From: Labilibaculum antarcticum
GTDB lineage: Bacteria > Bacteroidota > Bacteroidia > Bacteroidales > Marinifilaceae
Length of the DNA: 64,000 nt
NCBI RefSeq assembly: GCF_002356295.1
Contig: NZ_AP018042.1
Coordinates: 1,458,361-1,522,360 of the forward strand
Reading direction: 5' to 3'
The notes beneath the pieces are model-generated. The model was not told the DNA's origin, made no database searches, and was given only the letters and a program-made list of their open reading frames with translations. Positions 1 to 64,000 of this stretch are shown one piece after another. Position 1 is the first letter of the stretch, and the number at the start of each line of letters is the position of its first letter. A program made the position numbers and the translations under genes.

Positions 1-1214
1 TCCAAACAAAATTTACGTAATTCTTTTACTGATTTAAAATCCTCAATCTGATATCTTCTTAGCTTTTTGGCAATATTAATTTCTCCACGTGCCATTAACC
101 AGGTCGAAATTCCATTTCTTTTTGAATGAAAAAGTAGTGATTCATCAGGAACGTATTTAAGTTTTTCTTCAAATTCTTCCATGGACTTTGCCATAGCAAC
201 CTTAGTTCCACTTTGGTTTCGAAAAACAAAATCACCAAAACCGAGTTTTGTATAAATAAAATTGTAGATATCTAAAGCCAGTGTGTCACTGTTTTTATTA
301 ATAAAATCAGCATCAACCTGCATGGCACGAATCGCATTATCTGTATCATGCGATTGCATTAAACATGGAATCTTCATGTTTTTTTCCTGCACATATTTAA
401 TCAGATCTACCCCCGAATCATCATCTAATTTGCCATCTTTTGAAAAACGAACATCAGAAATTACACACAACAGGTTTTCCAAGTAATTATCTATAACTTC
501 AACTGCATCCTCATACGTGCTCACCAAAATAACTTTTGGTCTGGCCCGCATTTTCAAAATCTTATGCATTTCATCAATATCACCTTCATCCGATATTACT
601 TTTTGGGTTTGGGTCATTACTGATGTATACAACAATGGCAGATATCTGGAATAATATTTTACCGAATCCTCAACCAACAAAATGACTCTTACATCTCCAC
701 TTTTGGTATCGGTTTCCAAATTCATTCGATCCTCAACATACTTGGTCATGGCCATAAAAATCTTGGTTGAGCCATTCCAGACAAAAACTCTGTCAATATT
801 GTTCTTTATCTTGTCAGCAGCTCTGTCAAAATAAGCCAAATCGCTATTGTTGTTCACCAAAACCAAAACAGGAATTTCGGGATGATCCAATTTAATTTCC
901 TGACTTAATTTCAGCGGAGATTCCTTATCCAAGCCTGCCATTAAGATGACCACATCGTAAGTCCTGTTTTTTAAGGCTTCCAATGCTTCATCGTTGGTGG
1001 AGACACTCGTAAATCGCGGAGCTGCATATAAATTTAATTGCAAATACTCTCCTACAATTTTATCTGAGAATTGTCCTTCCCGAACAATTGTATAAGCATC
1101 ATAATAGGTTGCGATCAAAAGAATTTCCTTCACTTTAAAAGGCATCAATTCCTGAAAAATATCCCTATCATTCTTTTTCCGTTTGTATATTTTGGAAATT
1201 GAAACTTCTTCCAT
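1..1214 (-). CDS. N-terminal part of a large protein with response-regulator-like domains, probably PEP/pyruvate-binding family (runs off the window)
   Basis: An open reading frame runs on the minus strand from an ATG at 1212-1214 to the window edge, about 404 codons without a stop. The protein opens MEEVSISKIYKRKKNDRDIF and has two receiver-like stretches: residues about 30-140 (strand ILLIATYYDA, later YDVVILMAGL and IPVLVLVNN) and about 180-320 (VRVILLVEDS, LLCVISDVRF, IPCLMQSHD). The second keeps the acidic pair after the first strand and an Asp in SDVRF where a phospho-acceptor would lie. From memory, Bacteroidota proteins with this start continue into PEP/pyruvate-binding (PEP synthase-like) domains. 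That part is outside the window, so the family name is inference. It lies downstream of korAB on the same strand, behind two hairpins, so it may have its own promoter. Confidence 0.55.
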   Translation of the reverse strand, partial: MEEVSISKIYKRKKNDRDIFQELMPFKVKEILLIATYYDAYTIVREGQFSDKIVGEYLQLNLYAAPRFTSVSTNDEALEALKNRTYDVVILMAGLDKESPLKLSQEIKLDHPEIPVLVLVNNNSDLAYFDRAADKIKNNIDRVFVWNGSTKIFMAMTKYVEDRMNLETDTKSGDVRVILLVEDSVKYYSRYLPLLYTSVMTQTQKVISDEGDIDEMHKILKMRARPKVILVSTYEDAVEVIDNYLENLLCVISDVRFSKDGKLDDDSGVDLIKYVQEKNMKIPCLMQSHDTDNAIRAMQVDADFINKNSDTLALDIYNFIYTKLGFGDFVFRNQSGTKVAMAKSMEEFEEKLKYVPDESLLFHSKRNGISTWLMARGEINIAKKLRRYQIEDFKSVKELRKFCL

Positions 1215-1324
1215 GTCAATTGGTATAAATGTTTTTTGTTGTCTTTATTTAAAAATACAAAATAAGATAAATATCCGGTTTGATATCAACCTTTTTATAA
1301 CGAGTCCTGATTTCATTCAAAATC

Positions 1325-1358
1325 AAATACTGAAAAGGAAAATCATTTTTCAGTATTT
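1325..1358 (-). other. Hairpin between korB and the downstream gene
   Basis: An inverted repeat with arms AAATACTGAAAA and TTTTTCAGTATTT lies between the korB terminator and the start of the next minus-strand gene at 1214. It could be a second terminator or part of the leader of the downstream gene. The rest of the roughly 255-bp gap shows nothing else I can name. Confidence 0.4.
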
Positions 1359-1410
1359 CCTTTTTCCTTTTAAATGATATCGCAAATAGTAAAAAATACG
1401 AATAAAAAAC

Positions 1411-1437
1411 AAAGAGGAAACTCATGGTTTCCTCTTT
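1411..1437 (-). terminator. Intrinsic terminator after korB
   Basis: Perfect 11-bp arms AAAGAGGAAAC and GTTTCCTCTTT enclose a 5-nt loop about 30 bp past the korB stop. On the minus strand the hairpin is followed by a T-rich run. Confidence 0.8.
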
Positions 1438-1469
1438 TTATTAATGATAAATTAAAATTTCACTTTGTG

Positions 1470-2510
1470 TTATTTAACGTCCCAGGTATCACCGCTATTC
1501 AGCAAATCATCCATGCACTTGATTGTTGCTGTTGCTTGAACATCTTTAATTTGCTGAACCAATTTCTCCTCATAAGAAAGTGCTGAAACATCTCTAATTA
1601 CACCTAGTGCCACAGGATACTCCGGTGCCGACATATTAGATAATAACCAAGCCATATGAGGGTCTGGATTGTGTGCATCGTGAATAAGAACATCCTGTTC
1701 AGCAATCCCAAATTCACCAATCGTAACTACAATTAGCTTTCCGTTACCACCTAAAACCAATCCTTTATTCCTCTGCTTTCCAAAAATCATTCTCTCGCCA
1801 TGATGCAGAAGCAATTGAAAATCGTCCTTCGTTTCCTTGTCTGTGATTAATGTATGTGCACCATCATTATAGATTACACAATTTTGAAGAACTTCAATTA
1901 TAGATGTTCCTTTGTGTTTCGATCCAGCTAAAATTAATTCAGTAGTCAACTTAATATTTGTATCAATTGTTCTTGAATAAAATTTAGACTGAGCTCCCAA
2001 AGCCAATTCAGCAGGATGAAATGGTTGTTCGATTGTTCCGAATGGAGACGTTTTAGTTACCATTCCTTGTTTTGATGTTGGTGAATATTGACCTTTTGTC
2101 AGACCATAAATCTCATTATTAAAAAGAATGATTGTCATGTCGATATTACGACGAATAGCATGGATAAAATGATTACCTCCAATTGCTAACGCATCACCAT
2201 CTCCTGATATTTGTAATATTTCAAGATCGGGATTAGCCGATTTTACACCTGAAGCAATAGCTGCAGCTCTACCATGAATTGTATGAAAACCGTAAGTATT
2301 CATATAATATGGAAAACGAGATGAACACCCGATACCCGAAATAACCGCAAACTTTTCTTTCGGAACATCCATGGCAGCCATTGCTTTTTGCACCGAATTT
2401 AACACTCCATGGTCACCACATCCGGGACACCATTTTACTTCCTGATCACTTTTAAAATCTTTTGGAGTCAATTTCTCAGGCCTAAATGATTTAAGAATTG
2501 TATCTGTCAT
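1470..2510 (-). CDS. korB: 2-oxoacid:ferredoxin oxidoreductase, beta subunit (TPP-binding)
   Basis: Cytoplasmic subunit of a 2-oxoglutarate/2-oxoacid:ferredoxin oxidoreductase, which decarboxylates a 2-oxoacid to an acyl-CoA and reduces ferredoxin. The 346-residue protein carries WCPGCGDH at residues 27-34, a GIGCSSRFPYY stretch near 59-69, the TPP/Mg motif GDGDAL near 103 and NNEIYGLTKGQYSPTS near 130-145. These are the usual landmarks of the beta subunit, and the length is normal. It starts 2 bp after the korA stop, so the two are translated from one message. No ferredoxin gene or delta subunit lies beside it, as is common in Bacteroidota. Substrate choice between 2-oxoglutarate and other 2-oxoacids cannot be read from the sequence. 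Confidence 0.92.
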   Translation of the reverse strand: MTDTILKSFRPEKLTPKDFKSDQEVKWCPGCGDHGVLNSVQKAMAAMDVPKEKFAVISGIGCSSRFPYYMNTYGFHTIHGRAAAIASGVKSANPDLEILQISGDGDALAIGGNHFIHAIRRNIDMTIILFNNEIYGLTKGQYSPTSKQGMVTKTSPFGTIEQPFHPAELALGAQSKFYSRTIDTNIKLTTELILAGSKHKGTSIIEVLQNCVIYNDGAHTLITDKETKDDFQLLLHHGERMIFGKQRNKGLVLGGNGKLIVVTIGEFGIAEQDVLIHDAHNPDPHMAWLLSNMSAPEYPVALGVIRDVSALSYEEKLVQQIKDVQATATIKCMDDLLNSGDTWDVK

Positions 2511-2512
2511 GA

Positions 2513-4357
2513 TTATTTCTCCTCCAATAATTGGTTAAACCTCTCTTTTAATTCTATCACCGTAAAAGGTAATCCTTGTAATTTATTATACTGTTTGAAT
2601 TTGATATCCTGAAAACTTGCTCTTAAATACTCGGCAAATTGTCCTTCATTCAATTCACAAATAATAACTTTTTTATAACGCTTTAAAACCTCTTCAGTAT
2701 TCTTAGGCAGTGGAAAAATATAATGAAAATGTGCTAATGCAATATCCTTACCTTCTTTCTGAAGTTCTCGTACAGCCGTGGTTAAGTGACCATATGTCCC
2801 ACCCCATCCTACTACTAAAACATCAGCTTCCTCATTGCCCTTTACAGGAAGATCTGGGATATAATTAGCTACTCGTCGAATTCTTTCAGATCGAATGTCG
2901 GTCATCACCTGGTGATTCTCCGGTACATATGAAACCTCTCCTGTTACATCCATCTTCTCCAAACCACCAATACGATGTTCCAAGCCTTTTGTGCCAGGCA
3001 CAGCCCATCTCCGATTCAGTTTTTCAGCATCTCTTGCGTATGGTTGATAATCGTCTCCCTCTTTGGCCAATGGCACATTAATAGGAGATAGATCGGACAT
3101 TTTTGGTATTCTCCATGGCTCGGCACCATTCGCAATAAATCCGTCGGTTAATAGGATAACCGGGGTCATGTGCTCCAAAGCGATTTTACCGGCTCTAAAA
3201 GCATACTCAAAGCAATTTGATGGCGTACTAGCTGCAATTACCGGCATTGGACATTCTCCACTGCGACCATGAATTGCCTGCATTAAATCTGATTGCTCTG
3301 TTTTTGTAGGCAAACCTGTTGACGGACCACCACGCTGAACATTCACAATTACCAAAGGCAATTCAGTCATAACGGCTAAACCTGCAGCTTCTGTCTTAAG
3401 AGCCAATCCCGGCCCAGAGGTTGTGGTAACCGCAAAGCAACCCGCGAAACTTGCACCAATTGATGTGCAGATACCTGCTATTTCATCTTCAGCCTGAAAT
3501 GTTTTCACTCCTAAATCCTTGCGAGCTGCCAATTCCTGAAAAATCTCGGTGGCCGGAGTAATTGGATACGATCCGCAGAACAACTCCAAACCAGCTTTTT
3601 CAGCTGCGGCAATTAATCCCCATGCTGTTGCTTTATTTCCCGTGATATTGCGATAGGTTCCTTTCTTGATCTTAGCTGGTGCCACACTAAAATTATAAGG
3701 CAAAGCTTCAATGGTTTTTGCAAAATTATATCCTGCCCGCAACACCATCTTGTTTCCTTCAACAACTAATGGATATTTTTTGAATTTATTTTCAAGAAAT
3801 TCTTCCGTATGATCCAACGGACGATCAAACATCCAATAAACCATACCCAAAGTAAACATGTTCTTGCTGCGAAGAATACTTTTCTGATCCAATCCAGAAT
3901 CTTTTAAGCACTCTTTAGTTAGTGAAGTTACCCGTGCTTTAATCAGATTGTAATCTGCCAACTTTTCATCTTCTAACGGATTAGAATCATAACCTGCCTT
4001 TTCAATGCCTTTTGCAGTAAAACTATCCTCATTTACAATGATGGTTCCACTAGCTTTCACCCATTTTAAATTTGCTTTTAATGCTGCTGGGTTCATTGCC
4101 ACCAACACATCGGCAAAATCACCAGGAGTATTCACCTCCATGTGCCCGAAATGCAATTGAAAACCGGATACCCCACCAACTGTTCCTTGAGGAGCTCTAA
4201 TCTCAGCTGGATAATCAGGAAAAGTAGCAACATCATTCCCGAACAATGCGGACGTATCCGAAAATTGCGTTCCTGTGAGTTGCATGCCATCCCCCGAATC
4301 TCCGGAAAATCGAATTACAACTTCTTCTCTTTCAATGATTTTTATCTTTTGAGTCAT
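2513..4357 (-). CDS. korA: 2-oxoacid:ferredoxin oxidoreductase, alpha subunit (gamma-alpha fusion)
   Basis: The 614-residue partner of korB. The N-terminal gamma-type domain begins with RFSGDSGDGMQLTG at residues 17-29 and covers about 190 residues. The pyrimidine-binding alpha domain follows, with GSYPITPATEI near residue 260, AEDEIAGICTSIGASFAG after it and a transketolase C-like end. This fused layout and length are usual for KorA of Bacteroidota and other anaerobes. The gene leads the korAB operon. About 370 bp upstream are free of genes and contain an inverted repeat and short direct repeats that may regulate it. Confidence 0.92.
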   Translation of the reverse strand: MTQKIKIIEREEVVIRFSGDSGDGMQLTGTQFSDTSALFGNDVATFPDYPAEIRAPQGTVGGVSGFQLHFGHMEVNTPGDFADVLVAMNPAALKANLKWVKASGTIIVNEDSFTAKGIEKAGYDSNPLEDEKLADYNLIKARVTSLTKECLKDSGLDQKSILRSKNMFTLGMVYWMFDRPLDHTEEFLENKFKKYPLVVEGNKMVLRAGYNFAKTIEALPYNFSVAPAKIKKGTYRNITGNKATAWGLIAAAEKAGLELFCGSYPITPATEIFQELAARKDLGVKTFQAEDEIAGICTSIGASFAGCFAVTTTSGPGLALKTEAAGLAVMTELPLVIVNVQRGGPSTGLPTKTEQSDLMQAIHGRSGECPMPVIAASTPSNCFEYAFRAGKIALEHMTPVILLTDGFIANGAEPWRIPKMSDLSPINVPLAKEGDDYQPYARDAEKLNRRWAVPGTKGLEHRIGGLEKMDVTGEVSYVPENHQVMTDIRSERIRRVANYIPDLPVKGNEEADVLVVGWGGTYGHLTTAVRELQKEGKDIALAHFHYIFPLPKNTEEVLKRYKKVIICELNEGQFAEYLRASFQDIKFKQYNKLQGLPFTVIELKERFNQLLEEK

Positions 4358-4516
4358 AACTGTTTTGAATTAAGCTTGGTATTAATTCCTTTATTTAGTT
4401 AGTTGATTTTAAATTTTGATGATACAAGATTGTGCTAAAATCATGTTACATAGCATGGTAAAGGTAGCGTTTCCCAGTTTTTAGACAAGCAAAGACTGAA
4501 AAATTTACAGACTATT

Positions 4517-4530
4517 TGCAAACGTTTGTA
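4517..4530. promoter_or_regulatory. Inverted repeat of LacI-operator type upstream of korA
   Basis: TGCAAACGTTTGTA is a 14-bp inverted repeat with a central CG and one mismatched pair. It lies about 160 bp upstream of the korA start. The core AACGTTTG recurs in the upstream regions of both SusC genes. LacI-family operators typically have such a central CG palindrome; that link is inference. Confidence 0.35.
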
Positions 4531-4566
4531 TCTTAAAAAGTTACAGCTCACTTAAAGTTAAAAACG

Positions 4567-4599
4567 GAGTTGATTAAGAGTTGATTAAGTCTTGATAAG
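4567..4599. repeat. Three 11-bp direct repeats upstream of korA
   Basis: GAGTTGATTAA occurs twice back to back and is followed by the variant GTCTTGATAAG. The 11-bp spacing is close to one DNA turn, so a protein binding all three would sit on one face. They lie about 210 bp upstream of korA. No function is known. Confidence 0.5.
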
Positions 4600-4667
4600 A
4601 GGAAAAAAAGGAAGGGGAATGGTGATTTTAGGCAACTGTTGTAAACACCTCGCTACTCCCAATAAAA

Positions 4668-4699
4668 AATCCGAAAAACAAGTCTATGCTTTTCGGATT
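4668..4699 (-). terminator. Intrinsic terminator after the 4728-5468 gene
   Basis: The arms AATCCGAAAA and TTTTCGGATT lie about 30 bp past the stop of the minus-strand gene, and a T-rich run follows on that strand. Confidence 0.75.
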
Positions 4700-4727
4700 A
4701 TACTTTGACCGATATTTATAAGGGCTG

Positions 4728-5468
4728 CTATTGTTTCTCAATAATTTCTTCTTTACTATTTTCGCGACGGGTAGTTCTAGCCTTTACAATGGTATTCGAT
4801 TTAATAATCTCTTCGTTGATATTATGAATTAGAGTCAACCAGGTTTCTCCTCCCTCGGAGATAAACATTAGATCGATAAACTGAAATAAGTTTTGGCTGC
4901 TGATTCGGATGTCCTTTCTGGCTTCTTCGCTCTCACTGGCAGGCTTATTGGCTTGCTCTTCGCGTCTTTCGTTCCAATGCGCTTTATACCTGTCTCTACC
5001 GTTTTTCATTTCAAAGAACCATTCCTCTCCCTTTATCAGTACAATAGCTTCCCGGGCTTTAGCATTCGTTTCCAGTTCAAGAATAAGCTTATCCAGTAAA
5101 GCACTTTCTTTCGAATAGCTCTCAGTGTGGAGATACAAACCATGACTATTTATAATCCGCCAAAGTAATTCTCCTGCAGCATTCCAATCATCATTATCCC
5201 GAAGCAAACAAGCCTCTACATAGGTTTTAAAGGCTTTAAAACATTTATCGCGCAAATCATCGTCTTGTGCAATAAGTAGGGTGAACTGACTGCCTCTATC
5301 CATTCCTACCGACAACTCAAGCTTTTTGAATGGAATTAGTAATTTATCAAACCAGCCTTTTAAATTTAGTGCTTCCTGATCGACTCCGGTTAGAATTGAG
5401 AGAATGGTTTTAATAAGCGTGTATAACTCATTATTAGTTAATCGGGCATAATTAATTCTTTCTAGCAT
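4728..5468 (-). CDS. Hypothetical protein, possibly DUF6261 family
   Basis: A 246-residue soluble, mostly helical protein without signal peptide or membrane segments. It opens MLERINYARLTNNELYTLIK and has a charged, Glu/Lys-rich tail from about residue 180 (NERREEQANKPASESEE and REEAR-like runs). The opening with a conserved LTNxE-type motif and the overall length resemble DUF6261 proteins of Bacteroidota, which have no known function. This match is from memory and weak. The gene stands alone: korA is upstream on the map with its own promoter region, and a repeat-bearing gap lies on the other side. It has its own terminator, so it is probably a single-gene transcript. Confidence 0.6.
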   Translation of the reverse strand: MLERINYARLTNNELYTLIKTILSILTGVDQEALNLKGWFDKLLIPFKKLELSVGMDRGSQFTLLIAQDDDLRDKCFKAFKTYVEACLLRDNDDWNAAGELLWRIINSHGLYLHTESYSKESALLDKLILELETNAKAREAIVLIKGEEWFFEMKNGRDRYKAHWNERREEQANKPASESEEARKDIRISSQNLFQFIDLMFISEGGETWLTLIHNINEEIIKSNTIVKARTTRRENSKEEIIEKQ

Positions 5469-6175
5469 TTTACATTCTATTAGTTATTAAAAATAATATG
5501 ATAGCTAAATTAATATCTTCTGAGATCAATGTCAATGAAAATTTAAACAAATATCAATCTAATTTAGATAGCTAACTTGCTTTACTACTATGCCAATTAA
5601 CTAAGCTACAAGTAAAATAGAATGCTCACAGCATTTAGAACTAAAAGTATTGTCTGTAAACAACAGCGATTTACTTAAGTGGGCTTTACTTACAATAACA
5701 AAACTGCAGCTATTTGAAGGCAAGTAAAAAGGAAAACATCATTATGTACGTTAACAGAATGTCCCCAACAAAAATGAAGCTAATAAGCTGAACTCAGATC
5801 CTCACCAGCCAATTCTTAAACAATATCGGAACAGCTCACCCAATGATCCCCAAAAATTTTTAACTGCTAATGTGAACTAAAGAATAAGCCATGAGAATTT
5901 TCAGCCTCTTGCTTTTAGCAGAAAGGGAGATGTTTATAAATTTTGAGCTGTTAACTTTAGGTGAAAGGGGGATGCCCATAAATTGGGAGGGGCCAACTTA
6001 AGATAAAAGGGAGGATGCCAAATTCTAGGCCAAAGCAGGTAATACCGATTAGTATTTAAAATAATCCCTATCTACGAAAGCTTGATACTGATTGTCAAAT
6101 ATCTGCCGGCATTCTACCGACAGATTTAAGCTTTGTGCAAAAGACATCGCAGCAGGGACTAATTTAAGTCAAAAA
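5469..6175. other. Gene-free stretch with a short minisatellite
   Basis: No reading frame here looks like a gene on either strand. The only structure I can name is the 42-bp repeat at 5917-6030. The remainder is AT-rich sequence without recognisable remnants. Confidence 0.6.
5917..6030. repeat. Three-unit degenerate tandem repeat, period 42 bp
   Basis: Units start at 5917, 5959 and 6001, each beginning with AG followed by a GAAAGGG-like purine run and then GATG. Units 1 and 2 share TATAAATT after that; unit 3 decays after about 30 bp. All frames contain stops, so it is not a coding repeat. The period equals that of the array at 42921-43215. Confidence 0.7.
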
Positions 6176-6205
6176 AAAGGTGTCTCAAATTAATGAGACA
6201 CCTTT
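6176..6205 (-). terminator. Terminator of the first SusC/SusD operon
   Basis: Perfect 11-bp arms AAAGGTGTCTC and GAGACACCTTT enclose an 8-nt loop and are followed on the minus strand by eight T. It sits about 25 bp past the last gene of the operon. Confidence 0.9.
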
Positions 6206-6230
6206 ACTATATTTAGAATGTGATTATTTA

Positions 6231-6896
6231 CTAATAATCATCTTCAGTGAAACCTGTATAACGGTGACCTGAAATAAGATAAGAATCGTCCTTTGTAGCA
6301 TCATAAACTACATCATCAAGAACCCATTGAAATTCCTCTTTGTCAGGATTAGATCTGTACTCTACAGGAACTGCTTCACTTTTAAAAGAAACGGTTCCAC
6401 TATACAATACAATACTAACATACAAACTGTCAGTAATATTCTCACCAATTGTAGTGGCTCCATTTTTGACAATCTTTCCCTCAACAATTGCAGCTCTAAT
6501 ATAATCACGTGCCACAACTGTTATAGTATCCAATTTAAGAGGTTTATCCTCTGGAACTACAATTGCTTTTTCATTATTCGTTAAATCAGCAAAAGCAATA
6601 GATTTAGATGCAAAACTACTTGCATCACCATCAAAAAAGAATTTACTTCTCAATTCGAAAACTTTATCATGATCGTCAATCCAAAGTTCATTGGCAACAT
6701 CAGCGGATGTATTGTAAAATTCCAATTTATCCTCATTGTCATAATCAACAAGAAGATTGCCATCAAGATCTGAGACTTGATAAAGGTAAGTCCCGGAATA
6801 ATCTAGCACTGCACTATCCCAATCTTCAAGCTCTGTATCATCGCAAGCAGTCAATCCAATAAAACCCACTGCGAGTATATATAATAATGTCTTCAT
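6231..6896 (-). CDS. Outer-membrane lipoprotein, lipid-binding/putative hydrolase type (PF12888-like)
   Basis: A 221-residue lipoprotein: signal peptide MKTLLYILAVGFIGLTAC with the lipobox Cys at residue 18, followed by DDTELEDWD, an acidic stretch of the kind used as surface-export signal in Bacteroidota. The mature part is beta-rich with YSGTYLYQVSDLDGNLLVDY, resembling the lipid-binding putative hydrolase family that often closes operons with SusD-like_2 and DUF5011 lipoproteins. It is the last gene of the operon, one base after the stop of the upstream gene. A surface-exposed accessory binding role in the SusC/SusD complex is inference; the ligand is unknown. Confidence 0.6.
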   Translation of the reverse strand: MKTLLYILAVGFIGLTACDDTELEDWDSAVLDYSGTYLYQVSDLDGNLLVDYDNEDKLEFYNTSADVANELWIDDHDKVFELRSKFFFDGDASSFASKSIAFADLTNNEKAIVVPEDKPLKLDTITVVARDYIRAAIVEGKIVKNGATTIGENITDSLYVSIVLYSGTVSFKSEAVPVEYRSNPDKEEFQWVLDDVVYDATKDDSYLISGHRYTGFTEDDY

Positions 6897-6897
6897 A

Positions 6898-7596
6898 TTA
6901 TTCCTCCTTAATTTTAATATTTACATAAAAAACCATACCAGCATATCCAGCTTCCCAATAAATCGTATTATCAGCAGGAGTATATGCAGCATTATTCAAA
7001 AAATCTAATGAGTCACCCCATCCTAAAACCGAACTAGAAAGTACAGATATTGAATTATCCGCTTTTAACTGAACATAACCAGCCGCAGCATATCTAGCAC
7101 CATAACCAACATAGTCAGAATAATATCCCCCAATTAAATTGGAAACACTAAAAAACCCAGGTGCAATTTGTTCAATTTCAACTTCAATTCCACTATAATC
7201 TGTTCGAGCACCGTCACGGATTCTATGAGTACCATCCTGAGTTGTATATTTTCCAGAAATATCAGTCGTTATCGACTTATCAGAAACAATAACTTGGCGC
7301 TCACGCGGAATACCTGCTCCATTCGGAGGTGTATAAGTGTACTTAACTTTATAAAATCCCACTATATTAGGATCAACAATTCCTTCTACTACAACTTTAT
7401 CAGTTACGTTAGCTCCATCATAAGTTGCCTTATATCCAGGATCAGTATAAGCATCACCTAACTGAACTATTAAATCCGCTCCATCTGTCAAATCAAAACT
7501 ATACTCTACCGAGATACCCTCAGTATCAACTTCATCACAAGCTGTAAAAAAGCATAGAGACGAAATTATAGCCCATAACATTATATTTTTCCTCAT
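6898..7596 (-). CDS. Lipoprotein with DUF5011 Ig-like domain (BT_2262 type)
   Basis: A 232-residue lipoprotein: signal peptide with lipobox FFTAC (Cys at residue 20) and an acidic DEVDTEG after it. Residues about 40-105 form a DUF5011-like Ig domain (VQLGDAYTDPGYKATYDG, later GFYKVKYTYT). The C-terminal part, with DISGKYTTQDGTHRIRDG and Gly/Tyr-rich stretches, resembles DUF5012. This two-domain build is known from accessory lipoproteins in SusC/SusD loci. It lies 27 bp after the SusD-like gene and abuts the last gene. It is probably on the cell surface and binds the substrate or the SusD partner; that role is inferred from context. Confidence 0.65.
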   Translation of the reverse strand: MRKNIMLWAIISSLCFFTACDEVDTEGISVEYSFDLTDGADLIVQLGDAYTDPGYKATYDGANVTDKVVVEGIVDPNIVGFYKVKYTYTPPNGAGIPRERQVIVSDKSITTDISGKYTTQDGTHRIRDGARTDYSGIEVEIEQIAPGFFSVSNLIGGYYSDYVGYGARYAAAGYVQLKADNSISVLSSSVLGWGDSLDFLNNAAYTPADNTIYWEAGYAGMVFYVNIKIKEE

Positions 7597-7623
7597 GTTA
7601 TTTTATTTTACTTAAAATTTAAA

Positions 7624-9195
7624 TTACAATCCAGATTTCAGATTCCACCAAACTTTCTCTAAAAGATCCTCCTTTTGTGCAGGAGCATTTTCATTACGAG
7701 TCATTATGGCATCAGGATAAATAGGAGAAGCAGGCAATTTTGCATTTGTTCTACCTCTACCTTCAATGGCAATAGTTAAATCTCCCAGAGGAAAATTAGC
7801 ATAAGCATCAGCACGGTCTTTACGAATATCGATCGTGTTAACAGCTGGATACTTGGTTCTGTTTCTCTCTAAAAATGACTCAATATGCTGATAGTTCGCA
7901 TTCGCAACCCATTTCTGCATTGCAATTTGCTTAATTCCTTCTTCTATTGTACCATCAACCCAAGTTGCATAACCTGTCGTAATGATATCATCAGTTAAAG
8001 TAGCAGCTAAAGCCAAAGCTAAATCCTTATCTAAATCTACATCTATATCATTAATGTGCATTTTCATAGAAGCCTGAACCCCAAGATCATAATACTCTTT
8101 AGCCTTAGCATTGTTACCAGCACGAGCATAAACTTCAGCGATATAGAAATTAACTTCCCAGACAGACATGATTACAAGACTTTGATTTTGAGAGAATACA
8201 GCTTGACTGTAATCTTCATCTTCATCAAGATCACCATTCCCATCAGAATCTTCTTTAGAGGCAAAATCACCAAAAAAGGCACCCAGATGATAACCACCAG
8301 TCATTTCGAAAAGAACATCAAGACGAGGATCAGTATTCATTTCAAGATAATCCAAAAAGTTTTTAGAGGCAATCACGTTCCCACTTAAATAACCAGCTTC
8401 ACCTTCTTCAAACTCTCTCATAGGGTGACGTTTACCTTCTACTTTATCAGACCATGTAGAACCGCTGATTCCAGCATTGTTCTTAATAAACTCAGCTGAT
8501 TCGATAAAAGAAACAAGAGCAGCATTATTATAAGTTGAAGTTTCAGAAAGACGAATCATCAATTTCAACTTAAGCGAGTTTGCAAAAAGTTTCCACTGAT
8601 CTAAATCACCACCAAAATAAAAATCATAAGACGCAGGCAAAGAAGCTTCAGAAATATCCACAGCTAGCAATGCATCAACTCTTGCAAGTAAATCTGCATA
8701 AATAGCACTCCCTTCGTCAAATTTTGGTGATACAATTCCTTCATCTCCTTTTAGAGCTTCAAAATAAGGAATATCTCCCCACACATCGGTCGTAATTTGC
8801 CATGTGAATATTGACAGAGCTTCGGCAGCATAATATACACCCGTATTATTATTTTCCGTTGCAACAGTTTTCATTCTTTTACAATCTAAAAGAACACCAG
8901 CAGTTAAATCATTATATGCTGTACCAAAATCAGTTGGCTCATATTCGCATAAAAATTTGAATTGAGATGCATCATAAGCTTGAGTCCAGTATTCAGACCA
9001 AAAACCGGCTCCAAAACCAAAATCCCAACCCATCATTTGATTAGCCAAATTTAATTCAGCAGCAGGCAAAACTACCTTTGCTTCCGGAATATCTCGTAAT
9101 ACGTTTGGATCCTCATTTATATCTAAATAATTATCACAGCCCCAGCCAAATACAGACAAACAGGCAAGTGAAAATGCTATAATTTTATATTTCAT
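7624..9195 (-). CDS. SusD-like nutrient-binding lipoprotein (SusD-like_2 type)
   Basis: Surface lipoprotein that binds substrate over the SusC pore. The 523-residue protein has a signal peptide with Cys at residue 20 (WGCDNYLDINEDPN), the typical SusD start. After that come PEAKVVLPAAELNLANQMMG and TPR-like helices, including YAAEALSIFTWQITTDVWGD and FANSLKLKLMIRLSET, which match the PF12771 branch rather than classical SusD. A C-terminal region with PASPIYPDAIMTRNENAP is also typical of that branch. It follows SusC by 12 bp and is followed by two accessory lipoproteins. An Asp-rich segment near residues 315-330 (DSDGNGDLDEDEDY) looks like a calcium-binding loop. The substrate cannot be deduced. 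Confidence 0.88.
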   Translation of the reverse strand: MKYKIIAFSLACLSVFGWGCDNYLDINEDPNVLRDIPEAKVVLPAAELNLANQMMGWDFGFGAGFWSEYWTQAYDASQFKFLCEYEPTDFGTAYNDLTAGVLLDCKRMKTVATENNNTGVYYAAEALSIFTWQITTDVWGDIPYFEALKGDEGIVSPKFDEGSAIYADLLARVDALLAVDISEASLPASYDFYFGGDLDQWKLFANSLKLKLMIRLSETSTYNNAALVSFIESAEFIKNNAGISGSTWSDKVEGKRHPMREFEEGEAGYLSGNVIASKNFLDYLEMNTDPRLDVLFEMTGGYHLGAFFGDFASKEDSDGNGDLDEDEDYSQAVFSQNQSLVIMSVWEVNFYIAEVYARAGNNAKAKEYYDLGVQASMKMHINDIDVDLDKDLALALAATLTDDIITTGYATWVDGTIEEGIKQIAMQKWVANANYQHIESFLERNRTKYPAVNTIDIRKDRADAYANFPLGDLTIAIEGRGRTNAKLPASPIYPDAIMTRNENAPAQKEDLLEKVWWNLKSGL

Positions 9196-9207
9196 ATTTT
9201 TTTTTTA

Positions 9208-12200
9208 TTACAAAGTGAAATTTAAACCAAAAGTATAAAATTCGTTACTTGGACCTGCACCATACTCACCGAATTTAGCACCTATATCATTACCAAAAGT
9301 AGTTGTTTCAGGATCGATATAAGCATTTTCATTTGGGGTCCACAATAGAATATTGCTAGCGCTTAATGATAAGCTCAAAGAACTAACATGTAATTTACTG
9401 CAGAAACTTTTAGGTAACGCATAAGATAAATTTACATTTCTTAGTTTCAAGTAAGAACGGTCGATAATAGCATCTTCATCACCATCGAATCCACCGCCAT
9501 CACCATAAAATTTATGCAAGCCAGTAGGATCTACAGCCGTTGTATTTTCAACCCAGCCTCCTTGTCCGTCAGAAACAACAGAATTAGGAACCAAGAAAGT
9601 TTTTCTATCATTCAATACAGATTCAGGAGAAGAACCTGTCCAATGTAAATAATCCTTAGTATATGAATACATATATCCACCATAACTAAGATCCAGAGTT
9701 GTGCCTAAGCTAAATCCTTTATAAGTAAAGGTGTTGGTTAACCCCATTCTGAAATCAGCATCAACATCTTTTCCGATGAATTCAGTTTCAGTGGTTGGTT
9801 GTGGATTACCACTACCATCAACGACAGTATGCATTACTCCATCAATATCAACCTTTTTAACCGAGGCAATTTTAAACTGTCCCATAGATTTTCCTTCTAC
9901 AGCAACAATCGATGCACCACCAAAACCATCAAGATATACCTCCTCAACGTCTAAAGACTCAATTGTATTTTCATTTAATGAAACATTATATGCTACATCC
10001 CATGAAAAATTCGCAGTCCTAACAGGAGTGAAATTAACAGCTATTTCAAGTCCTTCATTACGAACATCACCTAAATTGGCTACCTGAGTAGTATAACCCG
10101 ATGATGGATCTTTAGGAAGATTAGCTATCAATCCTTCAGTTAAACGATTATAGTAAGACACATCGAAACCTAAACGGCTATTGAAAAATTGAGCCTCGAA
10201 ACCAAGTTCAAATTCTTTAGTTAACTCATTCTTCAAATCAGGATTTCCTAAACGGTTCGAAGCAGAATATGAATTAACGCCACCAATAGGGAAGGTCAAA
10301 TCATCAATATTTGGATAACCTGGATTATTTGAAAAAGCTGATACGTAACGATCATAAACTGCATAAGCCTCAGCGTCATTACCAGTCATACCGTAAGCAG
10401 CTCTAACTTTCGCAAAGTTTAAGATACCAGTATCGATATCATTGTACTTTAAGAAATCAGTAATTAGGAAACTTCCTGTAATACCTGGGTAAAAATAGTC
10501 ATTTTGCTCAAGTGGTAAAGTCGATGACCAGTCATTACGTGCAGTTAATGTCAAGTAAGCATAGTTTCTGTAGCTAAAGTCAACATTAGCATAAACACCA
10601 ATTAAACGACGTTTTGAACTTTCATGAGTAGAAACAGAAGGAGAGAAACTATTCGCTAAATTATAAAAATCAGGAATATCGATAGAATTAATACTTCCAT
10701 CTAAGTAAGTCATGCTTCTTTCGTTAACATTCATACCTGCAATAGCATTTAATGTAAAATCCTCATTCAGGTTTTTCTTATAGGTCATCATCACATCGTG
10801 ATTGATCTGAATTCTTTCAGTTCTTGATTCAGTAAAGTTACCCGGATTAGCAACACTTGATCCATCGTTAGGAGAACCTGGAGTAAAACCAATAATCGCA
10901 GTGTGTGTTTCGCCTAAAGCAACTTCATAATCACCACCAAAACGATAACTCAATCTCAAATCATCAGTAAAGTCATAGTCTAATTGAAATTTACCGAAAA
11001 GTTTTTTCTTATTTTGCTCGGCAGCATTCTCATTCAATACATAGTAAGGATTTACACCATAAGGAGTAAGATAATTATCCAGATTATTGAATTTATTATT
11101 ATAATCCTTCTGATCAACGATAGAGACATCATTGGGACTTTCGTAAAGAGATCTAAATACAGAAGTACCTTGACCAGAAGCAACTGCTTTTGTTTTCTCT
11201 GTACTGAAATTCACATTAGCGCTTATGGTTAATTTTCCAGCTTTATGAGATCCTTTAGTTGCGATTGTATATCTATCGTAAGAATCACTATCAGTTGGCA
11301 TTACACCATCAACCGAGTTTTGAGACAAAGACAATAGGAAGGTTGTAGTTTCATTACCACCACTCAAAGAAACTGAGTTTTTAAGATTCTTACCAACTTC
11401 ATAAAAATCACGCACTCTATCTTCTAAGAATACATAAGGCTTAACTTGCTGGCTATTGTCAACAATATTTCCCCATACTCTATCTTTCCCATCGTAAGCA
11501 GGACCCCAGTTGCCATTCTCATCCAAAGCTCTTTCACCGCTCCATCCTTGACCGAATTGCTTCTGAACATCAGGAAGACGACCAACTCTAGAGAAAGTAG
11601 TTGAACCACTATAAGAAACGCGCATCTTTCCATCAGTATTTTTACCTGACTTAGTAGTAATCATGATAACACCATTCGCAGCACGAGAACCATATAATGC
11701 AGTTGCCGCAGCACCTTTTAATACTGTCATATCTGCAATATCATCAGGATTAATTGCATTGATACCAGAACCAAAATCAACTTGTGAATTTAGAGCATTA
11801 CCAGATTGGTTTTGTACATTGGTAATAGGTACTCCGTCAACAATATAAAGAGGCTGGCTATTTCCAAAAGAGGAAGCACCACGAATCATTACATTCTGAG
11901 TAGCACCTGGTCCTGGAGCTGTTGAAATGTCAACACCAGCAACTTTACCTTGTAAAGCATTCATTGGATTAACTACCTGAGATTTTCCAATCTCATCTCC
12001 CCCTATAGAAGTTGCAGCATATCCTAATGCTTTCTTTTCACGAGTTACACCCATTGCAGTTACAATAACCTCGTCCATACCAATAGACTCGGATTCCATT
12101 ACAACATTAATAGTAGAAGAAGTAATTTCATGCTCCTGCATTTTCATTCCAACAAAAGAAAAGACCAAGATCTTTCCGTCTTCAGGAACATTTAAGGAGA

Positions 12201-12381
12201 AGTTACCATCGAAATCTGTAGTGGTACCGATGGTTGTACCTTTAACAATTACGGAAACTCCTGGGATAGACAGCCCATCATCGGCTGAAGTAACCACCCC
12301 TGAAACTTCTCGACTCTGAGCTAAAACGCTCTGTAATCCTATAATACATAGAATTAACATCGAAACTAAACTTTTTTTCAT
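9208..12381 (-). CDS. SusC/RagA-family TonB-dependent transporter (locus A)
   Basis: Outer-membrane importer of 1057 residues. Signal peptide about 1-21; carboxypeptidase-like domain about 24-100 (VSGVVTSADDGLSIPGVSV); TonB-box-like DEVIVTAMG at 103-111; plug domain about 115-245 with VAGVDISTAPGPG, PLYIVDGVPI and VLKGAAATALYGSRAANG; then a 22-strand-type barrel ending in FYTFGLNFTL. It leads a four-gene operon with a SusD-like_2 partner. The first 107 residues and the whole upstream region are nearly those of the second SusC at 14820-17987, whereas the plug and barrel differ strongly. A relic of a carbonic anhydrase gene lies upstream. The substrate is unknown and no glycoside hydrolase, peptidase or sulfatase gene is in the operon. 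Confidence 0.95.
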   Translation of the reverse strand: MKKSLVSMLILCIIGLQSVLAQSREVSGVVTSADDGLSIPGVSVIVKGTTIGTTTDFDGNFSLNVPEDGKILVFSFVGMKMQEHEITSSTINVVMESESIGMDEVIVTAMGVTREKKALGYAATSIGGDEIGKSQVVNPMNALQGKVAGVDISTAPGPGATQNVMIRGASSFGNSQPLYIVDGVPITNVQNQSGNALNSQVDFGSGINAINPDDIADMTVLKGAAATALYGSRAANGVIMITTKSGKNTDGKMRVSYSGSTTFSRVGRLPDVQKQFGQGWSGERALDENGNWGPAYDGKDRVWGNIVDNSQQVKPYVFLEDRVRDFYEVGKNLKNSVSLSGGNETTTFLLSLSQNSVDGVMPTDSDSYDRYTIATKGSHKAGKLTISANVNFSTEKTKAVASGQGTSVFRSLYESPNDVSIVDQKDYNNKFNNLDNYLTPYGVNPYYVLNENAAEQNKKKLFGKFQLDYDFTDDLRLSYRFGGDYEVALGETHTAIIGFTPGSPNDGSSVANPGNFTESRTERIQINHDVMMTYKKNLNEDFTLNAIAGMNVNERSMTYLDGSINSIDIPDFYNLANSFSPSVSTHESSKRRLIGVYANVDFSYRNYAYLTLTARNDWSSTLPLEQNDYFYPGITGSFLITDFLKYNDIDTGILNFAKVRAAYGMTGNDAEAYAVYDRYVSAFSNNPGYPNIDDLTFPIGGVNSYSASNRLGNPDLKNELTKEFELGFEAQFFNSRLGFDVSYYNRLTEGLIANLPKDPSSGYTTQVANLGDVRNEGLEIAVNFTPVRTANFSWDVAYNVSLNENTIESLDVEEVYLDGFGGASIVAVEGKSMGQFKIASVKKVDIDGVMHTVVDGSGNPQPTTETEFIGKDVDADFRMGLTNTFTYKGFSLGTTLDLSYGGYMYSYTKDYLHWTGSSPESVLNDRKTFLVPNSVVSDGQGGWVENTTAVDPTGLHKFYGDGGGFDGDEDAIIDRSYLKLRNVNLSYALPKSFCSKLHVSSLSLSLSASNILLWTPNENAYIDPETTTFGNDIGAKFGEYGAGPSNEFYTFGLNFTL

Positions 12382-12825
12382 AAACCTTTAGTTAGTGGTT
12401 AATTAACATTAATACACATTTATATATAAATTCATTCACCCCATTAAAATGAGATGAAAGCAATAAAATGCACCCTTTAGAATGGTCTTCAAGAAGAGAT
12501 TTTAGTTGAATCACTAAATACAACCTCTTAAATCGCAGATTTCAAAATACCCCTATTTATATCTGCGGACTCAAAAGTGTGAAAAAAACTTAAATTTTCA
12601 AACCTTTTTTATCGTAAACCTTTTAAATTTAAGTTAAAGTGGACTTTGGAACTAACAAATTACTAGTATGAAACACTATTTACTTTCAAATTAACACAAG
12701 GCTATCATTCTCATTTTCAATTTTATTCACGTTAACGTTTGCGTTACTTTTTTCAAACATATTTAGAAAAGATAACTCGAATATTATTTTAATTCTTCTT
12801 TTATTTAAAATCAAACTAAATAAGA
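12382..12825. promoter_or_regulatory. Upstream region of SusC A
   Basis: An AT-rich gene-free stretch homologous to 17988-18433. Conserved blocks include AAAAGTGTGAAAAAAA, the CACGTTAACGTTTGC block at 12728-12742 and the segment just before the carbonic anhydrase start. The matching -7 element of the anhydrase promoter (18402-18409) has lost its final G here. The SusC promoter itself could not be pinpointed. Confidence 0.6.
12728..12747. promoter_or_regulatory. Conserved GTTAACGTTTG block, copy A
   Basis: CACGTTAACGTTTGCGTTAC contains the inverted repeat TAACG-TTTG-CGTTA. The first 15 bases are identical to the block at 18335-18354. It lies about 350 bp from SusC A and about 80 bp from the anhydrase relic. 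It is a candidate regulator-binding site, by conservation only. Confidence 0.45.
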
Positions 12826-12905
12826 ATGACTTTTACTTTTGTATTTAGATGGAAAATCTTCAGTAATTGGCACAGAGCTGTCTTGCGTGCTGATGTTCAT
12901 GACTA
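12826..12905 (+). pseudogene. Relic of a gamma carbonic anhydrase gene (5' part with internal deletion)
   Basis: The first 30 bases match the start of the anhydrase gene at 18434, then about 72 bp are missing. Next, 12861-12900 matches 18541-18580 at 32 of 40 positions. In the same frame the relic reads SNWHRAVLRADVHD where the intact protein has SIWYSAVLRGDVHS (residues 37-50). After that the similarity ends, although the frame stays open to 13083. The zinc-binding histidines H66, H84 and H89 of the intact protein are not present, so no enzyme can be made. It marks the end of the duplicated module. Confidence 0.8.
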
Positions 12906-13073
12906 TATTTACCATATGATATTCGTTTACTCCGAACCGAAAATTTACTGCCAACGTCCGTCATATTTAACCTCACTAAACATATCTTTTCTCTTGACCA
13001 ATGTTTGGAAACTACAAACACCCCAAACAGAATTTTATCTTAAAGTTATTCGCCATACACGGCACACCAAAAA
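12906..13073. other. Gap without recognisable content
   Basis: Between the anhydrase relic and the terminator of the second SusD gene I see no gene, repeat or match to the other module copy. Confidence 0.5.
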
Positions 13074-13101
13074 AAGGCCCTGAAGTTAACTTCAGGGCCT
13101 T
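13074..13101 (-). terminator. Terminator of the second SusC/SusD pair
   Basis: A perfect 28-bp palindrome with arms AAGGCCCTGAAGTT and AACTTCAGGGCCTT. On the minus strand it is followed by seven T. It is about 110 bp past the SusD stop. Confidence 0.9.
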
Positions 13102-13208
13102 ACTATAAAATACAGGTTTCGAATTACTTATAAAACGCAGGTAATTCAAATATTCTAACGATACTAATTTTCATATAATTTAAAATAAAACCTGAATCAA
13201 TAATAAAT

Positions 13209-14801
13209 TTATTCAGAAACTGGGGATGGTGCTACTGCTGCAGGGTTATTATCACCATTACTTATTACAGGGTTAGCCTGAATCTCAGCTTCAGGTACTC
13301 TCCACAATAAAATGTCACTTCCTGCTGGAATGTTGAATATCATGGTAGCATTTGGATATCCTCCTCCACGACGGTCAATACCTTTGTTTAAACGCATAAT
13401 ATCGAACCAGTTCATACCTTCACCCCATAATTCAATTCTACGTTGACGGAACACTTCTTCCTGAACATCACCTGCAAATGAATAAGAAGCATCACGATAA
13501 GTAGTAACAAAGTCCACAAGTGTACTTATACCATCAGCACCACTCATAGCTTCAGCCTCTGCTTTAATCAAATACATTTCTTCAATTCTCATTAAAGGAA
13601 TATCATTTGCATTTGTAGAAGTTTCAATCTCACCCTTATAAGGTGCAAATTTCACTTGAGTGTAAGGTCTGTATTGATAATCCACCATGAATGCATTTTC
13701 TATATCAGTTAAATTAGCTGAATATGAATTTTCATCAGTCCACCATCCTTTACGAATATCAGTACTTGAGATACTATTATAAAGCGCCTTATTAATTTGT
13801 CTACCACCACTATACCAACAGTACCCATAATTAAAAGAACCCATATGAGAAATCCAGTTGATAATACCAGAGGCAACCACATCATCCGTTTCAGCAACAA
13901 AAACGCCCCACATCCAGTTAGAGTCTTCGATATTCGAAAAATAAGGATCACTTACTTCATCGATACTCGCTGGCGTAGCGTCACTGGCAGCAATTGCACT
14001 AGTTGCATCTGCTGCAGCTTCAGCGTACTTATGCATCGTTAGATTTACACGTGCACGAAGTCCATAAGCAACAGCCAAACTAACGTAACGTTTATCTGAA
14101 CGCACAGAACCACCTTCTTCTGCTGATTTTAATAATGTAATAGCAGTGTTAAGATCACTTAACATTAAAGTATAAACCTCTTCAACTGTAGCACGTGGTG
14201 CACCACCAGCCAAAGACGTTTCAATTGCGTTTTCAGCAGTAATTATTGGAACACATAGAGCTGATTCATGACCAACATAATTGAACTGATACAATTGAGC
14301 CAAAACCCAATAGCTAAAAGCTCGTGCTGCCAAACCTTGACCTAGATAAAACTGAGTCACAGGCTCTTCTGTTGCTGGATCAATAGAACCAATTACATTA
14401 TTAGAATTACTAATAATCGCGTACATATCATTCCAAATAATCTGTGTCTCTCTTGATGTATAATCACGATCTGAATACTCAAGAGAACCTGACATCCAGT
14501 TATAACCATTATCCTCTTGTACTACGTCACAACCATTAGCATCAGAGAACATCATTACAGATCCATAGCCAATATCAAAATGATTAACTCGACCTAGAGC
14601 ATCTTCATTAGGTGCATATTGAGAAAACTGAGCAAAAATACCATTAACCCCAGCTGCAGCTTTTGAAGGATCGTTTTCTACAACTTCTGCTTTTTGCTCT
14701 GTTGTAATATCTTCTCCTAAAGGCGCTGTATCTAGATCTTCACACCCAAAGAATGTTAGTAAAACGGGTACTAACAAAGCATATATATATTTATTTTTCA
14801 T
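13209..14801 (-). CDS. SusD/RagB-family nutrient-binding lipoprotein (locus B)
   Basis: Substrate-binding surface lipoprotein of about 530 residues, paired with the SusC at 14820. I use the second ATG (14801), which gives the signal peptide MKNKYIYALLVPVLLTFFGC with its lipobox; the ATG at 14810 would add three residues. After CEDLDTAPLGED come TPR-like helices (ARAFSYWVLAQLYQFNYVG) and the classical C-terminal SusD signature EEVFRQRRIELWGEGMNWFD with IMRLNKG. The last part, IPAGSDILLWRVPEAEIQAN, is typical of classical SusD. It therefore belongs to a different SusD branch than the protein at 7624-9195. It starts 9-18 bp after SusC and ends the transcript. Substrate unknown. Confidence 0.9.
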   Translation of the reverse strand: MKNKYIYALLVPVLLTFFGCEDLDTAPLGEDITTEQKAEVVENDPSKAAAGVNGIFAQFSQYAPNEDALGRVNHFDIGYGSVMMFSDANGCDVVQEDNGYNWMSGSLEYSDRDYTSRETQIIWNDMYAIISNSNNVIGSIDPATEEPVTQFYLGQGLAARAFSYWVLAQLYQFNYVGHESALCVPIITAENAIETSLAGGAPRATVEEVYTLMLSDLNTAITLLKSAEEGGSVRSDKRYVSLAVAYGLRARVNLTMHKYAEAAADATSAIAASDATPASIDEVSDPYFSNIEDSNWMWGVFVAETDDVVASGIINWISHMGSFNYGYCWYSGGRQINKALYNSISSTDIRKGWWTDENSYSANLTDIENAFMVDYQYRPYTQVKFAPYKGEIETSTNANDIPLMRIEEMYLIKAEAEAMSGADGISTLVDFVTTYRDASYSFAGDVQEEVFRQRRIELWGEGMNWFDIMRLNKGIDRRGGGYPNATMIFNIPAGSDILLWRVPEAEIQANPVISNGDNNPAAVAPSPVSE

Positions 14802-14819
14802 ATCAATCATTTAAAATTA

Positions 14820-17800
14820 TTAAAACGACAAATTAATACCAGCAGAAATTGTTCGTATTGGTGTATAACGAGCAGTTGTAGCTGATGTATAACTTTGACG
14901 AGGATCTAAACCTTTTCTTTTTGTCCACAATGCCACATTATCTGCTGCGAAATAAATACGAAGTTTTTCAATGTGTAATCTCTGAACAAATTCATCAGAG
15001 AAAGAATAACCAATTGTCACATTATTAAGACTTAAATAATCTGAACTTGTTATAAAACGTGTTGAAGTCGAATTAGCATACTTATCATTAGCATCCAAAC
15101 GAGGAACATTAGTATCAGTATTATCTGGAGTCCAAGCGTTCCTAATATCTGTATGATAGTTTCGTCCTGCATTACTTGCATTACCACCATGCATTAAACG
15201 CTGGTATCCTGAGTCATAAATTTTACCACCCAATTGATAAGCACACTGCACTGATGCATCAAAACCATAAGCTTTAAAAGAAGTACCAAAACCACCATAA
15301 ACAACTGGCATTAGGTTATCAGTCGCTACTTTGTATTCTGAAGCAATAGAATACTCTTCTGTTTTATAACGTTCGCCTGCTTCATCTTCAGCCCAATATA
15401 AAGCCATTCCAGTAGCAGCATCTACACCAGCATAGTCAACTAAGTACATACGATACATCGATTCACCTTCAGAATATATTCTAGTGCCATCAATTAATTC
15501 GCCTTCCAATTCAGCAGCCAACTCATTAATTTCATTCTTAATGAATGTAGCATTACCAGTAAATGTCCAATCAAAATTGTCGCTTTTTAGGATAGTATAC
15601 GATAAATCAACCTCTACACCAGAATTGGTCATTGACCCAATATTCATTGGAAGAGAAGTATATCCTAAACTAGCAGCAACTGGCTTGTAGTATAACATAT
15701 CTGAAGACTTACGTCCGAAATACTCTAATGTACCCATTAATTTATTATCTAACAATGCAAAGTCAACACCTACATTATATGATACCGAAGTTTCCCAAGA
15801 AATATCTGGATTTCCTTTATAAGATAAAGTACCATCAGAGAAAACACCATCTGCTCCAGAAACCGTATACTGGTCAAGATAAGCATAGTAATTACCTATA
15901 TCATCATTACCTTGCTCACCAAAAGAAGCTTTTAATTTCAACATATTAACCCAAGAAGTCGATTCCATGAATGACTCATTACTAAGAATCCATGCGGCAC
16001 TAGTTGACCAAAAATCTCCCCAACGATTGTCTGGACTAAAACGTGATGATGCATCACGACGATAAGCTACATTAAAGAAATAGGTATCTTTAAGAGAATA
16101 GTTGATACGAGTAAACATACCTTCAGTTGAGTAAGTGTCTTTTGAACCACCACCTTGAATCTGATCAATAGCATTATCTACATAATACGATTCAGGGTTA
16201 TATAGATTTTGCCCATTAGCATAAACGTTTTCAGTTTCGTATTTATAACCATCATAACCTGCAGTAATATCAAATTGACCATCAAAACCTGCAGCAAACT
16301 GATAATTTGCTACATATTGCTGATTAAAACCAACTGTTCTTGTTTGCTCCTGACCAGCAGTTCCCCCATAAGAAGCACTTTGTCCCTGGTAAGCATTACC
16401 TAGGCTACCATTACGTTTATTGTTAACATTTAATCCATAACGAAGATTCACCGTTAATCCATCTATTGGGGCAATTTCAGCGTACCATGTAGAATTAATA
16501 ACATCACTTCTATACTTTTCATCGTTATACGTTAAATCCCCTGCTGGATTAGCAATCGACATAAATGAACGGTTCATGTTTGTACTCTGACCATCTCCAT
16601 AGTCATATACCTTACGTCCTTTATTAAGAAGAATATTTTCGTCAAGTCCACGTACATACATTGGATATATTGGTGCAATGTAATTTGCGATAAAGAAAGC
16701 ATTACCACTAGAAGAGACCTCTGTTTGCTCATCTGGATCAGCACTTGTAATATTATTAATATTTACATTTGCTCCAACTTTTAACCAATCTTTAACTTGG
16801 TGATCTCCCTTAAAACGTCCAGAAATTCTCTCAAAACCGGATCCAGAAACAACACCTTTATCATCAAGATAACCTAAAGATAGGTAATAAGTACTTTTAT
16901 CATTACCACCTGAAATAGACAAATTGTAATCTTGTCTTGTATTATTTTGGAACATTTCATCTTCCCAATCGTCTGGTGTATAATAATAATCGCCGTCGCT
17001 ATAACCTAAAGTTGCATTCGGATTAAGCTTACCATCAGTTCCCATCAATCCTTCACCGTCAGGAAAAGTATAAACTTGGTAACCAGTACCACCTTCAGTG
17101 TTAGTTAAAATCTTACTATTTGCATAAGCATGTGCATCTTCTGGAGTATAACCCAAATTATAGATACCAGCATTGTATATTGCTGAATATGTATCCCCTA
17201 AGTATTCTTCCTTACTTGTTAACACATCATAATTTTTAACAGAACGAGAGTTTACTCCGACTTTCATGTCAAAATTAACTCTTGTCTTACCAGCCTTAGC
17301 TTTTTTAGTTGTAATCATGATAATACCATTGGCTCCACGAGCACCATAAAGTGCTGTAGAAGCAGCATCTTTCAATACAGTCATCGATTCAATATCGGTA
17401 GAACTGATAGTATTCAAATCACCATCAAAAGGAATACCATCTACTACATATAAAGGATTCGTACCCGCATTGATAGAACCAACCCCACGTACGCGAACAG
17501 TTGCATCAGCACCTGGCTGTCCATTATTACTAAGAACTTGCACACCAGCTACTGAACCTGATAAGGCTTGCGAAACATTAGAAACCTGACGTTTCTCAAG
17601 TGTTTCAGCACCGACCACTGCAGCAGAACCAGTAAAAGAACCCTTTGTAGAAGTACCATAAGCCACTACAATCACTTCATCCATACCAATGGACTCGGAT
17701 GCCATTACAACATTAATCGTAGAAGAAGTAATTTTTTTTTCCTGCATAGTCATTCCAACAAAAGAAAAAACCAAAACCTTCCCATCCGCAGGAACATTTA

Positions 17801-17987
17801 AGGAGTAATTACCTTCTAAGTCAGTAGTAGTTCCTAAGGTTGTACCTTTTACAATTACGGAAACTCCAGGGATAGACAGCCCATCATCGGCTGATGTAAC
17901 CATCCCTGAAACTTCTCGACTCTGAGCTAGAACGCTCTGTAATCCTATAGCAAATAGGATTAACATCGAAAATAAACTTTTTTTCAT
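14820..17987 (-). CDS. SusC/RagA-family TonB-dependent transporter (locus B)
   Basis: Outer-membrane importer of 1055 residues with signal peptide (about 1-21), carboxypeptidase-like domain (about 24-100), TonB-box-like DEVIVVAYG, plug with VRVRGVGSINAGTNPLYVVD and VLKDAASTALYGARGANG, and a barrel ending in IRTISAGINLSF. The plug is of the common VVAYGT type and differs from that of the SusC at 9208-12381, although the first 107 residues of both are almost the same. It leads a two-gene operon with a classical SusD. It is divergent from the carbonic anhydrase gene at 18434, with 446 bp between. No degradative enzyme is encoded next to it. Confidence 0.95.
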   Translation of the reverse strand: MKKSLFSMLILFAIGLQSVLAQSREVSGMVTSADDGLSIPGVSVIVKGTTLGTTTDLEGNYSLNVPADGKVLVFSFVGMTMQEKKITSSTINVVMASESIGMDEVIVVAYGTSTKGSFTGSAAVVGAETLEKRQVSNVSQALSGSVAGVQVLSNNGQPGADATVRVRGVGSINAGTNPLYVVDGIPFDGDLNTISSTDIESMTVLKDAASTALYGARGANGIIMITTKKAKAGKTRVNFDMKVGVNSRSVKNYDVLTSKEEYLGDTYSAIYNAGIYNLGYTPEDAHAYANSKILTNTEGGTGYQVYTFPDGEGLMGTDGKLNPNATLGYSDGDYYYTPDDWEDEMFQNNTRQDYNLSISGGNDKSTYYLSLGYLDDKGVVSGSGFERISGRFKGDHQVKDWLKVGANVNINNITSADPDEQTEVSSSGNAFFIANYIAPIYPMYVRGLDENILLNKGRKVYDYGDGQSTNMNRSFMSIANPAGDLTYNDEKYRSDVINSTWYAEIAPIDGLTVNLRYGLNVNNKRNGSLGNAYQGQSASYGGTAGQEQTRTVGFNQQYVANYQFAAGFDGQFDITAGYDGYKYETENVYANGQNLYNPESYYVDNAIDQIQGGGSKDTYSTEGMFTRINYSLKDTYFFNVAYRRDASSRFSPDNRWGDFWSTSAAWILSNESFMESTSWVNMLKLKASFGEQGNDDIGNYYAYLDQYTVSGADGVFSDGTLSYKGNPDISWETSVSYNVGVDFALLDNKLMGTLEYFGRKSSDMLYYKPVAASLGYTSLPMNIGSMTNSGVEVDLSYTILKSDNFDWTFTGNATFIKNEINELAAELEGELIDGTRIYSEGESMYRMYLVDYAGVDAATGMALYWAEDEAGERYKTEEYSIASEYKVATDNLMPVVYGGFGTSFKAYGFDASVQCAYQLGGKIYDSGYQRLMHGGNASNAGRNYHTDIRNAWTPDNTDTNVPRLDANDKYANSTSTRFITSSDYLSLNNVTIGYSFSDEFVQRLHIEKLRIYFAADNVALWTKRKGLDPRQSYTSATTARYTPIRTISAGINLSF

Positions 17988-18334
17988 AAACTTTAAGTTA
18001 GTGGTTAAGTAACATTAATACACATTTATATATAAATCCATTTATCTCTTAAATTAAAGAAATAAAAGCAACAAAATGCACGCTTTTGAATTGTTTCGAC
18101 TAAAAATCATATTCTTCCTATCAGTTAAATTCTGTTAAAAATGATAGATTTTAAGTACCATAATTACTTTATAGTATATAAAAGTGTGAAAAAAAGTTAA
18201 ATTTTCAAACATTTTTTCACAAAAACCTTTAAAACTCAAATAAAAGAACACGAACTAGATTGCAATTCAAAAGATAAATAGCAAATTTACTTACAATTGC
18301 TCTCCTAGTTAACATACTCATTTTCAATTTCATT

Positions 18335-18354
18335 CACGTTAACGTTTGCATAAC
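18335..18354. promoter_or_regulatory. Conserved GTTAACGTTTG block, copy B
   Basis: CACGTTAACGTTTGCATAAC lies about 80 bp before the anhydrase start and about 350 bp before SusC B. The second half-site (CGTTA in copy A) reads CATAA here. Confidence 0.45.
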
Positions 18355-18401
18355 TTTTTTTATAACATATTTTTAAAAGATCACTCAAATATTTTTTTAA
18401 T

Positions 18402-18409
18402 TATCTTTG
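18402..18409 (+). promoter_or_regulatory. -7 element of the carbonic anhydrase promoter
   Basis: TATCTTTG matches the Bacteroidota -7 consensus TAnnTTTG and lies 24 bp before the ATG. The copy-A counterpart has lost the final G. No clear -33 element was found. Confidence 0.6.
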
Positions 18410-18433
18410 TATTTATAATTAAACTAAATAAGA

Positions 18434-18970
18434 ATGGCTTTTATAAGAGACTTAAATGGAAAAACTCCGATATTTGGAGGTAATTGCTTTTTAGCTGAGA
18501 CTGCAGTAATAATTGGTGATGTTGAAATGGGTAATGATTGCAGTATTTGGTACAGTGCTGTTTTACGTGGAGATGTTCACTCTATCCGTCTTGGGAACAA
18601 TGTAAATGTACAAGACAATGCGACTATACATGCGACTTATAAAAAATCGCCAACAACCATCGGAAATAACGTTTCTATTGCCCACAATGCGGTGGTTCAT
18701 GGCTGTACGATAAAAGACAACGTTCTTATTGGTATGGCTGCGGTTATTTTGGATGATGCTATTATTGAAAGCAACGCTATTATTGCTGCAGGATCAGTTG
18801 TTACGAAAGGTACACATGTGGAATCAGGTAGTGTATATGCAGGTGCTCCTGCAAAAAAAATAAAGGAATTGAGTCCGGAACTGTTAGAAGGAGAAATTAA
18901 TCGCATTGCCAACAGCTATGCGATGTATGCCAGTTGGTACAAAGAAGATGAACAAACTTTGAATGAGTAA
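18434..18970 (+). CDS. Gamma carbonic anhydrase family protein (YrdA/PaaY-like)
   Basis: A 178-residue left-handed beta-helix protein of hexapeptide repeats ([LIV]GxxxxV-like, for example AVIIGDVEMGNDC, TTIGNNVSIAHNAV). Zinc-site histidines are H66 (ATIHATY), H84 (SIAHN) and H89 (VVHGC), as in the gamma carbonic anhydrase fold. The C-terminal helix with YAMYASWYKED is typical. Activity as an anhydrase is not assured, since many family members are uncharacterised metal-binding trimers. The gene stands alone between the divergent SusC and the convergent murI, with a bidirectional terminator behind it. A broken copy of its 5' end lies at 12826. Confidence 0.88.
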   Translation: MAFIRDLNGKTPIFGGNCFLAETAVIIGDVEMGNDCSIWYSAVLRGDVHSIRLGNNVNVQDNATIHATYKKSPTTIGNNVSIAHNAVVHGCTIKDNVLIGMAAVILDDAIIESNAIIAAGSVVTKGTHVESGSVYAGAPAKKIKELSPELLEGEINRIANSYAMYASWYKEDEQTLNE

Positions 18971-18987
18971 GCTAAGCTCAATCAAGA

Positions 18988-19027
18988 ACAGAGCCTTTCA
19001 ATTAATTTTATTGAAAGGCTCTGCTTT
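18988..19027. terminator. Bidirectional terminator between the anhydrase gene and murI
   Basis: The arms AGAGCCTTTCAAT and ATTGAAAGGCTCT enclose a short AT loop in the 79-bp convergent gap. A T-rich run follows on the plus strand. Confidence 0.85.
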
Positions 19028-19049
19028 TATACTAAATCGACTGCAATAT

Positions 19050-19877
19050 TTAATAGCTAATATGCTGAGCTTTTAAACTTATATTCAGAAAACGACTCGC
19101 TTTCTCCTCAAAACTATCTACAAATTCAGTCGTAAAGAATTCACAATTTGAGTTTTTGGAGCACCTCTCATCCATTTCTGGATGTCGGAAAAGATAATCT
19201 TTTAAACTTCGTGCAACAATCTCCCCCTGAGAAATCAACTGAATGTGATCTGGTAGGATTTTCCTAATCTCGGTTTGCATTAAAGGATAATGTGTACACC
19301 CTAAAATTATTGAGTCAATAAGAGGGTCTTTCGCCAATAAACTATCGATGTTCTTTTTAATAAAATATCTTCCACCGTTCGTGTCAATCTCGTTATTTTC
19401 AACCAAAGGAACCCACATTGGGCAGGCCTCCTGTAACACCACCACATCAGGAAATAATTTAGCAATCTCCAGCGGATACGAATTCGATCGAATTGTACCA
19501 ACGGTTCCCATTATGCCGATATGATGTGTCTTGGTGATTTTAGAAACCTCTTCAACACTAGGCCGAATGACTCCCAACACCCTTCTATTGGAATTAATTT
19601 TAGGTAAATCGCATTGTTGAATCGTTCGTAATGCTTTTGCAGAAGCAGTATTACACGCAAGTATTACTAACTCACAACCCATTGAGAAAAGCTGCTCTAC
19701 GGCCTCTAATGTGTAGTCATATACGACATCATAGGATCGTGTACCATACGGACTTCTGGCATTATCTCCTAAATAAACAAAATCGTACTCAGGAAGCGCT
19801 TTAAGCAACTCGTTTAATACGGTTAAACCACCGTATCCTGAATCAAAAACACCAATTGGCTGACTATTTTTTATCAT
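19050..19877 (-). CDS. murI: Glutamate racemase
   Basis: Converts L-glutamate to D-glutamate for peptidoglycan. Starting at the ATG at 19875-19877 the protein has 275 residues and opens MIKNSQPIGVFDSGYGGLTV. The catalytic cysteines lie in ACNTASA and GCTHYPL, and the substrate motif DNARSPYGT is present. An upstream ATG at 19916 would add 13 residues, but that extension lies in a terminator hairpin of the preceding gene, so I chose the internal start. The gene closes the envelope block after bamA and two ompH genes, but behind a terminator, so it may also have its own promoter. Confidence 0.92.
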   Translation of the reverse strand: MIKNSQPIGVFDSGYGGLTVLNELLKALPEYDFVYLGDNARSPYGTRSYDVVYDYTLEAVEQLFSMGCELVILACNTASAKALRTIQQCDLPKINSNRRVLGVIRPSVEEVSKITKTHHIGIMGTVGTIRSNSYPLEIAKLFPDVVVLQEACPMWVPLVENNEIDTNGGRYFIKKNIDSLLAKDPLIDSIILGCTHYPLMQTEIRKILPDHIQLISQGEIVARSLKDYLFRHPEMDERCSKNSNCEFFTTEFVDSFEEKASRFLNISLKAQHISY

Positions 19878-19892
19878 TCTAGTAAAAATAAG

Positions 19893-19921
19893 AAAAGGTG
19901 GTATTAAAAATACCACCTTTT
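19893..19921 (-). terminator. Terminator after the second ompH gene
   Basis: Perfect 13-bp arms AAAAGGTGGTATT and AATACCACCTTTT around a 3-nt loop, 20 bp past the ompH stop. Its position decides the start of murI. Confidence 0.8.
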
Positions 19922-19941
19922 CACAATATCTTGCAAACTAA

Positions 19942-20457
19942 TTACTGAATTCCTAATTTTGCTTTTACCAATGGCATAATATCAACACTATTATTTGAGT
20001 TGAATAAAATTACGCCGGTACTGATATCAAAAACATAAATAAATCCATTTTCTGCACCTACTGCTTTAATTGCTGTAGAAGCCTTATCGAAAATAGGTTT
20101 CAACAATTCATTTTGCTTGTTTTGAATATCTTGCTGAGCAAAGCCATCATATTCCTGCATACGCTTCTGTAAACCTTGAATTTCTTTTTCCTTGTCAGCT
20201 CTATCCACCTCTGAAAGAGCCTCTCTTTTCTCCACATATGCGGCAACAAGTGATTGATATTCAACGTTCATCGATTTCAGTTGAGCATCATACTCAGTAG
20301 CAATAGCCTTAATTTTGATTTGCGCCTCGTCTTTCTCAGGCATAATCGACAATAATTTATTTGAGTCGATATGGCCAAATTTTAAGGTTTGAGCAAATGT
20401 ACTTGAACCTGCGGATAGGATAATGGCTAATAAAGTTACTTTAACAAAATGTCTCAT
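19942..20457 (-). CDS. OmpH/Skp-family periplasmic chaperone (second copy)
   Basis: A 171-residue periplasmic protein with signal peptide (cleavage near TFAQ-T, residue 23) and a long charged coiled coil at about 45-110 (KIKAIATEYDAQLKSMNVEYQ as a start). It belongs to the OmpH family, which holds unfolded outer-membrane proteins on the way to BamA. FGHIDSNKLLSIMPEKDEAQ after the signal peptide is typical. It lies 30 bp after a related gene and downstream of bamA, the standard arrangement in Bacteroidota. Confidence 0.9.
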   Translation of the reverse strand: MRHFVKVTLLAIILSAGSSTFAQTLKFGHIDSNKLLSIMPEKDEAQIKIKAIATEYDAQLKSMNVEYQSLVAAYVEKREALSEVDRADKEKEIQGLQKRMQEYDGFAQQDIQNKQNELLKPIFDKASTAIKAVGAENGFIYVFDISTGVILFNSNNSVDIMPLVKAKLGIQ

Positions 20458-20487
20458 AATATACTCAGTTAGTTTTTATTTTAAATT

Positions 20488-21009
20488 TTAATTAGTTCTA
20501 ATACCTAACTTATACAGCACTTTATCGCTTAAATCAAACTTTTGATTGCTGTATATTATTGTTGGTCCATTAGCACGATCAATAATCATACCATAAGTCC
20601 CGTCTTTTGCAATTTCTTTTATGGCCTCATAAATATCATCTTGAATTGGTTTAATTAATTCCTGACGTTTTTTATAAAGATCTCCATTTATTCCGAAATA
20701 TTTCTGCTGAAGTTTTTGTGCAGAAATTTCCTTGTTGAAAATTTCTTTTTCACGTTTCTCTCTCATTTCTGAGGATAAAAAAACCTCATCAGCCCTAAAC
20801 TTTGTTTGCAATTCTTTTATTTCCGAAGCTACTTTCTCAATTTCGATTTGCCAATTATTTGATATCTGATCAAGTTGTTCCTGAGCATTTTTATAATCCG
20901 GCATTTTACTGAGAATATATTCTGTATCAACGAATCCATATCGTTGTTGAGAATACAAATTCCCAATCAATACACATATACATCCAATTATTAATACTAA
21001 ACGCTTCAT
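20488..21009 (-). CDS. OmpH/Skp-family periplasmic chaperone (first copy)
   Basis: A 173-residue periplasmic protein with signal peptide (about 1-20, ending NLYSQ), the family start RYGFVDTEYILSKMPDYKNA and a coiled coil at about 40-110 (KVASEIKELQTKFRADEVFL). The C-terminal IYEAIKEIAKDGTYGMIIDR is shared with the second copy. The two are diverged paralogues that may form trimers separately or together. It follows bamA by 76 bp in the same transcript direction. Confidence 0.9.
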   Translation of the reverse strand: MKRLVLIIGCICVLIGNLYSQQRYGFVDTEYILSKMPDYKNAQEQLDQISNNWQIEIEKVASEIKELQTKFRADEVFLSSEMREKREKEIFNKEISAQKLQQKYFGINGDLYKKRQELIKPIQDDIYEAIKEIAKDGTYGMIIDRANGPTIIYSNQKFDLSDKVLYKLGIRTN

Positions 21010-21085
21010 TCGATTATTATTTCGTAATAAAGATCTAAAATAACTTAAATTATAATAGCTCCCAACACCTCTACCTTAAAATATG

Positions 21086-23611
21086 TTAAAATTGTTGTCC
21101 AATTACAAAATGGAACTGTCCCCCATTTTGCCCAGCCTGATTAGCTTCATCAAAGCCATATCCATAATCAATTCCAAGCAATCCAAACATAGGTAGGAAA
21201 ATTCTAAGTCCTACACCCGCAGAACGCTTTAAATTGAATGGTTGAAAATCTTCAAAATCATACCAAGCGTTACCAGCTTCAGCAAATGCAAGAGCATAAA
21301 TTGTAGCCGATTGACTTAGTGATAACGGGTAACGAACCTCTGCTGTAAATTTTGAATAAATATTTCCACCCAAACGTCTGCCATTTTCATCTACTGGTGT
21401 TAAAGAACCATTTTCGTATCCTCTTAAACCAATATTATCACTTCCATACATGCTGTATCCAGACATACCGTCACCACCAACTTCAAATCCTTCGAAAGGT
21501 GATCTTTTATTTTCATTATAAAAGCCTAAATATCCAAACTCAGTTCCAGTATACAAAACCAACTTATCGGTACTATTCAACAACGAAGAGTACATCTTCC
21601 CCTTAAATACCCATTTGTGATATTCAATCCATTTATATCTTTCCTGATCACTAACATTATCACTTCCGTAATCAATATTATCAAAAATTGAGAAAGGAGG
21701 CGTAATCTTAACACTTAGAGAAAATGACGATCCTCTTCTGGTATATAATGGATTATCTATAGAACTTCTTGATAATGTAGTTGTAAAACTAAAGTTGTTA
21801 GATGTTCCATCAGAAATTAAATAATACTGCCAATCTTTCAATTTATAGTTTTGATAACTAACCTCGTTATACAAAGAGAAGTAATTATCAGGCCACTTTA
21901 AACGACGAGCCAAACCAACACTTGCTCCAAATACTTTCTGACTTTGATCTGAATTGCTCCCACTTCCACCATAATTGCTATAGCTATTACTATAAGAGCG
22001 GCTATAACCTGTTTGCTGCGAATAATAAATTGATGTACTTAAGGATGTTGGTTTTTTACCTCCCAGCCATGGTTCAGTGAATGACATGCTGTAAGAATTA
22101 TAGTACGAACCATTGGTTTGAGCTCGAATACTCAAGGTTTGACCATCTCCGGTTGGAAGCGGACTCCAAGCTTCTTTATTAAACATATTCCTAATTGAGA
22201 AATTAGAGAATTTCAAACCAACAGTACCGATAATCATACCTGCACCCCATCCTCCAGAAAGCTCAATTTGATCATTGGCTTTTTCTTCTAAACTATAATT
22301 AATATCTACTGTCCCACTTTCAGGGTGAGGCTTAACATCAGGACTAATAGCCTCTGGATCAAAATGACCTAACTGAGCAAGTTCTCGAACACTTCGAATA
22401 ATATCAGATTTACTAAATAATGACCCTGGGTATGTATATAGCTCTCGACGAGCAACATGTTCATGAGTCTTAGTATTTCCTATAATATTTACTCTATCTA
22501 TTGTTGCTTGTTTACCTTCAACGATTCTCATTTCCAAATTAATCGAATCCATACCAATCACCGTCTCTACCGGGTTAACATTAAAGAATAAATACCCTTT
22601 ATCAAGATATTGGTTACTAACGGCATCATCGTCGCTGGTTAATCTTTCGTCAAGCAAGGTTTGATTGTAGACATCCCCTTTTTTAATTTGCAAAACCCGT
22701 TGCAACCAAGCACCTGGATAGACCGTATTCCCAATCCAATCGATATTATTGAAAAAATACTGTTTCCCTTCCTTCAACTTCACGTGAATATTTACTCTAT
22801 CTGCTGAAACGGGCTCAACACTATCAGATACAATAACCGCATCGCGATAACCTTTTTCATTGTATTTCTCGATCAAAGCTAATTTATCATCATTCCATTT
22901 CTCTTCAATATATTTCGAAGATTTCAAGAAATTCATTAACGTTTTCTCTTTTGAATCCTTAATCGCCTTTTTCACCTTTTTATCTGAAAAAGCCGTGTTT
23001 CCCTCAATAAGTATATGCTTAATCTTGATTTTATTATTTCTATCAATATTTACATCAAGAATCACGCTATTTTCTTCAGAAATATCGTCCCTTTGAATAA
23101 TAGATACAGTCGTATTGTAAAAACCTTTCTCCTTAAAATATGATTCAACAATGGTTGTCGCGTTTGTGATTAGATAATCAGTAACCTGAGTACCTTTCAT
23201 AAGCTTCAGCCGTTCTTTTAGCTTCGTAGTTTCACTCTTTGATGTTCCATTGTAATTTACAAGAGACAATCGAGGGCGCTCCTGAAGTTGAATATTCAGA
23301 TAAATCTTTTTATCCATCACCTTAGTGGCTGATATTTGAATATCCGAAAAGAGACCTTGTTTGTACAATTTGTCGATTGCCTGAGTAACCTTTTCACCAG
23401 GGACTTCAATCGTAGAACCTACGCGGAGACCAGAAATCTGCACCAGAACATTATTTTCCAAATGTTTTACTCCTGTAATGGTAACCCCACCTAACTCGTA
23501 GGACTTTGGAGCGGAATAGTAAACCTTTGGATTGTAAATAGTATCAGTTTCTTGTGCTAATGCACTAAAACTTAAGAAAAGAGTTAAAAAGAAAATTAAT
23601 GGTTTAATCAT
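21086..23611 (-). CDS. bamA: Outer-membrane protein assembly factor BamA
   Basis: The 841-residue core of the BAM complex, which inserts beta-barrel proteins into the outer membrane. Signal peptide about 1-19 (FSALA-Q), then five POTRA domains (about 40-430; for example YELGGVTITGVKHLENNVLV and NKIKIKHILIEGNTAFSDKK), then the Omp85 barrel. VRYPLSLSQSATIYALAFAE and the final GGQFHFVIGQQF with C-terminal Phe are typical. It is larger than the E. coli protein at about 810 residues, as usual for this phylum. Neighbours are uppS upstream and two ompH genes downstream. Confidence 0.95.
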   Translation of the reverse strand: MIKPLIFFLTLFLSFSALAQETDTIYNPKVYYSAPKSYELGGVTITGVKHLENNVLVQISGLRVGSTIEVPGEKVTQAIDKLYKQGLFSDIQISATKVMDKKIYLNIQLQERPRLSLVNYNGTSKSETTKLKERLKLMKGTQVTDYLITNATTIVESYFKEKGFYNTTVSIIQRDDISEENSVILDVNIDRNNKIKIKHILIEGNTAFSDKKVKKAIKDSKEKTLMNFLKSSKYIEEKWNDDKLALIEKYNEKGYRDAVIVSDSVEPVSADRVNIHVKLKEGKQYFFNNIDWIGNTVYPGAWLQRVLQIKKGDVYNQTLLDERLTSDDDAVSNQYLDKGYLFFNVNPVETVIGMDSINLEMRIVEGKQATIDRVNIIGNTKTHEHVARRELYTYPGSLFSKSDIIRSVRELAQLGHFDPEAISPDVKPHPESGTVDINYSLEEKANDQIELSGGWGAGMIIGTVGLKFSNFSIRNMFNKEAWSPLPTGDGQTLSIRAQTNGSYYNSYSMSFTEPWLGGKKPTSLSTSIYYSQQTGYSRSYSNSYSNYGGSGSNSDQSQKVFGASVGLARRLKWPDNYFSLYNEVSYQNYKLKDWQYYLISDGTSNNFSFTTTLSRSSIDNPLYTRRGSSFSLSVKITPPFSIFDNIDYGSDNVSDQERYKWIEYHKWVFKGKMYSSLLNSTDKLVLYTGTEFGYLGFYNENKRSPFEGFEVGGDGMSGYSMYGSDNIGLRGYENGSLTPVDENGRRLGGNIYSKFTAEVRYPLSLSQSATIYALAFAEAGNAWYDFEDFQPFNLKRSAGVGLRIFLPMFGLLGIDYGYGFDEANQAGQNGGQFHFVIGQQF

Positions 23612-23635
23612 TACTTGAATTATAATGGTTAATGC

Positions 23636-24382
23636 TTATTTATCGTTTATTTGTTCACTTATCTTACCAAATCGACGTTCTCGGTTCTGATAATCAAGAA
23701 GTGCCTTATAAAGCTCCTCTTTATTAAAATCAGGCCAGAACAATTCAGTAAAATACAACTCAGAGTACGCTATTTGCCATAAAAGAAAATTGCTAATTCT
23801 GTTTTCTCCACTCGTCCTAATCAAAAGTTCCGGATCGGGAATTCCTTTTGTGGTAAGCTGACTAGAGAACAAGTCTGAATCAATTTCGTCAAGAGAAATA
23901 TCTCCGTTTTGAACCTGACTTGCAATATTTTTAACTGCAGTTACAATTTCCCACCTGGAACTATAGCTTAGTGCCAAAACCAAAGTCAAGCCCGAATTAT
24001 TAGATGTTGTAGAAATTGTACCTTCTAATTTCTCTCTTACTTCTAATGGTAAACTATCCAGATCGCCTATTGCTTGTAGGCGAACATTGTTCTTCATCAA
24101 AGTAGGAGTTTCACTTTCTATCGCTTCAACCAATAAAGACATCAGTCCGAGAACCTCATCTTTAGGTCTATTCCAGTTTTCTGTGGAAAAAGCATAAAGG
24201 GTTAAATAAGAAATTCCAAGCTCTCCTGCAGCTTCAACAGTTTGTCTGACTGCCTCCACTCCGTGCTGATGACCAACAATGCGATGTTCTCCCCGCATTT
24301 TTGCCCAACGCCCATTCCCGTCCATTATTATGGCAAGATGAGTAGGTAGCTTTTCTTTTATTATTTTATTTTTAATTGACAT
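23636..24382 (-). CDS. uppS: Isoprenyl transferase (undecaprenyl diphosphate synthase)
   Basis: Makes the C55 lipid carrier for cell-wall synthesis from FPP and IPP. The 248-residue protein has [16 protein letters not shown] with the catalytic Asp near residue 21, [10 protein letters not shown], the [15 protein letters not shown] motif, and [19 protein letters not shown] near residue 192. All are signatures of cis-prenyltransferases and the length is normal. It follows the DUF6089 gene by 3 bp and precedes bamA by 24 bp, so it is co-transcribed. Confidence 0.95.
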
Positions 24383-24385
24383 ATT

Positions 24386-25051
24386 TTATTTTACAAATCG
24401 ATCGTATGAATGACATTCTGCATTATCAGGAAATAACTTATAACTTATCATTACTCCAAAAAATGAGGCCCAATCGTTATTGTGCATTAATGTACTCGTA
24501 TTAAGATTATTTGGGTCATCGAGATGATCCAGATCATCGGTAAACGTTTTTCTAAAACTCCATTCCAAAGCAGCAGTCCACCTGCCTGTTAAGTTTGTTT
24601 TTACACCAACCCCCATCGGAATAGTGAATGAAGAACTTGTACTACTTGGAGCAATATATCCAATTCCTCCTGTGATATAAGGAACAAGATTTTTACTCTT
24701 CGCTTTTTTAGGTGACCAAAAAGATTGGAAATTAAATTCTACCTGCAAGGATAGATCAACTAAATCTGTTTTGAATGATGCGCCTCTTGCTTTTTGATAG
24801 GAATTATTAAAATCCTTATCCTCTCCTTCCAAACCTGAAAACAACATGCTAGCCCGTAAGGCATACCGTGAATTGAAATTATACCGGTAAATTCCTCCCA
24901 ACGCAACCGAATTTGAATAAAACTGCTTTTGTGGATTAATATCCCCCAAATAATAGGAGACTCCACCAAAGAAGCCTAACTCTGCTTTGGTCTGCGAAAA
25001 GGCTGAATTTCCAATCGCAAAAAACAGTATTCCTAATATCAGTTTATACAT
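24386..25051 (-). CDS. DUF6089-type outer-membrane beta-barrel protein
   Basis: A secreted protein of about 221 residues from the ATG at 25051 (MYKLILGILFFAIGNSAFSQ, signal peptide); an upstream ATG at 25081 would add ten residues before the signal peptide and is less likely. The mature part reads ELGFFGGVSYYLGDINPQKQ and is a small beta barrel with alternating aromatic strands (NSRYALRASMLFSGLEG). It matches DUF6089, almost always found between nadK and uppS/bamA in Bacteroidota. Function unknown; the conserved place in the envelope operon suggests a role in outer-membrane biogenesis. Confidence 0.8.
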   Translation of the reverse strand: MYKLILGILFFAIGNSAFSQTKAELGFFGGVSYYLGDINPQKQFYSNSVALGGIYRYNFNSRYALRASMLFSGLEGEDKDFNNSYQKARGASFKTDLVDLSLQVEFNFQSFWSPKKAKSKNLVPYITGGIGYIAPSSTSSSFTIPMGVGVKTNLTGRWTAALEWSFRKTFTDDLDHLDDPNNLNTSTLMHNNDWASFFGVMISYKLFPDNAECHSYDRFVK

Positions 25052-25262
25052 GAAATCAAGTTTGTGTTTTTTATGTTGCAAACAAATAAAAACCTACGCT
25101 TAAACTCCTAAACCCGTTGGTTTAATGAGCGTGCAAGCCCCCTGAATTTATTCGCAAGCTACAAAAGTAACATATAATCTTAAAAAACCATATCAATGAA
25201 AAAAAATAACGCCAACCCGCAGTTAAATTTTGTTAAAATCAAAAACGAGAAAAAACGAACTC

Positions 25263-26147
25263 TTAATTACGTTTATCAACGCCCCACATCAGCTTGTTTC
25301 TCAAGGTTCCGTAAAAATTATGAGTTTTTAATTTCAAGACCTTAATCTGGAAATCTGCCCGCTTAATTTTAAGCTCAATGGATGATTCAAAGGTTGTTGA
25401 TCGAGAATCAAGAGAAGCCAAATAGCTATCACTTCTCCCTTCTACCCGAAGAGTTATTTCATGATGATTTGGCACAACAATTGGTCGAACGGTAAGGTTG
25501 TGAGGAGAGATTGGTGATATAACAAAATTTTGAGTGTTAGGAATTAAAATTGGTCCCCCAACACTTAATGAATATGCAGTGGAACCGGTTGGTGTGGCTA
25601 TAATTAAACCATCGGCCCAATATGAATTCAAATATTCATTGTTTAAATAAGTATGAATGGTAATCATGGATGCCGAATCGGTTTTATGAACCGTAAATTC
25701 GTTTAAAGCATAATTAAATTCTTCAAACAAGCCATTTCGAGATGTTTCTAATTGCAGCAGGCTTCGTTCCTCAAAACTATATTCTCCTGCCAGAATATCG
25801 GCCAAAGCTTGAGGTATTTCCTCCTGAGCGATATCAGCCATAAAACCTAAACGCCCACTATTAATGCCAACCAAAGGAATTCCCGAATCACGAACGAAGG
25901 TTACGGCATCCAAGAAGGTCCCATCCCCACCTACAGAGAAGAAAAAATCCACCTCTTTATTTAAATCTTCATGATTATGGAAACAACCATTAACTGGTGG
26001 TTTAAAATTAATTTCCCTAATCAGAAAATCATAAAAAGGCTCGTAAATTACCACCTCAATATTGTGCTTGGTAAAAACCTCAAACATTAAAACAAAGCTC
26101 TCTGTAAAACTTTCATTAAATGATCTACCAAAAAGTGCAATTTTCAT
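25263..26147 (-). CDS. nadK: NAD kinase
   Basis: Phosphorylates NAD to NADP in the cytoplasm. The 294-residue protein has the family motifs SVGGDGTFLDAV (GGDGT) near residue 72, LNEFTVHK with the conserved NE near residue 150, and ADGLIIATPTGSTAYSLSVGG near residue 180. GINSGRLGFMADI is also typical. The length fits. It lies between the CBS-domain gene and the DUF6089 gene; gaps of 197 and about 180 bp on its sides hold no other gene and may contain its own promoter. Confidence 0.95.
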   Translation of the reverse strand: MKIALFGRSFNESFTESFVLMFEVFTKHNIEVVIYEPFYDFLIREINFKPPVNGCFHNHEDLNKEVDFFFSVGGDGTFLDAVTFVRDSGIPLVGINSGRLGFMADIAQEEIPQALADILAGEYSFEERSLLQLETSRNGLFEEFNYALNEFTVHKTDSASMITIHTYLNNEYLNSYWADGLIIATPTGSTAYSLSVGGPILIPNTQNFVISPISPHNLTVRPIVVPNHHEITLRVEGRSDSYLASLDSRSTTFESSIELKIKRADFQIKVLKLKTHNFYGTLRNKLMWGVDKRN

Positions 26148-26344
26148 ACTTCACAAATTTGCGTTTTGTTTATTTCAGAACTGAATAGCTCAGAAATATT
26201 CCATTTCTTAAAACATTAAAAATCGATTAAACCTGCATCATTTAAGAACAAGTGCAATGAGCAAGTAATGTTTAGCACAAATATAGATTAATCTGTTTAG
26301 TGGCAAGAATTTTACACAGGAAAAGAAAACTTGAAATGATATTT

Positions 26345-27010
26345 TTAAATATTCAAAAACCTCATGAACGAATTGTAACGATCCTCCATAAAATCCTTCA
26401 TATCATCTTCACGTACATAGGTGGTTTTTATGGTATAATCGTAACGTAAAAAAGTTTGTATAATGGACGTGATATTGGTTCTATTTATTTTAATTGTCAA
26501 TTCAATTTTTCTTGAATCCGCAGATGATCTCACGTACAAACTGAGTATTTTCCCATCGTTACTCTCCACAATTCTTGATATTTCGCTTAAAGAATAATCA
26601 ACTGAATTAAGTTCTAAGACAATAACTCCACCAGGTTCGCGAACCGAAAATATTTTTTCAATGTATTGCATCAAATCATTTAAAGTAATAAGACCAACAT
26701 ATGTTTTTTCATCCGCCAAAACAGGAATAACAGTCAACTTTAACCTCGAAATTATCTCTATTACATCATAAATGTGATAGTTTTCGTTTACGTACGGACT
26801 AAACAAGGACAATTTTTGGTCCCCAATAGGCTCTTCTGCCTTATTTAAATCGTAAATATCATTGTCTGAAATTAGCCCAAGAAATTCATCCCCCTTCACA
26901 ATTGGCAAATGAGAAACCCTAAAAATTTCCATCCAATTAAGAGCTTGAATTCCTGTATCGGTTTCCCTTAATACTGGAACAACATCAGAAATTAAATCTT
27001 TTGCTATCAT
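26345..27010 (-). CDS. CBS-domain protein (conserved partner of nadK/pdxJ)
   Basis: A cytoplasmic protein of 221 residues starting at the ATG at 27008-27010 (MIAKDLISDVVPVLRETDTG). Two CBS domains fill about residues 1-130 (HLPIVKGDEFLGLISDNDIY and VIPVLADEKTYVGLITLNDL). An ACT-like tail follows with VREPGGVIVLELNSVDYSLS and SRKIELTIKINRTNI. A longer frame reaches 27274, but its extra 88 codons run antisense into pdxJ and are not credible. The gene is divergent from pdxJ with about 112 bp between. CBS pairs usually sense adenine nucleotides; its target here is unknown. Confidence 0.82.
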   Translation of the reverse strand: MIAKDLISDVVPVLRETDTGIQALNWMEIFRVSHLPIVKGDEFLGLISDNDIYDLNKAEEPIGDQKLSLFSPYVNENYHIYDVIEIISRLKLTVIPVLADEKTYVGLITLNDLMQYIEKIFSVREPGGVIVLELNSVDYSLSEISRIVESNDGKILSLYVRSSADSRKIELTIKINRTNITSIIQTFLRYDYTIKTTYVREDDMKDFMEDRYNSFMRFLNI

Positions 27011-27122
27011 ACATACCTGTTTTCTAGGAATTACTTTTAATTTTGTCTTAAGGAGAACACAATTACAGACAGGAAGTTTGTAATTAATTTCACCAATCAT
27101 TCTACCAATAAAGTTATACAAA

Positions 27123-27836
27123 ATGACCAGACTTAGTGTAAATATAAACAAAATTGCAACATTAAGAAATGCCCGTGGAGAGAATACTCCTAATGTTTGC
27201 AAGGTTGCTTTAGATTGTGAAAGATTTGGAGCGGAAGGCATTACCGTACACCCTCGTCCTGATGAAAGACACATTCGTTATCAGGATGTTCGGGATTTAG
27301 AATCTTTAGTTACGACCGAATTTAATATTGAAGGATATCCAACCAGAGATTTCATCGATTTGGTACTAAAAGCAAAGCCGGCACAGGTGACTCTTGTTCC
27401 AGATCCGCCAGAGGCTTTAACCTCTAACGCAGGATGGGATACGGTTAAAAACCGCGATGTTTTGATCGAAATAATCAAGGAATTTAAAGCTGCCGGAATC
27501 AGAACCTCTATTTTTGTTGACACAAACCTGGCTAATGTTGAAGGTGCTGTTGCAACAGGAACAGATCGCATTGAATTATATACTGAGCCTTACGCTACTG
27601 ATTTTCCAAAGAATAAAGAAGAAGCAATTCGCCCTTTTGTAATAGCAGCAAAAAAGGCTCACGAATTAGGTCTGGAAATTAATGCCGGACATGATCTAAG
27701 CTTGGAAAATCTTAAATATTTTAACGATAACATTCCGAATTTAACCGAAGTATCAATCGGTCATGCTCTTATTTCTGATGCATTGTACTATGGTTTGGAA
27801 AACACCATTCAGATGTATTTAAGATGTTTGAAATAA
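27123..27836 (+). CDS. pdxJ: Pyridoxine 5'-phosphate synthase
   Basis: Condenses 1-deoxyxylulose 5-phosphate with 3-amino-2-oxopropyl phosphate in the DXP-dependent route to vitamin B6. The 237-residue TIM-barrel protein opens [18 protein letters not shown] and contains [20 protein letters not shown] near residue 38, [18 protein letters not shown], and [13 protein letters not shown] with the conserved GHD. It ends [16 protein letters not shown]. Length and motifs are standard. It is transcribed alone and has its own terminator. Confidence 0.95.
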
Positions 27837-27858
27837 TTCGAAACGAATTACATTACTT

Positions 27859-27883
27859 AAAGGATGCTCACAAAGCATCCTTT
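27859..27883 (+). terminator. Terminator of pdxJ
   Basis: The arms AAAGGATGCT and AGCATCCTTT enclose a 5-nt loop 23 bp past the stop. Confidence 0.7.
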
Positions 27884-27943
27884 GCTATTTATGAATCTTC
27901 TTAAAAAACTAAATTTAGCCAATCACCTTATCGATTTGGTTCT

Positions 27944-27951
27944 TATCTTTA
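27944..27951 (+). promoter_or_regulatory. Near-consensus -7 element before the hydrolase gene
   Basis: TATCTTTA differs from TAnnTTTG only in the last base and lies 23 bp before the ATG. Confidence 0.35.
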
Positions 27952-27974
27952 TTTTTTAAATCAATTCCCGATAA

Positions 27975-28784
27975 ATGAAACTCAATTACAAAAAACTTGG
28001 TGAAGGTCATCCATTACTAATTCTTCATGGCCTTTATGGTGCGTCGGACAATTGGCTAAGCATTGCCAAAGAGCTTTCAGAGAACTTCGAAGTTTATATT
28101 ATCGATCAAAGAAACCACGGAGACTCTCCTCATGCCGATTCACATACCTATCAGGATTTAAAAGAAGATCTACTGGAATTTATGGACGATCACAAAATTG
28201 AAAAAGCAATTCTGCTTGGGCACTCGATGGGAGGAAAAACGGTGATGTTTTTTGCTGCTGATTATCCGGAAAGAGTCAGCAGTTTACTTGTTGTTGATAT
28301 TGCTCCTAAAAACTACAGCAAAATTTCTGATTACACCCCACAAACAATCGATCATTCTGGCATAGTGAAAGCCATGCTTAATTTGGATTTATCGGTTTTC
28401 AAAAACAGAACTGAGATTGATAAAAAATTATCAGATAGTATAACCAGTAAACGGGTTCGTCAATTTCTTCTTAAAAACTTAAAAAGAGACGAGAACAAAC
28501 AATTTATCTGGAAACTAAATATTAAAACTATTCACGATTACTTGCCCGAAATAATGGACGGTATTGATGGTGATCGTTTTGCTGAGGGAAAAGGAATTAC
28601 AGCATTTCCGGTTCTGTTTATTCGCGGCGAAAAATCGAATTACATTTCCGATAACGACCACAATTTAATACGAACCATATTCCCTAAGGCGGAAATCACG
28701 ACTATTCCTAATGCCGGACACTGGGTGCACGCAGAACAACCAAGCCTTTTGATAAAAACAGTAGAGTATTTCGTTTTGGATTAA
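27975..28784 (+). CDS. Alpha/beta-fold hydrolase (YbfF-like esterase)
   Basis: A cytoplasmic 269-residue hydrolase. The nucleophile elbow is GHSMGG near residue 82; LHGLYGASDNW near residue 18 forms the oxyanion region; DQRNHGDSPH follows near residue 45; the catalytic His is in NAGHWVHAEQP near residue 250. These motifs fit the YbfF/acyl-CoA esterase group of Bacteroidota. The substrate is not known. It stands alone between pdxJ and a convergent lipoprotein gene, with a shared terminator. Confidence 0.85.
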   Translation: MKLNYKKLGEGHPLLILHGLYGASDNWLSIAKELSENFEVYIIDQRNHGDSPHADSHTYQDLKEDLLEFMDDHKIEKAILLGHSMGGKTVMFFAADYPERVSSLLVVDIAPKNYSKISDYTPQTIDHSGIVKAMLNLDLSVFKNRTEIDKKLSDSITSKRVRQFLLKNLKRDENKQFIWKLNIKTIHDYLPEIMDGIDGDRFAEGKGITAFPVLFIRGEKSNYISDNDHNLIRTIFPKAEITTIPNAGHWVHAEQPSLLIKTVEYFVLD

Positions 28785-28789
28785 ATAAA

Positions 28790-28819
28790 AAACCCGAAAC
28801 AGAAATCTGTCTCGGGTTT
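28790..28819. terminator. Bidirectional terminator between hydrolase and lipoprotein genes
   Basis: The arms AAACCCGA and TCGGGTTT with an inner pairing AACAGA/TCTGT lie in the 55-bp convergent gap, with A and T runs on the outer sides. Confidence 0.8.
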
Positions 28820-28839
28820 GAAATTCTCTTATTTTCATG

Positions 28840-29958
28840 CTACCATGCCCCAGCTTTAAAAATATAGCGGGTTACTGCCTGAATATTTATTTCTTTATTT
28901 GAACTGTTATCCGGATCGATACCCTCTTCGTATTTAAATCCTGATATTTTCACGTAATAATCTTCTCCAATGGCCAATTCATCCAATGCTTCAAATTCAC
29001 TCGCGGTTAAATTATCAATTTCCAACTCTTTAGCCTCACCTGCATCAGCAGATTGACGAGTACTTCTAAATTTTGGTAAATACTCGTTAGCGTTTTTGTC
29101 CAAAATTTCAACGAAGTAATAAATATCATCCTCATCAATTGCATTCCATTTTATAGTTACGCTTCCAGCACCACTAGCGTGAGTAGCTGTGGTTGAAAAA
29201 TTATCCAACGCAGCAATATCAGATCCATAAACCTGCTCTTCAAGCTTATAGTTTTCTCCGCCATCAAATTTCAGATAAAATTTCACAAGGCTAGCACCAT
29301 CAAAAATATCAAAATAATTAGCACGGTCAGATTCCTTTAAATAATACACTTTCTCTCCTTGAAAATCGGTAAAATCTTCCAATTCGAAACTAGTAGAGGC
29401 ATTGGTAAGTGCGTGAACCTGACTTAACTTATTACCATATACCGCATATTCCATTTTATAAGATGATACATATGTATTATTTACCAGACGCAAATCATTT
29501 ACCACATAAGCATCAGCAGTAACATCATTTACTTCATCAATATTGGTATAAAACTCTCTGGTTCCCGTCGAACTATTAAGCTTCAAATAAGAACTGGTTG
29601 AGCTTGTCTGAACGAACCACTCCTGTCTGTCATTAGCCGATATAGATTCATCTTGAATCACCAACTGATTATCAACCAAACTCCAATCTCCTACAACCTC
29701 ATCTCTTCTCCCGCTAAATTCTTGTTTTTTCAGAACTCCTCCTCCTTCGAATCGATACACAATCAAAGCATCATTACGATTATAATCAGAAGATAAATAC
29801 GGATTCGCATACCAATACTTATTGGTTAGATCGGAAGAGTTAAATTCAAATTCTTCCTCATCTCCTCCTCCATTACTACTACTTCCGCAGGAGGTTAAAA
29901 ATAGGCTTCCAACAATCATTATCGCAAAGGATAATTTATTATAAAATGAAGTATTCAT
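28840..29958 (-). CDS. Hypothetical lipoprotein with C-terminal FN3-like domain
   Basis: A lipoprotein of about 372 residues (start at the second ATG, 29958, gives MNTSFYNKLSFAIMIVGSLF and lipobox LTSC). The Cys is followed by SSSNGGGDEEEFEF, a Gly/acidic linker of the kind found in surface-exposed lipoproteins. The middle (about 40-230) is beta-rich with repeated hairpins. The C-terminal 120 residues resemble a fibronectin type III domain (GSVTIKWNAIDEDDIYYFVE, later EDYYVKISGFKYEEG). I do not recognise a named family. It has no operon partner and shares only a terminator with its neighbour. Probably on the outer membrane. Confidence 0.75.
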   Translation of the reverse strand: MNTSFYNKLSFAIMIVGSLFLTSCGSSSNGGGDEEEFEFNSSDLTNKYWYANPYLSSDYNRNDALIVYRFEGGGVLKKQEFSGRRDEVVGDWSLVDNQLVIQDESISANDRQEWFVQTSSTSSYLKLNSSTGTREFYTNIDEVNDVTADAYVVNDLRLVNNTYVSSYKMEYAVYGNKLSQVHALTNASTSFELEDFTDFQGEKVYYLKESDRANYFDIFDGASLVKFYLKFDGGENYKLEEQVYGSDIAALDNFSTTATHASGAGSVTIKWNAIDEDDIYYFVEILDKNANEYLPKFRSTRQSADAGEAKELEIDNLTASEFEALDELAIGEDYYVKISGFKYEEGIDPDNSSNKEINIQAVTRYIFKAGAW

Positions 29959-30064
29959 CAATTTTCTATTTTTTAGTTTTTAAAATAATTCTTAATCAAA
30001 TTAGGATTCACATCCCGATACATAAACACGAAAAAAGCGAAACTATTGTACATTAGCAAGACAA

Positions 30065-30787
30065 TTATAACAATACACGCTCAAAATTAGCTTCAGGAAT
30101 TAATTCCTCACCTTGGTAACGCAAAAACACTTGCGCTGTGGCCAGGATATCTTTCTCGCAATATATGGCAATTCGTTCCAAATCATTATCCTGCCAATAC
30201 ACTTTGCCAACCATCGATCCGTCAATATCATCTTTGGGTGTAGGGATTCCAAAAATCTCACAAAGCAGGGCCAAAGAAGTATAGTGCTTGTAATCGCCGA
30301 ATTTCCATAGCTCCATGGTATCGATAAACTGTACTTCCCAAGGTTTTTTACCTGCAATATCTAAAACAGGAGGCAACACAACTCCGTTTATCAGCATTCT
30401 TCGGGCGATATATGGGAAGTCAAATTCTTTTCCGTTGTGTGCGCACAAATTACGGTTTGGCTTGCTGCAAAAACGATTCAGCATCAAAGCAAATTCCTCT
30501 AGCAATTGTTTTTCATCATCGCCATAGTACGATTTCGCAACAAATTTTTTAACTCCATTCTTTTTTGTGACCAAGCCCGTTGAAATGCACACGATTTTAC
30601 CAAACTCGGCATAAATACCAGCTCTTCCATACACTTCGGATGGTGATTCCTCTTCCTTTCGAAAATAATTAGATTTTTTCTCCCACAGCTCCTGTAATTT
30701 GGGTGACATCTCCTCGAAAGTAGCATTCCCGGATACAGTCTCAATATCTACAAAAAGTAAATTTTCGACTTTAATTTGATTCAACAT
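30065..30787 (-). CDS. 3'-5' exonuclease, PolB-exo2 type (PF10108)
   Basis: A 240-residue DEDD-type nuclease from the ATG at 30785-30787 (MLNQIKVENLLFVDIETVSG). Motif I is FVDIETVSG, motif II NLCAHNGKEFDFPYI with the Asp, motif III YCEKDILATAQVFLRY with Asp. The frame is open to 30853, but its extra 22 codons translate the udk terminator, so the later start is preferred. The family is predicted to act on DNA or RNA 3' ends and is widespread in Bacteroidota as a stand-alone protein. No repair gene is beside it; udk lies upstream on the same strand. Confidence 0.85.
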   Translation of the reverse strand: MLNQIKVENLLFVDIETVSGNATFEEMSPKLQELWEKKSNYFRKEEESPSEVYGRAGIYAEFGKIVCISTGLVTKKNGVKKFVAKSYYGDDEKQLLEEFALMLNRFCSKPNRNLCAHNGKEFDFPYIARRMLINGVVLPPVLDIAGKKPWEVQFIDTMELWKFGDYKHYTSLALLCEIFGIPTPKDDIDGSMVGKVYWQDNDLERIAIYCEKDILATAQVFLRYQGEELIPEANFERVLL

Positions 30788-30830
30788 AACAAAAGACTTA
30801 TCATAAATAAAACGAAAAGTTATAAAAAAA

Positions 30831-30851
30831 GGAGACAGTAACAAAGTCTCC
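30831..30851 (-). terminator. Short terminator after udk
   Basis: The arms GGAGAC and GTCTCC are followed on the minus strand by a run of seven T, 42 bp past the udk stop. The hairpin lies inside the longer open frame of the exonuclease gene. Confidence 0.6.
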
Positions 30852-30892
30852 ATTTTTATTTTTCTAAATCAGAAACAAAAGATAACATCTTA

Positions 30893-31507
30893 CTAACTAA
30901 TTATCAGGTTTTTCTGAATAAAATGAGTCAAAATATCTATGGCTACAATATTATCACCACCCTGAGGTACAATAATATCTGCATAACGCTTGCTTGGTTC
31001 AATAAACTGAAGATGCATTGGTTTTACTGTTTTTTCGTAACGATCCAATACCCTTTCAACCGACCTGCCCCGCTCTATAATATCTCTTTTAATTACACGA
31101 TTTAATCGATCATCTGCATCGCAATCAACAAATACTTTTAAATCCATTAAGTCCCTAAGAACCGGATCTGTAAGGATTAAAAGTCCTTCCACAATAACGA
31201 CCCCCTTAGGTTCAACTTTAATCGTTTCGTCGGAACGCAGACAGGTAATATAGGAATAGATGGGTTGATTTATTGCCTCGCCTTGCTTTAAGCTCTTTAC
31301 ATGTTCAATTAACAATTCAAATTCTATTGATCTTGGATGATCAAAATTTATTTCCTGACGTTCTTCTAATGTGAGCTCGACATTATCTCTGTAATAAGAA
31401 TCTTGTGGTAAAACGGCAACCTCCCCTTGATTCAATCTTTCAATGATTTTCCTAACCACTGTAGTTTTGCCGGAGCCTGTTCCGCCAGCAATTCCAATAA
31501 TCAACAT
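30893..31507 (-). CDS. udk: Uridine kinase
   Basis: Phosphorylates uridine and cytidine in pyrimidine salvage. The 204-residue protein has the P-loop GGTGSGKT at residues 8-15, LPQDSYYRDN near residue 35, INFDHPRSIEFELL near residue 53, GVVIVEGLLIL near residue 101 and the lid segment with IKRDIIERGRSVERVLDRYE. All are characteristic of uridine/cytidine kinase, and the length is normal. It is divergent from the plus-strand Dabb gene with 90 bp between. Confidence 0.94.
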   Translation of the reverse strand: MLIIGIAGGTGSGKTTVVRKIIERLNQGEVAVLPQDSYYRDNVELTLEERQEINFDHPRSIEFELLIEHVKSLKQGEAINQPIYSYITCLRSDETIKVEPKGVVIVEGLLILTDPVLRDLMDLKVFVDCDADDRLNRVIKRDIIERGRSVERVLDRYEKTVKPMHLQFIEPSKRYADIIVPQGGDNIVAIDILTHFIQKNLIIS

Positions 31508-31542
31508 GTTGTATGATATTTAGATGTTTGATTCAAAAATGC

Positions 31543-31550
31543 TAATTTTG
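31543..31550 (+). promoter_or_regulatory. -7 element before the Dabb gene
   Basis: TAATTTTG fits TAnnTTTG and lies 47 bp before the ATG at 31598. A matching -33 TTG at proper spacing is not evident. Confidence 0.45.
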
Positions 31551-31597
31551 CATTAACTTCGGCGGGAAAGTTACTAATAATTTAAAAAAGAATTAAA

Positions 31598-31900
31598 ATG
31601 ATCAAGCACATTGCAATGTTTAAGTTTAAAGCTTTCGATTCGGCTGAAGAAAAAGAAAAATATCACAATAGATTACAAAATGCCTTTGATGGACTGGAAG
31701 AAAAAATTCCTGAAATCAAATTTTTACAAATTGGTTTTGACCAACTGCATTCCGATGCTTCATTTGATTTTATTGTGAATGTTGACATCGAAAACATGGA
31801 CGCTTTGCCGTTATACGCGAACCATCCTGAGCATTTAAAAGCAGTCTCTATTGTAAAAGAAATGGTAGCAGAACGTAAAGTAATCGACTACGAATTTTAA
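31598..31900 (+). CDS. Dabb-family protein (stress-responsive A/B barrel)
   Basis: A 100-residue cytoplasmic protein, MIKHIAMFKFKAFDSAEEKE at the start, then LEEKIPEIKFLQIGFDQLHS and a DFIVNVDIENMDALPLYANH segment. His at residue 4 and the YANHPEHLKAV segment are typical of the dimeric Dabb ferredoxin-like barrel (PF07876). The function of bacterial members is not settled. It lies 48 bp before manA and may share its transcript. Confidence 0.85.
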   Translation: MIKHIAMFKFKAFDSAEEKEKYHNRLQNAFDGLEEKIPEIKFLQIGFDQLHSDASFDFIVNVDIENMDALPLYANHPEHLKAVSIVKEMVAERKVIDYEF

Positions 31901-31948
31901 AATTATCCAAAAGCCATAATTAGCAATCAAATTAAAAAATTGTACAAA

Positions 31949-32926
31949 ATGAGTTTGTATCCATTAAAATTTACGCCCATCCTTAAAGATAAAATTTGGG
32001 GTGGAAGCAAATTAAAAACAGTATTGAATAAAGATTTTTCGCCGCTGCCTAATGCCGGTGAGAGTTGGGAGATTTCAGGTGTAGAGGGAGATATTTCAGT
32101 TGTTAGTAATGGCTTTTTAGCAGGAAATGATCTGGAAGAACTCATTGAAATTTACATGGGCGACCTTGTTGGAGATAAGGTTTATGAAAATTTCGGGATT
32201 GAATTTCCATTGTTGATCAAATTTATTGATGCCAATGATGTACTCTCCATTCAGGTGCATCCTGATGATGAACTTTCGAAAGAAAGGCACAATGCTTATG
32301 GCAAAACCGAAATGTGGTATGTTATTGAAGCCGACAAAGGATCTGAATTGATTGTTGGTTTTAATCAGGACATCAGCAAAGAAGAATATTTAGCGAAGTT
32401 GGAAGAGGGCAAGTTGGAAGATATTTTAAACAATGCACCTGTAAAAGAAGGAAGTTGTTTCTTTATTCCTGCTGGCCGTGTTCATGCAATTGGAAAAGGA
32501 ATTCTTTTGGCGGAAATTCAACAAACATCAGATGTTACTTATCGGATGTACGATTTCAACAGAACTGATGATGCCGGTAACCCTAGAGAACTGCATACCG
32601 AACTTGCTGTTGATGCAATTGACTACAGTTACGAGAAAAAATATGAAACTACTTACGAGACCGAAATAAATAAAGCTTCGGAATTGGTTCGTTGTCCGTA
32701 TTTCACCACCAATATTCTCGAATTTGATCAACCAGTAGAAAAAGATTATTTGGAATTAGATTCTTTTGTAATCTATATGTGTTTAGAAGGTGATTTGGAA
32801 ATAACCTATGGAGAAGATTCATTAAGTGTTGCAAAGGGAGAAAGTGTTTTGATTCCTGCAATTATTAACAATTTGACTCTTACTCCGAAATCAAAAACAA
32901 AAATTCTTGAAATCTATATAAAATAG
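31949..32926 (+). CDS. manA: Mannose-6-phosphate isomerase, class I
   Basis: Interconverts mannose 6-phosphate and fructose 6-phosphate; zinc enzyme with a cupin fold. From the ATG at 31949 (MSLYPLKFTPILKDKIWGGS) the protein has 325 residues; the TTG at 31940 would add three. Metal and active-site motifs are SIQVHPDDELSKERHNAYGK near residue 98 with E in KTEMWYVIEA, and FIPAGRVHAIGKGILLAEIQ near residue 172 followed by SDVTYRMYDFNR. It supports sugar-nucleotide and mannose metabolism. Its terminator follows directly. Confidence 0.92.
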   Translation: MSLYPLKFTPILKDKIWGGSKLKTVLNKDFSPLPNAGESWEISGVEGDISVVSNGFLAGNDLEELIEIYMGDLVGDKVYENFGIEFPLLIKFIDANDVLSIQVHPDDELSKERHNAYGKTEMWYVIEADKGSELIVGFNQDISKEEYLAKLEEGKLEDILNNAPVKEGSCFFIPAGRVHAIGKGILLAEIQQTSDVTYRMYDFNRTDDAGNPRELHTELAVDAIDYSYEKKYETTYETEINKASELVRCPYFTTNILEFDQPVEKDYLELDSFVIYMCLEGDLEITYGEDSLSVAKGESVLIPAIINNLTLTPKSKTKILEIYIK

Positions 32927-32945
32927 GCTTTTGAAAAATGAACCT

Positions 32946-32981
32946 ATCCTCTTTTCATACATTTGAAAAGAGGATTTTTTT
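32946..32981 (+). terminator. Terminator of manA
   Basis: The arms ATCCTCTTTTCA and TGAAAAGAGGAT enclose a 6-nt loop and are followed by seven T, 20 bp past the stop. Confidence 0.9.
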
Positions 32982-33050
32982 ATTCCCCATCCAAATAACA
33001 TGATCGGTCAATAAAGTTGAAGCATTTTTCGGAAAAGATAAGAATCTGTA

Positions 33051-33058
33051 TAACTTTG
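33051..33058 (+). promoter_or_regulatory. -7 element of the yihA promoter
   Basis: TAACTTTG fits TAnnTTTG exactly, 20 bp before the ATG. Confidence 0.55.
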
Positions 33059-33078
33059 CAGCGTAAAAAAAATACTCC

Positions 33079-33693
33079 ATGAATATTACTAGTGCAAAAT
33101 TTGTGATGTCCAACTCGGATATAAAAAAATGTCCTATCGACAATAAGGCAGAATATGCTTTTATTGGACGTTCGAATGTGGGAAAATCATCACTTATAAA
33201 TATGCTGACCAATCATAAAGGTTTGGCGAAAATTTCTACCAAGCCTGGTAAGACTCAATTGGTTAATCATTTCTTAATTAATGATCAATGGTATTTGGTG
33301 GATTTGCCTGGTTATGGTTTTGCTAAGGTTGCAAAGAATACCAAACAGCGGTTTTCAAAATTAATTTTCAGTTTTATCGAAAGCCGTCCCAATCTCATCA
33401 ATTTATTTGTACTCGTCGATTGTAGGCACGAACCACAAACTAAGGATGTTGATTTTATGGAATGGTTAGGTGTTAACGGAATCCCTTTCTCTATCATTTT
33501 CACGAAGGCAGATAAGCTTAGCAAGCAAAAATTATCTGAAAACGTTAAAGCCTACGAAAAGGAATTGTTGAATTCGTGGGAAGAAATGCCTCCTTTTTTT
33601 ATTAGCTCGGCATCGAGTGGTCTGGGGAAAGAAGAAATATTAAATTCTATTGATGAAACCAACAAAACGGTTTTACTTCAAAAAAGAAAATAG
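33079..33693 (+). CDS. yihA: Ribosome biogenesis GTPase YihA/YsxC
   Basis: A GTPase needed for assembly of the large ribosomal subunit. The 204-residue protein carries G1 GRSNVGKSS at residues 30-38, G2 region [13 protein letters not shown]3 [11 protein letters not shown]4 TKAD and G5 SSASSG. The family also shows [14 protein letters not shown] at the start. Normal length. It is followed by a weak hairpin and then prs with its own promoter. Confidence 0.94.
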
Positions 33694-33700
33694 AAATAAG

Positions 33701-33730
33701 GAAGATCTCGTAAAGACATCTTCTTTTTTA
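33701..33730 (+). terminator. Weak terminator after yihA
   Basis: The arms GAAGAT and ATCTTC with an 11-nt loop are followed by six T. Confidence 0.45.
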
Positions 33731-33816
33731 TTTTAGATAAAAAAGATTATCCTTTTAAATGGATAAAATAAATTGCGACAACTTGACTAAAATCAGTTTT
33801 TTGACGCAATAATTCA

Positions 33817-33824
33817 TAAATTTG
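33817..33824 (+). promoter_or_regulatory. -7 element of the prs promoter
   Basis: TAAATTTG fits TAnnTTTG, 43 bp before the prs ATG. Confidence 0.5.
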
Positions 33825-33867
33825 CACAGTACAATAGTTATCTGATTTATAAACAAATAATATTTTA

Positions 33868-34800
33868 ATGAAAGCCCCAATTAAAATCTTTTCTGGTTCG
33901 AACAGTGAGTATTTAGCAGGTCAAATTGCAGCAGCCGCAGGATTGGAATTAGGAAAATCAAGTATTACTAGATTTAGTGATGGTGAATTTGAAGTCTGTT
34001 ATGAAGAAACAGTAAGAGGAGCTCAAGTATTCATTATTCAATCAACTTATCCCCCAGCTGATAATTTGATGGAGCTATTACTAATGATTGATGCAGCAAA
34101 AAGAGCATCTGCGTACAAAGTTATTGCAGTAATTCCATATTTTGGATTCGCTCGTCAGGATAGAAAAGATCGTCCCAGAGTTGCAATTGGAGCCAAACTG
34201 GTTGCCAATTTACTTATGGCAGCAGGAGTTGATCGTGTGATGACAATGGATCTTCACGCTGATCAAATTCAAGGATTTTTTGACATTCCTGTCGATCACC
34301 TATACGGTTCATCTGTACTTCTTCCTTACGTTGTGAACTTAAAATTGGATAATCTGGTTGTAGCCTCTCCTGATATGGGTGGTAGCAAAAGAGCCAATAC
34401 TTATGCAAAATATTTAAATGCAGGTCTGGCTATTTGTCACAAATCTCGTGAAAAAGCGAATGTTGTTGGTGAAATGACTGCAATTGGTGATGTTGAAGGC
34501 AGACATGTTGTAATTATTGATGACATGATTGATACGGCTGGCACAATTACCAAAGCTGCAAATATGCTAAAGGAAAAAGGAGCTCTTAGTGTTCGCGCAG
34601 TTGCAACACATGCTGTTTTATCGGGTCCTGCTTACGAACGAATTGAAGAATCTGCTTTAGAAGAGGTTGTTTTTACTGATTCTATTCCTTTAAAAAAGGA
34701 AGGCTCTAAAATCAAAGAGTTAACAATTGCTAACATTTTCGCAAAAACAATTCTTAATGTTTACAATTGCGAATCAATTAGTTCCAATTTTATATTATAA
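33868..34800 (+). CDS. prs: Ribose-phosphate pyrophosphokinase
   Basis: Makes PRPP from ribose 5-phosphate and ATP for nucleotide, histidine and tryptophan synthesis. The 310-residue class I enzyme has FSGSNSEYLAGQIA at the start, SDGEFEVCYEETVRG near residue 37, YFGFARQDRKDRPR near residue 91, the signature MDLHADQIQGFFDIPVDHLY near residue 127, and the PRPP loop VVIIDDMIDTAGTI near residue 213. All catalytic motifs are present. Transcribed before rplY, which has its own -7 element just behind the prs stop. Confidence 0.96.
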   Translation: MKAPIKIFSGSNSEYLAGQIAAAAGLELGKSSITRFSDGEFEVCYEETVRGAQVFIIQSTYPPADNLMELLLMIDAAKRASAYKVIAVIPYFGFARQDRKDRPRVAIGAKLVANLLMAAGVDRVMTMDLHADQIQGFFDIPVDHLYGSSVLLPYVVNLKLDNLVVASPDMGGSKRANTYAKYLNAGLAICHKSREKANVVGEMTAIGDVEGRHVVIIDDMIDTAGTITKAANMLKEKGALSVRAVATHAVLSGPAYERIEESALEEVVFTDSIPLKKEGSKIKELTIANIFAKTILNVYNCESISSNFIL

Positions 34801-34804
34801 TTTA

Positions 34805-34812
34805 TATCTTTG
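34805..34812 (+). promoter_or_regulatory. -7 element of the rplY promoter
   Basis: TATCTTTG fits TAnnTTTG, 4 bp after the prs stop and about 108 bp before rplY, which suggests a leader of about 100 nt. Confidence 0.55.
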
Positions 34813-34919
34813 CGCAGATTTTTTCGGTAAAAGTTTTATAAACGTGTAATGGGAAATAAACTGAACTTTTTTTTACCAGGTGATGAAGTTTATTTTGAGT
34901 AGCACATAATTTCAAGAAA

Positions 34920-35492
34920 ATGAAAGTTTTTGAATTAAAAGGTTCTTTAAGAACAGATTTAGGAAAAAAAGCAACCAAAGCTCTTCGAAAAGCAGAAATG
35001 GTACCATGTGAAGTATATGGTGGTGGTGATAACATTCACTTTGCTGTTGACAAAAAGATATTGGAAAAATTACTTTTCACACAAGAAGTATATGTCATCA
35101 ATGCAGATATTGAAGGAAAAAAATTCTCTTGTGTATTAAGCGAAGTTCAGTACCACCCGGTTAATGATAGAGCTTTACACGCTGATTTCTATCAGGTATT
35201 TGAAGACAAAGCATTCGAAGTAGAATTACCAATTCTAGTTGAGGGTCTTGCAAAAGGAATTGCGGCTGGTGGTAAACTAGCTGTTATTTCAAGAAAATTA
35301 AAAGTTAGAGGTGCAATGGCTGATCTTCCAGAAAACCTTGTTATTAAAGTTGCCGATCTTGGTCTTGGTAAAACTATTCAGGTTGGAGATCTTACCTATA
35401 AGAACATTGAACTATTGAATTCTAAAAACACTGTTGTTGTACAAGTTAAGCTTACAAGAGCTGCTCGTGCTGCTGCAATGGCTGCAAAATAG
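34920..35492 (+). CDS. rplY: 50S ribosomal protein L25/general stress protein Ctc
   Basis: A 5S-rRNA-binding ribosomal protein of the long Ctc type, 190 residues. The N-terminal L25 domain (about 1-90) has LKGSLRTDLGKKATKALRKA and PCEVYGGGDNIHFAVD. The C-terminal TL5/Ctc beta domain (about 95-180) has FEVELPILVEGLAKGIAAGG. It ends in a basic Ala/Arg tail. Position between prs and pth is conserved in many bacteria. The long leader after the -7 element could carry autoregulation, but I see no defined structure. Confidence 0.93.
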   Translation: MKVFELKGSLRTDLGKKATKALRKAEMVPCEVYGGGDNIHFAVDKKILEKLLFTQEVYVINADIEGKKFSCVLSEVQYHPVNDRALHADFYQVFEDKAFEVELPILVEGLAKGIAAGGKLAVISRKLKVRGAMADLPENLVIKVADLGLGKTIQVGDLTYKNIELLNSKNTVVVQVKLTRAARAAAMAAK

Positions 35493-35535
35493 ATTTCAAC
35501 ACTATTTTGCTCAGCATAATGAAGCAAAAAAATAT

Positions 35536-35570
35536 AACCTCCCATTTATTGAACAATGGGAGGTTTTTTT
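35536..35570 (+). terminator. Terminator of rplY
   Basis: The arms AACCTCCCATT and AATGGGAGGTT are followed by seven T, 44 bp past the stop. Confidence 0.9.
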
Positions 35571-35640
35571 AATATCCCTCAATCCAAAAATGAAGGATAG
35601 AATGGGTGCTAAGTTTTCATGGAAAATGCTCCGAATATTC

Positions 35641-35648
35641 TAACTTTG
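35641..35648 (+). promoter_or_regulatory. -7 element of the pth promoter
   Basis: TAACTTTG fits TAnnTTTG. It lies only 9 bp before the ATG at 35657 and 75 bp before the ATG at 35723, which favours the later start unless the message is leaderless. Confidence 0.5.
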
Positions 35649-35722
35649 GATTTGTTATGATACAATTTCTAAAAAAACTATTTGGGCAGACTAAACATCT
35701 GCCACAAGAAAATAATATTGAG

Positions 35723-36310
35723 ATGAAATATCTGATTGTCGGCCTTGGCAACATTGGTGCTGAATATGCGAACACAAGACACAACATCGGGTTTCGTATT
35801 TTGGATGCTCTTGCCGAAGCAGCTAATATAGAATTTAAGGATGCCAGATATGGAGCCGTTGCTGAATACAAGTTTAAGGGACGTATCTTTGTACTTGTAA
35901 AGCCAAACACTTACATGAACCTAAGTGGGAAATCGGTTAACTATTGGCTTCAGAAAGAAAAAATACCTGTTGAAAACATGATGGTTTTGGTTGATGATAT
36001 TGCATTGCCGTTTGAAACCTTACGATTGCGTCCGGGAGGAAGTGCTGCCGGCCATAATGGATTAAAACATATTAACGAGATACTTGGTCACCAAAATTAC
36101 AACCGCCTGCGTTTTGGTATTGGTGCCGATTTTAGCAAAGGACAGCAGATTGACTACGTTTTGGGTGAATGGTCGCCTGAGGAACTGGAGAAACTACCTG
36201 AGCTATACAAAATCTGTATTAACATGATTAAAGGCATGAGCACCATTGGTGTTCAAAGAACCATGACAGCATATAATACAAAGAAAATCAGCAAGGAAAT
36301 AAACGAGTAA
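35723..36310 (+). CDS. pth: Peptidyl-tRNA hydrolase (aminoacyl-tRNA hydrolase)
   Basis: Recycles tRNA from stalled peptidyl-tRNA. From the ATG at 35723 the protein has 195 residues and opens [20 protein letters not shown] with the catalytic His in [21 protein letters not shown] and [20 protein letters not shown] with the conserved Asp follow, then GHNGLKHI. An in-frame ATG at 35657 would add 22 residues ([14 protein letters not shown]), a kind of extension I recall in related genomes. The open frame reaches still further to 35606. The S4 gene follows 27 bp later. Confidence 0.92.
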
Positions 36311-36337
36311 GGCGATATTCCAATTAAAAATAAGGCC

Positions 36338-36715
36338 ATGAATGAAAAAGTTAGAGTAGACAAATGGCTATGGGCTGTTCGGATTTTCAAAACCAGAAGT
36401 ATGGCATCAGAAGCGTGTAAAAAAGGGAAAGTTTCCATTGGTGGCGTTCACATTAAACCTTCACGCGAAATAAGACTAAACGAACAAATAGATATAAGAG
36501 TGCCTCCCATAACCAGAAGTTATTTAGTTACAGCCATATCCGGCAACCGGATGGGTGCTAAATTAGCTGTCGATTTTGTGAAAGACGTAACAGCTCAGGA
36601 TCAATTGGATTTATTGGATGCGACTAAAACACGAGGCTTTGAATCTCGAGACAGAGGAACTGGAAGACCAACAAAATTGGATCGAAGATTAATTGATAAG
36701 CTTAAACAGGAATAA
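36338..36715 (+). CDS. hslR: S4-domain RNA-binding protein, HslR (Hsp15) type
   Basis: A 125-residue basic protein with an S4 domain at about 5-65 (RVDKWLWAVRIFKTRSMASE, CKKGKVSIGGVHIKPSREI). The tail is Arg/Lys-rich (ESRDRGTGRPTKLDRRLIDK). HslR homologues bind free 50S subunits carrying peptidyl-tRNA, which fits its place right after pth, so both may act in rescue of stalled ribosomes. That functional link is inference. It starts 27 bp after pth. Confidence 0.85.
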   Translation: MNEKVRVDKWLWAVRIFKTRSMASEACKKGKVSIGGVHIKPSREIRLNEQIDIRVPPITRSYLVTAISGNRMGAKLAVDFVKDVTAQDQLDLLDATKTRGFESRDRGTGRPTKLDRRLIDKLKQE

Positions 36716-36741
36716 ACACATCGGAACCGACAAGAAAAAAT

Positions 36742-37281
36742 ATGATAATAGCACAAGAAAAAAAGCAGACCAATTTAGCCGAATACATACTTTACATGTG
36801 GCAAGTTGAGGATATCATTAGAGCTTATGAGTTCAACATTGATAAAATTGACGAAAATATCATCAAACAATTCAATCAGCCAGAAGATAAACGAAACGAA
36901 ATCAAGGCTTGGTATGAAAATCTGATTGAAATGATGAAGATCGAGAAGATTGAAAAAATGGGACATCTTCAAATCCTTAAAAACAATGTTAACGAATTGT
37001 ATGACTATCATGTATTTCTTTTAACAAAGGGTAAAGATTCAGCATACAACAGTCATTACCAGCAGGCACTTGGTAATATTTCTGAGTTTCGCGAAAGATC
37101 AAATGCTACTCAGGAAAATAATGATATTGAAGTCTGCCTTACTGCTTTGTATGGAATTTTGATGCTAAAACTTCAGGAAAAAAAAATCTCGAAAGATACA
37201 CTTGCGGCAATTACCACTTTCAGCCAAATGATTTCTGAATTAACGGTAAAATACAAGACTTTCGAAGAAGATAAAGAATAA
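36742..37281 (+). CDS. DUF4924 family protein
   Basis: A 179-residue helical cytoplasmic protein opening MIIAQEKKQTNLAEYILYMW followed by QVEDIIRAYEFNIDKID. This start is characteristic of DUF4924, a family restricted to Bacteroidota and of unknown function. No membrane segment or signal peptide. It lies 26 bp after the S4 gene and 21 bp before the transporter gene, within a same-strand run. Confidence 0.82.
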   Translation: MIIAQEKKQTNLAEYILYMWQVEDIIRAYEFNIDKIDENIIKQFNQPEDKRNEIKAWYENLIEMMKIEKIEKMGHLQILKNNVNELYDYHVFLLTKGKDSAYNSHYQQALGNISEFRERSNATQENNDIEVCLTALYGILMLKLQEKKISKDTLAAITTFSQMISELTVKYKTFEEDKE

Positions 37282-37302
37282 ATCCACAACTCCCCAATAC
37301 CA

Positions 37303-38169
37303 ATGACTCTGCCAAGCAAATACACCAATTGGATATTACTTATTTTAGTTTCTTTCATTTGGGGAAGTCCTTATATCTTAAGAGAAATTGCTCTGGAAAG
37401 CTTCAGCCACAATCAGGTGGCTGCTTTTCAGGTATTCTTCTCATTTTTACTTTTTATTCCTCTGATTGCTAAAAACATCAGAAAACTTTCGAAAGAGAAT
37501 ATATTACCACTTCTACTCTCTGGAATAACAGGAAACATAGGTCCCGCCTATTTTTTCGCCAAAGCACAAACTCAAATCAGCTCTTCGGTTGCCGGTATGC
37601 TAAATGCCATGTTACCCATGCTTACCTTACTAATTGCCATCCTTTTCTTTAAATCCAGCACAAACAAAAAAGTAATGGGTGGAATTCTACTGGGATTTGC
37701 AGGGACGCTTATCCTTAGCTTTTCAGGAGATTCTTTTGGATCGTCTTATTTCTGGGGCGTTTTTTATGTGTTTATGGCCATTTTATCGGTAGCCATCAGC
37801 ATAAATATTGTTAGTTTTTCGTTGCCAAAGCTTACCGGAACCGAAATTGCTTCCTTAGCATTTCTTTTTGTGGGTCCCGCGGCTGGAATCTTTCTGGCTT
37901 TCACCGATTTAAGTGCTCCTTTGGCATCTGAAACGTTAACAAAAAGTGCAATCATGCTTGGCTTACTCGCGATCTTAACTTTCGCCGGAGTTATCATGTA
38001 CAATCAGCTAATCAAGAAATCATCGTATGTTTTTGCGGCATCCATCGCCTACATTATTCCCATTGTAGCCATATTTTGGGGCATTGCAATTGGTGGCGAT
38101 CATATTTCCATTGCTCAAACCGCATCAATAATTATTATCTTAGCTGGAGTTCATTTAACGAATCGATAA
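37303..38169 (+). CDS. DMT-superfamily transporter (EamA domains)
   Basis: A 288-residue inner-membrane protein with ten predicted hydrophobic segments in two EamA repeats (about 5-140 and 150-285). WILLILVSFIWGSPYILREI at the start and GPAYFFAKAQTQISSSVAGM are typical. Members export metabolites such as amino acids; the substrate is not predictable. The stop is 1 bp before the lnt start, so it is co-transcribed with lnt. Confidence 0.88.
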   Translation: MTLPSKYTNWILLILVSFIWGSPYILREIALESFSHNQVAAFQVFFSFLLFIPLIAKNIRKLSKENILPLLLSGITGNIGPAYFFAKAQTQISSSVAGMLNAMLPMLTLLIAILFFKSSTNKKVMGGILLGFAGTLILSFSGDSFGSSYFWGVFYVFMAILSVAISINIVSFSLPKLTGTEIASLAFLFVGPAAGIFLAFTDLSAPLASETLTKSAIMLGLLAILTFAGVIMYNQLIKKSSYVFAASIAYIIPIVAIFWGIAIGGDHISIAQTASIIIILAGVHLTNR

Positions 38170-38170
38170 C

Positions 38171-39694
38171 GTGAATAAAAATATTCTTCTTGCTATTGCC
38201 TCTGGTCTTTTATTGGGCATGCCCTTTTGTGTTCCACAACTTTTCCCCCTCATCTTTTTTGCCTGGATCCCCCTTTTGTGGCTGGAAGAAAAAACGATAA
38301 ATCATCACAACCCCTACTTACTTTTCAACTATTCTTTTCTCAGTTTTTTAGTTTGGAACATTCTGGCATATTGGTGGGTTGGCAAAGCTCAAATCACGGG
38401 TGTAATCCTCATCATACTTATTAATTCTCTTTTGCTTGCGCTGATTTTTTGGATGATCAGCAGATCAAGAAAGCACTTGAAAATTCAGATTCTCTTCCCT
38501 TTCCTGCTTATTTGGCTGGGCTTTGAATATTTCGATACCTGGTGGGATTTGGCCTGGCCTTGGTTGAATCTTGGAAATGCTTTTGCCTCAGCTCCCAAAT
38601 GGGTGCAATGGTATGAATTTACAGGAACACGTGGCGGCAGCTTGTGGGTGATTCTCATAAATATTGGGTTGTATTCAATAATAAAAAACCCGAAAAATAG
38701 AATTGCATTAAACTCAGTTAGAATGATCCTTTTGATAGGTATTCCTCTCCTCTACTCTGTTTTTTTGTATCACCAAAAGGAGAATGTAACCGGCTTTAAG
38801 AGCTTTGCTCTCATCCAGCCAAATTTGGATCCGTACACCGAAAAATTTATTCCCGAATACGAAGGAAAACACTTTGCAGATTTTATGACTACAGCAGACT
38901 CTGTTTGCAGTAGTCACCATCCCGATTTCTTGTTTGCACCCGAAACCGTTATTTTAACATCTATCGATGAAAATCAGCCTATGCAATCCTCCTACTATTC
39001 GCGCTTACTCGATTTAAAAAAGAAATATCCTAAAACAAAAATACTAATTGGAACGCACAGCAATATCGAATCAGCATCATTCAATTCAGCATTATTTTTA
39101 ACTGATACAATAGCTCCCGAATTTTACCACAAAACAAAACTTGTACCCTTATTTGAGAGAGTTCCATTCGATAAATACCTAAGCTTTTTAAAGGATTATT
39201 CGCTTGAAATTGGAGGATACCAAGGAACATACAGCAGTAAAAACTACATTGACTATTTTCTGTCGGATTCCATAGCATTGGTGCCTGTTGTTTGCTTCGA
39301 ATCAATTTTTGGAGATTACTGCGCACAAAGAGTTCCGGAAATGCCTGGCTTTCTTTGTATGATTACCAACGACGGATGGTGGAAAACAACTCCTGGATAT
39401 AAGCATCATTTCAATTTTAGCAGATTAAGAGCCATTGAAACCCGCAGAGACTACATTCGGGTGGCCAACAATGGCATTTCGGCTTACATCAACTCTAAAG
39501 GCACGATTGTTGCGAAAACCATGTGGTGGGAAAAATCAGTACTGACAGGCGAGTTAAAACTGATAAAAGAAAAAACATTTTACTCGGAACATGGAGATTA
39601 CATTGGCCGGGTTTGTCTGTTTATCGCCACTCTTTTATTAATCTTTGTTAAAATTCGTGTGACAACACAATCTAATGTCACTAAAAGGAGTTAA
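38171..39694 (+). CDS. lnt: Apolipoprotein N-acyltransferase
   Basis: Adds the third acyl chain to lipoproteins in the inner membrane. The 507-residue protein starts with GTG at 38171. About 200 residues of membrane segments are followed by a nitrilase-like periplasmic domain with the triad Glu in FAPETVIL, Lys in HKTKLVPLFERVPF, and Cys in VVCFESIFGDYC. NDGWWKTTPGYKHHFNFSRL and RAIETRRDYIRVANNGISA are family motifs. A final membrane segment precedes a short basic tail. Several lipoproteins in this window are its likely substrates. Confidence 0.92.
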   Translation: MNKNILLAIASGLLLGMPFCVPQLFPLIFFAWIPLLWLEEKTINHHNPYLLFNYSFLSFLVWNILAYWWVGKAQITGVILIILINSLLLALIFWMISRSRKHLKIQILFPFLLIWLGFEYFDTWWDLAWPWLNLGNAFASAPKWVQWYEFTGTRGGSLWVILINIGLYSIIKNPKNRIALNSVRMILLIGIPLLYSVFLYHQKENVTGFKSFALIQPNLDPYTEKFIPEYEGKHFADFMTTADSVCSSHHPDFLFAPETVILTSIDENQPMQSSYYSRLLDLKKKYPKTKILIGTHSNIESASFNSALFLTDTIAPEFYHKTKLVPLFERVPFDKYLSFLKDYSLEIGGYQGTYSSKNYIDYFLSDSIALVPVVCFESIFGDYCAQRVPEMPGFLCMITNDGWWKTTPGYKHHFNFSRLRAIETRRDYIRVANNGISAYINSKGTIVAKTMWWEKSVLTGELKLIKEKTFYSEHGDYIGRVCLFIATLLLIFVKIRVTTQSNVTKRS

Positions 39695-39756
39695 AAGTTT
39701 TACATTTACTATTGGATTAAGATTCCCTTATAAATAATTCTAAAAATATAAATACT

Positions 39757-40803
39757 ATGAGACGATTACTGTTTGCACTTCTTGGAATTTGTTTTTTTGT
39801 TGGATCAGCAAATGCGATCACTAAACACAAAAAAATTGAGAAGACTTTTGAGTCTGTCGAAAATCTTAAAATTGAATCGAAATTCAGTAAAATTCAAATT
39901 AAACACTGGGACAAAACTGAGATTAAATTTGAGGTACTGATTAGTGTTGAAGGTTCGAATGACGAGAAAACAAAAAAAATAACCGATAATATTAATATCA
40001 ATTTTACTGAAGGGGAATCTCAATTAACTGCAGAAACAGTTATGGGCGATTTTTTCTCACTTAAAAAACTCACCAATTCTCTTTTTAACAAGGGAGAAAT
40101 AAAAATACAATATACCGTTCAGTTGCCTCCAAATGTGAATTTAGACATCATTCAGAAAGATGGAGATGTTTTTTTGGATAGTCATGATGGCAATTTGACT
40201 CTTGATTTAACAAACGGGAATTTTACGGCTCAAAGCTTAAACGGCGAAAACAGCCTTACCATTACAGGATGTACTTTTAAAGCCCAAAAACTTAGTGATT
40301 CTAAGTTAAATGTTGCCAACTCGAAAGTGACTATCGAAAATGCAAACAAGTTAACTGGAGAGAGTCGCGATTCTGAATTTACTATTGGCGTTGCTGATAA
40401 CATTAGCATGACCTCGGCCCGCGATAAATTCGATATTAAAGAACTGGAATATCTTTACGGATCGTCGAACTTTAGCAAAGTTGAAATTAGCCAAATGGGT
40501 GGCGAAGTTGATTACGATCAAAAATTCGGACACATCAATATTTTCAATATTAACAACATGTTTTCGTTTGTAAAAATAGATTCGAAATATGGCGATGTTG
40601 GCCTTAGTTTTATGGCAGGCGCACAAATCGATTATGAAATTAATCACAAATCGGTAAAATTCGATAACTCAAAAGACTTCACCTTAACAAACAAAGCAAC
40701 TGCCGATAAAAAGACATTTGTAGCCAAAGGGCGTGTTGGCGATAAAAAAGCATTCTCGAAACTCAACATCAGAGCCAACAATTGCAAGATCAGATTGCAG
40801 TAA
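39757..40803 (+). CDS. Secreted DUF4097-like beta-solenoid protein
   Basis: A 348-residue exported protein with signal peptide (MRRLLFALLGICFFVGSANA) and a body of repeated short beta strands: VENLKIESKFSKIQIKHWD, VNLDIIQKDGDVFLDSHDGN, then runs of DLTNGNFTAQSLNG and FSKVEISQMGGEVDYD. This pattern is that of putative adhesin DUF4097/DUF2807 proteins, which form a right-handed beta helix. No lipobox, no membrane segment, so probably periplasmic or secreted. In Bacteroidota such genes often follow anti-sigma factors, but here the neighbour is lnt, 62 bp upstream. Function unknown. Confidence 0.7.
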   Translation: MRRLLFALLGICFFVGSANAITKHKKIEKTFESVENLKIESKFSKIQIKHWDKTEIKFEVLISVEGSNDEKTKKITDNININFTEGESQLTAETVMGDFFSLKKLTNSLFNKGEIKIQYTVQLPPNVNLDIIQKDGDVFLDSHDGNLTLDLTNGNFTAQSLNGENSLTITGCTFKAQKLSDSKLNVANSKVTIENANKLTGESRDSEFTIGVADNISMTSARDKFDIKELEYLYGSSNFSKVEISQMGGEVDYDQKFGHINIFNINNMFSFVKIDSKYGDVGLSFMAGAQIDYEINHKSVKFDNSKDFTLTNKATADKKTFVAKGRVGDKKAFSKLNIRANNCKIRLQ

Positions 40804-40836
40804 GAATTTTACCTCTGACATAAAAAGACATAAAAA

Positions 40837-40870
40837 CAAAAGACCAATTCCGCGCGGAGTTGGTCTTTTG
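40837..40870 (+). terminator. Terminator after the DUF4097-like gene
   Basis: The arms CAAAAGACCAA and TTGGTCTTTTG enclose a loop that itself pairs (TCCGCGCGGA). It lies 34 bp past the stop. Confidence 0.88.
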
Positions 40871-41123
40871 TTCTTTAGTTTGCTACGCCATAAATAGTAG
40901 GATTAAACCAAATCGACTTTGGTCTTGGCTATAAAGCCAAAAGCTATCAGACCAATGTATCTTGAGTTGGGTCGCAGATGAGCTTGCAAATTTATAATTT
41001 ACAACGAAAGATTAATCGGTATTCCGAAAGCTCTCTCCTACGAGGATATATTGGATATATTAAAACTGTTCACGAAACTGTATCTAAACCGTCCTAGAAC
41101 ACATTCTTAAATCATTTTATGCT

Positions 41124-41250
41124 GCTCCTGAGCAAAAAAGAAGGTCTATAAAATACTTTGGAATGCTTCTGTGCAAAAAAAGAGCACTATAAAATGCTTT
41201 ACAGTGCTTCTCAGCAAAAAAGGAGGTGTCTAAAATGCTTTGACGCCTCG
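41124..41250. repeat. Three-unit tandem repeat, period 41 bp
   Basis: Units start at 41124, 41165 and 41206; each has a GCTnCTnnGCAAAAAA-like start, then a purine stretch and TATAAAAT(G/A)CTTT. The third unit is shortened by a few bases. It lies directly before the end of the convergent 41283 gene. Confidence 0.75.
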
Positions 41251-41282
41251 CCCATCTTAAAATTTGGAGTCTATATTGAATT

Positions 41283-41783
41283 CTATTTAAGATCTTCTTT
41301 TTGCACACTGTTTTGGTTCGTTATTGTGTTATTGAACTTGTCAGCAGTTCTTATTTCGGTATGCCTTATTTCTCCTCCCGTAGTTCCCGTTTGTTTTGCA
41401 TACAAAAGAGTAACTACTGATAACGCAATTGTTAAAAAAGGCATTAGTACCGAAAAGGATTTCTTTTTCCAATTTGCCCATAATCCCAATAGGGAAAAAC
41501 CACCCAAAACATAGAGTAATATTGAAAAAACTTCGGCTGTTTCTTCGTGCACTTTAATAAAGTGTTTATCTACGCCTTGTATTCCTTCCACCACTTCCTC
41601 GGCACCTTCGCCTGTTGCAAAAGCAGCAATAACAGTAATTGCTCCTAGTATGAAAATACAATATGCAGCTCTCTTTAATATTTCTGATTTTAGGAAGAGA
41701 CCGCCCAGCATAATAAGCAAACCAATTATTGGTATGATAATCGGTAAATGATTAATGGCTAAATGCCAATGTGCTCCGTTCAT
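41283..41783 (-). CDS. Small integral membrane protein (DUF2231-like)
   Basis: A 166-residue protein with four hydrophobic segments: about 10-30 (NHLPIIIPIIGLLIMLGGLF), 36-56, 88-105 and 115-132. It opens MNGAHWHLAINHLPII, with the His-rich HxxxxHxP start seen in DUF2231-like membrane proteins; the His could bind metal or haem. Between segments 2 and 3 lies ATGEGAEEVVEGIQGVDKHF. The function is unknown. It is 21 bp downstream of the VIT1-like transporter gene on the same strand, so both are likely in one operon. Confidence 0.7.
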   Translation of the reverse strand: MNGAHWHLAINHLPIIIPIIGLLIMLGGLFLKSEILKRAAYCIFILGAITVIAAFATGEGAEEVVEGIQGVDKHFIKVHEETAEVFSILLYVLGGFSLLGLWANWKKKSFSVLMPFLTIALSVVTLLYAKQTGTTGGEIRHTEIRTADKFNNTITNQNSVQKEDLK

Positions 41784-41804
41784 CGTTTCTATTTTAAGAT
41801 TTAA

Positions 41805-42509
41805 TTAAACAACAACTCCAAATAAATAACCAACAACCGCCGTCAATCCCATCGCAATGGTTCCCCAAAATGTAATTCGAATAATTGCCTTACTTACGCT
41901 TGAACCACCAGTTTTAGCCGCTAATGCACCTAAAATGATCAGAAAGCAGATCGCAAAAAAGTAAAGAGAATACTCCATGTTTTTTAAAGGCAAAAAGATA
42001 GTCACCACAAGTGGTAACACTCCTCCTACACTAAATGCTGCACCTGAGGCAAAAGCAGCTTGTATTGGTTTGGCTTGACTCATTTCATTTATTCCCAATT
42101 CGTCTCTAACGTGCGCAGCTAATACATCGTGCTCCGACAATTCTTTTGCAACAGTTAATGCCGTTTGTTTTTTCAATCCTCTTTTTTCATAAATTTCAGC
42201 CAATCGCAGCAATTCAATTTCCGGCATTTCTTCCAACTCTTGTTTTTCTCTTTCAATATCCGCTTTTTCCACGTCGGTTTGAGAACTTACCGAAACGTAC
42301 TCTCCTGCTGCCATAGACAATGCCCCTGCAACTAATGCCGCTACAGTTGCCAGCACAATAGGCTCTCTGATATCAGTTGCCGCCGCAATACCAATTGCAA
42401 GACTCGCAGTTGATAAAATTCCATCATTAGCACCAAGAACTGCTGCCCTTAACCAATTACTTCTATGTATGTAATGATTGTCTAAATAATTATCCGTTTG
42501 TTCTGTCAT
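41805..42509 (-). CDS. VIT1/CCC1-family iron/manganese transporter
   Basis: A 234-residue inner-membrane protein. The start HYIHRSNWLRAAVLGANDGI and LSTASLAIGIAAA are the signature of the vacuolar iron transporter family, followed by LSMAAGEYVSVSSQTDVEKA. A cytoplasmic helical region (about 85-150, IEREKQELEEMPEIELLRLA) corresponds to the metal-binding domain with Glu and Met residues. Three more membrane segments close the protein. Five segments in total is the family norm. It probably exports Fe(II) or Mn(II). The small membrane protein at 41283 follows in the same transcript. Confidence 0.88.
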   Translation of the reverse strand: MTEQTDNYLDNHYIHRSNWLRAAVLGANDGILSTASLAIGIAAATDIREPIVLATVAALVAGALSMAAGEYVSVSSQTDVEKADIEREKQELEEMPEIELLRLAEIYEKRGLKKQTALTVAKELSEHDVLAAHVRDELGINEMSQAKPIQAAFASGAAFSVGGVLPLVVTIFLPLKNMEYSLYFFAICFLIILGALAAKTGGSSVSKAIIRITFWGTIAMGLTAVVGYLFGVVV

Positions 42510-42884
42510 TTTAATTTTCTAATCGTCTGTATTTTAAAAGCTACAATATCTTAAGAAGTATACATTTAATTTGGCCACAGATAAAACTCTTATTCTTTCT
42601 CATGATCGATCGGTTCTCTGCAGTTTTTTTCTTCGATAACTTAAAGTGATGGTCCCTTTGTAAATTGTATCATCCACAGGAGGTGTTTCTTTGTTTTTCT
42701 TTCCTGTGATCACAGGATATAAAAGATCTTTCTCCATAGTAAGGGGCACAGTAGATGTTTCCTTTCGTTTATCTAAATTAATTCTCTTTTATGAGGCAGC
42801 CAAGTTAAACTTCAGATTTATTAGCGTACAGTTATACCACCCAAAAAAGAGCCGTCAATAAATTATTATCAGGTGCCTAACATG
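42510..42884. other. Upstream region of the VIT1-like gene with a possible small reading frame
   Basis: No established gene. The minus strand is open from 42788 to a stop at 42600 with an ATG at 42737, which would give 45 residues beginning MEKDLLYPVITGKKNKETPP. The sequence resembles no family I know and might be a decayed, inverted piece of the adjoining 42-bp repeat (shared GGGACCAT). The promoter of the transporter gene should lie close to 42510-42560. Confidence 0.35.
42600..42737 (-). CDS. Possible small protein of 45 residues (doubtful)
   Basis: ATG at 42735-42737, TGA at 42600-42602. Lys/Thr-rich, ending RRKKLQRTDRS. No signal peptide or membrane segment. It has no clear promoter and no known homologue to my knowledge. 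It reads in the same direction as the VIT1-like gene 90 bp downstream. Equally likely to be chance or a relic. Confidence 0.2.
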   Translation of the reverse strand: MEKDLLYPVITGKKNKETPPVDDTIYKGTITLSYRRKKLQRTDRS

Positions 42885-43215
42885 CAAAATACCAGGAGAA
42901 TATTTGCTGGTAAAAAAGAGAGTAGATACTTGAATAGATGGTCATTTCTTGAGGAAAAAGGGACCATATACTTGAATAGAAGTCCATTTATTAAGGAAGA
43001 AGAGACCATATACTTGAGTAAGAGTCCCTTTTCTAGTAAAAAAGAGACCATCTACTTGAATAGAAGTCCATTTTGCAAGGAAAAAGAAATCATCCACTTG
43101 AGTATTAGTTCATTTCTTGTGGAATAAAAGACCATCTACTTAAATAGAAGTCCCCATTTGCAAGGTAAAAAGATCATCAATTTGGGTAGAAACTCATTTA
43201 CTTATCAGGAAAACG
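42885..43215. repeat. Tandem repeat of 7 to 8 units, period exactly 42 bp
   Basis: The anchor TACTTGAATAG or a variant occurs at 42927, 42969, 43011, 43053, 43095, 43137 and 43179, with 42 bp between each. The consensus unit has GACCATCTACTTGAATAGAA followed by GTCCATTT and a purine-rich end. A degenerate extra unit may precede at about 42885. Because 42 is divisible by three, both strands have repetitive open frames (for example TIYLNRSPF on the plus strand, stop at 43127). The two central units are best conserved. Not a CRISPR, since there are no unique spacers. Confidence 0.9.
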
Positions 43216-43428
43216 ATTGGTTCATTAGCCGAAATAGTTCCGAATAAAAAGGAAGTATCACGCTCGAATTTGATTGGATTCATCGTCAATAATTTCACTT
43301 ACTTATTCGCAGCAATTCTACCAAACAGAAGCAATAAGTTGATTAAATAATACAGGAAAATTCTTGTTTTAACAATTTTTAATTCCAATTGCTAAAAGCT
43401 TTTTCTTATCTTCCTCAGAATTTAATAA
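43216..43428. other. Gap without recognisable content
   Basis: No gene or repeat is visible between the 42-bp array and the 43429 gene. It must hold the promoter of that gene, but no TAnnTTTG element stands out. Confidence 0.4.
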
Positions 43429-44007
43429 ATGAACAACATGAAGAGAATAGCCATACTGCTTGTACTAAGTTTTGCAATAACGACAGGATTTAGTCAAACA
43501 CAACTGAAACAACATTTCGAAAAAGATCTACGAAATTATACAACAGCTTTTAATAACAAACAGTGGAACACGGTTACGGAAATGATGTATCCGCCCATGT
43601 TTGAGATGATGAGCAAGGATAACATGTTACTTGTTTTGGAGCAAATGGATAATCTGGGCGTTAAAATGTCAACCGATTTTAAATCAATTGACAATATTTC
43701 AGAAGTAGTAGATTATGGAAAAGAGAAATATTGCAAAATTCAATACTACGGAGTAATCAAAGTGAGACTTACCGGAATGATGTCGCAAGGAAGTTCGTTA
43801 ATGCAACCTCAGTTCGAACAAGAATTTGGCAAAGAGAATGTGAAATATAACGAAACATCAAATTCGTTTACCATTCAGGCTCACCGATCGATGGTAGCTG
43901 TTGCCGATAAGAAATCGGATGATTGGAAGTACATTGATGTGAATTCGCCACAGGCCAAAGGATTAAAAAGATTGATTCCAGCCAAAGTACAAGAGCAGTT
44001 GAATTAA
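43429..44007 (+). CDS. Hypothetical secreted protein
   Basis: A 192-residue exported protein with signal peptide (about 1-22, MNNMKRIAILLVLSFAITTG with cleavage near FSQ); the ATG four codons later is an alternative start. The mature part is alpha/beta with YTTAFNNKQWNTVTEMMYPP near the start, reminiscent of NTF2-like folds (a helix pair followed by a curved sheet with YCKIQYYGVIKVRLTG). No Cys cluster or lipobox. I do not recognise a named family. It is followed 60 bp later by a DNPH1-like gene on the same strand. Confidence 0.75.
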   Translation: MNNMKRIAILLVLSFAITTGFSQTQLKQHFEKDLRNYTTAFNNKQWNTVTEMMYPPMFEMMSKDNMLLVLEQMDNLGVKMSTDFKSIDNISEVVDYGKEKYCKIQYYGVIKVRLTGMMSQGSSLMQPQFEQEFGKENVKYNETSNSFTIQAHRSMVAVADKKSDDWKYIDVNSPQAKGLKRLIPAKVQEQLN

Positions 44008-44067
44008 GCCCTGAAATAGTACAGTAAAGTGCCTTTTACAGGATACACGGCTAAACAAGAATACAAT

Positions 44068-44472
44068 ATGAAGATTTATTTTTCAGGATCGATACGAGGT
44101 GGCCAGCAAGACACGGATTTGTATGCAGAATTGATTCAAGAATTAAAGCAATACGGAACCGTTTTAACCGAGCACATTGGATCAAAAACGATCGATACCA
44201 CAATGACCGATCAGGAAATACACGATCGGGATGTGATGTGGGTAAAAGAATCGGATGTTGTGATTGCTGAAGTAACTGTTCCTTCGCTTGGCGTAGGCTA
44301 CGAAATTGGCCGGGCTATTGACATGAAGAAGCCAATTATTTGTTTGTACAGAACCATAAATGGCAAATCTACCTCGGCAATGATTCGCGGGTGTTCCGAA
44401 TTACAATGTTTTGAATACTCCAACATATCGAAAGCAAAAGAAATATTGAAGACACAACTTAAAACCAAATAG
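44068..44472 (+). CDS. 2'-deoxynucleoside 5'-phosphate N-hydrolase (DNPH1/Rcl-like)
   Basis: A 134-residue cytoplasmic enzyme of the nucleoside deoxyribosyltransferase superfamily. From the ATG at 44068 it opens MKIYFSGSIRGGQQDTDLYA and keeps the family landmarks YGTVLTEHIG, DVVIAEVTVPSLGVGYEIGR with the catalytic Glu, and SAMIRGCSELQCF. These match DNPH1, which splits deoxynucleotide monophosphates into base and deoxyribose 5-phosphate. The open frame extends to a GTG at 44029, but the later ATG starts exactly at the conserved strand. The TAG stop touches the ATG of the DUF4269 gene, so the two are translationally coupled. Confidence 0.85.
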   Translation: MKIYFSGSIRGGQQDTDLYAELIQELKQYGTVLTEHIGSKTIDTTMTDQEIHDRDVMWVKESDVVIAEVTVPSLGVGYEIGRAIDMKKPIICLYRTINGKSTSAMIRGCSELQCFEYSNISKAKEILKTQLKTK

Positions 44473-45033
44473 ATGAACTGGCAAGATATCTCCTACCTAA
44501 ATTCGGGTTCGGCAATTCAGAGAAGAGCATATAAAAGTATAATGAAACTTCAGATTTATAATCTTCTCGCAGAGTATTCTCCAATTTTGACCGGCACTAT
44601 TCCCATCGGCATTTCAATAGAATCAAGTGATTTAGATATTACCTGCAGATATATGGATGCGGACAATTTCGAGAAGAAAATGAAAAGCCTGTTTGGAGAA
44701 CAAAAAGAATTCAAAATACAACAAAAAGAAAAAAACGGATACTGGGTGGTCGTGGCAAGTTTTACCTACCAGGATTTTCCATTTGAAATATTTGGCTCAC
44801 TCTTCCCAGGCACAGATCAAAACTCATATCGTCATATGCTGATTGAGCATCGTATTCTGCAATTACTGGGCGAGGATTTTAAACAAAAAGTAATTCAGTT
44901 AAAAAAAGAAGGTCTAAAAACAGAACCTGCATTTGCCAAATTATTAAAATTAGATGGTGATCCATATCAACAATTATTAGACATGGAAGGCATTACTGAC
45001 ACTGAAATACTACAACACTGGAACATAAGCTAA
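44473..45033 (+). CDS. DUF4269 protein, nucleotidyltransferase-like
   Basis: A 186-residue cytoplasmic protein opening MNWQDISYLNSGSAIQRRAY. The segment LTGTIPIGISIESSDLDITC near residues 39-58 has the GTxPhhhxxxxSDLDIxx pattern of nucleotidyltransferase folds with two acidic residues (DLD), and FEIFGSLFPGTDQNSYRHM follows. It matches DUF4269, whose activity is unknown. It starts directly at the stop of the DNPH1-like gene. Confidence 0.82.
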   Translation: MNWQDISYLNSGSAIQRRAYKSIMKLQIYNLLAEYSPILTGTIPIGISIESSDLDITCRYMDADNFEKKMKSLFGEQKEFKIQQKEKNGYWVVVASFTYQDFPFEIFGSLFPGTDQNSYRHMLIEHRILQLLGEDFKQKVIQLKKEGLKTEPAFAKLLKLDGDPYQQLLDMEGITDTEILQHWNIS

Positions 45034-45213
45034 ATCACTGATCGTAATTACTAGTATATCAGGTGACAACACAAAATAATCTTGCGCTTACGAATAAGAA
45101 AATTCAATGTTTACCTCCGATTACAATTCGTTTACCAAATAGGAACAGCTATAACACGATAAAATTCGACTATCAGGAGTTTACACCCTACCTTTAGTCA
45201 ATATTTTGAAGAT

Positions 45214-45513
45214 ATGGAAGGATTAAACTGTTGGGAATATTACAAGTGTGGTCGGGAAGCAGGTGGAATAAATAGTACCGAATTAGGTACTTGTCCGGCA
45301 AGTACGCTTAAATATAACCATGGAATTAACGGAGGATCAAACTCTGGCAGGTATTGTTGGACAGTTAAAGCTACTATCTGTAATGATCAAGTTCAAGGTG
45401 ACTTGGAAGATAAACTACTGAACTGCATCAATTGTAGTTTCTTTAAACTGGTAAACTACGAACAAGGAAGAGAATTCACACTACTATCAGAAGGAACACT
45501 TCAAAATAAATAG
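45214..45513 (+). CDS. Small Cys-rich protein, two-CW type
   Basis: A 99-residue cytoplasmic protein with paired Cys-Trp motifs: NCWEYYKCGREAGG at residues 5-18 and GRYCWTVKATICND near 47-60, then LLNCINCSFFKLV near 70-82. Eight Cys in such an arrangement suggest two zinc or iron sites. In many bacteria this unit is joined to chemotaxis or sensory proteins, or stands alone as two-CW protein; function unknown. The gene is isolated, with 180 bp upstream and a regulator fragment 160 bp downstream. A near-consensus -7 element (TACCTTTA at 45190) lies about 24 bp upstream. Confidence 0.7.
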   Translation: MEGLNCWEYYKCGREAGGINSTELGTCPASTLKYNHGINGGSNSGRYCWTVKATICNDQVQGDLEDKLLNCINCSFFKLVNYEQGREFTLLSEGTLQNK

Positions 45514-45676
45514 GTTGCCGAATCATCAACAAGCTATTCTTCTCAAATGCTTATCCCAAAGCAATATTAATAATATGAAGCTTTAATTTACTTCAACCTG
45601 ATATTCACTTTTATCCAAATCTTGTAATCTCTAATCAACAAAAGAAACAGAGACATAAGCTCATAAACTTTTTAAT

Positions 45677-45976
45677 TTGAAAGAAAAACCTGATGCTATT
45701 TTAGCAATTAGTGATCTTAGCATGTCAGGTATCATGAAAGTGGTTTATTCGAAAAAAATTAAAGTACCTGCAGATCTTGGAGTAATTGGATTTTGTGAAA
45801 ACACATTCAGTAAAATGTATAACCCATCACTTACCACTATTGATCCTATGGGACTGGAAATTGGGGAAATTGCAACAGAAAGACTTTTTCAAAGAATTCA
45901 TGAAAAAAATATATTAGAACCCAAAACAATAAATCTGTCAAGTAGATTAATTATAAGAGATTCTACGCAAAAATAG
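45677..45976 (+). pseudogene. C-terminal fragment of a LacI-family regulator
   Basis: The frame from a TTG at 45677 gives 99 residues (KEKPDAILAISDLSMSGIMK and then VPADLGVIGFCENTFSKMYN, PSLTTIDPMGLEIGEIATE). This is the last third of the periplasmic-binding-like domain of LacI-family repressors. The helix-turn-helix and the first 220 residues are missing, and the 160 bp upstream show no trace of them. It cannot bind DNA by itself. It is most simply a remnant of a deleted regulator; a functional stand-alone domain is less likely. Confidence 0.75.
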
Positions 45977-46118
45977 CTCTCTAAACTTCCACATGTAATA
46001 ATAAAAGATTTGATTATCCGTAATTATTCGGTATTTTAGGTAAATCTTAAAAATAAACTTGGCTTTTTAAAGCTCTGAGTTTCTTGCCTAACAAGGAAAA
46101 TATGAATTTAATGGAACA

Positions 46119-47216
46119 ATGATGATGGATTTTTCAGATATTTTCAAAAATAGCATTTCTGTTCAATCACTGATTGAGTCCATGGCCGAGGGCGTCATTT
46201 TTATTAATAAGAGAAGTGAAATATTGTTGGTAAATAAAACAACTAACGAGTTATTTGGATATGAAACCAATGAACTAATTGGTCAATCAATCGAAAAATT
46301 AATTCCAAACAGACATAAAGAACAGCACAAAACCCATCTACTTACTTATTTTTCAGCTCCCAAAGCACGTCCTATGGGACATGCCAACTCAAAACTATCC
46401 GGAATAAAAAAAGATGGAACTCTTTTTTCTCTTGAAATTAGTTTAAGCTTTATCAATACGGACAAGGAACTAATAGGTATTGCTTTTATTACTGATATCT
46501 CGGCACGAGTAAAGGCTGAGAATGAACTTAAAATACGAAACATTGAATTAGACGCATTTGGTCATACGATTGCTCATGAATTGCATTCCCAATTAAATAG
46601 TATCATCGGGTTTAGTCAGCTGATTCTTACTGATAAGGAAATGAGCGAAGAGAAACGCAATTCCTTTTTAGAGATTATTGTTTCCAGTGGCTTCAAAATG
46701 AGCAGTATTATTACGGAAATGCTTCTTTTCTCAAATCTGAAAAAAGACGAAATAGTAAAAACCCATCTCTCAATGAAGGACATTGTTGAAGAGGCTGTTA
46801 ACCGAATTTCAGAATCTGAAAAAGGAACAGCAAAAATATTTATCGCTAAGGAATTTGAGCCTTCGATTGGCTATGGACCATGGATAGAAGAAGTTTGGTA
46901 CAACTACATTCGAAATGCGATTAAGTATGGTGGAACTCCTCCCAATATTGAAATTGGAAGCTCAATAGCTGAAGATGGTTACAAAAAATTCTGGGTGAAA
47001 GACAACGGAATAGGACTTGATGAAAGACAATGCGATATCATTTTTGTCGATCCACATAAATTAGGAGATGGACTGGTGAAAGGCCATGGCTTAGGATTAT
47101 CAATCGTGCAGCGAATTATTAAAAAACTCGACGGCTGGGTTAAAGTTGAAAGTACCCCAAACAAAGGGAGTATTTTTAGTTTTTACCTACCTCACTCTCA
47201 GGATAATTTACTCTAA
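46119..47216 (+). CDS. PAS-domain sensor histidine kinase
   Basis: A 365-residue soluble kinase. PAS domain about 15-130 (ESMAEGVIFINKRSEILLVN, ELIGQSIEKLIPNRHKEQH); HisKA-like helices about 145-215 with the phospho-acceptor His in FGHTIAHELHSQLNSIIGFS; ATPase domain about 250-360 with N box VWYNYIRNAIKYGG, G1 DNGIGLDERQ and G2 GHGLGLSIVQRI. The protein lacks membrane segments, so the signal is sensed in the cytoplasm. No response regulator is adjacent, so it is an orphan kinase. Three Met codons in a row leave the exact start open (46119, 46122 or 46128). Its own terminator-like hairpin follows. Confidence 0.88.
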   Translation: MMMDFSDIFKNSISVQSLIESMAEGVIFINKRSEILLVNKTTNELFGYETNELIGQSIEKLIPNRHKEQHKTHLLTYFSAPKARPMGHANSKLSGIKKDGTLFSLEISLSFINTDKELIGIAFITDISARVKAENELKIRNIELDAFGHTIAHELHSQLNSIIGFSQLILTDKEMSEEKRNSFLEIIVSSGFKMSSIITEMLLFSNLKKDEIVKTHLSMKDIVEEAVNRISESEKGTAKIFIAKEFEPSIGYGPWIEEVWYNYIRNAIKYGGTPPNIEIGSSIAEDGYKKFWVKDNGIGLDERQCDIIFVDPHKLGDGLVKGHGLGLSIVQRIIKKLDGWVKVESTPNKGSIFSFYLPHSQDNLL

Positions 47217-47225
47217 AATATATTT

Positions 47226-47262
47226 TATTGATTGCTAATAACAAATGCATCAGCAACCAATA
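47226..47262. terminator. Probable bidirectional terminator
   Basis: The arms TATTGATTGCT and AGCAACCAATA pair with one mismatch in the 58-bp gap between two convergent genes. Confidence 0.5.
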
Positions 47263-47274
47263 AAACCACTTTAA

Positions 47275-48666
47275 TTATAACTTTTTCAGGAATTCTCTGG
47301 CTATTACAACTCCATTTATCGAAGCTTGCATCAAACCTCGTGTAATTCCTGCTCCATCACCACCCAAATAAAGATTTTCAACGGATGTTGACTGAAAACC
47401 ATTATCCACTTTAGTGATGTTACTATAAAACTTGACCTCAACGCCATATAATAAAGTTTCATCAGATGCTAATCCAGGCGTTACTTTGTCTAATGCCAAA
47501 ATCATTTCTTCAATATCTTTCATTATTCTGTGTGGCAGAACTAAGCTTAAATCTCCTGGTACCGCATCTTTTAAGGTTGGTATAATGTTATTTCGAAGCA
47601 ATCGGCTTGAGGTAGTTCTACGACCTCTTAGCAAGTCTCCAAATCGTTGTACCAGTATTTGATTATTTGTAAGCATATTAGCCAAACGGGCAATGTGTTT
47701 ACCATATTCAATAGGCGCTTTAAAAGGTTCTGTAAACTTCTGCGATACCAATAAAGCAAAGTTCGTATTGTCGCTTTTAAAATCTTTGAAGCTATGTCCA
47801 TTCACCACCGCCAAGTTATCATCGTAATATTCCGATGATACAAAACCACCTGGGTTTGAACAAAACGTTCTTACTTTATCATCAAAAGTCTTTGTGTAAT
47901 GAACTAGTTTAGCTTCGTAAAAATTATCGTTAATTTCCTTCATCACCTCATTCCTACATTCCAACCGAACCCCAATATCAACAACACCAACTTCCGTTAA
48001 TATGCTCTCTTTACTACACTCCTTCATCAGCCAATCGGCTCCATCGCGGCCAACAGATACCAATACTAAATCGGCGAAATAATCTCCCTTACCATTCTTT
48101 ACCCCTTTGATTTTATCACCATCTAAAATCAAGTTCTCAACGGCACAATTAAAGTGGACCTCAACTCCTTTCTTGGTAACATAGTCGTATAATTTACGGT
48201 ACAATTCCTGCGCTTTCTCAGTTCCTAAATGACGTACAGGACAATGCACCAATTTTAAATTTGCCTCGATAGCTTTTTTCCGGATCTTTTCCATTTCCAG
48301 CGTTAGTGTTTCGCCATGAATATCGGAAGCTGCACCAAATTCTATATACACCTCATCGGTATATTTAATTAATTTGATTGTTTCCTCAACTCCTAAATAT
48401 TCGGGTAAAGTTCCTCCGACTTCGGGTGATAATGAAAGTTTCCCATCAGAAAAGGCACCTGCTCCAGCCCATCCTGTTGTAATACTGCAAGGCTTACAAT
48501 GCACACATTTTCCTCCATTAGTATGTTTTGGACATTTTCGTTTATCCATTCCTCTCCCTTTTTCAAGGATTAAAATGTTTAAATCATCTCTGTTCTTTAC
48601 TAATTCATAAGCACAAAAGATACCGGCAGGACCGGCTCCGACAATAATCACATCGTATTTCTTCAT
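47275..48666 (-). CDS. NAD(P)/FAD-dependent oxidoreductase
   Basis: A 463-residue cytoplasmic flavoprotein. It opens with the Rossmann motif VIIVGAGPAGIFCAYEL, then a Cys cluster CPKHTNGGKCVHCKPC near residues 43-58, followed by TTGWAGAGAFSDGKLSLSPE. A second dinucleotide site lies near residue 190 (FADLVLVSVGRDGADWL), and the FAD end motif YLGGDGAGITRGLMQASING is at the C-terminus. It belongs to the family of uncharacterised FAD-dependent dehydrogenases seen in anaerobes. The substrate is unknown; the Cys cluster could be an Fe-S or zinc site. Transcribed alone. Confidence 0.8.
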   Translation of the reverse strand: MKKYDVIIVGAGPAGIFCAYELVKNRDDLNILILEKGRGMDKRKCPKHTNGGKCVHCKPCSITTGWAGAGAFSDGKLSLSPEVGGTLPEYLGVEETIKLIKYTDEVYIEFGAASDIHGETLTLEMEKIRKKAIEANLKLVHCPVRHLGTEKAQELYRKLYDYVTKKGVEVHFNCAVENLILDGDKIKGVKNGKGDYFADLVLVSVGRDGADWLMKECSKESILTEVGVVDIGVRLECRNEVMKEINDNFYEAKLVHYTKTFDDKVRTFCSNPGGFVSSEYYDDNLAVVNGHSFKDFKSDNTNFALLVSQKFTEPFKAPIEYGKHIARLANMLTNNQILVQRFGDLLRGRRTTSSRLLRNNIIPTLKDAVPGDLSLVLPHRIMKDIEEMILALDKVTPGLASDETLLYGVEVKFYSNITKVDNGFQSTSVENLYLGGDGAGITRGLMQASINGVVIAREFLKKL

Positions 48667-48830
48667 ACGTTTTATTTAATTTCCTTTAGATTAATGCGGC
48701 TCACCTAATTTCAATTTTCGAACAGGCAAACCTCTAAAAATAGGCATTCTTTTCATTCAAATTACATGTAACTCTCTATAATGATTATAAATATTACGAA
48801 TTCTAAATTGAAATTACACCGACAATAAAA

Positions 48831-48857
48831 AGGCCGGAATGATTACTCATCCCGACC
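48831..48857 (-). terminator. Terminator after dsbD
   Basis: An imperfect palindrome (AGGCCGGAATGA pairing with TCATCCCGACCT) 24 bp past the stop, with a T run on the minus strand. Confidence 0.65.
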
Positions 48858-48880
48858 TCTTTAACCTGTGTCTAAATATT

Positions 48881-50860
48881 TTATCGATTTTTAAATTCCC
48901 TTTTCCCGTTTTCAAGAAATTCAACAAATGCTTCAGCATTTAAATCATACGCTCGAGGGTCAACCAAAGTATCTTCCTCTTTATCCAGAAGCACGTAATA
49001 AGGTTGTGCATTTACCCCAAAACGGGTAATCTGAAAATCGGCGTACTTCCTACCTAAAGTCTTTTTCACTTTCCCATCGTAACTTGATGTTATCCAATCC
49101 GACTCAGGCAATGTTTGCTTATCATCCACATATAATGCAATAATCACATAATCTTCTCTTAATATTTTTTGAACACGAGGATCAGACCAAACATTTGCTT
49201 CCATTTCACGGCAATTCACACACCCGTGACCTGTAAAGTCAATAAAGACTGGTTTATTCTGTTCTTTTGCGCAAGCTATTCCTTGCTCAAAATCGAAATA
49301 TCCTTTTAAACCATGCGGCAAATGGAGCCTTTCAGCATACTTTGGTGCTTCACAAAGTTCATTCTCGCTAACTGCTCCAGACTGATTACGCACAATGGCA
49401 GAAATATCAAAATCCTGAGTTGTTTGTGGCGGTAAATAACCGGATATTGCTTTTAGAGGAGCTCCAAACATTCCCGGAATCATAAAAACTACAAATGAAA
49501 ACGAGGCAATCGCCAGCATTAAACGAGGTACAGATACAAACTTAACATCACTATCGTGGCTAAACTTTAATTTACCCAATAGATAGAATCCCATCAATGT
49601 AAAAATAACGATCCATATTCCTAAGTAAATTTCTCTATCCAATAGTCCCCATCCATAAGTTTGATCGGCAATACTTAAGAATTTTAATCCCAATGCAAGT
49701 TCTAAAAATCCTAAAATCACTTTTACTGAATTCAACCAACCACCCGACTTTGGCAAGTTATTCAACCACGACGGGAATATAGCAAACAGCGTAAATGGCA
49801 ATGCAAAGGCAAGAGAGAAACCGAACATTCCTACAATTGGTTCCAAAACCTCGCCTCCTGCCGATTGAACAAGTATAGATCCTACAATAGGTCCGGTACA
49901 AGAAAATGAAACCAACACCAAGGTGAAAGCCATAAAAAATGAACCTGCAATTCCTCCTTTATCTTCATTCGATACCGACTTATTTACAATCCAACTAGGC
50001 ATGGTAATCTCGAACATTCCGAAAAATGAAAACGCAAAAAACAAGAATATTATAAAGAATAGAATATTCGGAATCCAATGAGTACTTAGCCAATTGGCAA
50101 AACTTGGTCCTAAAGTTACAGCAACAATGGTTCCAATAATGGTATAGATACCAATAATTGAAACACCATAAACAATGGCATTAAAAATTGCTTTTCGTCT
50201 GTTTTCTGAGCTGTGCATAAAAAAAGAAACCGTCATTGGAATCATTGGAAACACACAAGGTGTAAGAAGGGCTATTAATCCGAAAGAAAAAGAAATAAAG
50301 AACAAAGACCACAATGAAGTATATTCCTTTCGAGGATTCTTCATCGGATTTATTTTCTCTTTTACTTGCGCACTTGACTCAATAGAAGCGGCTTTTTTTC
50401 CAACGTTTAGTTTAAATTCGAAATCAGGGGTATACATCACACACTCACCTTCACGACAAGTTTGATATTCCATTTCCCCTTCAACAGAAAATGCTGATTT
50501 GGATAGCAATTTGACTTTTTGTTTCAAAACTGCCCCACCCACAAAATACTGAATGTCCATTTCGAAAATGTCATCGTATTCTGATTTTGGCTTAGTGATC
50601 TCTTCCAAATCCCCAATTAATTCGTAATTGTCTGAATCGGTGAAAGTTGCACTGAACCGAATTGGTCCTCCATCAGGAAAATGTTGGGAATACAGATGCC
50701 ATTCATTGTCAATTTTGGCTGTGAAAACCAAATTAACTTCGTTACTACTGACTTGTTCTGTTGAAAAATCCCAGGATACCGTTTTGCGAATTTGAGCCTG
50801 AACTGAGATTATACTGCAAAGGAAAACTCCAATTAATAAAATAAGAAGTTTCTGTTTCAT
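48881..50860 (-). CDS. dsbD: Thiol:disulfide interchange protein DsbD
   Basis: Carries electrons from cytoplasmic thioredoxin across the inner membrane. From the ATG at 50860 (MKQKLLILLIGVFLCSIISV, signal peptide) the protein has 659 residues; an upstream ATG at 50929 would put a second hydrophobic stretch before the signal. Domains: N-terminal periplasmic DsbD-alpha-like (about 25-170, with CREGECVMY), eight membrane segments (about 200-490) with LTPCVFPMIPMTVSFF and SFSCTGPIVGS holding the paired Cys, and a C-terminal thioredoxin domain (about 530-659) with GHGCVNCREMEANVW. All three redox pairs are present. It precedes no partner gene; rng lies 120 bp upstream on the same strand. Confidence 0.9.
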   Translation of the reverse strand: MKQKLLILLIGVFLCSIISVQAQIRKTVSWDFSTEQVSSNEVNLVFTAKIDNEWHLYSQHFPDGGPIRFSATFTDSDNYELIGDLEEITKPKSEYDDIFEMDIQYFVGGAVLKQKVKLLSKSAFSVEGEMEYQTCREGECVMYTPDFEFKLNVGKKAASIESSAQVKEKINPMKNPRKEYTSLWSLFFISFSFGLIALLTPCVFPMIPMTVSFFMHSSENRRKAIFNAIVYGVSIIGIYTIIGTIVAVTLGPSFANWLSTHWIPNILFFIIFLFFAFSFFGMFEITMPSWIVNKSVSNEDKGGIAGSFFMAFTLVLVSFSCTGPIVGSILVQSAGGEVLEPIVGMFGFSLAFALPFTLFAIFPSWLNNLPKSGGWLNSVKVILGFLELALGLKFLSIADQTYGWGLLDREIYLGIWIVIFTLMGFYLLGKLKFSHDSDVKFVSVPRLMLAIASFSFVVFMIPGMFGAPLKAISGYLPPQTTQDFDISAIVRNQSGAVSENELCEAPKYAERLHLPHGLKGYFDFEQGIACAKEQNKPVFIDFTGHGCVNCREMEANVWSDPRVQKILREDYVIIALYVDDKQTLPESDWITSSYDGKVKKTLGRKYADFQITRFGVNAQPYYVLLDKEEDTLVDPRAYDLNAEAFVEFLENGKREFKNR

Positions 50861-50980
50861 GTGCTTTAATTTAGTTGCTTTAACACATAAAATTAGTATT
50901 ATAAAGCACCTTAACAAAGCCTTTAACAAAACGATAACAAAGTTTCGAAAATTCTCAGATTTGGAATTTTCTCAACTCAA

Positions 50981-52537
50981 TTAAATCAATTCAATTTCCT
51001 GGTTATTTTTATCAAAGAATTTATACTCCAACATATCGTAGGAAGGAATTTCACGAACTGAAAGTTTAATTCCCAATTCCGACTGCCATTCTCTACGCAG
51101 CGTTTTCCATATTCCTTTGTTGATATATGCAGCTACAAAAGGGTGTGCTTTTAAAGTAAGTTTTCTATCACTTTGCTGAGCAACTACCCGCTTAAGATTT
51201 TGCTCAATCTGGTCGGTAAGCAATACAGAAGGAGTTATTTTTCCAGATCCTAAACATGTTGGACATGTTTCTTGAATCTCAACATTCATTTCGGGACGTA
51301 CGCGTTGACGAGTAATCTGCATTAAACCAAATTTACTTAATGGTAAAATGTTATGCTTCGTACGGTCTAATCCCATTACTTCTTTCATCTTATCGAAAAC
51401 TTTCTGTCGGTTTTCGGCAGAGTGCATATCAATAAAATCAACTACAATGATTCCACCCATATCGCGCAAGCGAAGTTGGCGGGCAATCTCCCCGGCAGCA
51501 GCTAAATTTACCTCTAAAGCGCTTGATTCCTGGTCGTTTCCTGCTTTCGAACGATTCCCACTATTTACATCAACAACATGAAAAGCTTCAGTATGTTCAA
51601 TAATTAAGTAAGCACCATTCTTAAAGGAAACTGTCTTTCCAAAAGAAGATTTAATTTGTTTATCAATACCTAACTGATCAAAAATAGGCACATCACCCGT
51701 AATATACTTTACAATTTTTGATTTCTCAGGAGCAATACTCGTAATGTAGTTTGTAATATCCTTTGCTGCATTGGCATCATTAATATAGATATTCTCGAAT
51801 GAAGAATTCAAGATATCACGCAAAATAGCAGATGTTCTATCCATTTCACCCAACACCAACTTAGGAGGATTTAAATCTCGTATGTGCTCAAAACTTTCCT
51901 CCCATTTTTCAACAAGAGATCTTAATTCCTTATCAAGCTCAGCCACCCTTTTTCCTTCGGCAACCGTACGAACAATTACTCCATAGTTTTTAGGCTTAAT
52001 ACTTTGAAGAAGTTGCTTTAGTCGCAGCTTTTCCTCCGTAGAACTAATCTTTTGAGAAATTGAAACTTTGTCAGAGAAAGGCATTAAAACCAGATTTCTT
52101 CCGGCAATAGAAATTTCGGAACACAATCTGGGACCTTTTGTGGAGATAGGTTCTTTAGCAACCTGAACAAGTATATGTTGCCCGGACTTTAGGGTCTCAG
52201 ACATTTTCCCATTCTTGTCAATATCCGGCTCCAGTTTCATTTTAGAAATGGAAAGATTACGACCATTTTTTGCTAAAGCTTGTTGTAAGAACTTACTAAG
52301 GGATCTAAATTGATGGCCTAAATCTAAATAATGTAAAAAAGCATCTTTTTCATATCCTACATCAATAAATGCAGCATTTAATCCAGGCATTATCTTCTTC
52401 ACTTTTCCCAGATAGATATCGCCAACAGCAAACTGAAGGTTATTCTTTTCTCTGGATAACTCAATTAATTGTTTATTGCTTAATAAAGCAATTACAATTT
52501 CATTAGGGGTTACATCAATTACAAGCTCGTTACTCAC
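50981..52537 (-). CDS. rng: Ribonuclease E/G family protein (RNase G type)
   Basis: An endoribonuclease of 518 residues for RNA processing and decay. The S1 domain lies at about 38-130 (LGKVKKIMPGLNAAFIDVGY with EKDAFLHYLDLG). The catalytic DNase-I-like region follows, with GGIIVVDFIDMHSAENRQKV holding the Mg-binding Asp, and the zinc-link CPTCLGSG near 417. The protein lacks the long C-terminal scaffold of RNase E, so it is RNase G-like. Genes for COX24-like protein and HU precede it, behind a terminator; this order is common in Bacteroidota. Confidence 0.93.
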   Translation of the reverse strand: MSNELVIDVTPNEIVIALLSNKQLIELSREKNNLQFAVGDIYLGKVKKIMPGLNAAFIDVGYEKDAFLHYLDLGHQFRSLSKFLQQALAKNGRNLSISKMKLEPDIDKNGKMSETLKSGQHILVQVAKEPISTKGPRLCSEISIAGRNLVLMPFSDKVSISQKISSTEEKLRLKQLLQSIKPKNYGVIVRTVAEGKRVAELDKELRSLVEKWEESFEHIRDLNPPKLVLGEMDRTSAILRDILNSSFENIYINDANAAKDITNYITSIAPEKSKIVKYITGDVPIFDQLGIDKQIKSSFGKTVSFKNGAYLIIEHTEAFHVVDVNSGNRSKAGNDQESSALEVNLAAAGEIARQLRLRDMGGIIVVDFIDMHSAENRQKVFDKMKEVMGLDRTKHNILPLSKFGLMQITRQRVRPEMNVEIQETCPTCLGSGKITPSVLLTDQIEQNLKRVVAQQSDRKLTLKAHPFVAAYINKGIWKTLRREWQSELGIKLSVREIPSYDMLEYKFFDKNNQEIELI

Positions 52538-52587
52538 TACTTTCTTCTCTTATTTTTTATTAAAGATAATCAGTTCTTACAAATAGA

Positions 52588-52621
52588 TAAACCTAAAGTA
52601 CTAAAAAGTTCTTTAGGTTTA
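52588..52621 (-). terminator. Terminator between the COX24-like gene and rng
   Basis: The arms TAAACCTAAAG and CTTTAGGTTTA enclose a 12-nt loop, 38 bp past the small-protein stop and 50 bp before rng. Confidence 0.65.
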
Positions 52622-52658
52622 TTTATTTTGTTTCTACAAACAATCAATTCAAAAGAAT

Positions 52659-52751
52659 TTATTTCTTTTTCTTATGACGGTTTTTTCTTAATCTTTTCTT
52701 ACGCTTGTGCGTAGCCATCTTATGTCTTTTTCTTTTTTTTCCGCTTGGCAT
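52659..52751 (-). CDS. AURKAIP1/COX24-domain small basic protein (30 residues)
   Basis: ATG at 52749-52751 and TAA at 52659-52661 encode a 30-residue peptide, MPSGKKRKRHKMATHKRKKR followed by LRKNRHKKKK, in which about two thirds of the residues are Lys, Arg or His. This exact type of protein is conserved through Bacteroidota and annotated as AURKAIP1/COX24-domain protein, related to the mitochondrial small-subunit protein mS38. It is therefore probably a ribosomal protein, which I infer from the family. It lies between the HU gene and rng on the same strand and is below the usual length cutoff for gene finders. Confidence 0.9.
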   Translation of the reverse strand: MPSGKKRKRHKMATHKRKKRLRKNRHKKKK

Positions 52752-52785
52752 ATCTTCAATATTTTTAATTAATTACAATCTAAGT

Positions 52786-53070
52786 CTACTTTACGTTAGT
52801 CTTAACCTTACTAACGAATGTCTTAGCTGGTTTAAAAGCTGGGATAAAGTGCTCAGCAATAATAATTGTTGTGTTTTTAGAAATGTTTCTTGCAGTTTTC
52901 TCTGCTCTTTTCTTAACGATAAAACTCCCGAAACCTCTCAAATACACATTTTTGCCTTTTACCAAAGAAACTTTGATAGTATCCATGAAAGCTTCAACAG
53001 TTTTTTGTACTGTAATTTTCTCAATTCCTGTGTTTTTAGAAATCTCGTTAACAATATCTGCTTTAGTCAT
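52786..53070 (-). CDS. HU-family DNA-binding protein
   Basis: A 94-residue nucleoid protein opening MTKADIVNEISKNTGIEKIT with the helical dimer core (VQKTVEAFMDTIKVSLVKGK) and the DNA-binding arm GFGSFIVKKRAEKTARNISK. The signature near residues 45-65 is GSFIVKKRAxKTARNxxxxx, normal for HU/IHF. It is probably homodimeric and bends DNA. It is divergent from mutY, with about 150 bp between, and precedes the COX24-like gene by 35 bp. Confidence 0.93.
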   Translation of the reverse strand: MTKADIVNEISKNTGIEKITVQKTVEAFMDTIKVSLVKGKNVYLRGFGSFIVKKRAEKTARNISKNTTIIIAEHFIPAFKPAKTFVSKVKTNVK

Positions 53071-53220
53071 CTCTTAAAAAATCTTTAATTATCAATTATT
53101 TACATCATCATTTTCTCAAATCAGAATGCAAATATATATGATTTCTAGCGATTAATGAAATCGAATACCATTAATTTTTCCCAAATTTGAAAAAAATTGT
53201 TCAAGACAAATAATTTCGAG

Positions 53221-54279
53221 ATGCTTAGTAACCAAATCATAAACTGGTATTTGCAGAATAAACGCGAATTACCATGGCGAGAAACAAAAGATCCTTATCA
53301 AATATGGATATCAGAAATCATGCTTCAGCAGACTAGAGTTGCTACTGCAATTGATTATTTTAATCGCTTTATAGAACAATTCCCAACAATTTCGGATTTA
53401 GCTAAAGCAAAAGAACAAGAAGTTCTAAAACTTTGGCAAGGATTAGGCTACTATTCCCGTGCAAGAAACTTACATGCGACAGCAAAAATTATTCAATCGC
53501 AATATAACGGTATTTTTCCGGACTCCTATGAAGAAATTCTTAAATTAAAAGGAATTGGGTCGTACACCGCAGCGGCAATTGCCTCATTTGCCTTCAACTT
53601 GCCACATGCTGCTGTTGACGGGAATGTTTACCGCGTATTATCACGAATATATGGTATCGATAAAGCAATTGACAGCACTGAGGGGAAAAAATATTTTCAG
53701 AGTATTGCAAGTGAAACGATGGGGAATGCCCGTCCAGAAATCTTCAACCAAGCAATTATTGAATTTGGCGCTCTACAATGTATTCCTCGTAATCCGAAAT
53801 GTGATATTTGTCCGCTTTTTGCAAATTGCTTTGCATATAATAATGCCCAAGTTGATCAATTACCAATTAAATCGAAACAAATTAAAACTAAAAACCGATA
53901 TTTTTACTATTTGTTTCTATCTTGTAAAAGTCAATTTTTAATCGAAAAAAGAGAGAAAAAAGACATTTGGGAGAACTTGTTCCAATACCCTCTAATTGAA
54001 TACAATAAACCAATTCCAACGGATGAATTGTTACAAACTTTGGAATGGAAAGAATTATTTGGGAATAAGAACATGCTTATTCACTCGGTATCTGGAAATG
54101 TGTTGCATAAATTAAGTCATCAAAATTTACACACCACTTTCATTCACATTGAAATGGATATTAAAAAATTGAAAAAAAACACTGACTATAAAATCATAAA
54201 CTATTCAGAGATCCCGAATTACCCATTCCCTAAACTGATTGAAGATCACCTTAATATGATTGTGAAAAATAACACATAA
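53221..54279 (+). CDS. mutY: A/G-specific adenine DNA glycosylase
   Basis: Removes adenine opposite 8-oxoguanine. From the ATG at 53221 (MLSNQIINWYLQNKRELPWR) the protein has 352 residues; a TTG at 53197 would add eight. Catalytic Glu in SEIMLQQTRV; helix-hairpin-helix LKGIGSYTAAAIASFAFN near residue 110; catalytic Asp in AAVDGNVYRVLSRI; Fe-S cluster C-x6-C-x2-C-x5-C in IPRNPKCDICPLFANC near residue 193; NUDIX-like C-terminal domain from about 230. It leads the conserved run mutY-ssb-gldE-gldD of Bacteroidota. Confidence 0.95.
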   Translation: MLSNQIINWYLQNKRELPWRETKDPYQIWISEIMLQQTRVATAIDYFNRFIEQFPTISDLAKAKEQEVLKLWQGLGYYSRARNLHATAKIIQSQYNGIFPDSYEEILKLKGIGSYTAAAIASFAFNLPHAAVDGNVYRVLSRIYGIDKAIDSTEGKKYFQSIASETMGNARPEIFNQAIIEFGALQCIPRNPKCDICPLFANCFAYNNAQVDQLPIKSKQIKTKNRYFYYLFLSCKSQFLIEKREKKDIWENLFQYPLIEYNKPIPTDELLQTLEWKELFGNKNMLIHSVSGNVLHKLSHQNLHTTFIHIEMDIKKLKKNTDYKIINYSEIPNYPFPKLIEDHLNMIVKNNT

Positions 54280-54305
54280 TTACATTATGATGTCGAATTA
54301 AGTTG

Positions 54306-54313
54306 TATCTTTA
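54306..54313 (+). promoter_or_regulatory. Near-consensus -7 element before ssb
   Basis: TATCTTTA differs from TAnnTTTG in the last base and lies 29 bp before the ssb ATG at 54343. Confidence 0.35.
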
Positions 54314-54342
54314 AACTATTGTTAAATTTTAAAAATCAAAAT

Positions 54343-54768
54343 ATGTCAGTAAACAAAGTAATTCTTGTTGGAAATGTTGGGAAAGACCCAGAAGTAAAAT
54401 ACCTTGACAATGGTGTTGCTGTTTGTAACTTTTCTCTTGCTACAAGCGAAACCTACAACAATAAAAACGGTGAAAAAGTTACACAAACAGAATGGCACAA
54501 CATTGTATTGTGGCGTAAACTCGCAGAAATTGCAGAAAGTTACGTTAAAAAAGGAATGCAAATCTATGTTGAAGGACAAATTAGAACACGTAATTGGGAA
54601 GACAAAGATGGTATAAAAAGATATACGACGGAGATTTTTGGTACTACCATGCAAATGTTAGGTCGTAAAGCTGAAAATGTATCTGAATCAAAAACAAGTA
54701 ATGCAGCGCCACAGCCAGCAGCTTCGGAATCACCGGTGGCAGATGAAACGGATGACCTTCCTTTCTAG
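54343..54768 (+). CDS. ssb: Single-stranded DNA-binding protein
   Basis: A 141-residue tetrameric SSB from the ATG at 54343 ([20 protein letters not shown]); the upstream TTG at 54319 is unlikely. The OB fold covers about 1-108 ([37 protein letters not shown]). A Ser/Ala/Pro-rich linker leads to the acidic tip DETDDLPF, the usual hook for repair and replication partners. It lies between mutY and gldE, 31 bp before the latter. Confidence 0.95.
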
Positions 54769-54799
54769 GCATTCTATTGGAAACTAATTTCACTCAAAA

Positions 54800-56131
54800 T
54801 TGGAAACAGAAGAATTCACAAAACTTTTTTTAAGCAATACCGACATTGCTTTTCATGCTTTAAATATAAGTACCATTATAAATTTACTTATAATGGTACT
54901 TCTTTTATTTTGTTCTGCCGTGATTTCGGGGTCAGAAGTAGCCCTTTTCTCCCTTTCACCCCAAGACATAAACGATCTTGAAAGCGAAGACAGTTCTAAA
55001 AACAAAAAACTTTTAAAACTTCTTCGAAAACCTGAAAAATTACTTGCCACTATACTAATCGCAAATAACTTTGTGAACATTGGAATTGTTATTTTATCGA
55101 GTTACATCACAAACTCATTAGTCGATTTTTCGAACGCTCCTACTCTGGGATTTGTGGTTCAGGTTATCGCCATCACATTTATACTATTGCTTTTTGGTGA
55201 AATTATCCCCAAAGTATATGCGACTCAAACCACTTTGAAGTTTTCTAAGTTCGTTGCCTACCCAATTTTTTATTTAGAGATATTATTCCGCCCTTTTTCA
55301 ACCTTACTTATTAAATCGACCTCGATCGTTAACAATCGAATTTCTAAAAAGCAGAATATTTCGATGGTGGATCTTTCGCAAGCATTGGAACTAACTGCTG
55401 ACGAAATATCTGAAGAAATGGAAATTCTGGAAGGAATTGTCAACTTTGGGAATATTAATGTTGAAGAAATCATGATATCCAGAGTAAACGCGATAGCCGT
55501 AGATATAAACACTAGCTTCAGTAAATTAAAATCGATAATTATTGAATCCGGGTTTTCACGAATTCCTGTTTTTGATGAAAGCTTTGACAACATCAAAGGA
55601 ATTCTATATGTAAAAGATTTGCTTCCTCACCATAACAAACCAAATACCTTTCGCTGGCAATCTGTAATTCGCCCCCCTTATTATGTCCCTGAAACCAAAA
55701 AAATAAATGATTTACTGGAGGAATTTCAAATTCAAAAAAATCATATGGCCGTTGTTGTTGATGAATATGGAGGAACTTCAGGGATTATAACAATGGAAGA
55801 TATTCTTGAAGAAATTATTGGCGATATTACCGATGAATCGGATGACAATAAAGCTACTTTTACACTAGAGGAAGATGGCTCCTACCTTTTTGAAGGACAG
55901 ACTTCGCTCAACGATTTTTTTAAAATTACAGAACTTAATACGGATAGTTTTGATAAGATAAAAGGTGATGCTGAAACCTTAGCGGGTTTGCTTCTTGAGA
56001 TAAAAGGTGAAATTCCGCGGAAAAAAGAAGAATTCAAATTTAAAAATTATCGCTTTATTGTGGAAGCTGTAGATAATCGACGAATCAAAAAAATTCGTTT
56101 TATACTGCCTAAAATCTCGACAAAAAAATAA
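54800..56131 (+). CDS. gldE: Gliding motility-associated protein GldE (CNNM/CorC family)
   Basis: A 443-residue inner-membrane protein with a TTG start at 54800. A CNNM/DUF21 domain covers about 20-205 (AVISGSEVALFSLSPQDIND, LLLFGEIIPKVYATQT), then two CBS domains about 215-340 (ISRVNAIAVDINTSFSKL and KNHMAVVVDEYGGTSGIITM), then a CorC/HlyC domain at the end. It matches GldE of Flavobacterium, linked to stability of the T9SS-associated Gld machinery. In other bacteria this fold acts in Mg or Co efflux. Placed 31 bp after ssb and 59 bp before gldD. Confidence 0.88.
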   Translation: METEEFTKLFLSNTDIAFHALNISTIINLLIMVLLLFCSAVISGSEVALFSLSPQDINDLESEDSSKNKKLLKLLRKPEKLLATILIANNFVNIGIVILSSYITNSLVDFSNAPTLGFVVQVIAITFILLLFGEIIPKVYATQTTLKFSKFVAYPIFYLEILFRPFSTLLIKSTSIVNNRISKKQNISMVDLSQALELTADEISEEMEILEGIVNFGNINVEEIMISRVNAIAVDINTSFSKLKSIIIESGFSRIPVFDESFDNIKGILYVKDLLPHHNKPNTFRWQSVIRPPYYVPETKKINDLLEEFQIQKNHMAVVVDEYGGTSGIITMEDILEEIIGDITDESDDNKATFTLEEDGSYLFEGQTSLNDFFKITELNTDSFDKIKGDAETLAGLLLEIKGEIPRKKEEFKFKNYRFIVEAVDNRRIKKIRFILPKISTKK

Positions 56132-56190
56132 TTCAAAATCATCAATCAGCAAATATTCCTAGGCGTCATTTGCATCTACATCTTTAATTT

Positions 56191-56772
56191 ATGAAATTGT
56201 ATCGCATTCTTTCAGTTTTTCTTTTTATTCTTATTTCTTTAGGTTCTAATTCATGCAAAAAGAAATATACTCCAAAACCGAAAGCATATTATAGAATCGA
56301 TTTCCCGAAAAAGGAATATCAGAACTGGGATACAGATTTTCCTTACAGTTTTGATCGTTTATCGATGACTAAAATTGAAAAAGATGCGACTAAAGGAGCT
56401 GAAAAATATTGGGCCAACATTCAATATCCAGAATACCGTGCAACCATTTATCTTAGCTATAAAAATGTAGACAACAACTTAGGAGAATATCTTGAAGATT
56501 CGAGAAAAATGGCATACAAGCATTCTATTGTAGCGGATGCCATTGCCGAGCAGGTTTACATTAATAGTGAAGAAAAGGTTTATGGAATGATTTACCGAAT
56601 AAGAGGCAACGCGGCATCATCCGTTCAATTTGTGGCAACAGATAGCACCAAACATTTTTTAAGAGGGGCATTGTATTTTCGGGAACATCCTAATCAGGAT
56701 TCTTTAGCACCGGTAATTCAATTCATCGATAAAGACATCGTTAGACTGATGGAAAGCCTGAAATGGAAATAA
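56191..56772 (+). CDS. gldD: Gliding motility lipoprotein GldD
   Basis: A 193-residue lipoprotein: signal peptide MKLYRILSVFLFILISLGSN with lipobox SNSC (Cys at residue 22) followed by KKKYTPKPKAYYRIDFPKKE, a Lys-rich start unlike the acidic surface signal, so it probably faces the periplasm. YANIQ-like and YRATIYLSYKNVDNNLGEYL segments match GldD. It is required for gliding and type IX secretion in Flavobacterium johnsoniae; its presence here fits a T9SS-bearing organism, although motility need not follow. The next gene starts 16 bp later. Confidence 0.9.
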   Translation: MKLYRILSVFLFILISLGSNSCKKKYTPKPKAYYRIDFPKKEYQNWDTDFPYSFDRLSMTKIEKDATKGAEKYWANIQYPEYRATIYLSYKNVDNNLGEYLEDSRKMAYKHSIVADAIAEQVYINSEEKVYGMIYRIRGNAASSVQFVATDSTKHFLRGALYFREHPNQDSLAPVIQFIDKDIVRLMESLKWK

Positions 56773-56788
56773 GCTAATATTGTAATTC

Positions 56789-57439
56789 ATGCCAATTTGC
56801 AAACAAATACAAATAAATGATTCCTGCAGATTAATCGTTTGGAATACCACCGAACCCTTAAAGGAACTTCTTCAAAATGTGCATTTAACCGCGAGTGAAT
56901 TAGCACGACTCAACTCATTTGGCAGTGAATCCCGCAAAATTGAATTTGTTGCAACACGTTGTCTTGTACAATTTAGCCTTGGTCAAGAGGTTCTAATTGA
57001 AAATGATGAACATGGAAAACCTCATTTAATCAATTCTAACTTAAATATTAGTGTCTCTCACACAAAATCGTACGTTGGAATTCTAATTGGAGACAAATAT
57101 TCTGTTGCTCTCGACATGGAGTACTTATCGGATCGCGTTAATCGAATTGCCAGCCGATTTCTCTCAAAATCAGAGCTTAATAATATTGAAGATGAAAATA
57201 AAATTCTACACCTATACCAACATTGGTGCGCCAAAGAATGTCTGATTAAAATGTACGGCAAAAAAGATGTTCATTTAATTGATGAATTAAAAATCGCTCC
57301 CTTTTCCTCAAGCGATTCTCATTTCCTTGGTCAAGTTTGCAGAACCGATTTTTCAGAAAACTACACCTTTCATTATCTGCAGTTCGATAATCATTTGCTT
57401 GTTTATTCCTGCAAAGAAACGCCAACAGCAATAGATTAA
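56789..57439 (+). CDS. 4'-phosphopantetheinyl transferase superfamily protein
   Basis: A 216-residue cytoplasmic enzyme that attaches phosphopantetheine to carrier proteins. Family motifs are NISVSHTKSYVGILIGDKY near residue 85, ALDMEYLSDRVNRIASRF with acidic Mg ligands near 107-110 (DME instead of the common DIE), and YQHWCAKECLIKMYGKKDVH near residue 145 with the KE pair. Sfp-type by length. Its carrier protein is not encoded nearby. It is the last gene of the mutY-ssb-gldE-gldD run, which matches the order in other Bacteroidota. Confidence 0.88.
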   Translation: MPICKQIQINDSCRLIVWNTTEPLKELLQNVHLTASELARLNSFGSESRKIEFVATRCLVQFSLGQEVLIENDEHGKPHLINSNLNISVSHTKSYVGILIGDKYSVALDMEYLSDRVNRIASRFLSKSELNNIEDENKILHLYQHWCAKECLIKMYGKKDVHLIDELKIAPFSSSDSHFLGQVCRTDFSENYTFHYLQFDNHLLVYSCKETPTAID

Positions 57440-57482
57440 TCCATTACCACTGGCGTTATATATTTTTAAAGTGAATCTTTTT

Positions 57483-59114
57483 CTAGTTCACCAACTCTTC
57501 AATCGGATTTCCATCACAACCGGAAGGAATAGAAATATTCAAAAAACTTGAAATTGTAGGAACAATATCTTCAATATAGATTGATCGAGAAATTACTGAT
57601 CTTTTAATCTTCCACCCATACCAAAATAACGGAACCTGATTGGTATAAGAGTATTGTGCTATCTCATCGCGCTCATCTTTAATCTTATGCATCCACCCTG
57701 GCTCCAGAGTAAGCATTATATCACCCGATCGTTTTTGACTAAATGAGCGCTGTACTTTTTGCAATATTCCATGTGTATAATTCGATTTCACCAAACTGTT
57801 TGCAGAGGTAGTTGTAGCCACTCCCGAAAATTGAATCAAGAAATCAACGGCCTTCTCCTGCAAAACAGTAATCGACAGCTTCGAATCCTCAATCAACTGA
57901 TGATTCAAATAAACCTGTTGCGAATCATATCCTAAAATCCATTTTCCATTCCCATATATAATATTGAAATAAGATTTTAACAAGGCAATTGCATTGTAGC
58001 TACTAAAGTAACCATTGGGTATGTTTTGTTCCGCAAGATTCTCTGGAGTATAGTTTGCCGATTCATCTGCAGTTAGAAAGACCAACACATTTTCCATTCC
58101 AATCTGCTCATCTAAAAATGAAAGGAAATGTTCCAGCTCCTGATCTAATCGAATAAAGTTATCAAGCATTTCGGGCGCAAAAGGAGATAAATCCCGATTC
58201 TTTTCTCCTAAGCAAGAAAAAGTTACAGATAAAAAATCGGAGTCATCATCCTTACCTAAGTTCTCGTTAATAATTGCAGATATGGCAAAATCCTTTACCA
58301 ACATATTCCCAAAAGGTGTCGTTTTAATCGCCTTATATCCGTGCTCTCTCTTTTCCTTATTTAAATCATAGAAAAACTCATTATTCAAACCAACTTTCCC
58401 TAGTAATTTATTAGATACACTTGCCTTATTACCACCATTAAAAGGTGTCCAAACACGATTTAAATAAAAATCAGCAAACTTTTTTTCATTAAATTCTTTA
58501 ACCCAATTGTATAAAGTATCCTGATAATAAGATGATGTTATAAATTTCCCTGAAAGATCATCCATCCAATAAGCTCCATCGGCAGCATGACCAGCAGAAA
58601 ACATGGATGACTCGCAATTTAAAGCAACCCCTACCACTCTCGAGTGTGAGTTGAACAGCTTAATCTCATCACCTAATGTTGCTGCCAGTAATTTTTTCGG
58701 AGAACTCCCCTTCTCTTTTGATTCAATTCCCACAAGTCTGGTATCAGAATCATCCTTGGCAAATTCCAGTTTACCTGATAAACGATTGTACCATCCATTA
58801 GAAATAATACCATGAAAAGCTGGAGGTGTACCTGTAAATATAGAAGCATGATCGGGTCCTGTTTGAGAATACAAGTAACTAAATTTAGCGTTTTTACAAT
58901 AGGTTCCCTGATTCATTAATCGCTTGAACCCCCCATCTCCCAGCAAATTTGAATAACGAAAAAAGTAATCGGCACGTAAATGATCTACAACAATACCTAC
59001 AACAAGCTTTGGCTTTTCTGATGGGATTTTTCGTGCGTTTTGTGCAATTGAAAATTGTATAGTAAATACTAATATTGCAAATAACAGGCTTACAAATCTT
59101 TTACTCATTATCAT
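57483..59114 (-). CDS. Alkaline phosphatase superfamily protein (PafA-like)
   Basis: A secreted phosphatase or phosphodiesterase of about 543 residues with signal peptide (cleavage near SIAQN). The first metal-binding Asp is in LVVGIVVDHLRADYFFRYSN; the nucleophile Thr is in LYSQTGPDHASIFTGTPP, where related enzymes more often read TGPGHAS; LTADESANYTPENLAEQ and the His of YTHGILQKVQRSFSQ follow where metal ligands are expected. The C-terminal SIYIEDIVPTISSFLNISIP is typical. The substrate is unknown; monoesters released from organic phosphate are the usual guess for this family. It is convergent with the PPTase gene. Confidence 0.82.
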   Translation of the reverse strand: MIMSKRFVSLLFAILVFTIQFSIAQNARKIPSEKPKLVVGIVVDHLRADYFFRYSNLLGDGGFKRLMNQGTYCKNAKFSYLYSQTGPDHASIFTGTPPAFHGIISNGWYNRLSGKLEFAKDDSDTRLVGIESKEKGSSPKKLLAATLGDEIKLFNSHSRVVGVALNCESSMFSAGHAADGAYWMDDLSGKFITSSYYQDTLYNWVKEFNEKKFADFYLNRVWTPFNGGNKASVSNKLLGKVGLNNEFFYDLNKEKREHGYKAIKTTPFGNMLVKDFAISAIINENLGKDDDSDFLSVTFSCLGEKNRDLSPFAPEMLDNFIRLDQELEHFLSFLDEQIGMENVLVFLTADESANYTPENLAEQNIPNGYFSSYNAIALLKSYFNIIYGNGKWILGYDSQQVYLNHQLIEDSKLSITVLQEKAVDFLIQFSGVATTTSANSLVKSNYTHGILQKVQRSFSQKRSGDIMLTLEPGWMHKIKDERDEIAQYSYTNQVPLFWYGWKIKRSVISRSIYIEDIVPTISSFLNISIPSGCDGNPIEELVN

Positions 59115-59233
59115 TCTCGTTGTGGTTATTAACTATTCGCCACAAATATAACCGATTCGATTTGATAAAAAAGAAATTGAATTTGATATTATTGGATCTT
59201 TAACATTTGACGCTTAAACCAGTATTCAAACAG

Positions 59234-59584
59234 CTATTTATTCTGTGGCTGATATCGAATTACATCGACTTGTTCCATAGTAATCATTCCACCACCACCC
59301 GATTTTTCAATTAACAGTTCTATAATGTGAAGAAAACCATTAACTTTTTCTTCTGAATCTACCAGCTCAATGATAATTGGCAAATCATCTGATAAAGCAA
59401 ATATTTTTGAAGAGTGAATTCGTGAGTTTGCACCGTAAGACATGATTCCCCTGTGAACAGTTGCTCCAGCTAAACCATATCTTTTCGCGCCATAAACAAT
59501 TGCTTCATAAAGTGGCCTCTGATAAACCCTATCGGCTTCACCAACAAATACCCGAAGTAATTTGGCTTTGCCTTTCAGCTTCAT
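59234..59584 (-). CDS. DUF190 protein, PII-like
   Basis: A 116-residue small cytoplasmic protein, KLLRVFVGEADRVYQRPLYE near the start, YGLAGATVHRGIMSYGANSR in the middle and a Gly-rich GGGGMITMEQVDVIRY end. This is the DUF190 family with a PII-like ferredoxin fold, found often next to crcB. It lies 12 bp after crcB on the same strand. It probably modulates the fluoride channel or senses a ligand, by association only. Confidence 0.87.
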   Translation of the reverse strand: MKLKGKAKLLRVFVGEADRVYQRPLYEAIVYGAKRYGLAGATVHRGIMSYGANSRIHSSKIFALSDDLPIIIELVDSEEKVNGFLHIIELLIEKSGGGGMITMEQVDVIRYQPQNK

Positions 59585-59596
59585 ATGGATATAGTT

Positions 59597-59974
59597 TTAG
59601 AATAGTTTATGAACTTGTGTGCCGAAGTAGACTGCAAGCAATCCAAGAAATACACTCCCGGTCACATATAATGAAAGATACAAAAAACCACTGTCTTTTA
59701 AAAGATTGAGATTATCAAAAGCGAACGAAGAGAAAGTTGTAAAGCCTCCACAAAAGCCAACCGCTAAAAACATTCTCATTTCGGGGCTCACCAAATTATC
59801 CCGTTCTGCCACTGCATAAACGATTCCAATAATAAAGCTGCCCACAATATTTACTGTCATGGTTCCAATCGGAAAAACAGTATCAAAATAACGATGAAGA
59901 CCTTGTTCAGCCAAAAAACGAGAAATACTCCCCAAAAAACCTCCTAATCCTACCAATAAAACTGTACGAAGCAT
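59597..59974 (-). CDS. crcB: Fluoride efflux channel CrcB (Fluc)
   Basis: Exports fluoride through a dual-topology dimer. The 125-residue protein has four membrane segments and the family motifs GGFLGSISRFLAEQGL near residue 11, GTMTVNIVGSFIIGIVYAVA near residue 37 with the conserved Asn, and GFCGGFTTFSSFAFDNL near residue 73 with the Phe box. The gap of 147 bp to ychF upstream holds the ychF terminator. I looked there for a fluoride riboswitch and found none. Confidence 0.94.
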   Translation of the reverse strand: MLRTVLLVGLGGFLGSISRFLAEQGLHRYFDTVFPIGTMTVNIVGSFIIGIVYAVAERDNLVSPEMRMFLAVGFCGGFTTFSSFAFDNLNLLKDSGFLYLSLYVTGSVFLGLLAVYFGTQVHKLF

Positions 59975-60073
59975 ACGATATAAGTAATAATGTATAATTT
60001 AGTAATGAACAATCTAAAGTCGTTACCAATGCTAAAGATACAAATCTTGGTTTACAAAATAGGTTCAAAAAAA

Positions 60074-60098
60074 ATGGCTGTTCAAATTGAACAGCCAT
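60074..60098 (-). terminator. Terminator of ychF
   Basis: A perfect palindrome with arms ATGGCTGTTCAA and TTGAACAGCCAT around a single A, followed on the minus strand by eight T. It is 24 bp past the stop. Confidence 0.92.
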
Positions 60099-60121
60099 CT
60101 ATATATTTTTAAAGAATTCGA

Positions 60122-61222
60122 TTACACATTAAATCGGAAATGCATGATATCTCCATCCTGAACTACATATTCTTTTCCTTCAACATTCATCTTGCCAGCT
60201 TCCTTACAAGCAGCTTCAGAACCTAAATTTGAAAAATCTTCGTACTTAATTACTTCTGCACGAATAAAACCTTTTTCGAAATCGGTATGTATAACACCAG
60301 CTGCCTGTGGTGCTTTAGCTCCTTTAGGATAAGTCCATGATCTCACTTCTTTAACGCCTGCGGTAAAATAAGTTTCAAGTTCAAGTAATCGAAATGCAGC
60401 TTTAATCAATTTATTAACACCTGGTTCCTTTAGACCTAAATCTTCCAAAAACATTTGCTTTTCTTCGTAGGTTTCCAGCTCTGCAATATCTGCTTCAATA
60501 CCAGCACCAACAACAATTACTTCAGCATTTTCATTTTTAACCGCTTCTCGAACTGCATCAACATGAACATTTCCATTCACAACAGAAGCTTCATCAACAT
60601 TACAAACGTATAAAATAGGTTTTGTAGTTAGTAAATGAAGATCCGCGGCTACCTTCTCATCAGCCTCACTCAATTCAACCACACGAGCAGACTTGCCTTG
60701 CTCTAAAACTTCCTTATATCTTCCTAATACGTCAGTTAAACGAACCGCGTCAGGATTTTTACCAATTTTCGCCAATTTAGCTGCCTTTTGCAATCTTGCT
60801 TCAACATTTTCCAAATCCTTCAATTGCAATTCGATATCGATAGTCTCTTTATCTCGAATTGGATTTACAGAACCATCAACGTGAACAATATTATCATCCT
60901 CAAAACAACGCAAAACATGTATGATAGCACTAGTCTCACGAATATTTGAAAGGAATTTATTTCCTAAACCTTCGCCTTTGCTTGCTCCTTTTACCAAACC
61001 AGCAATATCAACAATTTCCATTACAGATGGCTGAATTCTTTGCGGCTTTACCAATTCAGTTAATCTAATTAAACGATCATCAGGAATGCTAATAACTCCA
61101 ACGTTAGGTTCTATCGTACAAAAGGGGAAATTTGCCGATTGTGCTTTTGCATTCGACAAACAATTAAATAAGGTGGATTTTCCAACATTTGGTAATCCTA
61201 CAATTCCACACTGTAAAGCCAT
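60122..61222 (-). CDS. ychF: Redox-regulated ATPase YchF
   Basis: A ribosome-associated Obg-family ATPase of 366 residues. G1 [15 protein letters not shown] at residues 8-22, [19 protein letters not shown] near residue 33, G3 [20 protein letters not shown] near residue 67, the non-canonical G4 NVDE near residue 208 (prefers ATP), a coiled-coil insert and a TGS-like C-terminal domain ending in [15 protein letters not shown]. Standard length and motifs. Transcribed alone, divergent from a transglutaminase-like gene. Confidence 0.96.
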
Positions 61223-61400
61223 GGCTATTTATATATTATATGATTTGCTACTATTCTATTTTTAAAAATCTGTGCAAAAGTACATTTTAATTTTCGTTGT
61301 GCCAATTTTAAGGTTTTAACTCCTAAATAAATGTTAAATAATAAGAATCATCTTAAGGTTTATTCATATTTTCGTTAGCTTTAAACATAGGCAAAGCAGT

Positions 61401-62444
61401 ATGTATCAAAAGTTAACAATCATTATTATTTTAGCATTAGCGTCTCTTGAGTTGGTGCAAGCTCAGGAACCAACATTCGGTAAATATGGAAATATCGACC
61501 GATATGTAAAAAGAACACCCGATAGCCTATCCCAGAATATTGTTTTACTGCACAATTATTTAGTAGCTCCTGCAGAAAGTAATGAAGATAAAATCCGAGC
61601 CTTTTACATGTGGATCATTACGAATATAAAATATGAAGATCAAGTAGAATTAATGTATGATTCGAACCTGCTTTTTTATATGGGATCAAATAACTGCTCA
61701 TCGCCCGTTTGTGTTTTAAAGAAAGGGAAAGCAGTGTGTGAAGGGTTTTCAAAATTGTTTCAGTTTTTTTGTACTTATTCAGGTTTAGAATCCTATACCA
61801 TCGGAGGGTATATCTCAAAGAATGGCGCCTTACAAGATCGAGCAACCCATTCCTGGAATGTTGTGAAAATAAATGATGAATGGCGCTTTTTTGATTTAAG
61901 TTGGGCCAATGCAATTCTTCATCATTCGGGAATTAAGAGTAAAACAAATGAGTTTTATATGGTTTCTCCTGAAGAATTCATTGTAAGCCATTTACCAATT
62001 ATACCGATGTGGCAATTTTTAAACACCCCAATTTCAATACAAATATTTAATGCCGGGGAAGAGCCCATCAAAAAATATATGAATAGTGCTCCTGCCAATT
62101 ACAATTATACCGATACTTTAATTCAATTCAACCGGATGTCTGGAGCCAATAAAAGGTTAAAAACGGCTCATGAAATATACAGAACAAACCCAAATAATAA
62201 ATTCAATCTTGCCATCGAGTATTACAGATATGCTAGAAACATGAAGAATTTTGATGGAGAAATAGATCCTCGAAACTATTCTAGATTAATAAAAGCTCGG
62301 GGAAAAATGCAATTAGCAATTGATCTATTTAAATCCTCTTCCGACATCTCCTCGCAAATTATGCTTTTGCAAGTTAAAGCCGATATTGATAATATTGATA
62401 GATTAATTATTTCCGCAAAAAAACAGATCAGATATTTAAAATAA
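61401..62444 (+). CDS. Secreted transglutaminase-like protein
   Basis: A 347-residue exported protein (signal peptide about 1-21, LELVQA-Q). The transglutaminase-like core at about 70-185 has the catalytic Cys in KGKAVCEGFSKLFQ, the His in ATHSWNVVKIND and the Asp in WRFFDLSWAN, in the usual order. The C-terminal 140 residues are helical with Lys/Arg/Asn. Proteins of this kind act as peptidases or cross-link; its substrate is unknown. The gene is followed by a 240-bp gap and a VWA-protein gene on the same strand. Confidence 0.82.
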   Translation: MYQKLTIIIILALASLELVQAQEPTFGKYGNIDRYVKRTPDSLSQNIVLLHNYLVAPAESNEDKIRAFYMWIITNIKYEDQVELMYDSNLLFYMGSNNCSSPVCVLKKGKAVCEGFSKLFQFFCTYSGLESYTIGGYISKNGALQDRATHSWNVVKINDEWRFFDLSWANAILHHSGIKSKTNEFYMVSPEEFIVSHLPIIPMWQFLNTPISIQIFNAGEEPIKKYMNSAPANYNYTDTLIQFNRMSGANKRLKTAHEIYRTNPNNKFNLAIEYYRYARNMKNFDGEIDPRNYSRLIKARGKMQLAIDLFKSSSDISSQIMLLQVKADIDNIDRLIISAKKQIRYLK

Positions 62445-62683
62445 GCTATTTAAAAACTTCTTTTAGCGCAAGCTTATTATAAGCTTCTGGAATATCAAAA
62501 ATAGAATCAGTAAAGAAAAAGTATGGTATGGTCCTTATTCATCGAATTCTTGATAAATAAAAGTCTTAATAAGGTTATCAAAATAGTAACATCTGTAAAT
62601 TAAACTAAAATTATAAGAACAATCAATTTTAATTCTTTAGCACAATAACTATCTTTACTTACCAAATAAATAACTCCCATCTA
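62445..62683. other. Gap without recognisable genes
   Basis: AT-rich sequence with a short inverted repeat AAGCTTATTATAAGCTT near 62471 that may be a weak terminator. A near-consensus -7 element TATCTTTA at 62650-62657 lies 27 bp before the next start. Confidence 0.45.
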
Positions 62684-64000
62684 TTGAAATCATATCTTAA
62701 ATATTTCTCAATCTTTTTGTTGATACTATTGTGTTCAAAATTGGCGTTTTCTCAAGTTTCGCACGAAAAAAATGAGAAAACGCGAATATTATTTATTTTC
62801 GATGCTTCTCAAAGCATGAATGGTTACTGGGAAGAATCAAAAAAGATTAATATAGCCCGTAGATTTTTGATTCAAATGATTGACAGTTTGGAATATGAAG
62901 ACAATGTCGAACTGGCTTTAAGAGTATATGGTCATCAAAGTGTTGTCCCACCACAGGATTGCAACGACACCAAATTAGAGGTGCCCTTTAAACCTGGAAA
63001 TGCGGGTGAAATAAGACAAACGTTACGATATATCACCCCGAAAGGAACAACCCCGATTGCTCATTCTTTAGAACTTGCAGCGAATGATTTTCCTGAAGTA
63101 AATTCCTTGACCCGTAATGTAATTATTCTTATTACCGATGGTGTAGAGGCTTGTGATGGCGATCCATGTGCAGTATCATTAGAACTGCAAAAAAAAGGAA
63201 TCTTTTTAAAACCATTCATTATTGGAATAGGTTTAGATGTTGATTTTAAAAGTAGTTTCGAATGCATTGGAAATTTTATTGAAGTAAAGAAAGAAGAACG
63301 CTTCGGAGGAACGTTGGAGTATGTTATCTCTCAGGTTTTGAACAAAACTTCGGTACAAATAAATTTAATTGATGCCAATGGTTCTCCAACGGAAACTGAT
63401 GTTCCCATGACGTTCTATAACTCTGTTTCGGGTAAAGTAAGATATCAATTTATGCATACCCTGAATGCAAAAGGAAATCCGGACACTTTATTTCTTGATC
63501 CGTTACTTACTTACGATATTACAATTCACACGATCCCTGAATTGCATCGCGACAGCATAAGTATTGTTGCAGGTAAGCACACTGCGATTGGATTTGATGC
63601 TCCTCAGGGGATGTTGAAAATTGCTTCTGCCAGAACAACCTTATACAAAGATTTAAAAATTCTTATCAGAAAAAACAAAGAGATTATTAATATTCAAATA
63701 CCTAATGAAGTAACAAAATACCTGACTGGCAAATACGATTTAGAAGTTTTAAGTCTGCCTAGAATTTCAATTCCTGATGTTGAAATTAATCAAAGTAAAA
63801 CGACATCTATCAAAATTCCTCAACCGGGTTTAGTTACTATTTTTAAACCAACATCTGGTCCATGTAGTTTGTTTGTTCAAAAAGGAAGTAAATTAGAATG
63901 GATTCATAATATCCCGGAAAAAACATTGAGAGAAACTTTGACACTTCAACCTGGAACGTATCATTTAATTTTCAGAAACAAAAATGCCTATCTGTCACAA
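62684..64000 (+). CDS. Secreted VWA-domain protein (partial, runs off the window)
   Basis: An open frame begins with TTG at 62684 (signal peptide: residues about 1-22, ending LAFSQ) and has no stop before the window edge, 439 codons. The VWA domain at about 33-215 keeps the MIDAS motif as FDASQSMNGYW (DxSxS), a Thr in GTTPIAHSLELA and NVIILITDGVEACDGDP with the later Asp. Beta-rich segments of unknown type follow (GKHTAIGFDAPQGMLKIAS and a PGLVTIFKPTSGP repeat near the end). Similar VWA proteins are periplasmic or surface adhesin-like. The remaining C-terminus is outside. Confidence 0.75.
   Translation, partial: MKSYLKYFSIFLLILLCSKLAFSQVSHEKNEKTRILFIFDASQSMNGYWEESKKINIARRFLIQMIDSLEYEDNVELALRVYGHQSVVPPQDCNDTKLEVPFKPGNAGEIRQTLRYITPKGTTPIAHSLELAANDFPEVNSLTRNVIILITDGVEACDGDPCAVSLELQKKGIFLKPFIIGIGLDVDFKSSFECIGNFIEVKKEERFGGTLEYVISQVLNKTSVQINLIDANGSPTETDVPMTFYNSVSGKVRYQFMHTLNAKGNPDTLFLDPLLTYDITIHTIPELHRDSISIVAGKHTAIGFDAPQGMLKIASARTTLYKDLKILIRKNKEIINIQIPNEVTKYLTGKYDLEVLSLPRISIPDVEINQSKTTSIKIPQPGLVTIFKPTSGPCSLFVQKGSKLEWIHNIPEKTLRETLTLQPGTYHLIFRNKNAYLSQ

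Follow-up and report, generated by a model that had tools for sequence, protein, structure and literature searches.

A promoter-leader slot beside a carbonic anhydrase-like gene in Marinifilaceae and the probable exchange of SusC plug-barrel and SusD cassettes behind it

How do two adjacent transporter genes come to share their first ~106 codons and the DNA upstream of them when the barrels that they encode are ~20% identical? The question is raised by SusC_A (9208..12381, minus strand) and SusC_B (14820..17987, minus strand) in the window analysed here, a stretch of 64,000 nucleotides from Labilibaculum antarcticum. Both genes pass TIGR04056 over nearly their full length (635.5 and 772.3 bits against a cut-off of 368), and each has a SusD-family lipoprotein partner in an open reading frame downstream: SusD_A (SusD-like_2, PF12771; 7624..9195, minus strand) and SusD_B (PF14322/PF07980; 13209..14810, minus strand). 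The slot that holds them is anchored on the left by a pair of genes resembling 2-oxoacid:ferredoxin oxidoreductases, for which the name korAB is used (1470..4357, minus strand; Pfam and synteny), and on the right by an intact gene of the plus strand (18434..18970; ORF, Pfam, NCBIfam), which an initial annotation of the window had called a gamma carbonic anhydrase. That family is its best NCBIfam match (NF050158), at 160.8 bits under the 250-bit cut-off, and hexapeptide repeats (PF00132) are detected; we term it carbonic anhydrase-like (CA). It is a single-copy gene in each of the 53 family genomes, out of 56, that gave a match. We put a probability of about 0.82 on the reading that this locus is a fixed leader slot, where recombination close to the TonB box swaps promoterless cassettes of plug-barrel and SusD.

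The shared module is plain when the two segments are aligned. Positions 11642-12870 and 17296-18477 are 71% identical over 1251 columns of a local alignment, with a gap-free core of 300 nt (12061-12360 against 17667-17966) at 87% identity and three upstream blocks at 80-84%. The initial annotation was right about the order of its parts and about the distance between the barrels: each copy runs from the TonB-box codons across the SusC start and through ~445 bp of intergenic DNA (446 bp in copy B and, by coordinates, 444 bp in copy A) to the start of CA. The SusC_A leader, comprising signal peptide, N-terminal extension (NTE) and the start of the TonB box, occupies 12064-12381 on the minus strand, with plug and barrel at lower coordinates; that of SusC_B (17670..17987, minus strand; Pfam and leader trees) consists of signal peptide and NTE (PF13715, residues 26-107) up to the TonB box. 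A block on the SusC side is retained in both intergenic copies, at 12573-12639 within 12382..12825 in copy A and at 18180-18246 within the divergent promoter region of copy B (17988..18433). Among 48 matches to the SusC_B N-terminus in the genome, the two window copies stand at 100% and 86% and all others at 59% or less, and the next-best match to the DNA module is 98 nt at 76%.

Copy A also carries a relic of the CA gene (12826..12908, plus strand), as had been claimed. It preserves codons ~1-10 and ~30-50 around an internal deletion placed by the alignments between codons ~10 and ~30, and its segment 12844-12908 matches CA nucleotides 89-152 with a score of 55 that none of 500 dinucleotide shuffles reached (best 45). 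An 85-residue reading frame (12826-13083) retains AVLRADVHD for the AVLRGDVHS of CA, though no Pfam family matches it at E 0.001; from 12906 onward its similarity to CA is within chance (328 of 500 shuffles). The CA -7 box TATCTTTG, read against the Bacteroidota consensus TAnnTTTG, stands at 18402-18409 in copy B and is gone from copy A. Across the family, all 18 CA-proximal copies have this motif no more than 90 nt from the CA start: it sits at -32 in 13, at -33 in one and at -41 to -43 in four from Ancylomarina. Of shuffled windows, 5% have it. The motif is absent from 11 of the 13 inner copies, 330-480 nt upstream of susC, and the remaining two have one at or past the CA-start position, none at -32. 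In several inner SusCs the module similarity reaches or passes the CA start. CA-gene similarity taken alone reaches significance in none of the 12 inner slot-1 copies outside the window, leaving the window with the only clear CA relic, and no clear PepD relic was seen at the five inner copies tested in a second slot described below.

The window is one instance of a wider arrangement. Between korAB and CA-murI, a homologous promoter, signal peptide and NTE recur in six genus groups, while the SusC plug-barrels and SusD lids differ, the change point lying at codons ~82-106, by the TonB box. The CA locus was read in 25 family genomes, the window and the doubtful G028 among them: in 20 a SusC stands beside CA, in three it does not, and in two the contigs end too early. 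In G028 (L079) the slot mixes 100% patches to G061 with stretches at ~94-98% to G017, and the assembly looks chimeric; it was therefore omitted from all trees, but kept in the comparisons of slot synteny, slot-1 pair identity and CA distance. In K2S, L. manganireducens and L. euxinus, DNA identity is 95-96% in korA, 94-97% in the leader, 95-97% in the intergenic region and 94-96% in CA, as opposed to 61-66% in the plug-barrel, with the drop at codons ~80-106. G007 and G008 have an almost entirely identical 12 kb left flank, intergenic DNA at 98% and the same first 248 nt of susC, with 46-92% per 200-bp bin in the cassette between the flanks, a swap that needs confirmation because G008 is a metagenome-assembled genome. 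Identity among slot-1 barrels falls as low as 17%, and among plug-barrels to ~20% in a comparison that omitted L176 and in which two SusCs could not be divided. Plug and barrel distances nevertheless track CA distance within the slot, G028 included (Spearman 0.32 for the plug, 3 of 2000 permutations; 0.215 for the barrel, 39 of 2000; 0.43 for the leader, 1 of 2000), so part of the barrels is vertically inherited and the contrast between leader and barrel is modest in this test. The initial annotation had proposed that a 5' module was copied or a new operon inserted; a module present twice with a different transporter operon behind the second stands, and the turnover behind slot leaders across the family is what it missed.

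Where the second cassette may have come from is suggested by its relatives. The candidate exchanged unit (13069..17687, minus strand) comprises the SusC_B plug-barrel, SusD_B and a terminator-like hairpin (13069..13104, with a perfect palindrome at 13074-13101) that is conserved in the Ancylomarina locus L158 and would close the incoming cassette at its 3' end. Between the susD stop and codon ~100 the unit is ~89% identical in DNA to L158, falling at both ends: cassette bins range over 79-97% (mean 89), the leader over 66-87%, the promoter over 48-63% and CA over 51-78%. Homologues at 74-77% occupy a second slot, adjacent to a pepD-like gene, where the leader is a different one. SusC_B is a chimera of a slot-1 leader and a plug-barrel of the family seen at slot 2 in Marinifilum. 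In all four cross-slot comparisons identity falls at codon ~100, and at the left edge it ends at the susD stop or no more than 50 bp from it in two, and ~600 bp further on in the two with G004. Trees of 50 SusCs reveal the same discordance. The leader tree separates slot 1 (31) from slot 2 (19) at 100/100 with a single slot change, whereas the plug-barrel tree requires six, and genus changes number 21 on the plug-barrel tree against 10 on the leader tree; the leader follows the slot and the plug-barrel does not. Two further syntenic groups look alike. Slot-1 monophyly is rejected for plug-barrels (AU, p 3.5e-47), as are three arrangements that would group leaders according to barrel kinship (p 8e-51, 8e-126 and 2e-5), which were named after the barrel tree had been seen. 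Both barrel trees were quick searches and left out G001, G060 and G073, whose contigs end, as did the leader trees. Only reading frames above 950 aa were kept, which removed the inner slot-1 SusC and the pepD-proximal slot-2 SusC of G072, each split into two frames (its row 's2p1' is the outer gene). Two slot-2 outer rows (G026, G016) were cut by the locus end in earlier trees and AU tests, and full-length versions were used for the 50 SusCs.

In the mechanism that we propose, the chromosome would retain, tied to the CA gene, a constant part made up of the divergent promoter region, the start of susC, signal peptide and NTE. The promoterless remainder, in which susC begins at roughly the TonB box and is followed by susD and sometimes by accessory genes, would be replaced between species and between slots, the likely agent being homologous recombination in conserved TonB-box and leader DNA. 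SusC_A and SusD_A would be the older occupants of the window slot; SusC_B and SusD_B would have been added on the CA side with a second leader-promoter module, after which the old CA start left beside SusC_A would have lost its promoter box and decayed. Arrays would grow at the CA side, and leaders in direct repeat may let them both grow and collapse.

The most serious alternative is that complete SusCD operons were inserted with promoters of their own and that resident leaders then overwrote their 5' ends by conversion. Such a process would yield the same trees and the same pattern, and it accords with the resemblance among leaders within one array, with the alignment of the 13 inner slot-1 copies to the slot's upstream DNA (local scores 92-717, taken without a shuffle control) and with a leader-only patch in G028, chimeric as that assembly looks. 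We nonetheless consider it unlikely: cross-slot cassette homology ends at the leader, the alignments made, which were no systematic search, hold no remnant of a foreign leader or promoter, and orthologous positions of Ancylomarina arrays keep position-specific leaders (86-93% at p3, where barrels are 21-36%) that concerted conversion would blur.

Which of the two window operons came first bears on a further alternative, favoured by the initial annotation, in which the 5' module and the CA start were copied from B onto a pre-existing operon A. An intact CA gene only at B speaks for that direction. The relatives with a single SusC-CA junction that it predicted do exist, but they point the other way, since in the single-occupant G006 (Labilibaculum euxinus), G007, G008 and G017 the SusC directly beside intact CA is the orthologue of SusC_A (barrel 77-93%). 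In Marinifilum, likewise, the SusC that occupies the slot alone in G012 corresponds to the one at the outer end of the G026 array (98% in the leader, 94% in the barrel), and the leader DNA of copy A is closer to its SusC_A counterparts in G006, G007, G008 and G017 (90-92%) than to B (88%), yet only 87% identical to that of G003. Copying from B to A is accordingly improbable, and SusC_A, with SusD_A as its lid lipoprotein, is most likely the old neighbour of CA and SusC_B the newcomer, an order inferred from relatives; the relic marks where the second transporter was added. A recent duplication in place is disfavoured as the source of the two leaders, the two modules being no closer to each other than to copies in other species, and it retains some likelihood because the two leaders as sisters are rejected only marginally (AU, p 0.047). 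The leader, intergenic DNA and CA of the window differ from those of its own genus by 11-22%, so the event is old and its detailed staging impossible.

Fixed sites with exchangeable SusCD pairs have known parallels. Excerpts from PMC5729914 and PMC4747536 describe shufflons of Bacteroides fragilis (region EE; Tsr0667 invertase) that place alternative susCD pairs behind a fixed promoter, with an exchange point near the susC start, and site-specific inversion of this kind would follow the same logic here. It is very improbable in the window: no pair of inverted repeats of at least 24 nt (12-nt seeds) occurs in 9000-19200, the two leaders are direct repeats, every operon has its own leader and promoter, and the replacement runs between species, genomes and slots, unlike reversible inversion within one cell by inverted repeats and a recombinase. 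Weakest of all, and hardly credible, is the view that no recombination took place and that NTE and promoter are merely under stronger constraint than plug and barrel, which fits the better conservation of leader than barrel in most slot-1 pairs but not an equal-rate control in which orthologous barrels keep pace with their leaders in conservation (means 83 and 85 over 56 same-slot pairs with barrels at 70% or more), nor the significantly different topologies, and which is refuted by five pairs with the same plug-barrel behind two leader types (leader 55-62%, barrel 74-90%) unless these are artefacts.

Exchange of cassettes behind a fixed leader also has a parallel in the rag locus of Porphyromonas gingivalis, where, according to excerpts from PMC11817032 and PMC5266723, alternative SusC/SusD alleles (ragAB, rag-1 to rag-4) spread by horizontal exchange. 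One locus with alternative SusCD alleles is common to both, as in the three isolates with korA/CA flanks at 94-96%. The rag alleles, however, are described as variants of one transporter, with up to 30% difference in ragA (PMC11817032), whereas here the SusC and SusD behind one leader are of different kinds, the junction is next to the TonB box, one cassette family appears at several slots, and arrays form. The antigen cassette system of Anaplasma msp2/p44 offers an analogy only: a constant expression site with an exchanged variable part, unlike the turnover between species here, where a silent repertoire or rapid switching is not shown. The domain order NTE, TonB box, plug and barrel is that of SusC/RagA transporters with an NTE (PF13715), for which an excerpt from PMC7782687 gives the function of the NTE as unknown and reports that a Bt1763 deleted for it supported no detectable growth on levan; unlike those described, the plug-barrels here have been naturally swapped many times behind one NTE lineage. 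The titles and abstract openings surveyed hold no account of leader-fixed plug-barrel exchange at the TonB box, nor do excerpts from PMC11444679, on pyoverdine receptors.

These natural chimeras, joined next to the TonB box and with one NTE lineage before many unrelated plug-barrels, suggest an NTE that is not substrate-specific, and they provide ready-made swap points for probing its role. They also mean that a whole-protein SusC tree can combine two histories, and that recombination can place a new nutrient transporter under an existing control region. We lean, with some reserve, towards a broader reading in which Marinifilaceae chromosomes maintain a number of permanent SusC leader slots, located next to homologues of CA, pepD, folD and zupT. 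Every slot would have a promoter, signal peptide and NTE of its own and would repeatedly capture promoterless plug-barrel and SusD cassettes by recombination close to the TonB box, apparently with no dedicated recombinase. If so, the NTE would be a transporter-independent adaptor tied to the regulation or assembly of its slot, and nutrient range would evolve by exchange of cassettes, not operons. One outside set, the Salinivirgaceae (three loci), does not show the pattern.

Two stretches of the window, 11642-12870 and 17296-18477, align at 71% identity over 1251 columns (local alignment), so the two SusC-upstream-anhydrase modules proposed in the initial annotation hold as described. The SusC starts of the two copies match at 87% identity over 300 ungapped nt, and upstream of them lie three blocks with 80-84% identity between copies. 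Across the entire genome (5.7 Mb, a single contig), the N-terminus of SusC_B, the transporter nearer the gamma-carbonic-anhydrase-like gene (CA; 18434..18970, forward strand), has 48 matches; the two in the window reach 100 and 86%, and all others 59% or less. The label CA is the best family match, yet lies under that family's cut-off. The CA relic claimed in copy A is real: 12844-12908 aligns with CA nt 89-152 at a score of 55, reached by 0 of 500 shuffles, and the relic ORF is still in frame, with AVLRADVHD vs AVLRGDVHS in CA. Among the inner copies tested (array SusCs farther from CA), a remnant of the CA gene is statistically clear in that of the window alone. Direct repeats of ~71-73% identity at 42903-43216 bear no relation to the SusC finding.

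The CA gene was found in 53 genomes and its locus read in 25 of the family, the window included. A divergent SusC adjoins CA in 20 of these and does not in three (G019, G029, G030), and in two (G060, G073) the contig stops before the SusC position; in G044 and G049, from other families, no SusC lies beside CA. Both flanks are conserved wherever the stretch extends that far, with korAB and a 991-aa gene on the left and CA and murI on the right; between them, at what we term slot 1, the SusCD pair varies. Leader and barrel here have separate histories. Among 19 CA-proximal slot-1 SusCs, codons 1-106 (signal peptide and N-terminal extension, NTE) retain 65-100% identity, whereas values go as low as 40% in the plug and 16% in the barrel. 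Three isolates are 94-97% identical in korA, leader, intergenic DNA and CA and 61-66% in plug-barrel DNA, the fall occurring at codons ~80-106; between G007 and G008 (the latter a MAG), identity is almost entirely 100% across the left-hand 12 kb and 98% in the intergenic DNA, and the initial 248 nt of susC are the same, with the cassette (plug-barrel and SusD) between the flanks replaced. The barrel lies below 50% in 72 of 103 same-slot pairs with leaders of at least 85%, and at the third array position of four Ancylomarina, leaders 86-93% alike precede four different barrels (21-36%). A difference in evolutionary rate is ruled out as the cause, because in 56 same-slot pairs with barrels of at least 70% the means are 85 for leaders and 83 for barrels. 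A weaker correlation of plug and barrel distances with CA distance persists, which speaks against a clean leader-barrel split. In the G028 slot (L079, G028:C1:2218901-2238900), stretches 100% identical to G061 (leader, CA and some of the left flank) alternate with others ~94-98% identical to G017 (barrel and promoter), through either chimeric assembly or genuine mosaicism.

Among 56 family genomes, the best matches to the SusC_B plug-barrel besides itself, in G026 (77%) and G016 (76%), lie outside the CA slot, next to a divergently oriented pepD-like gene and behind another leader (MKKMIGLF...). This slot 2, with its leader, occurs in 14 of the 21 genomes whose pepD locus was read, the window's included, and was not seen at the pepD loci of G009, G019, G024, G034, G059, G061 and G065. 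In a leader tree of 50 SusCs, the 31 sequences of slot 1 part from the 19 of slot 2 with support of 100/100, and a single slot change suffices. Six are needed on the plug-barrel tree of 50 SusCs, and a smaller barrel tree pairs, each with support of 100, window SusC_B with G026/G016 slot 2, G014 slot 1 with G012 slot 2, and G004 slot 1 with G012 slot 2; both barrel trees were quick searches with long-row warnings and their deep joins are unsure, though these three pairings are short-branched. AU tests rejected leader groupings matching the three pairings, as well as slot-1 monophyly for plug-barrels.

A slot-1 leader profile search of the genome collection returned 70 loci, among which two more syntenic groups have the leader-slot pattern. 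MKKLIGLF leaders occur at four loci in Ancylomarina and one Marinifilaceae MAG (leaders 88-94, barrels 35-74%), next to what we take, from protein starts, to be ffh/folD-like genes. MKRLIF leaders occur at five Marinifilum loci (leaders 75-95, barrels 26-96%), beside a presumed zupT-like gene, likewise named from protein starts, with upstream genes seen for four of the five. The plug-barrel at two Ancylomarina loci matches that of G004 slot 1 at ~80% and that of G012 slot 2 at up to 85%, and one barrel family therefore stands behind three leader types; one of these loci adjoins a gene that, by protein starts, is presumably zupT-like. A Salinivirgaceae set of three loci is without the pattern (leaders 76-99, barrels 85-87%).

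The nearest relative found of SusC_B/D_B, in slot 1 of an Ancylomarina (L158), shares 88% protein identity in the barrel, 87% in SusD, 76% in the leader and 82% in CA. In 100-bp steps, DNA identity averages 89% (79-97%) between the susD stop and roughly susC codon 100; the leader then has 66-87%, the promoter 48-63% and CA 51-78%. A terminator-like hairpin downstream of SusD_B is also conserved. The right cassette edge is the same in four cross-slot comparisons and lies close to where the Pfam NTE domain (26-107) gives way to the plug (from 117), by the TonB box, where window SusC_B and a slot-2 relative have 23 identical bases running. The left edge falls at the susD stop in G014/G012, at most 50 bp from it in the window pair, and ~600 bp beyond, inside the next gene, in two G004 comparisons. 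In the most likely explanation, resident and incoming susC would recombine homologously in conserved leader/TonB-box DNA, and a crossover resolving at or past the susD end would replace or add a promoterless cassette.

The initial annotation took the module to be probably copied from B to A; its proposed comparison with single-SusC relatives could be made, and reverses that direction. In G006, G007, G008 and G017 the sole SusC beside an intact CA is the SusC_A orthologue (barrels 77-93% to window SusC_A), and in G003, G024, G034 and G059 that orthologue is an outer or middle array SusC. Within Marinifilum, G012 has a single SusC, which matches the outermost array member of G026 at 98% in the leader and 94% in the barrel. 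These sole-SusC relatives and the G012/G026 match therefore make growth on the CA side the most likely course of the arrays, and SusC_B most likely the later arrival in the window. That the relatives lost a SusC, instead of the window gaining SusC_B, is the less simple account. Because the window leaders are direct repeats, a crossover between the two might delete a cassette and bring back the single state. Growth on the CA side also fits the upstream DNA of inner copies. The -7 box has the consensus TAnnTTTG; that of CA lies at most 90 nt from the CA start in 18/18 CA-proximal copies, and among 13 inner copies it is absent from the scanned stretch in 11 and differently positioned in two. A strict pattern, which does not pick up window copy B, detects the SusC-side block in 27/31 copies; the block was also seen in an alignment of 13 copies. 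A conserved element near CACGTTAACGTTTGCGTAAC, possibly an operator, lies in the divergent promoter (window 12690-12760 and 18295-18365), and its CGTTTGC core is retained in 13/13 aligned copies. The SusC-CA intergenic region of G016 slot 1 (L083) measures 830 bp, against 438-455 bp for the remaining 18 proximal copies.

PMC7782687 describes undetectable growth on levan once the NTE is removed from Bt1763. In the present genomes, the coupling of the NTE to many plug-barrels suggests a transporter-independent role for it. Alternative SusCD alleles at a single locus are already known for rag (PMC5266723 and PMC11817032), a feature common to slot 1. In B. fragilis, according to PMC5729914 and PMC4747536, inversion puts alternative SusCD pairs behind one promoter, whereas 9000-19200 of the window holds no inverted repeats of at least 24 nt. 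As far as our searches of partly available literature show, the novel elements are leader slots whose junction sits by the TonB box, cassette families common to several slots and genera, and a neighbour-gene relic as the mark of array growth. An inner SusC of the G072 array is split over two frames (L119:9725-12888), reflecting either a decaying array member or sequencing error, and the slot-2 SusC of that genome is split as well (L143). An M16-family peptidase gene by Pfam (L073:10165-13044) separates two SusCD pairs in the slot of L. filiforme, and a 975-aa ORF is found in a comparable position in two arrays of Marinifilum (L118, L119).
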